Shown here one piece after another: positions 1-21,043 of a stretch of DNA of 21,043 nt. Origin of the DNA: a virus; the IMG/VR virus record IMGVR_UViG_3300044641_002360, positions 1-21,043 of that record. One strand, given 5' to 3'. The position numbers and the translations under genes are program-made. Under the pieces are notes generated by a model. It had not been told where the DNA came from, did not search any database, and worked only from the letters and a program-made list of their open reading frames with translations. Position 1 is the stretch's first letter, and each line of letters begins with the position of its first letter.

Positions 1-138
1 TTCTTCATTTTTCTTTGCGTCGCAGTCTTCGCAGATCCAGTCATCAAACAAATCTTGCGTCAGCCAGATGCCACAGTCTGGGCATGTGGGTAGCTCTGCT
101 AGCGGGTCGCTATCACCAGGGTAACCTGTGCTGATCAT
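1..138 (-). CDS. Small zinc-ribbon protein, 3' end outside window
   Basis: The gene starts at an ATG at 138 and stays open for 46 codons to the window edge, so its C-terminus is missing. It shows two CxxC knuckles, C19/C22 (CPDC) and C36/C39 (CEDC), separated by 13 residues, which is the layout of a small zinc ribbon. The start overlaps the stop of the upstream membrane-protein gene as ATGA, implying translational coupling. Zinc binding is inferred from the cysteine pattern. The cellular role is unknown; it could bind nucleic acid or a protein partner of the adjacent replication genes. Confidence 0.6.
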   Translation of the reverse strand, partial: MISTGYPGDSDPLAELPTCPDCGIWLTQDLFDDWICEDCDAKKNEE

Positions 139-356
139 TTACCCCTCCATTCTTGCATTGCCGATACCGCAAACGCAGCACTGGCCCAAAACAGGATGAG
201 CAATACAATGGCCTCCCATAGCTCTTCAGCGAAGTAAGCGATGGCCAGTCCGTCAAAGACGGCGAGAGTAGCAAAGCCCCACAAATACGGGACTGCTTTG
301 TTGGAGTTGTCGGGTTCAATCTTCATATATGCTTGGTAGTGTTTGATTTTATTCAT
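135..356 (-). CDS. Small membrane protein with two predicted spans
   Basis: The 73-residue product has a short charged N-terminus and two hydrophobic segments, roughly residues 23-42 and 48-66, with a short acidic turn (AEELWE) between them. It ends in a charged tail (QEWRGK). This is a helical hairpin in the host inner membrane. It begins just upstream of the helicase C-half stop (overlap at 349-356) and its own stop overlaps the next start as ATGA. Holins can look like this, but the gene sits far from the lysis cassette among replication genes, so I do not call it a holin. Anchoring replication proteins at the membrane or a superinfection role are both only possibilities. Confidence 0.6.
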   Translation of the reverse strand: MNKIKHYQAYMKIEPDNSNKAVPYLWGFATLAVFDGLAIAYFAEELWEAIVLLILFWASAAFAVSAMQEWRGK

Positions 357-933
357 TATGGAACGTAGCGGTTTTGCCTGTAAAGCGTAAGTTTGCGCTC
401 ACGCCGCACGGGCCGTTTCGTTGGATGGGTATGCCAACCTCACGGAACTCTGCGTCATCGGACAGCTTAACAACCATCACGGCTGTAGCGTCTTGCCCGA
501 TTGCGCGACTTTCGCGAGCTTTACCCTGTTCATTTAGTTGCGTAATCGAGATGACTAAGCAACCTAATTCGATGCCAAGTAAGCGCAGACTCCGGCTCAC
601 CTCGGCTACTTCACGCTCACGGCTGCTATCCTTGCCAAGGTCGCACCGCACAAGCTGGATGTAGTCGACAAACAGCACGCCAAGGCCGTCCGGGGACTTC
701 GCCATAGCCCGTGCAGTGGCGCAGATGTTGGCTATGTCGTAGAGATCGTCTCGCACCACCAAACGGCTGTTATTGAGCTTCTGGATGGCACTGTGGACGC
801 CCCTGATGTCGCGCTCGTGCTTCGCCCCTTCAGCAAGCGCACGCAGGCTGACGTTGCCGAGCCGGGCGACGAGACGGTCGATGATCTGGTTAGCTGGCAT
901 CTCAAGTGAGATGACGAGGATTCCTTTGTTCAT
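349..933 (-). CDS. Replicative DnaB-type helicase, C-terminal half (split gene)
   Basis: This 194-residue protein matches the second part of a DnaB RecA-like ATPase domain and lacks Walker A. It opens with the strand and catalytic-glutamate motif (ISLEMP, E11). Walker B follows (VLFVDYIQL, D90), then the H3 sensor motif (ISITQLN, Q132), an H4-like stretch (RAIGQDA) and an arginine-finger motif (IQRNGP, R172). The usual lysine of the KxRNGP finger is replaced by I170. The start is firm: ATG at 931-933 is directly preceded in frame by TAA (934-936), so the ORF cannot extend upstream. The start lies inside the 3' end of the methyltransferase gene (32-base overlap). The matching Walker A half lies at 3010-3720. 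I infer that the two polypeptides assemble into one helicase. Confidence 0.9.
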   Translation of the reverse strand: MNKGILVISLEMPANQIIDRLVARLGNVSLRALAEGAKHERDIRGVHSAIQKLNNSRLVVRDDLYDIANICATARAMAKSPDGLGVLFVDYIQLVRCDLGKDSSREREVAEVSRSLRLLGIELGCLVISITQLNEQGKARESRAIGQDATAVMVVKLSDDAEFREVGIPIQRNGPCGVSANLRFTGKTATFHNE

Positions 934-1693
934 TTAGTAATGTGGTAAAAGCTAACGCTGCGCAGGAAGGCACAACGCCGTTTCCGAGTAACCGCATCCT
1001 GTCCACCCAATCGGAACCCCCATCATCCATTCGCAATAAGATGGGTTCAGTCGTCCCGTCTGCCCAGTCCGCTCCTGGGCCACTGCGCACAGGTAGCTCC
1101 TGTTGTTCATGTGCTGATGGCTCTTGCTTCCAAGCGGCCCACAACCTTTGTACTCGCTCGCTCTGATCGTGGGCCATAATAAAGACGCGCTTCCGCTGGT
1201 GAGGCGCCCCGCATTCAGCCGACGAGAATATGCCCCACGACACTTTGTAACCCATTTCTTCCAAATCGCTGACAACAGTGGAGAGTCCCAGCGTAATATG
1301 TCCTTCGACGTTTTCAAATAGGCAAACTCTTGGCTTGAGAATAGCGATGCCTTTAGCAATGTGTGGCCACAAGTGTCGTTCGTCTTCTGTTCCGAGTCGC
1401 TTTCCTGCTGCGCTGAAAGGCTGACAGGGGTAACCGCCAGTGAGGACGTCCACTCGATCTCGAAAGCTTTCCCAAGGGAAGGTTTTAAGATCCGTCCAAA
1501 CAGGTGCTGCGTCCATGAGTCCCGCTTCCATTTTTGCAACCAAGTTCGCAATGGCGAAAGCTTCGATCTCACAAAGAGCGACTGTGCGCAAAGCTGGGAG
1601 GACTCGCTTAAGTCCAAGCTCAATGCCTCCGTACCCTGCACAGAGGCCAACGTGTGTAATTGTTTCGGTAGTATCCACATTATCGCGTTCCAT
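902..1693 (-). CDS. DNA (cytosine-5) methyltransferase
   Basis: The enzyme would transfer a methyl group from S-adenosylmethionine to C5 of cytosine in phage DNA. From the ATG at 1693 (263 residues) it shows motif I (GLCAGYGG, about residues 16-23), motif IV with catalytic Cys90 (GGYPCQPFS), motif VI (ENV, 127-129), motif VIII (QRKRVFI, 166-172) and a C-terminal motif (LLGNGVVPS, 235-243). The region before the last motif is short, so target recognition is compact. A TTG at 1741 would add 16 residues, but the ATG has AAGG seven bases upstream and fits the neighbour's stop at 1680. No restriction enzyme lies beside it, so it is probably an orphan that shields phage DNA. Its last 32 bases also encode the start of the helicase C-half. 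Confidence 0.92.
   Translation of the reverse strand: MERDNVDTTETITHVGLCAGYGGIELGLKRVLPALRTVALCEIEAFAIANLVAKMEAGLMDAAPVWTDLKTFPWESFRDRVDVLTGGYPCQPFSAAGKRLGTEDERHLWPHIAKGIAILKPRVCLFENVEGHITLGLSTVVSDLEEMGYKVSWGIFSSAECGAPHQRKRVFIMAHDQSERVQRLWAAWKQEPSAHEQQELPVRSGPGADWADGTTEPILLRMDDGGSDWVDRMRLLGNGVVPSCAALAFTTLLNEQRNPRHLT
925..936 (-). repeat. Short direct repeat at 5' end of helicase C-half
   Basis: On the minus strand this reads TAAATGAACAAA. The first TAA (934-936) is an in-frame stop directly before the C-half ATG (931-933). It is the partner of the copy at 3009-3020; the two flank the four-gene block inside the split helicase. In an ungapped join at this repeat the two halves would be in different frames. 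Confidence 0.4.
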
Positions 1694-1922
1694 TACCTGG
1701 CCTTGCAGACGTGTGTGAGTGCTGCCCCGTGTACGGCTCAAGCAGGTACTTCACCTCGATAAGATCCGTCGATTGATTCTCCGGCAGAAGCATAAGCGAC
1801 TCCATCTTTGAGCCTAGCGCGTCTTTCGGGCCGACACAGACGATGTCCTGCGTCTTCTTGGGACGTGGCAGCTCCACGTTTTGCAGCACGTTGGTGCGGC
1901 GAATGAGTACCCAGTCGCTCAT
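1680..1922 (-). CDS. Hypothetical 80-residue protein
   Basis: I do not recognise this family. The product begins MSDWVLIRRTNV, contains a basic PRPKK segment near residue 21 and ends in a hydrophilic tail. No metal-binding or membrane motif is visible. The start at 1922 is well supported: it overlaps the exonuclease stop as ATGA and has a strong Shine-Dalgarno (GGGAGGAGG) a few bases upstream. An ATG at 1934 in the same frame is less likely because it lies within that Shine-Dalgarno region. Placement between an exonuclease and a methyltransferase suggests an accessory role in DNA processing, by context only. Confidence 0.65.
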   Translation of the reverse strand: MSDWVLIRRTNVLQNVELPRPKKTQDIVCVGPKDALGSKMESLMLLPENQSTDLIEVKYLLEPYTGQHSHTSARPGNGTR

Positions 1923-2698
1923 GCCTCCTCCCATCTACGTGGCAACATCACGCGCATCGTTGGTGGCCCGGGCCACACGTCTTGATCGAGACACAGCTTG
2001 TACTGCGATAGCGTCACGTCGAGCTGCTGGTTAGCAATGTCGATGAGTTCCGTGGACGCCTTCACCCACTGGCTCAAGTGAGGTGCTTGCATATCGACAA
2101 CTAGGAAGTAGAAGTCAATGTCCTCTTGGCCGGTGATCTGCTCAAGACCGTAAGTGTACCAAGCGGCCTGCTTATCGTAGCCGAAACCAAAGAACTTGTG
2201 GTCGAATTTCGAGAAGTCGCTGGTCGTCTTTAGATCCACGATGGCTGGCCTACCCTTGATCTCGGTGATCATGTCTGGCCTGCCCTTGCATTGCACGCCG
2301 TCGCGCTCCCAGAACATGGACGCTTCGATAATTTTCGCTGCTGTCACCATCTCAAGCAACGGCTCCACGGCTGCACAGGCACCTTCGACACGCGCACCTT
2401 CGTCTTCGTTAAGGATGACCTTGCCAATGTTCTCTTGGCAAAAGTTCTCCCACGTTAGCTTGCCTTCCTTGGTGCGCCTGTCGCACGCTGGAGCAATAGC
2501 GTACTCGCAGCGCCCCTCAAGAGCGAGGCTGTGGACAAGCGTGCCAAGCTCCATCTCGCGGCTGGGTTTCCACTCTTGACGTTCTTTCCACTTGTAGTAC
2601 GCCGGGCATACTGCGAACGAGTCGAGGCTGTGCTTCGATAGACCGTGCATTCCACGGTAAGTTGTCATCTCTAGGTTTTGTAGTAGTTCTGTTTTCAT
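1919..2698 (-). CDS. PD-(D/E)XK exonuclease, RecE/Cas4-like
   Basis: This is a probable recombination or DNA-degradation exonuclease. From the ATG at 2698 (259 residues) it shows the PD-(D/E)XK core: a GTLVHSLAL helix around residue 52 with H56, E125, the GRPD motif with D142, and IVDLKTT with D155 and K157. The QAAWY motif at 177-181 is typical of the RecE/RecB-nuclease/Cas4 branch. D142, D155 and K157 would hold Mg2+ and catalyse cleavage. Longer starts up to 2812 would run deep into the upstream gene and are rejected. Such enzymes normally work with a single-strand annealing protein; none is obvious here, and the SSB-like protein at 5012-5653 is the nearest candidate partner. It is one of four genes between the helicase halves. 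Confidence 0.85.
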   Translation of the reverse strand: MKTELLQNLEMTTYRGMHGLSKHSLDSFAVCPAYYKWKERQEWKPSREMELGTLVHSLALEGRCEYAIAPACDRRTKEGKLTWENFCQENIGKVILNEDEGARVEGACAAVEPLLEMVTAAKIIEASMFWERDGVQCKGRPDMITEIKGRPAIVDLKTTSDFSKFDHKFFGFGYDKQAAWYTYGLEQITGQEDIDFYFLVVDMQAPHLSQWVKASTELIDIANQQLDVTLSQYKLCLDQDVWPGPPTMRVMLPRRWEEA

Positions 2699-2702
2699 TT
2701 TG

Positions 2703-3017
2703 TTATGGGTTAATTTCAAGCGCCCCGCAGCCGACAATCTTACCGGCTCCGTCACGAATGAGTTTGGTTGGACTAGCCAAATCTGTCCTGTTCGGTAGTG
2801 CAGTACGCACATAGCCAGGGACGATGTACAAGATACCCTTCACGGGATCAGGCAGGTTGCTCACCTTGGCGTCTTTGCAGCACATGATGGGGACACCATC
2901 AACGTCTGCGACTTTACTCAGGTGGCTATGCACCTTTACGCTATAGCCGCTGGGTTCAATCACGCCGTAACCAGTGATGGTAATGTCGTGAGGTGTAAGG
3001 TTTACGAGTTTATTCAT
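2703..3017 (-). CDS. Conserved phage-type small protein with NLTPHD motif
   Basis: The 104-residue product starts MNKLVNLTPHDITI and ends in a GAGKIVGCGALEI segment. I recall small proteins with an NLTPH opening from phage and actinobacterial genomes, but I know of no established function. The sequence looks like a compact beta-rich domain (alternating hydrophobics, ILYIVPGYV around residue 63) without a catalytic signature. The start at 3017 lies inside the stop region of the helicase N-half (TAAATGAATAAA), so the gene begins where the helicase reading frame is interrupted. It is the first of four genes separating the two helicase halves. Confidence 0.7.
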   Translation of the reverse strand: MNKLVNLTPHDITITGYGVIEPSGYSVKVHSHLSKVADVDGVPIMCCKDAKVSNLPDPVKGILYIVPGYVRTALPNRTDLASPTKLIRDGAGKIVGCGALEINP

Positions 3018-3020
3018 TTA
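3009..3020 (-). repeat. Short direct repeat at 3' end of helicase N-half
   Basis: On the minus strand this reads TAAATGAATAAA. It holds both the helicase N-half stop (TAA, 3010-3012) and the next gene's ATG (3015-3017). It matches 11 of 12 bases with the sequence at 925-936, which holds the start of the helicase C-half. The similarity could be a trace of how the gene was split, or only a shared start-codon context, because the gene at 135-356 also begins AATGAATAAA. Confidence 0.4.
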
Positions 3021-3720
3021 TTAGATTTGCAATTATGTTGAGTGCCAGCATGGTTTTGCCAGATTTGGTTTCACCACCGATGACAACGAAGTCTCCGTAT
3101 CTGATTGGGCAGATGTTGTCGATAGCAGAATAACCTGTTTTTATCCGCATCGACTCGTCGTCGCCGCTCTCGTAGCGTGTCAGCGCATTGAGCAGGAGCG
3201 CCTTAGTGTCCATTACTTTGGGCGGAGCAAGCTCACGGGACAGTCCCTCGACCTTCATAACGACGTCGCTTAGAAGCTCCGGCGTCTGCCTGGTTGAGTC
3301 ACCGATTGATAAAAGCGTCTCGTAAGCTACATGCTGCAAGGTGCGGCGCTTGGCCGTGTTCTTGACGATGTCCACAAGGTCGCCGATGGCACCAGCGATT
3401 GGCATGAGCGTGTATAGGTCGCTCAGTTGGTGGAACTCGGTCGCTGGCAGCGTCTCGCGGCACTTCTCGAAGATTACGCGGATCTCGGACGACGCATTGC
3501 GGGACTGCTGCTGCAAGATGATCTCGCAGACTCGGTGACTAAGCGGGTCGAAGATGTCTGATACCTTGAAGTTCTTCTCCGAGATGTGGTGCAAGAAGAC
3601 CTCGGGATGATTCAGCGCAATTGAAGCTATGCCGCGCTCGGCTTCCAGCGCAGTTGGCACCACCGTGTCAGGTGGCAACTCCACCGGCCTGCGCCTACCA
3701 GCTTTCTTGTGTGCTTCCAT
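3010..3720 (-). CDS. Replicative DnaB-type helicase, N-terminal half with Walker A (split gene)
   Basis: The 236-residue product carries a DnaB N-terminal domain (about 20-135, starting at the ALEAERG helix), the linker helix (about 140-190) and the first part of the RecA-like domain (TGYSAIDNI, then FVVIGGETKSGKTMLAL). Walker A is G216-xxxx-G221-K222-T223. Translation stops 13 residues after T223, at the point where an ordinary DnaB continues into the strand carrying SLEM. That strand and all later motifs are encoded at 349-933. The protein therefore binds nucleotide through an incomplete domain and presumably needs the other half to hydrolyse it. The ATG at 3720 overlaps the preceding gene by 26 bases. 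There is no intein-like extension after the helix. Confidence 0.9.
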   Translation of the reverse strand: MEAHKKAGRRRPVELPPDTVVPTALEAERGIASIALNHPEVFLHHISEKNFKVSDIFDPLSHRVCEIILQQQSRNASSEIRVIFEKCRETLPATEFHQLSDLYTLMPIAGAIGDLVDIVKNTAKRRTLQHVAYETLLSIGDSTRQTPELLSDVVMKVEGLSRELAPPKVMDTKALLLNALTRYESGDDESMRIKTGYSAIDNICPIRYGDFVVIGGETKSGKTMLALNIIANLINE

Positions 3721-4243
3721 TGGTGGACATTAAGCTGTCGCGCTTGAGTAGGGTTTTGATCGGTGTACGCACCATTGACGATGCTCGGGATAGCCAACCG
3801 TTGAGGAAGCGCCCCATGCCGCGAGGTGTCTTGCGACGTTGGGGGTCAGCTTCGAGCCAAGCGTGGGCTTTGAGTAGCTCCTGCTCGACGGTCTTCTCGC
3901 CGTAGATGATGACGAGATCTTTCATCAAGCCAGGCGGCACCTGCCACTCCTTGCCGTCGATAGTTGTGTACGTCATGTTGTACATGCTCATCGTACTGCC
4001 TGACTCGGGGTCTTTGCAGAGATGGTCGATAAGCTCGTTGACGGAAGTGTACCGCTTGCCGGACGACTCAAGTTCTTTGTTCGTGACGATGCACATGGCA
4101 TCTGCCAAGTCCTGCGCAGGCTGCACAGGCTCGGGTGTCACAGGTGACTCTAATTTGCTGATGAGTTGCGCTGACTCTTCCAGAGGGACGATAAGCTCTA
4201 CCTTAGTGCCGGAAATGTATGTGATGTTAATGCTTATATTCAT
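3695..4243 (-). CDS. Replication-linked protein with C-terminal WL motif (possible helicase adaptor)
   Basis: The 182-residue protein has a beta-like N-terminus (about 1-22), a Pro/Glu-rich linker (31-45), a middle region, and a C-terminal module at about 95-155. The module reads WQVPPGLMKDLV, then an ELLKAHAWLEADP helix, a basic RRKTPRGM turn and RFLNGWLSRA. I recall this tryptophan/leucine pattern at the ends of other phage replication proteins. A paralogous copy is encoded directly upstream (4227-4478). The gene lies directly before the Walker A half of the helicase, overlapping it by 26 bases, so a loader or adaptor role is a reasonable inference. The last 14 residues are basic then polar and come from the overlap region. 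Confidence 0.7.
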   Translation of the reverse strand: MNISINITYISGTKVELIVPLEESAQLISKLESPVTPEPVQPAQDLADAMCIVTNKELESSGKRYTSVNELIDHLCKDPESGSTMSMYNMTYTTIDGKEWQVPPGLMKDLVIIYGEKTVEQELLKAHAWLEADPQRRKTPRGMGRFLNGWLSRASSMVRTPIKTLLKRDSLMSTNGSTQESW

Positions 4244-4478
4244 GTTTTTGATATTTCAACGACCTCATTAGCCAGCACACAAGGAAACGAAAAACCGACT
4301 TCTTGTCTTTTTGCCTACTGCGATTTTTTATTAACCACGCGGATGCCTTAAGCAGTTCATTCTTAAGATCCAGCTTATGTGAATACCCATCAATCAAGGC
4401 CTGCATGCGGTCATCGCATATACAGTATGTGCCATCCTTTGACTCAAATTCTATCGTTTGTAATTCTTCGTTTATCAT
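4227..4478 (-). CDS. Small WL-motif protein, paralogue of the downstream gene's C-terminus
   Basis: The 83-residue product consists of little more than the module seen at residues 95-155 of the next protein. DGTYCICDDRMQALIDGY aligns with DGKEWQVPPGLMKDLVIIYG, then NELLKASAWL with QELLKAHAWL, and FRFLVCWLMRS with GRFLNGWLSRA. The spacing between the helix and the RFL segment is the same. It therefore looks like a tandem duplication or a domain-only version. It overlaps the next gene by 17 bases. It may compete with or modulate the longer protein, but the sequence gives no direct evidence of activity. Confidence 0.65.
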   Translation of the reverse strand: MINEELQTIEFESKDGTYCICDDRMQALIDGYSHKLDLKNELLKASAWLIKNRSRQKDKKSVFRFLVCWLMRSLKYQKHEYKH

Positions 4479-4497
4479 TTTGTAAATGTGCGCGTTG

Positions 4498-4515
4498 TGC
4501 AGGCGCGCCCCTGCA
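4498..4515. repeat. Inverted repeat in the gap before the WL-motif genes
   Basis: TGCAGG and CCTGCA pair as a 6-bp stem around CGCGCC, in the 47-base gap between the resolvase stop (4526) and the next start (4478). An 8-base palindrome (GGCGCGCC, 4502-4509) is nested in it. No T-run follows on either strand, so it does not look like an intrinsic terminator. It may be an mRNA hairpin or a chance palindrome. Confidence 0.3.
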
Positions 4516-4525
4516 TGGTGCAGAA

Positions 4526-4861
4526 TTATTTGGCCAAACCTTCCATGCCATCCCTGAGCAGCTTGAAGAACAGTTCACTGCTCATCGTCACTAGCCAAGG
4601 TGTACGGTTTTTCTTGTGAGCAACGATCCACGGTTTCCCAGCACCATCGCGCTCGGCCTGCTCTGTGGCTTTGATTAGATTGAGGTTCTCGACAAACTTC
4701 ACCTCTTGGTGGAGTCCGCGCAGCTCCTCACAGATGACATCCGGGCTGTCCGTTCCTCCGGCAAACTGCTGACCACGCCTTGCAGTGAAGCCAGCAGCCC
4801 GGAGTTCGTCGCGCCACATGCGCTCGCCTCTACACCCCTTGGCTCTGGAGTTTATTGGCAT
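4526..4861 (-). CDS. Holliday-junction-resolvase-like PD-(D/E)XK nuclease
   Basis: From ATG 4861 (111 residues) the protein starts MPINSRAKGCRGERMWRDEL, with a conserved helix containing E14, a basic turn (ARRGQQF), then SPDVI with D41 and HQEVKF with E53 and K55. NLNLIKATEQAERD follows. E14, D41, E53 and K55 match the catalytic layout of archaeal Hjc-like and phage resolvases, which cut four-way junctions or branched replication intermediates. An in-frame GTG at 4894 would extend it within the upstream HTH gene; the ATG, with GGAAG about nine bases upstream, is preferred. It overlaps the upstream gene by 32 bases. A VRR-type or other structure-specific nuclease is an alternative. Confidence 0.8.
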   Translation of the reverse strand: MPINSRAKGCRGERMWRDELRAAGFTARRGQQFAGGTDSPDVICEELRGLHQEVKFVENLNLIKATEQAERDGAGKPWIVAHKKNRTPWLVTMSSELFFKLLRDGMEGLAK

Positions 4862-5018
4862 CGCGTTTAGCTTCCAGCCAAGCGTTGACTTCACTTAGAT
4901 CAAACCGCAGGCAACGTGCGCTGATCCTGTGGTGAGGGATCTTGTTCTCGCGTGCCCACTTCAGGATTGTCTGAAGCGTGACACCGCACAACGCGGAGAT
5001 GTCTTTGGCTTTTACCAT
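4830..5018 (-). CDS. Excisionase/MerR-type helix-turn-helix protein
   Basis: The 62-residue product has the classic small HTH_17 layout: VKAKDISALCGVTLQTILKWAREN (residues 2-25) forms the helix-turn-helix, followed by a short wing (IPHHRISARCLRF) and a terminal helix (DLSEVNAWLEAKR). Proteins of this type bind DNA as excisionases or small regulators. With no integrase in the window, a role in transcription control or origin/terminus recognition is more likely than excision. Its ATG (5018) overlaps the SSB-like gene's stop by 7 bases, and its own 3' end overlaps the nuclease gene. Confidence 0.75.
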   Translation of the reverse strand: MVKAKDISALCGVTLQTILKWARENKIPHHRISARCLRFDLSEVNAWLEAKRDANKLQSQGV

Positions 5019-5653
5019 TTGAGATCGTCCTCCTCAAGTTCAGCGGGTTCGTCCTTCTTCACCGGCTTGGTCTGCGCTGAGGGGAATGCCTTCGCAAATC
5101 CCGCACGATCTGCGGAGATAAACAAGCTGGTAGCAATAGCCTGAAGCTGCTCGGGTGTCACCTGTGCCTGACCGCCAACCCACTCGGCTGCTTTGATGGC
5201 TTCAGCCATCAATTGCGCCGCCTGAAACAGCGCCCGCTTGGCGTCAGCTACGGTGAGCGACACTGGCGAGCTTGCCTGCACTGGCTTGCGCGGGCCTGCT
5301 GCGGCTACGGCTGCACCAGCATCGTCGATGATCGCGCATTGATCGGTGATCTTAAGTTCATTCTCGCCGCTATGGGTCGAGTGCTTCACGCTGATGCCCT
5401 GGAGCCCCTTCTTGCCAGCCTGTGACTTAAGAGTCACCATCTGTCCCTTAAGGTCACCCATCTCGTCCGGCAACCAGAACGATGCACGGCACTCGCCGGT
5501 GGAGTCCTGAAGGACACAGTTCTGTACCCGCCAGGGGCCAAACTTGCCCTCGCCAGTTTTAGGCGGGAACGTCGCCTTGATCGTCACCCGCATTTCTCCG
5601 ATGACGCTGCCATCGGCCAAGTTCTGAATGTCGCTAATTTGTGCTACTTTCAT
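5012..5653 (-). CDS. OB-fold single-stranded-DNA-binding-like protein
   Basis: The 213-residue protein begins with a beta-rich region (about 1-105) with OB-fold character: a VIGEMRVTIKATFPPK strand, a WRVQNCVLQDSTGECRASFW segment, MVTLKSQAGKKGLQGISVK, then ELKITDQCAII. An Ala/Pro linker follows, then a helical part (about 133-190). The C-terminus is strongly acidic and aromatic-tipped (ELEEDDLKW). Acidic tails ending in an aromatic residue are typical of phage and bacterial SSB proteins, where the tail recruits replication partners. It probably coats single-stranded DNA during replication and recombination. No Shine-Dalgarno is visible before the ATG at 5653; the leader is AT-rich. Confidence 0.7.
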   Translation of the reverse strand: MKVAQISDIQNLADGSVIGEMRVTIKATFPPKTGEGKFGPWRVQNCVLQDSTGECRASFWLPDEMGDLKGQMVTLKSQAGKKGLQGISVKHSTHSGENELKITDQCAIIDDAGAAVAAAGPRKPVQASSPVSLTVADAKRALFQAAQLMAEAIKAAEWVGGQAQVTPEQLQAIATSLFISADRAGFAKAFPSAQTKPVKKDEPAELEEDDLKW

Positions 5654-5668
5654 TTTTGTTGTGTTTCA

Positions 5669-5687
5669 TCGGTGAACCATTCACCGA
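5669..5687. promoter_or_regulatory. Perfect 8-bp hairpin in the largest intergenic gap
   Basis: TCGGTGAA (5669-5676), CCA loop, TTCACCGA (5680-5687) form a perfect inverted repeat in the 70-base gap between the acidic-tailed gene (stop 5724) and the SSB-like gene (start 5653). On the minus-strand transcript the hairpin ends 15 bases before the SSB ATG. No T-run follows it, so a standard intrinsic terminator is unlikely. It could be an operator, an RNA processing site or a translational control hairpin. Confidence 0.5.
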
Positions 5688-5723
5688 ATGCCGAGAACCT
5701 ACACGTTGCTCTACTGCGCGCAA

Positions 5724-6008
5724 CTACTTTTTTGATTTTATTTCATCGTCGTCATCCTCGTCATCGTCATCATCCTCATCCCCACACTCTTCGATCCATG
5801 AGTGCTCCAGCACGCGCTCCTTGTGCATGAGGTTGATGTGCATGTCTCGAGCAAATCGATTGCCCCAGCCGCTCTCGTAGCGGTTCGTGTTGTCCGAGTC
5901 TTTCTCGTCCTGAGCTTGGACGAGGATCTCGCCACACTCAAAGTGTTCGGAGAGAATGTCCTTTGCGCGTTGGATGATGGCTTGTCGCTCTTGTTCTTCG
6001 GGACTCAT
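5724..6008 (-). CDS. Hypothetical 94-residue protein with polyacidic tail
   Basis: I do not recognise this family. The N-terminal half is helical and charged (PEEQERQAIIQRAKDIL), a middle part holds YESGWGNRFARDM, and the last about 20 residues are almost all Asp/Glu followed by IKSKK. The acidic tail comes from a low-complexity CAT/CGT/CCT run in the DNA (5744-5780 on the plus strand). Such tails may mimic DNA or contact basic proteins such as the SSB or HTH neighbours. The start at 6008 overlaps the upstream stop as ATGA. It is the last gene before the 70-base gap. Confidence 0.65.
   Translation of the reverse strand: MSPEEQERQAIIQRAKDILSEHFECGEILVQAQDEKDSDNTNRYESGWGNRFARDMHINLMHKERVLEHSWIEECGDEDDDDDEDDDDEIKSKK
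5744..5780. repeat. Low-complexity Asp/Glu-coding trinucleotide run
   Basis: Irregular CAT, CGT and CCT-type triplets on the plus strand correspond to GAT, GAC and GAG codons on the minus strand. They encode the acidic tail of the gene at 5724-6008. The run is imperfect and coding, and is prone to length change by slippage. Confidence 0.8.
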
Positions 6009-6262
6009 AGTTTGTAGTGTGGCGTCAGGATGATTCGGCCATCAGAGGTTCTGTGGTAAAGCTTTTGCTTATCAGCTTTGTTTACAATAAGCAAAGTTCT
6101 TGCGGCGGTGCGTCCAATCTTAAGCTTGATAGCGATTTCCGAAAGAGTGTACCAACCCGGAGGGGCCAGCTTTGCGCTGACATTAGCGGCAAGCTGAGTA
6201 AGCCAATCTCCCTTTACAGGGGCAGCTTGAAGCTTCCGTCCTTTAGCTCTTTTGTCAGCCAT
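6005..6262 (-). CDS. Small winged-helix DNA-binding protein
   Basis: The 85-residue protein has a basic N-terminus (ADKRAKGRKLQ), then a helical region and a helix-turn-helix (GWYTLSEIAIKLKIGRTAAR, about 36-55). A second helix (TLLIVNKADKQ) and a beta hairpin (LYHRTSDGRIILTPHY) follow, as in a wing. This is a small wHTH fold of the kind found in phage early or replication modules. It may regulate neighbouring genes or mark a DNA site. The gene overlaps the phosphoesterase gene by 49 bases and ends in an ATGA overlap with the next gene, so all three are probably translated from one message. Confidence 0.7.
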   Translation of the reverse strand: MADKRAKGRKLQAAPVKGDWLTQLAANVSAKLAPPGWYTLSEIAIKLKIGRTAARTLLIVNKADKQKLYHRTSDGRIILTPHYKL

Positions 6263-6966
6263 ACAATTGTCTCGTTGTCAGTATATTCGCCCCACGCCCA
6301 GCCCCTGCTCCAAGTCGTCGTCGCAATCCTATTCTCCGCGTATCCAGCCATTTCGGGATCTCCCAGCCACCCAACAGAGTAGCCAGTGACACCTTTAATG
6401 CGCCGACCTTCAGCGATTTGTACGCGATGGATGTGCCCCATGACAAGCTTGGTGTACTTACCGTGGCACATACGCTCGGCGGAATCACGCAAGGCATTCT
6501 CGCTGTGCAAGTATCCGTGCTGGAAGAGCGCGTCACCTAGGCCAACAAAGCCGGTCTTGAGCTTATAGTCGTAGACCTTGCACCTGATGGACTTGGCTCG
6601 GTCGTGGATCTGGTGATACACACGAGTCGCCAGAGCCGAGATGATTGCTTTAGGATGGCTCATGAGCGTGACGAGCCGGGCCTCATGGTTGCCGAGCAGG
6701 TAGTGCTGTGGACGAAGTGCAGAGATAAACGCTAGGCCATCGTTGAGATCGGCCTCGGGATCTACGGTAGCGTCGTGGCTGTCATTGGTGATCGCGCCGC
6801 TACGCAGACACGTCATGTCGATGGCATCACCAAGATGCAGCACCGTGTCCGGCTTCCACCGATCACGAAAGCGAAGTACCTCCTTGAGTACAGCCTGATC
6901 GGCCATGAAGCCGTGGCTGCATGATACTGCAAGGAAGCGTTTCCACTTCCGTGTTATGTTCGCCAT
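6214..6966 (-). CDS. Calcineurin-like metallophosphoesterase
   Basis: The 250-residue protein carries most motifs of the binuclear metallophosphoesterase fold: GDAID (46-50), GNHE (92-95), a histidine in LFQHG (H150) and GHIH (177-180). The first motif, normally DxH, appears as SCSHG (15-19), so the metal-binding aspartate seems to be a cysteine (C16) while H18 is kept. The fold hydrolyses phosphomono- or diesters with two metal ions; the substrate is unknown and could be a nucleotide, nucleic acid end or cyclic nucleotide. A tryptophan-rich C-terminus (TWSRGWAWGEY) follows. The gene lies at the boundary between virion genes and replication genes, 3 bases after a small basic gene. Confidence 0.88.
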   Translation of the reverse strand: MANITRKWKRFLAVSCSHGFMADQAVLKEVLRFRDRWKPDTVLHLGDAIDMTCLRSGAITNDSHDATVDPEADLNDGLAFISALRPQHYLLGNHEARLVTLMSHPKAIISALATRVYHQIHDRAKSIRCKVYDYKLKTGFVGLGDALFQHGYLHSENALRDSAERMCHGKYTKLVMGHIHRVQIAEGRRIKGVTGYSVGWLGDPEMAGYAENRIATTTWSRGWAWGEYTDNETIVWLTKELKDGSFKLPL

Positions 6967-6969
6967 AGG

Positions 6970-7122
6970 CTATTTGCGCTTAGCAGCAGCAGCTTTCTTC
7001 GCAGCCTCACGTTGTACGCTGTACGCGATAGCGACGGCCTGCTTCTGTGGCTTACCAGCGCCAATCTCGCGCTTGAGGTTTTCGGTGAACGCTTTCTCGG
7101 ATGCGGATTTCTTTAGTGGCAT
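6970..7122 (-). CDS. Small basic protein, 50 residues
   Basis: The ATG at 7122 and TAG at 6970-6972 enclose 50 codons. The product starts MPLKKSASEKAFTENLKREI, continues with AGKPQKQAVAIAYSVQREA and ends in a Lys/Ala-rich tail (AAKKAAAAKRK). I recall similar short AYSVQRE-type proteins from many tailed phages, without a known function. It is strongly basic and helical, so DNA or RNA binding is plausible. It fits exactly between the 1044-residue virion gene (stop 7127) and the phosphoesterase gene (start 6966), with 4- and 3-base gaps, so the coding call is strong. Confidence 0.75.
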   Translation of the reverse strand: MPLKKSASEKAFTENLKREIGAGKPQKQAVAIAYSVQREAAKKAAAAKRK

Positions 7123-7126
7123 AGTG

Positions 7127-10100
7127 TTATTTAGATCCAAATGCTTTTCGGACTGCTGCTCGTTTAGCTTCTATTCCAGAAGTATACACGCCTTCAAGTT
7201 GCTTTCTGTCGTTGTAAAGCCTGAAGTTGTTTTTGCCAGTCTCCACAATCCTGTAGCCGGTGAAGTTGTCAGTCGTGACGTTTCCACTCGGTAACTGCTG
7301 ATCATTAGAGTTGATCTCGTTGAACGGTAGGCTCGCACCAGATTGCGGGTACACACGCAACCAGGACTTAATGCGAGGCAGCGACTGTTGGTTCAAGGGG
7401 CGCAATAACTCGATGGCAGCTTGCGGGTCGATCATCGCGTTAACAAGCATACCCTGAGCTTTCTTTGCGACATCACCGCGCCACATACCACGGAACAAGT
7501 CCGTCATGTTGGACATTGGCCCGGTTAACTTCTTAATGTCAGCGGGAACAACCGCTCCAGCAAGCCTGCCAAGTACACCAAGCGTGGATTCAGCCAAGCT
7601 AACATCGAGGTCGCCTGCGAGCATTTGGTTGAGGCTTGTGACTGATTGACCACCGGCAGCGCGTTTACGGCGAGCATACAACTCAATTTGCCTACGAGCC
7701 TTGTCTAAGGCTTGAAGCTCTTGTGACCCTTGTCCAAACAACACTTCAATTGCCGATCTTTGCGCTCCTTCGCCAAGGTACTTGTTAAGCTTATCAAACG
7801 AAAGCGAAAGGTCTGCCTTAGAGATGGGCTTGATGACGTTTTCTGTTGACGCCACTTCACCAGTCCTACGCAGCACCGTATTGAGGTAGTTCTTAAGAGC
7901 GTTCTTAAGTCCTTCGATTGCATCTCCGCTTGGATCTTGCGCTGCTCTAGCAACTAGCTCTTCCATGTAAACCACAGCGTTGTCGCTGTTAAGCACTTTG
8001 CCTATCGCTGACTCTGGAGCTGCGCCAATGTACTGAGCAGCCTGACTGGCTTGCACGGCCTTCTTCTCGTCTTGGAATCTTACTTGAGCAGCCTCTTGCG
8101 TTTCGCTTTTAATTTTATTTGCCCGAGCAGTTGCTTGATCAATGTATTCTTTTGTGATTGCTGCAACTTCTTGGGATTTTTGTTTTGCTGCCTTAATTGC
8201 AGTGTCTGTTACATCTACGCTTTTTTCAGCTCTAGCTAACGCCGCTAGTTCTGGAGCAATCTTTGATTCGTAAACCTCTGGAAAAACATCTAACAGCATC
8301 CGTCCCGTTTTGCTGTTTGTCCAATTTTGAATTGCTTGTCTACTAGGATTTGCCCGTACAGAATCAAGCATCTGTCCGTAGATCCAGTCTCCAACTGCCT
8401 TGACTACTTCTGGTCGTTTTTCAGCATTTGCTGCCAATCTAAGTTGCCGAAGACCTTCATCTGCAGTGGCATAAGCTTCAATTGTTTGAGATGGATACAC
8501 ACCACCTTTAAGCACTCGTCCTGAGACATCGTTTAGGTACTTGTCTGCATGAATTTTATAGTTTGCGATTGCAGACTTTAAATCAACGGACAAATTCCCA
8601 AGTTCATTAAGGTCTAGTTCAATGCCCTGTTTAACATCGTTAAGCAGCCTTGCTGTATTACTGTTTCCTCCCGGCCCGCTTTGTTCGGAAATGGCCCCAG
8701 AAAAAGATTGCAGTACATTAATTAACTCAGAAGCTGGCTTTTCTTGCCCTTTGTATGTAGTAAAAAAGTCCTTAATTTTTGGCGGCAGTGAATCCATTTC
8801 TGGAATTTCACCTTTAACCTTGGCAGCCACTTCACGTCCTTTTTCAAATGTTGTAATTAACCCACCTGTTTCCAACTGTTGGTATAAAGACTTTGCATAC
8901 TCCTTTGACTTTTGAAATTCTGATTCAAGAGCATTACGAACAACCTTATTAACTTCTGTCTGAGCTCCTCTGCGAGATGAAATGTCTGCTTCGGCAGCAT
9001 TTAGTGCATTAGCTATAAATGCGTTTGCTGATTCTGCTGTTTTAACTCCAGCCTCAACTAAATCCATTTCATTTTTTACAACCTCTTCAGCCTTCCGCAT
9101 GATGTTGCCTGAAGCATTGTCACCTTGTTTTATCAGCCCATCGTGTGCTTCTTGAGCTTTAGCAAGCAGCTTTTGATTTTGTTCCGTAAAAATCTCTTGC
9201 GTCCTTGCTGGCGAAACAGCGGACGGCTCAAGCGTAACGTCAACCTTCTTGGCTAAAGCTTCTGCACTAGCTTGGTCGATGTTTCTAAGCATAGACTCGC
9301 GGTTGCGTAGAGCCTGTTGAAGGCCAAGGAATCCCTCGTCACCTACAACGTCGCCACTTAGCGGACGCACACCTTCTCCTATGACTTCACCGGCTGCGGC
9401 AAGCTTGGCGACAGCAGCGTCCTTGTCGCTGACAAAGCGATCCATGACATTGCCAGCAGCCTGGCGAGCAGCAATCTCCTGCCTAGCCTTTGGATCAAAC
9501 AACCTTTGGCCAAGCTTGGTTGGCTCAAGCACGGCGCCGGTGAGTGTGTCGAACGCCAGCCGTTCAAGGTCCGGCAGCTCACCTCGCACCGCACTACCAA
9601 CTAAAGACATGCTTGCACCTGCGCCTGCGCCTATACCTGCGCTTTTGGCTAGTGCTTTACCGACTTGAATGTCACCAGCCAGTGTTGCGCCTATCTTTGA
9701 CACAGGAACCTTTGCCACCATGAACTGAGGCACAACTTCACCTGCAAGTCTTGAGTAGCGAGTTCCTGCCGATGCAGTGTCAAAGTTGGCTTGAGCACGC
9801 TCCTCAACCGACATTGGCATCATGCTTTCCTGCAAAGCTGAACCAGCAGCAGAGCCTGCCATGCCACCTGCAATCGTGCCTGCCAGCGGAATGGGGGCCA
9901 TTGAGCCTAGTGCGCCGCCACCAATCGCGCCTAGCGTTGGGATGATTGCCCGTGTTGCGCCCCGGTATGCAGCGCCAAGTGCGCTAGGCTGCATCTCCTG
10001 TTTGTAGGCGTTCCATGCCTGTGCAAACTCAGGGTCTGTGTCTTCAGATGGCGTGAATGTAGGCGAAAGCAAGCCCTCGGAGACGGCAGTGTCAAATATC

Positions 10101-10261
10101 TCTTTTGGCGTCTCTCCAAAGCCAGCAAGGTTAGTAACGCCAGTTGCCTTGGCAAACCCAGCCTGAAAGCCAGACTTAGGCATAGCAGCTTCCCGCTCGG
10201 CCTCAAAGTCACCAAGCAGCGAGATTAACTGTGCGTCACTTAACTGCGAAATGTCAGCCAT
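7127..10261 (-). CDS. Large internal virion / DNA-ejection-type protein
   Basis: This is the largest product here, 1044 residues. The N-terminus is soluble and acidic, followed by Gly/Ala-rich, membrane-compatible stretches at about 94-143 (IIPTLGAIGGGALGS) and about 185-225 (GIGAGAGASMSLVGSAV). Long Ala/Glu/Lys-rich helices follow, probably coiled coils (about 365-465 and 665-745). The last 45 residues form a small separate domain (YRIVETGKNNFRLYNDRKQ and a helix). Podovirus ejection proteins have this character: they leave the capsid and line a channel across the envelope. I see no lysozyme motif. The middle third is encoded by notably AT-rich DNA. It follows two smaller virion-type genes with 1- and 11-base gaps. 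Family assignment rests on architecture, not on a specific motif. Confidence 0.7.
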   Translation of the reverse strand: MADISQLSDAQLISLLGDFEAEREAAMPKSGFQAGFAKATGVTNLAGFGETPKEIFDTAVSEGLLSPTFTPSEDTDPEFAQAWNAYKQEMQPSALGAAYRGATRAIIPTLGAIGGGALGSMAPIPLAGTIAGGMAGSAAGSALQESMMPMSVEERAQANFDTASAGTRYSRLAGEVVPQFMVAKVPVSKIGATLAGDIQVGKALAKSAGIGAGAGASMSLVGSAVRGELPDLERLAFDTLTGAVLEPTKLGQRLFDPKARQEIAARQAAGNVMDRFVSDKDAAVAKLAAAGEVIGEGVRPLSGDVVGDEGFLGLQQALRNRESMLRNIDQASAEALAKKVDVTLEPSAVSPARTQEIFTEQNQKLLAKAQEAHDGLIKQGDNASGNIMRKAEEVVKNEMDLVEAGVKTAESANAFIANALNAAEADISSRRGAQTEVNKVVRNALESEFQKSKEYAKSLYQQLETGGLITTFEKGREVAAKVKGEIPEMDSLPPKIKDFFTTYKGQEKPASELINVLQSFSGAISEQSGPGGNSNTARLLNDVKQGIELDLNELGNLSVDLKSAIANYKIHADKYLNDVSGRVLKGGVYPSQTIEAYATADEGLRQLRLAANAEKRPEVVKAVGDWIYGQMLDSVRANPSRQAIQNWTNSKTGRMLLDVFPEVYESKIAPELAALARAEKSVDVTDTAIKAAKQKSQEVAAITKEYIDQATARANKIKSETQEAAQVRFQDEKKAVQASQAAQYIGAAPESAIGKVLNSDNAVVYMEELVARAAQDPSGDAIEGLKNALKNYLNTVLRRTGEVASTENVIKPISKADLSLSFDKLNKYLGEGAQRSAIEVLFGQGSQELQALDKARRQIELYARRKRAAGGQSVTSLNQMLAGDLDVSLAESTLGVLGRLAGAVVPADIKKLTGPMSNMTDLFRGMWRGDVAKKAQGMLVNAMIDPQAAIELLRPLNQQSLPRIKSWLRVYPQSGASLPFNEINSNDQQLPSGNVTTDNFTGYRIVETGKNNFRLYNDRKQLEGVYTSGIEAKRAAVRKAFGSK

Positions 10262-10262
10262 A

Positions 10263-11243
10263 TTACTTAGTCTTAAGAAGTCCTCTGCGTTCAGCCTCTC
10301 TGATCAAATCTTCCCTGCTAGATCCAACCGGGTTCTTTCTGCTGATTACCTGCATCTGCATTGCAGGATTGTATGCCTTTAATTTATCAGCATTAAATCC
10401 AATTGTGTCTGCAATCTCAGGGCTTGTCCGTTTAGCATAATTATTATAATCAGAAATTGATCTTCTGATCATTACATCATGCATGTCTTGAACTTGCTTT
10501 TTGTAAAGCTCAATTCCTTTTTTAAAGCCCTGTTCGCCCAAAAACACATCTTGTCCAGACTCCAACATGCCCTTCACATTAAACCACGATGATTTTAAAC
10601 TTGGAAGAACACGTTGAGCTTCACCTTCTGATAAAGCATCTGGATTACCGCTGACCATTTCGTTGTAAGCTTTACCTTGAGACGAAAGCTCTCTTGCAAA
10701 ATTTGCCAAATATTCCTTTTGTTTACTGGGGTTTTTGGGCATTGATGCAAATGTGCTATCAATTAAATTAACAATTGACCTTGCATCTGATGTTGTTTTT
10801 GATCTGCGCTCTGCAATTTTTGACAGCTCTTTTCCGCTTTCTAGCAAAATTGGATTTTTAGCCAAAAACTCATTAGTGTTTGGCGTCTCTTTTGGAATGA
10901 AGTCAATCTCACTTTCTAACGACTTACGCAAGTCATCGCGCATGTCTTTTGGCGCAGACAGCACAATCGAGTTAATCTGAGATGTGAGCATCCTTCTGGC
11001 GTCTTGCGCCTTTGCTGCCTTCCCAGCAAACTCGTCGAACGGGAACGACACGGGTGCAGCCTGCTGCTGTGGCTGTGCAGGTGTAGGCTCCATGCTCAAC
11101 ACGGATACAGTGCCAGGGCCACCGGCAGGCTGTTCTTGCGGTGGAGTCTGCTGAAGGAACTGCGTGTCAGACGCCATCTGCCGTGCCTGTTTGGATGGCT
11201 TTTCTGGAAAAAGCTCTAGAAAGTAATCAGATAGTGATGCCAT
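10263..11243 (-). CDS. Hypothetical virion-associated protein, 326 residues
   Basis: No known catalytic motif is visible. The N-terminus is hydrophilic with a Pro/Gln/Gly-rich linker (about 33-65), then mostly helical segments to the end (LTSQINSIVLSAPKDMRDD, GIELYKKQVQDMHDVM). The C-terminus is basic (REDLIREAERRGLLKTK). Gln/Pro-rich linkers followed by helices are common in podovirus internal head or ejection proteins. Its position between two other such genes, one base from the large 1044-residue protein, supports a role in the same virion sub-assembly. The part coding residues about 85-300 is AT-rich (for example about 28% GC at 10441-10500). Confidence 0.65.
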   Translation of the reverse strand: MASLSDYFLELFPEKPSKQARQMASDTQFLQQTPPQEQPAGGPGTVSVLSMEPTPAQPQQQAAPVSFPFDEFAGKAAKAQDARRMLTSQINSIVLSAPKDMRDDLRKSLESEIDFIPKETPNTNEFLAKNPILLESGKELSKIAERRSKTTSDARSIVNLIDSTFASMPKNPSKQKEYLANFARELSSQGKAYNEMVSGNPDALSEGEAQRVLPSLKSSWFNVKGMLESGQDVFLGEQGFKKGIELYKKQVQDMHDVMIRRSISDYNNYAKRTSPEIADTIGFNADKLKAYNPAMQMQVISRKNPVGSSREDLIREAERRGLLKTK

Positions 11244-11254
11244 ACGTTGTTGGA

Positions 11255-11851
11255 CTACTGTGAAAACATGCCTCTGAATGACCCTAGGCTTGACCTAAAT
11301 TCATCAATCTTGGCATTTACGCCTTTGTATCTCTCTTGCTCAGCTAAACGCTGGCGCTTCTGCTCTTCAATCTGCGCATACTGCGGGCCAACACCAACCT
11401 TCGCGCGATCCATAGCTCCGGCTTGTTCCGCCTCAAGCTGCTGCATCTTGTAATACTGCCCAATAGCCGGAGGCACGATCATGTTATAGACCATATTCTT
11501 CTCCGACGGCTTCATGTCAGCAGTCTGCGCAATAAATTGAGAAGCTTGATCCTTGGCGGTAATTACACCTTCTGGCCCTTGCTTGTCTTGAAATAACATG
11601 TTCTGAACCAAAGAATTCTTAAGCAAGTTCTCGTAAGACTTATTCTGCGACTCAAGTTGCTTGGCCTCCTTCATGTACCCAGCTACCGCTGACGCCGCGC
11701 TCGTAATCCCCTTGGCAATCCCTTCTCCCATCGCAGCCATACCCTGCCCTTCGATCCTGCCCACGTTAGCGTAAGCGTCAGCAATGCCCTGGCCCATCAA
11801 GCTCATCGCCTGAGGTGCCGGTGTATTATAAAGTTCACGAGGTCTTGCCAT
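11255..11851 (-). CDS. Hypothetical virion-associated protein, 198 residues
   Basis: The product begins with MARPRELYNTPAPQAM, has a small Gly/Ala-rich segment (about 20-60: GQGMAAMGEGIAKGITSAAS), then charged helices including EQKRQRLAEQERYKG near the C-terminus. It lacks a recognisable enzyme motif. The Ala/Gly and coiled-coil mix resembles the gene at 12891-13796 and the large ejection-type protein, so it is most likely an internal virion or neck component. It overlaps the end of the CxxCxxCC gene by 17 bases. Confidence 0.65.
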   Translation of the reverse strand: MARPRELYNTPAPQAMSLMGQGIADAYANVGRIEGQGMAAMGEGIAKGITSAASAVAGYMKEAKQLESQNKSYENLLKNSLVQNMLFQDKQGPEGVITAKDQASQFIAQTADMKPSEKNMVYNMIVPPAIGQYYKMQQLEAEQAGAMDRAKVGVGPQYAQIEEQKRQRLAEQERYKGVNAKIDEFRSSLGSFRGMFSQ

Positions 11852-12167
11852 AAAATTTGGTTCTAGCTTCTAAACAAAGAGGACTGCCTTTCTCAAACCG
11901 CTGGCAGGCTTGCGGTCTATGCTCATAGATTGTACACGAAACTTCCTGCCCAACAATGCCCGAAAGCGCAATACAGCGAGTTCCAACACACTTAAGCAGT
12001 GGCAGATCATCGCGGATGTACTCTTTGGGGATGTTAACTGCATCGGATCTATCCTTTCGGAGAATCGGCCAACTGGCCTTGTGGCTGCAACACGCTCCGC
12101 ATTTTTGGCAGTCCAGTTCGGACGTTGCAGTAGGGGATGACTGGCTCTTCGTGCAAGACAAACTCAT
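11835..12167 (-). CDS. CxxCxxCC (YkgJ-like) metal-cluster protein
   Basis: The 110-residue product carries the YkgJ/UPF0153 signature: CQKCGACC at residues 20-27, then C60, C65, C78 in VSCTIYEHRPQAC, C88 and a final LCLEAR. Members of this family are thought to bind zinc or an iron-sulfur cluster; the reaction is generally unknown. Its first 40 residues lie inside the 3' end of the PP-loop gene (119-base overlap), and the CxxCxxCC codons themselves are in the overlap. No clearly better start exists downstream that would keep the motif. It sits with the PP-loop enzyme amid virion genes, so the two probably work together on one modification or redox task. Confidence 0.8.
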   Translation of the reverse strand: MSLSCTKSQSSPTATSELDCQKCGACCSHKASWPILRKDRSDAVNIPKEYIRDDLPLLKCVGTRCIALSGIVGQEVSCTIYEHRPQACQRFEKGSPLCLEARTKFYGKTS

Positions 12168-12891
12168 GCAAGTTCTCTACGTCAGCGTTTAGCTTTGGAC
12201 AATGCACAAATGCAGATTCCCTGCGATCAATACAACGGAAACAGGCATGAACGTAATCGCTGTTCATGTGCTTGTCCGGGCGGGACACAACGTCCGAGTC
12301 ATACCGATTCTGGTCGTACTTGATGTTGTTTGATGTGATGTACAGAGAAACATCTTCGTCGTTCCACTCACGAAGCGGAAACCACATCTCTGTGTTGTTG
12401 CCCATAAACTTCATGTCTACCATCAACGGAACTTTCCCAGTCAAGGGATCCTCGTCGCTATTTTTGTGTCCGCAAAACAAAATATCAAAGTCGTTAACAA
12501 CATTGGCTTTTGGCCTGTTTAGCCATTCTTTGCCGCATACCCAAGGCTTTGTAAGATCCAGCATTTCTGTGCCGCGCATCACCTTAAAGCAACTTGATCC
12601 AAGTGAGTAAGTTTCACAGACATCAATGCGATTATTGCCGTGTGTTAGTGCAATAGAGGCTGGAACCCAGTCGTGGACGGTCAACTTAAGCTCTTCCTGC
12701 ACCTCATGGTGATGCTTGTACTTGTGTGACAAGAAGGGCAGTTTGAAGTGGATAACCTCGATGTCCGGTCTAATTTTCAAGCATATATCCAGAAGCACGG
12801 TAGAGTCCTTTCCTCCACTCCAAAGTACAGCAGGACGCCTAGCACGCTTAAGTGCCTTATTTATTACGTTTATTGTATTTGTTATGTTCAT
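12049..12891 (-). CDS. PP-loop protein, PAPS-reductase/ATP-pyrophosphatase superfamily
   Basis: The 280-residue protein has the PP-loop SGGKDST (25-31) for ATP or adenylyl-sulfate binding. A FPLREWNDEDVSLYI segment (171-185) matches the PAPS-reductase family's conserved WT/ND-D pattern. Cysteines at C217, C220 and C231 (CFRC then HC) could bind a metal or an Fe-S cluster. Related proteins reduce PAPS, activate tRNA or carry out sulfur insertion into DNA (DndC-type). Which reaction is used here cannot be told. The ATG at 12891 overlaps the upstream stop by one base (TAATG). The last about 40 residues overlap the CxxCxxCC gene and look like a poorly conserved tail. As an enzyme in a structural operon it resembles a moron or modification gene. 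Confidence 0.85.
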   Translation of the reverse strand: MNITNTINVINKALKRARRPAVLWSGGKDSTVLLDICLKIRPDIEVIHFKLPFLSHKYKHHHEVQEELKLTVHDWVPASIALTHGNNRIDVCETYSLGSSCFKVMRGTEMLDLTKPWVCGKEWLNRPKANVVNDFDILFCGHKNSDEDPLTGKVPLMVDMKFMGNNTEMWFPLREWNDEDVSLYITSNNIKYDQNRYDSDVVSRPDKHMNSDYVHACFRCIDRRESAFVHCPKLNADVENLHEFVLHEEPVIPYCNVRTGLPKMRSVLQPQGQLADSPKG

Positions 12892-13796
12892 TAGAAACCA
12901 ACTGCGGCAAGAGCTGCGCCACCAAGTTTTGCAGCACCAAGCATTCCTACTGCACCAATTGCGGCACCGCCAAGAGATCCAATCATACCTTGTTTTCCAG
13001 CAGCCCTAGCAGCATTAGCTTGAGCCATGCCAGCAGCCGATTGCATCTGCGCGTTGTACGCTCCGTAAATCGAGCCCATGCCAGTTTGTGACTCAGGGTT
13101 AAAGTATTGTGGGCCAGCCTGTTGTTGTCCCATTAGCGCATTCTGCACAACTGATCCACCAAAGCTGCCAGCGTACATCGGTTGCTGATAGAACGACGTC
13201 AGCGCAGGCGCGGACTGCTGCTGGAAGTAGCCACCCAAGCCTGTGCCAAGGGCCACAAGCTGCTGTTCTCGGGCCTGACGTGCGTTGTAGCGGTTAAGCA
13301 CCTCCGCAAGGTTGGACTGTGCGCCCAAGGCCGTTCCCCGAGTTGCGTAGCCTGCGCGTGTCTGCTGTTCGATTGCGCGTTGTTCTTGGGGCGAGATCAT
13401 CGTCCCGTCAGCCTGTAAACCGCCGAGCTTCTGTTGAGTATACTGCTGTAAAGCGCGGTTGATTCCGCCAACACCCTGCGCCTCTTGAAAGGCCTGTACA
13501 TAACCCGGCGCACGCTCCTGCAAGCCGCGCAACTGCGCTGCCTGCTGGCTCTTCATGAAGTCTTCCTCTAGCTGCGAGTATTGAGGCTGAAGTCCTCGAT
13601 ACATTTCTATCTGGCTAGTGGCGGCCTGCTTGGCAATCTTATCTTGCAGAGCTTGATACTTAGGCTGATAGATTTCCTCGCTGGCATACACCTGTGGAGC
13701 CAAGTCAATCTGAGCTTGTAGGATAGACCGCATCGACTCCTGGTAATTAGGAGCCTGTGGTGCTTGTACAACTTGAGTTTTACTTCCTCCGCCCAT
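12891..13796 (-). CDS. Gly/Ala/Gln-rich virion protein with C-terminal membrane-like segment
   Basis: The 301-residue product starts MGGGSKTQVVQAPQAPNY, has a long Gln/Ala-rich helical middle (YQPKYQALQDKIAKQAATSQ; QQYTQQKLGGLQ; QEQRAIEQQTRAGY) and ends in a Gly/Ala-rich hydrophobic stretch (about 270-301: GSLGGAAIGAVGMLGAAKL). This layout fits a podovirus internal virion or ejection protein that inserts into membrane. It is located directly after a GNAT-like gene (17-base overlap) and before the PP-loop gene. There is no enzymatic motif. Assignment as virion protein rests on composition and neighbourhood. Confidence 0.7.
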   Translation of the reverse strand: MGGGSKTQVVQAPQAPNYQESMRSILQAQIDLAPQVYASEEIYQPKYQALQDKIAKQAATSQIEMYRGLQPQYSQLEEDFMKSQQAAQLRGLQERAPGYVQAFQEAQGVGGINRALQQYTQQKLGGLQADGTMISPQEQRAIEQQTRAGYATRGTALGAQSNLAEVLNRYNARQAREQQLVALGTGLGGYFQQQSAPALTSFYQQPMYAGSFGGSVVQNALMGQQQAGPQYFNPESQTGMGSIYGAYNAQMQSAAGMAQANAARAAGKQGMIGSLGGAAIGAVGMLGAAKLGGAALAAVGF

Positions 13797-14181
13797 ATAA
13801 AAGTCTTTCTAGTTTTTTAGGAGTGATCTGTGTGGCATGATCATGTCTCCATGCCCAAACTTGCGTGATAGGTGCTTTACGTTGAAAAAACTGCCCAAAC
13901 ATTTCACCAACAGCTTCAGCCTCGCTTGCCCAAGCCATATGGATCGTCCAGATTCCATCCTGCTTGCGCCACTTCCAGTTGAAGTCGCTGACACCGGGAT
14001 GCGTGGTTGAGACGCCTGTGATCTTGCCGTCGCGCCGAGCAACATAAATGCTATCATGGACGCCGTAGAAACTAAGATAGCCATCCACATCATCTCGGGA
14101 TACTTGGCCAAGAAGCTGAATATGGTTGCGGCATTGTTCATAAAGCGTGTCTACAAGTTGTTCCCAGTCTTGTACGGTCAT
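13780..14181 (-). CDS. GNAT-like small protein in the virion operon
   Basis: The 133-residue protein has a short alpha/beta layout: an N-terminal helix (DWEQLVDTLYEQCRNHIQLL), a SIYVARRDGKITGVSTTHPG beta hairpin and a WTIHMAWASEAEAVGEMFGQF strand-helix. It ends with VWAWRHDHAT and a basic helix. The hairpin and strand-helix order is suggestive of an acyl-CoA N-acyltransferase-like fold. I cannot see a full acetyl-CoA motif, so activity is uncertain and the fold may serve structurally. The start overlaps the upstream stop by one base (TAATG). Confidence 0.55.
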   Translation of the reverse strand: MTVQDWEQLVDTLYEQCRNHIQLLGQVSRDDVDGYLSFYGVHDSIYVARRDGKITGVSTTHPGVSDFNWKWRKQDGIWTIHMAWASEAEAVGEMFGQFFQRKAPITQVWAWRHDHATQITPKKLERLLYGRRK

Positions 14182-14939
14182 TAGGTTTTGACGATGAACA
14201 TCAAGGCTACGTTGCGTGGACGGGTTTCTGCGCCAGAATTTACGGCAGATGGAACTGCACTAGCATTTCTTTCGCCTTCGCCTGCATGATTAGAACCATC
14301 AATCTCACCATCGCCAGTAAATGGAGTTGTCACATACTGATATCCAGATGGAGGTGTGTGCGTGTGTGGCTGTACGTCTTGCGCTTGAGCGGATCGAATC
14401 ACGCGCCCCGAATCCACTCCTCGACCATTGTCCCATCCACGGATAAATTCACCTCGCAAATCTGGAACATTGGTTCCAAAAAGGGGAATAAGGTTTGGAG
14501 ATCCAGCCGTAGACTGACCATTGCATTCTAGCCAACCCGCCGGAACAGTAGATGTTCCCCACATTGCAATTGTACCCGGAGTAATGGTTGCAGATACAGT
14601 GGCGTCCACATACCCCTTGCTTGCCGCTGTAGCCGCCGTAGATGGCGTGCTGTTCACTAGTAACAGCGGCCCAGTCATCGTTCCGCCAGCAAGAGGCAAG
14701 AAAATAGACGCAAACAGATCTCTAATACTCTGAAGAGTGTACTTAAACAAAGACCCAGATCTTTCAGCGATTACATAGTCGCTCTCTTCAGGAGTGCCTG
14801 TAGTCTGCGCAGAGATAGCTCCCGGCAACAAGATCGCGTTATCGACATGGTCATTCAGGTTCTCCGCAGTCACTTGGTTAGTGCCCACGGTAGGGTAATT
14901 GACGTATGTCGTTCCTTTTTGGATTTGTTGGCCGGGCAT
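14181..14939 (-). CDS. Tail fibre with phage tail-collar domain
   Basis: The 252-residue protein has an N-terminal region (about 1-80) of unknown fold, then a phage tail repeat (PLAGGTMTGPLLL, KGYVD, 83-111). A tail-collar domain follows at about 118-170 (PGTIAMWGTSTVPAGWLECNG, VPDLRGEFIRGWDNGRG). The C-terminal part has QPHTHT with an HxH arrangement, which in fibre tips can bind metal, and ends RPRNVALMFIVKT. The collar and C-terminal parts are typical of receptor-binding fibres across tailed phages and prophages. The N-terminus may connect to the particle. It lies 3 bases after the nozzle gene and overlaps the GNAT-like gene by one base. Confidence 0.9.
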   Translation of the reverse strand: MPGQQIQKGTTYVNYPTVGTNQVTAENLNDHVDNAILLPGAISAQTTGTPEESDYVIAERSGSLFKYTLQSIRDLFASIFLPLAGGTMTGPLLLVNSTPSTAATAASKGYVDATVSATITPGTIAMWGTSTVPAGWLECNGQSTAGSPNLIPLFGTNVPDLRGEFIRGWDNGRGVDSGRVIRSAQAQDVQPHTHTPPSGYQYVTTPFTGDGEIDGSNHAGEGERNASAVPSAVNSGAETRPRNVALMFIVKT

Positions 14940-14942
14940 AAG

Positions 14943-16874
14943 TTACTCCTGAGAGATCATTGGTCTATTGGCTGCTATAGCATAAACAGCAACACTTTTC
15001 AAGGCTGGTCTTCCAACCACAAAATTAACTGTGCAAGCTATCGACGTTCCCCGAGCAGCGATACGGGGGCGCAAGGTTCCGTCTGAGGTGCCGCTAAAGC
15101 TGTACTCAAGGACAGTCTCGGTGGCATCTGGGTCGTAGGTAGTCGTGTCGAGTCGCACAAAGTCGTTGGCGACGTTGTTGAAAGTAAACTCACCTCGGCT
15201 AAACCGTTTCTCGGAAGTCCCGCCAAAGGCGTACTCTCTAGTCTTCACGGACGCAGGAATGTGGACGAAGTTCTGTGTGCTAGCTATCAGCGTCGATGGT
15301 GTAATCTGAGACGACTGCGGAAATAGATTGAACGGCAGCACCGGCAGCGCGTTAGACGTGTTGAACTCGTCACCTTCGATCTGCTCCTCTGACAAGAACA
15401 CGCCACCGTACTGGCCAGATCCAGCAAAGTTGGTGATGATCATTAGCCTGCGCTGATTGATATACGCGGACAAGATCAAGTTATCTGAGAATAAGCCGGT
15501 AGGATAATAGTCAATCGACTCCCAATTCTGGTTCAGCGTATTGTATACAAGGATCTTGTCGTTCCTAGTCGCCGTGCCTGTGGGCATCGCAATGTAGAAG
15601 CGGTTGCTGTAGTAGGTCGCTACTGAGTTTTGAACGGCGTCGTAGTTAACGGTGTCGAAGAAGTCTGCAATCGGCTCACTGAGTGGCAGCGTGTTGCCTA
15701 ACAGCTTCAGGTCAAGCTGGGGCGTCAGCATGTGTACGCCGTTAGCAGAAAGGAAGAACACAAACTGACCCGCCGACACGATAGACCGTCTAGCCAAACA
15801 GCCGATCTCGGTCGTAACCACTGTTGTGCTGCTGTTAGCCCCGGGAGGTGAGTTAATGTCAAAGTTGTCAGTTTGGACGTAAACAACGTAGATGCTGTTG
15901 GTCATAAAGACCAAGAACTGGTCTTGCACCCACGGCAGTACCCCTACAATCGAGTCGTTCCCGCCAGTATTGATGACGAAGTTGTTCAGCGTCGTGTCGC
16001 ATTGCTCGCTCAGGATGTCGCTAACGAGCATCTGGTAGTCACCGTACTTGAGGATCAAGCGGTTCTGGAAGTACAAGCCAAAGTCAGCGCATGGCACAGA
16101 CTGCGTGATCCCTGTCACCGTAGTACCATCTATTGCAAACTTCTGTTGCGCAAACGTAACTGCTGCTAGGCCATCCTGCCATACAAGCGGCGGCAATCCA
16201 CGTCGAGCGTTCCACCCTGCCTGTGTAGTCCGAGCAGCGTAAGTTACACCAGTATTGTTCGTGTACTGAAACGTAAACGCGTTCGTGCCAGTCACCGTGA
16301 TTACATAACTGCCAGTAACAGCCTGTCCTGCTGTGTCTGAGCCGTCTGTACGCCCAATGGTGACCTCGTCGCCGGTAGAGTATCCATGTGGCAGCGTAGT
16401 CGTAATCGTGATCGTGCCAGTCGCGTTATCGAGGATGTCACCGTTGGACTCAGTAGCAACAAACGTCGTTTTGTCGTACTTCCCACGGAAGATGTACACC
16501 TTGTTTAGGGCCGTCACTACATCGCAGATGCCGCCAACCTCGATTGTTCGTCCAGTAGGGAACATGTACGGCCCAATTAAGTCTTCCGCATCCTGCCCTT
16601 GAGCAGGCTTGTACAGGTACATCCTGTCCGTAAAGACCATCACGATGTTATCGTGGCCATCAGCGTCAACGTACAGGCCAGAGCCAACCATCGTTAAACC
16701 GATAAGTTCAGTCTCGGTCAACCGCTTAGTGCCCTTGCGAGGTTGCGCGATTCCACGCTGAAGTCGCGTGTTGAAGCTCGATTGCAAGATGCCAGGCTGC
16801 AAGTTTGCAGGGTCAAGCCTGCTGGCAAAACCCAGAAACATGTCGTCACCTTCAGCCTGTGCTTCTTGTGCCAT
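14943..16874 (-). CDS. Tail nozzle / hub-type structural protein (P22 gp10/T7 gp12-like candidate)
   Basis: The 643-residue protein begins with FLGFASRLDPANLQPGILQS and an IAQPRKGTKRL segment, followed by repeated beta strands alternating hydrophobic residues (NIVMVFTDRMYLYKP; ALNKVYIFRGKYDKTTF; QFLVFMTNSIYVVYVQTDNF; RFYIAMPTG; ILVYNTLNQNWESIDYY). This pattern is consistent with beta-propeller blades of podovirus tail nozzles. Residues about 148-215 form an inserted beta domain (ITTTLPHGYSTGDEVTIG, YVITVTGTNAFTFQY), common in phage structural proteins. A GCLARRSIV segment near the middle contains a conserved-looking cysteine. It overlaps the zinc-ribbon gene's stop by one base. The exact family needs a profile search. 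Confidence 0.75.
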   Translation of the reverse strand: MAQEAQAEGDDMFLGFASRLDPANLQPGILQSSFNTRLQRGIAQPRKGTKRLTETELIGLTMVGSGLYVDADGHDNIVMVFTDRMYLYKPAQGQDAEDLIGPYMFPTGRTIEVGGICDVVTALNKVYIFRGKYDKTTFVATESNGDILDNATGTITITTTLPHGYSTGDEVTIGRTDGSDTAGQAVTGSYVITVTGTNAFTFQYTNNTGVTYAARTTQAGWNARRGLPPLVWQDGLAAVTFAQQKFAIDGTTVTGITQSVPCADFGLYFQNRLILKYGDYQMLVSDILSEQCDTTLNNFVINTGGNDSIVGVLPWVQDQFLVFMTNSIYVVYVQTDNFDINSPPGANSSTTVVTTEIGCLARRSIVSAGQFVFFLSANGVHMLTPQLDLKLLGNTLPLSEPIADFFDTVNYDAVQNSVATYYSNRFYIAMPTGTATRNDKILVYNTLNQNWESIDYYPTGLFSDNLILSAYINQRRLMIITNFAGSGQYGGVFLSEEQIEGDEFNTSNALPVLPFNLFPQSSQITPSTLIASTQNFVHIPASVKTREYAFGGTSEKRFSRGEFTFNNVANDFVRLDTTTYDPDATETVLEYSFSGTSDGTLRPRIAARGTSIACTVNFVVGRPALKSVAVYAIAANRPMISQE

Positions 16875-17119
16875 TAGGAAATAAGCTTACTGAGCTTGTC
16901 TACAACCCGCTGAAGATCGTCACGCAGTTCAATCATACGCTCCATGTGACCCTCATCTTCACTTTCTTCCTCGCCCTCATACTCTTCCTCTTCGCCGTAA
17001 CCGCACTCGGAACAAGTACCGTCAGACTCCATAGGAGACTCACACTCAGGACAGGAGCGGCTCCTGCCACCCATAGGGCCACCGAGGATGGCCAGCATTG
17101 CATTCATTGACTTAGGCAT
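16874..17119 (-). CDS. Small zinc-ribbon protein with acidic middle
   Basis: The 81-residue product has two CxxC pairs, C23/C26 (CPEC) and C36/C39 (CSEC), a strongly acidic stretch (43-57) and a C-terminal helix (DDLQRVVDKLSKLIS) that could form a coiled coil. It would bind one zinc ion through the four cysteines. Its location between the endolysin and the tail nozzle suggests a virion or assembly role, but this is context only. It differs from the zinc ribbon at the window's left end in length and in having the acidic region. Confidence 0.7.
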   Translation of the reverse strand: MPKSMNAMLAILGGPMGGRSRSCPECESPMESDGTCSECGYGEEEEYEGEEESEDEGHMERMIELRDDLQRVVDKLSKLIS

Positions 17120-17123
17120 AAGA

Positions 17124-17600
17124 TTAGGCGATTAAAGATTTCTTGGCTTCTCTGCGAGCGCACAGCTCAGCAAGAGAATAAGGAGTATCATACTCAAAAT
17201 GAGGCGCATCGTATAGCTTCTTGAATTTACCGCCCCAGCGCAGCTTGTGCTTTGCACACAAGGTTGAGGCGTGTTTATGCATAAGGTCAGCGAGCTTTGC
17301 GTCAGCGGGTGTGCTGCCATCCATGTACACTTTGCCCTTGAACACGCCGCAGTCGATGGCGAGTCCGAAGTTGTGCATTGATGAACCTGGCTTGGCATTG
17401 GTCACCTTTGGTCCCGGAGCCGTGCGCCCCTTAGCATACAGCGCCGCTTGTTCTTCGAACGTCCTAGTTCCGCAGATAACCTTGTAATCTAGTCCATTTT
17501 GAGCAACCAGTTCTTTGGCGTCTACGATGAACGCGATAAAGGCGTCCCTGACTTCAGGTAGCAGCGTCGCTATGAACTTGGCTGACCGTTCGTCAATCAT
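17124..17600 (-). CDS. Endolysin, peptidase M15 (VanY/L-Ala-D-Glu family)
   Basis: The 158-residue enzyme would cleave peptide bonds in the host cell-wall stem peptide. It has the family motifs GTRTFEEQAALYAKGRT (44-60), SSMHNFGLAID with zinc ligands H76 and D83, and WGGKFKKLYDAPHFEY (122-137) with catalytic E-type residues around H134 and E136. There is no signal peptide, so export depends on the holin. Length fits single-domain phage M15 endolysins. The ATG at 17600 overlaps the upstream small membrane gene's stop as ATGA. It belongs to the lysis cassette with the holin and spanin candidates upstream. Confidence 0.93.
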   Translation of the reverse strand: MIDERSAKFIATLLPEVRDAFIAFIVDAKELVAQNGLDYKVICGTRTFEEQAALYAKGRTAPGPKVTNAKPGSSMHNFGLAIDCGVFKGKVYMDGSTPADAKLADLMHKHASTLCAKHKLRWGGKFKKLYDAPHFEYDTPYSLAELCARREAKKSLIA

Positions 17601-17815
17601 TTGTGTAACAGCTTGTATATCTTGGCCAGCGTATAAAAGATTGCGGCAATGCCACCCAGAATGCGAACTGTTTGCTCGATCTCGCTTAAAGACAAGGCAA
17701 TTGCGGCTACGTTTATGCCCAAAACAGAGCCAATTTCTTTGAGATCGTCTAGCATTTCGCCGGGGCTTTCCATTGCATTACCTGTGTTGAGATTGTTTGG
17801 CGACAGAAGTGGCAT
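17597..17815 (-). CDS. Small membrane protein of the lysis cassette (second holin or antiholin candidate)
   Basis: From ATG 17815 the product is 72 residues. It starts with a polar region, has a moderately hydrophobic stretch (INVAAIALSLSEI) and a C-terminal membrane span (VRILGGIAAIFYTLAKIYKLL). ATG 17815 has GGAG seven bases before it and overlaps the spanin gene; an internal ATG at 17773 has AGG and avoids the overlap (58 residues). Position directly before the endolysin, with an ATGA overlap, suggests a lysis role such as a holin or antiholin. It is not related in sequence to the holin candidate at 18074-18289. Confidence 0.6.
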   Translation of the reverse strand: MPLLSPNNLNTGNAMESPGEMLDDLKEIGSVLGINVAAIALSLSEIEQTVRILGGIAAIFYTLAKIYKLLHK

Positions 17816-18026
17816 CAATCAACTCCAGTTCAAGTTGCTGGTATCGGGAGTCTGAATGCCATTTCTGTGCCACCTCGGCAGTGTACGTCTGACCAGCCTG
17901 AAGCTCAAGTATCTCCTTGCTGGGTGGATATAAGTATCTTACTGGAACGTGTGAATTGGTAGCGCAGCCGGTCAGCCAAAGCATCACGGCCATTGGCCCT
18001 AGCTTCAAGGATCTGAGTTTCGACAT
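17778..18026 (-). CDS. Outer-membrane lipoprotein, o-spanin (Rz1-like) candidate
   Basis: The product has a short basic N-terminus, a hydrophobic core and a lipobox, LTGC (MSKLRSLKLGPMAVMLWLTGCATN), so it would be lipidated at C20 and moved to the outer membrane. The mature chain of about 62 residues is hydrophilic with a proline-containing start (VPVRYLYPPS) and a helical end, fitting an Rz1-type o-spanin that fuses inner and outer membranes during lysis. It starts inside the gene at 17905-18126 in another frame, as Rz1 genes often do with Rz. Two adjacent ATGs (18029, 18026) are possible; the difference is one residue. Confidence 0.75.
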   Translation of the reverse strand: MSKLRSLKLGPMAVMLWLTGCATNSHVPVRYLYPPSKEILELQAGQTYTAEVAQKWHSDSRYQQLELELIDATSVAKQSQHR

Positions 18027-18126
18027 CATCGCAGTACTTGGCTATGTCACGCTCCAGCTCCCATGAGGCCCGTTTAGCCTTGATCTCCAACCACAGGCGC
18101 AGGATTTGCAGTAGGTTTTGTATCAT
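17905..18126 (-). CDS. Possible i-spanin-like / lysis accessory protein
   Basis: The 73-residue product has a hydrophobic, amphipathic N-terminus (MIQNLLQILRLWLEI) and a charged helical body (ASWELERDIAKYCDDVETQI, ARANGRDALADRLR) that could form a coiled coil. It overlaps the lipoprotein gene in another frame by 122 bases and the holin candidate by 53 bases. This position matches Rz in Rz/Rz1 pairs. However, the N-terminal segment is short and charged for a membrane anchor, so the i-spanin call is tentative. It could be a cytoplasmic accessory protein. Confidence 0.5.
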   Translation of the reverse strand: MIQNLLQILRLWLEIKAKRASWELERDIAKYCDDVETQILEARANGRDALADRLRYQFTRSSKILISTQQGDT

Positions 18127-18289
18127 TGGATTCCCTGCGGATGACGTTGATTAGCCCGATAAGCGCTAACCCAGTGGTCAGAATAGCCTCTTGCATCTCT
18201 GGGTGCAGTTTAATTCCAACTGCTGTGAGCAGCGCAAACACGCCGCGCCATGTTGATGGCTCTTTGAGCCGTTCTAGTAGGTATTTCAT
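18074..18289 (-). CDS. Holin candidate with two spans
   Basis: From ATG 18289 the protein has 71 residues: a charged N-terminus (MKYLLERLKEPS), a first span (TWRGVFALLTAVGIKL), a short turn (HPEMQ), a second span (EAILTTGLALIGLINVI) and a charged tail (RRESND...). This hairpin layout fits small phage holins that open the inner membrane and let the endolysin out. A longer ORF exists upstream in frame, but it would overlap the preceding gene strongly and lacks a better start. It is the first gene of the lysis cassette, 6 bases into the stop region of the upstream gene. Confidence 0.75.
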   Translation of the reverse strand: MKYLLERLKEPSTWRGVFALLTAVGIKLHPEMQEAILTTGLALIGLINVIRRESNDTKPTANPAPVVGDQG

Positions 18290-18293
18290 AAGA

Positions 18294-18554
18294 TTAGCAC
18301 TTCCATCTCCGCATGCTTGCCTTAGCCCGTTCTGCTGGGCCTTTAGCTTTAGCAACTACACCAGCCATGCGAGCGCAAAAGCTTTTCTTGCGTCCAGCGT
18401 CAGCCTTAGTCTTGGGACTAGGCGCAGGAGCCTTGAGATTGCTGCCTGTAGCGCGATTGTACTTAGCGCGACCCTTGGCCGTCAGCCCTGCGCCCCTCGA
18501 CGCAGGCAGCTTCTCGCCTCGACCAACGGATAGTGATACGGATTTCTTTGGCAT
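18294..18554 (-). CDS. Small basic protein, DUF6321-like
   Basis: The 86-residue protein has a GAGLTAKGRAKYNRATGSN segment (21-39), then KAPAPSPKT, GRKKSFCARMAGV and a C-terminal MRRWKC. I recall this combination (GLTAKGRAKYN and RKKSFCARM, ending RRWxC) from many tailed-phage genomes, usually annotated as a domain of unknown function, which I believe is DUF6321. It is strongly basic and probably binds nucleic acid. It lies 3 bases after the adhesin gene and overlaps the holin candidate's start context closely (4-base gap). Confidence 0.75.
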   Translation of the reverse strand: MPKKSVSLSVGRGEKLPASRGAGLTAKGRAKYNRATGSNLKAPAPSPKTKADAGRKKSFCARMAGVVAKAKGPAERAKASMRRWKC

Positions 18555-18557
18555 AGA

Positions 18558-20933
18558 TTAGCGAGCTAGAGCGTACTTGCTGGGCACTTCCGCGAAGGCT
18601 GCGAAGATGTAGGTTTGGCCAGAAGCGTTGTTTCCTGAAGCTATTGTTCTAAATTTAAATCCATTACTAATAACATCAATTAAATTAGACGTTCCTTCTA
18701 CTGTTGAGTCATTTGGATTTAAATACTTATCAGCAACATTGCTTGTGTTGCTTGATGTGTCAATAATTGCCCAACCAGTTGTTTCTGTTGTGCTCTTGTA
18801 CATGACCCATCTCGGCCTGAACCCACAGAACACAAACGGCCCGTCAGCAGAGCCGTTGCCTGTGTAGCTGCCAATTTTGCTGAATCCTGCGATTTCGGCA
18901 AAGCAGTAGGCTGCATATGTGCCGCCAGTGGCATTTACGTCCGTTGACGTTCCAACGCTGAACACGCTTGATGTCGGAGCGGTGCTATTCCACACGGTAG
19001 CGGCAGCAGCAGCGGCTGACGTTGCGTTAAGCTGAATGCTATCCGTAGCAGCAATTGACCTGTGACGTACCTGCCAGTTACCCGTATTAGGTGCGTCGTA
19101 TCGCTTGACGATCACCATCGCAGGTGCAACGCCAAGATTATGTGCAATCGTACGGTTTGCGCCATTGCCGGTGTACGTCACAATGTCCAATCCAGCCGTG
19201 ATGCTCTCTCTCCACTGCCAAGCTATATACGAGTTGGCACTTGCATTTACCAGCGTCGTATCCGTCCCAAGGCTAAAGCCATCAGCGTTGAGCGCCGTCA
19301 AACTCTGCGCAAGCGTAGTCTCGGCTGTCGTCGTGTTGGATGACAAATACTTTGTGACGCCCCGTGACGAGTCGAACAAAGCATGATTCGTAGCCCCAGG
19401 TGTACGTGACTTGATCCACACCAGATCCGGCTGGAACGACACGTTGTTCACTGCATTCGACAGTGACCGTGCAGCAGCGTTGCCCGTGTATGTCGTGGCA
19501 GCCATGAAGTTGGCTCCGTTGACGATGGACGGCGTAGGCAGGTTGTTCGTGTTGAGTGCCTTGAATCCAGAAGCTTGCAGTGTAGCCCAAGCCGTTGTGT
19601 TCTGAAATGGGCGTTGGCCAAAATTGGCCACCCAAGTGCTTGCAGCGCCAGATACAGAAAAATAATAAGTTCCAGATGCTGGAGTAAATCCAGTAACTGT
19701 TTGTAAAGTATTATTTAAATAAACAGAAAGCGTATTATTGTCTGCGTCATAAGCTAATCCAATAATGTCTCCAGCTACTGGCAAGGTTGTATTGTTGTTT
19801 GTTAATGTTCCGCTTATATACTTTGCAGCAGTAGCGTAAGTCGCAAACAGCCTTCCATATGCATACTCTCCAGATTGTGCTCCTGTATATGTATTTCCTG
19901 TATTTCTTAATGTAAGCGCATTTGCTTCAGGTATAATTCCGCAAAATTGGCCATTTCCATTTACTGTATTTAGCGTAAACTCTGCGTACCATTTACCTGA
20001 AGACATTGGAATGGTTGACCATATTAAACGTCCATTTGATAAATCTCCAAGAGTAAACCCTAAATTTCCTCCAGTAGAAACAGTTCTAGCAAGTGAATCG
20101 TATATAAGCGGATTTAGCACCGCATAATTCCCCCTGCCATTCCCACCGTCACTGTAGTTCACCGGGACGTCGATCATACTGTCGTACGTCACGCCAGCCG
20201 TCAACGACACGTTGTTCACCGTCCAAGTGTTACCATTCCCCGAGCTGTCATTGCCCAGCGCCGCCACAGACGACGTATTGCCAAACTTGAGGTAGAAGCC
20301 GTTCGTGCCGTAGCTGCCTGCGTACTGCTTGGGCGACCACACGCCGGTCGTGGATTCGATCTGGCCGAAGGACGATGCCGCTAGGGCTTGACCGTCGATG
20401 AAGTTGACTTCTGTGAGGTAGCCGTCGAGATAAAGTGTATTGAATCTTCCGATAGAATGCACTCGGTTTTGATTTAAATAAACATTTTGCGCGGCATTCC
20501 ATGTTGGCGTTACTGTCCAAGAAGTAATTTGAACGCCATTTACATACATTTTAATCCTGTTTGCATCTACTGCCTCTTCGCGATTCCCTGTTATGACTAT
20601 GTGCATATATGCACTGGGATCACGAAACACCGCTAATGATGTTGCTTGAGCGTATGTTACTCCAGAATTAACGTGAGAAAATTCCAATTTATCATCTGAC
20701 CTAATGCTTAAAACTGAATAATTAGAAGCATCAATGTATACTGATAAAAGTGTTTGTGTTGCGGTTAATTGTCCACGCTTGATCCAGCCAGAATAAGTCC
20801 AAACATTATTGTTTGTAGGCGTTCCAAACGTTCTGCTTAAGTTTGCAGATGCACTCGATCTAAACCGAAGTGATCTTTGAACAAAGTTTCCGCGCCTGAG
20901 ACTGCCTAGTAAGGATAACATAGAAGAGAACAT
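18558..20933 (-). CDS. Tail adhesin with LamG-like, SPRY-like and triple C-terminal repeat modules
   Basis: The 791-residue protein is likely a host-recognition fibre or spike. Residues about 30-195 form a LamG/concanavalin-like lectin domain (VWTYSGWIKRG, RIKMYVNGVQ, YLDGYLTEVNFIDGQ). About 300-445 resemble a SPRY domain (GKWYAEFTLN, GDIIGLAYDADNNTLSVYLN). From 480 to the end, three related units begin with YTGNG (482-578, 587-680 and 690-785). Each has a VxVK or VWIK strand and a closing aromatic strand (YIAWQWRE, YAAYCFAEI, YIFAAFAEVP). This repeat resembles DUF7483-type modules of phage tail proteins. No catalytic motif was seen. The start (20933) is ATG; the N-terminus is basic and hydrophobic, perhaps for attachment to the virion. 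Confidence 0.85.
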   Translation of the reverse strand: MFSSMLSLLGSLRRGNFVQRSLRFRSSASANLSRTFGTPTNNNVWTYSGWIKRGQLTATQTLLSVYIDASNYSVLSIRSDDKLEFSHVNSGVTYAQATSLAVFRDPSAYMHIVITGNREEAVDANRIKMYVNGVQITSWTVTPTWNAAQNVYLNQNRVHSIGRFNTLYLDGYLTEVNFIDGQALAASSFGQIESTTGVWSPKQYAGSYGTNGFYLKFGNTSSVAALGNDSSGNGNTWTVNNVSLTAGVTYDSMIDVPVNYSDGGNGRGNYAVLNPLIYDSLARTVSTGGNLGFTLGDLSNGRLIWSTIPMSSGKWYAEFTLNTVNGNGQFCGIIPEANALTLRNTGNTYTGAQSGEYAYGRLFATYATAAKYISGTLTNNNTTLPVAGDIIGLAYDADNNTLSVYLNNTLQTVTGFTPASGTYYFSVSGAASTWVANFGQRPFQNTTAWATLQASGFKALNTNNLPTPSIVNGANFMAATTYTGNAAARSLSNAVNNVSFQPDLVWIKSRTPGATNHALFDSSRGVTKYLSSNTTTAETTLAQSLTALNADGFSLGTDTTLVNASANSYIAWQWRESITAGLDIVTYTGNGANRTIAHNLGVAPAMVIVKRYDAPNTGNWQVRHRSIAATDSIQLNATSAAAAAATVWNSTAPTSSVFSVGTSTDVNATGGTYAAYCFAEIAGFSKIGSYTGNGSADGPFVFCGFRPRWVMYKSTTETTGWAIIDTSSNTSNVADKYLNPNDSTVEGTSNLIDVISNGFKFRTIASGNNASGQTYIFAAFAEVPSKYALAR

Positions 20934-20936
20934 AAA

Positions 20937-21043
20937 TTACGTTGTTGCATCGCCACCAACGACCCAGCTATTTGCGGCCACTTTGATTAGCGAAATGACT
21001 GCATATTGTCCAGAAGTCTTCGTGCCGTTCTTGCTGTTCACTG
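20937..21043 (-). CDS. Partial tail protein, C-terminal 34 residues only
   Basis: A reading frame enters from the window's right edge and ends with TAA at 20937-20939, leaving 34 complete residues. The visible end (GQYAVISLIKVAANSWVVGG) has the beta-strand and SWVVxGD ending common at the C-termini of phage tail-fibre and structural proteins. The gene lies 3 bases upstream of the adhesin gene. The product cannot be named from this part. Confidence 0.6.
   Translation of the reverse strand, partial: VNSKNGTKTSGQYAVISLIKVAANSWVVGGDATT

What the first reader, a model, noticed from the sequence alone, without database searches (positions are those of the whole stretch)
349..3720. DnaB-type replicative helicase split between Walker A and the rest of its ATPase core
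Bases 3720-3010 encode the N-terminal domain, linker and Walker A (GGETKSGKT) and stop 13 residues later. Bases 933-349 encode a separate protein that begins exactly where DnaB would continue (ILVISLEMP), with Walker B, sensor and arginine-finger motifs. The C-half has its own ATG, with an in-frame TAA immediately upstream, so it cannot come from read-through. About 2.1 kb and four intact, overlapping genes lie between the halves. All other key residues are present in order, which argues against decay. If both proteins are made, an ATP site must be rebuilt from two chains within the RecA fold, not between domains.
Basis: partly seen in the sequence, partly recalled or inferred. Interest (0 to 1): 0.88.

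Follow-up and report, generated by a model that had tools for sequence, protein, structure and literature searches.

The report
Phage replication helicase in two pieces
A whole lineage of environmental phages makes its DNA-unwinding motor (a DnaB-type helicase) as two separate proteins, with the break inside the ATP-burning core, and both pieces are so well conserved that they almost certainly come together to work as one enzyme.

Summary
In the window, 3720-3010(-) encodes a DnaB N-terminal domain, linker and Walker A. 933-349(-) encodes the rest of the RecA core, starting at the next beta strand. The same two-gene arrangement occurs in over 100 IMG/VR contigs, with gaps of 1.3-3.8 kb of variable cargo and 75 distinct intervening sequences. 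No continuous copy was found in this lineage. All 27 phage records tested hold exactly these two DnaB_C fragments and no intact DnaB. Both halves evolve under strong purifying selection (median dN/dS 0.04), every catalytic motif is invariant or nearly so, and the halves map end to end on solved DnaB structures. An intact sister gene (one 431-432 aa ORF) sits at the syntenic position in other uncultured phages. A tree puts all split forms in one clade (97/99), so there was one ancient fission. Intein, intron, read-through, excision and decay are all disfavoured. The best reading is a two-polypeptide helicase that rebuilds its ATPase site non-covalently. It resembles phage 'genes-in-pieces' enzymes (NrdA, gp43, T4 topoisomerase) but is new for a replicative helicase as far as I found. 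Assembly and activity are inferred, not shown.

The parts
3010..3720 (-). N half of the helicase: DnaB N-terminal domain, linker, beta1, Walker A (GGETKSGKT) and helix alpha1; 236 aa
349..933 (-). C half of the helicase: beta2 with SLEMP (catalytic Glu), Walker B (VDYIQL), H3 sensor (ITQLNEQGK), arginine finger (QRNGPCG); 194 aa
2703..3017 (-). intervening gene 1, 104 aa, function unknown (phrog_30542-like); its start overlaps the N half's stop
1919..2698 (-). intervening gene 2, exonuclease VIII-like PDDEXK nuclease (DUF3799); present in 75 of 75 distinct gaps
1680..1934 (-). intervening gene 3, 84 aa, no family match
902..1693 (-). intervening gene 4, C5 cytosine DNA methylase; variable cargo, its end overlaps the C half's start
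3695..4243 (-). upstream neighbour gene (182 aa); its homologue also directly precedes the intact sister helicase, so the N half sits at the ancestral dnaB locus

Best explanation
The locus encodes one DnaB-family replicative helicase in two polypeptides. One ancestral, intact phage dnaB was broken in the surface turn between helix alpha1 (after Walker A) and strand beta2, where a nuclease-containing gene cassette came to lie between the halves. The two halves are translated separately and fold together without covalent joining, so that beta1-P-loop-alpha1 of the N protein completes the sheet of the C protein. Six such pairs would then form the usual ring. By the known DnaB mechanism each ATP site would then use three chains: the P-loop of an N protein, the Glu/Asp/Gln of its C partner, and the Arg finger of the neighbouring C protein. 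Shown here: the split, its single origin, its conservation, purifying selection, the intact sister, the absence of another DnaB in the records. Inferred: assembly, ring formation, ATPase and helicase activity.
For: Same split in over 100 contigs, with N halves down to 47% and C halves to about 67% identity to the window. Invariant or nearly invariant motifs: in A2, G215, G216, K219, G221, K222, T223, M224; in A1, SLEMPA, DY, Q93-L94, ITQLNEQGK, QR-GPCG. The P-loop part of the N half is more conserved than its NTD (0.87 versus 0.67), as expected only if it still makes an ATP site. Median dN/dS is 0.039 and 0.040 for the two halves. Complementary, non-overlapping mapping on phrog_19 and on solved DnaB. 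The C-half model (pLDDT 89) matches DnaB residues 231-441 (Z 19.5) and the N-half model matches the DnaB NTD (Z 16.4); the isolated P-loop segment is predicted poorly (pLDDT 42-59), as expected of half a fold. The joined sequence aligns in one piece over 95% with intact phage DnaB. No other DnaB in 27 phage records; no PolA or SF2 helicase in 21 of them. Intact sister at the same locus and single origin of the split. Precedents for functional split phage enzymes: PMC2988022.
Against: No expression, complex or activity data. Co-folding of the two chains could not be run. Records lack completeness estimates, so a second helicase in a missing part cannot be wholly excluded, although most records are 37-44 kb, a size consistent with near-complete genomes. 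The host's own DnaB could serve replication, leaving other roles for the fragments.
Confidence: 0.84

Rival explanations
1. The two proteins do not form a motor of their own. Each binds the host DnaB or primase separately, for example as hijacking or inhibiting fragments.
For: The phages seem to lack a DNA polymerase A and probably use host replication. Phage proteins that act on host DnaB or its loader are known (general knowledge; PMC4887207 is one on the DnaI loader).
Against: A P-loop without the rest of the RecA fold cannot bind ATP, yet it is the best conserved part of the N half. Arg finger, Glu and sensor are invariant in the C half. Both are kept together in every record tested.
Confidence: 0.1
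2. The halves are joined after all, by split inteins, trans-splicing introns or programmed excision of the intervening DNA.
For: Split inteins are known at helicase genes of phages ('fractured genes', Dassa et al. 2009, cited in PMC10343443; content from general knowledge).
Against: No intein sequence on either side: the N half stops 13 aa after Walker A and the C half starts at beta2. No Rfam family in the window. Sequence upstream of the C half is unrelated between relatives whose C halves are about 90% identical in DNA, so no conserved 3' splice signal. No shared direct repeat beyond the null. Reading frames of the halves vary relative to each other. No excised or joined form in the IMG/VR pattern scan.
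Confidence: 0.03
3. Decay: a broken helicase gene on its way out, replaced by the host enzyme.
For: Gene is interrupted; the phages may use host enzymes.
Against: Median dN/dS about 0.04 for both halves over 82 and 73 distinct sequences; all motifs kept; no half lost in 27 records; long divergence after a single split.
Confidence: 0.01
4. Assembly or binning error.
For: Metagenomic contigs only.
Against: Independent contigs from many samples, 75 distinct intervening sequences, the same two break points.
Confidence: 0.01

Closest known systems
DnaB-family replicative helicases (PF03796, phrog_19; e.g. P1 Ban, Pseudomonas phage F10/HU1 helicases)
   Same: Full domain order and all catalytic motifs, summed over two chains; joined sequence aligns in one piece at 27% over 95% to HU1-type phage helicases; C half 34% to P1 Ban
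   Different: Two polypeptides; break inside the RecA core between alpha1 and beta2
Intact sister helicase of uncultured phages (IMGVR_UViG_3300034012_001325, 3300046009_007989)
   Same: Same locus (same preceding gene, same RusA-like resolvase nearby), C half 43%, N half about 30%, nearest in the tree
   Different: One continuous 431-432 aa ORF; linker GAPG where the split falls
Phage 'genes-in-pieces' enzymes: Aeh1 NrdA, Aeromonas phage 25/44RR gp43A/B, T4 topoisomerase gp39/gp60 (PMC2988022)
   Same: Essential replication-related enzyme split by inserted DNA into separate coding regions with no covalent rejoining; halves work together
   Different: Those insertions are homing endonuclease genes or untranslated spacers; here the constant intervening gene is an ExoVIII-like exonuclease with exchangeable cargo. 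Here the split is fixed across a diverged lineage and cuts the ATP-binding core
'Fractured genes' with split inteins, e.g. gp41 helicase (Dassa et al. 2009, cited in PMC10343443)
   Same: Phage helicase gene in two parts with genes between
   Different: No intein parts, so no protein splicing

Membership tests
DnaB-family replicative helicase | N-terminal helical domain | tested here: met
   N-half model Z 16.4 to DnaB residues 24-175 of 7t22
DnaB-family replicative helicase | Walker A, catalytic Glu, Walker B, H3 sensor, arginine finger in order | tested here: met
DnaB-family replicative helicase | RecA-type core fold | tested here: met
   C half Z 19.5 to 4esv 231-441; beta1 to alpha1 supplied by the N half by sequence
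DnaB-family replicative helicase | Single polypeptide per subunit | tested here: not met
   this is the usual state rather than a definition of the family
DnaB-family replicative helicase | Hexameric ring with 5'-3' unwinding | not testable with these tools
   no complex prediction or assay available
Phage genes-in-pieces enzymes | Gene continuous in relatives | tested here: met
   intact sister ORF at the syntenic place
Phage genes-in-pieces enzymes | Split caused by an inserted homing endonuclease gene or intercistronic spacer | tested here: inconclusive
   inserted genes present; the four in the window show no homing endonuclease family; cargo of relatives not scanned one by one; the original inserting element is unknown
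Phage genes-in-pieces enzymes | Halves assemble to an active enzyme | not testable with these tools
   no assay or co-folding available here
Split-intein fractured genes | N- and C-intein fragments fused to the halves | tested here: not met
Trans-spliced intron genes | Conserved intron parts flanking the halves | tested here: not met
   Rfam none; upstream of C half not conserved

The most novel reading that the evidence does not exclude
The split is not merely tolerated but used. Because no ATP site exists until the two chains meet, the phage can control when and where a ring assembles (for example loader-free assembly on DNA, or staged expression of the halves). This would be a replicative motor whose every ATP site is built from three polypeptides.
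Probability: 0.2. Interest if true: 0.88.

Novelty: new variant of a known kind. Interest (0 to 1): 0.74.

Why it matters
If confirmed it would be a natural replicative helicase, and a P-loop motor, whose Walker A and catalytic residues lie on different proteins, stable over long evolution. It would show that the central RecA fold can be cut between alpha1 and beta2 and still power a processive ring. It would also give a ready-made two-component switch for studying ring loading and ATP-site assembly. For annotation, it warns that 'truncated DnaB' calls in phages can be halves of a working enzyme.

Tried and rejected
Second intact DnaB elsewhere: none in 27 phage records. SF2 helicase and PolA: none in 21 of these plus the intact sister. 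Rfam introns in the window: none. Direct repeats at the two break points that could drive excision: longest shared word 6.9 on average versus 6.4 in shuffles; the 8-mer TAAATGAA in the window would not restore the frame and is limited to part of the lineage. Long open frame upstream of the C half in L145/L146: it is a shadow frame of the overlapping upstream gene, not a fusion. N half against cultured phages at 1e-5: no match on its own, matched only when joined to the C half. Literature: no natural split DnaB found in seven searches of the open-access library, which does not cover most subscription journals.

Full report
Observation. Both ORFs are present at the stated coordinates. The N half (3720-3010, minus strand) ends 13 residues after GGETKSGKT. 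The C half (933-349) begins MNKGILVISLEMP with an in-frame TAA directly before its ATG. Four same-strand genes lie between: an unknown 104-aa gene, an exonuclease VIII-like PDDEXK protein, an 84-aa gene and a C5 methylase. On DnaB profiles the halves are complementary: PF03796 2-44 and 49-255; phrog_19 154-377 and 381-580; PDB 2r6a 11-227 and 233-431. Joined, they align in one piece over 95% of the query with intact phage helicases such as that of Pseudomonas phage HU1 (27% identity).

Not an assembly error, not decay. Searching IMG/VR with either half returned over 100 relatives. Wherever one contig holds both halves they are in the same order and separated by about 1.3 to 3.8 kb; no locus has a gap below 1 kb. 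In 27 phage records, most of 37-44 kb, a DnaB_C search finds exactly two fragments, ending and starting at the same profile position, and no intact DnaB. Pairwise dN/dS (NG86, dS 0.1-0.8) has medians of 0.039 for the N half and 0.040 for the C half over 82 and 73 distinct sequences. Walker A residues in the N half, and SLEMP, DY-QL, ITQLNEQGK and QR-GPCG in the C half, are invariant or nearly so in representatives down to about 50% (N) and 65% (C) identity. The P-loop segment is the best conserved part of the N half.

Where it came from. A DNA pattern designed to catch a joined gene found seven IMG/VR contigs. None belongs to the split lineage, but four carry a continuous sister gene; it is a complete 431-432 aa ORF in two of them. 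The junction reads GGTTGSGKTMLALNIVANILREGAPGACVICSLEMP in the sister and GGETKSGKTMLALNIIANLINE / MNKGILVISLEMP in the split form. In the sister phage G029 the gene directly before dnaB is a homologue of window ORF 3695-4243, and the RusA-like resolvase nearby is 78% identical to window 4526-4894, so the N half sits at the ancestral locus. A maximum-likelihood tree of joined sequences puts all 19 split forms together (97/99) with the intact sister nearest: one fission, then long maintenance. The exonuclease is in 75 of 75 distinct gaps; other cargo (methylase, dNMP kinase, small genes) varies.

How it is expressed. Relatives whose C halves are about 90% identical in DNA can have unrelated sequence right up to the C-half ATG, and the relative reading frame of the halves varies. 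This rules out read-through and makes trans-splicing or frame-restoring excision very unlikely; shared repeats at the break points do not exceed shuffles. No intein parts and no Rfam intron are present. Many gene junctions here are start/stop overlaps, which suggests translational coupling (inference).

Structure. The C half alone is predicted with confidence (pLDDT 89, pTM 0.82) and matches DnaB residues 231-441 (Z 19.5, 2.0 A over 191 residues). The N half gives a good DnaB N-terminal domain (Z 16.4), but its beta1-P-loop-alpha1 segment is poorly predicted alone (pLDDT 42-59). That is what a fragment needing its partner would show, though it is not proof. In the known RecA topology beta1 lies in the middle of the sheet (general knowledge), so the N half would complete the sheet of the C half.

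Mechanism. Most likely the two proteins assemble non-covalently into DnaB-like subunits and then a ring. With the Arg finger acting across subunits as in DnaB (general knowledge), each ATP site would use three chains. Shown: gene structure, conservation, selection, single origin, no alternative DnaB in the records. Inferred: assembly, ring, activity. The main rival, that the fragments act separately on host DnaB, is not excluded, but fits poorly with the joint conservation of an ATP site.

Known or new. Phage replication enzymes split by inserted DNA, with halves that assemble or are thought to, are documented: Aeh1 NrdA, gp43A/B of Aeromonas phages, T4 topoisomerase (PMC2988022). Split-intein 'fractured' phage genes are a different case (Dassa et al. 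2009, cited in PMC10343443). I found no report of a natural split DnaB-type helicase in the open-access papers searched. I therefore rate it a new variant of a known kind: a genes-in-pieces replicative helicase cut within the ATPase core and fixed in a lineage.

Noticed in passing
L439:15959-18081 (phage G013, IMGVR_UViG_3300028025_000004): A YcaO plus TfuA gene pair on the strand opposite to its replication genes in a split-helicase phage.
   Followed up: partly
L221 / L446 (JAFMIZ010000069.1): A 13.4-kb phage contig with the same split helicase is binned in a Pedosphaera MAG that has its own intact dnaB; a weak host hint.
   Followed up: partly
window 349-3720 and relatives: Cargo between the halves is exchanged precisely at gene boundaries with start/stop overlaps (TAATG, ATGA), as if cassettes insert at such overlaps.
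   Followed up: partly
window 5012-5653: 213-aa protein next to the resolvase that looks OB-fold/SSB-like by eye but matches no PHROG; its homologue in G013 (L439:7598-8275) matches no Pfam family.
   Followed up: no
relatives G001-G023: Phages of about 40 kb with no PolA and no SF2 helicase detected; the split DnaB is the only replication motor found.
   Followed up: partly
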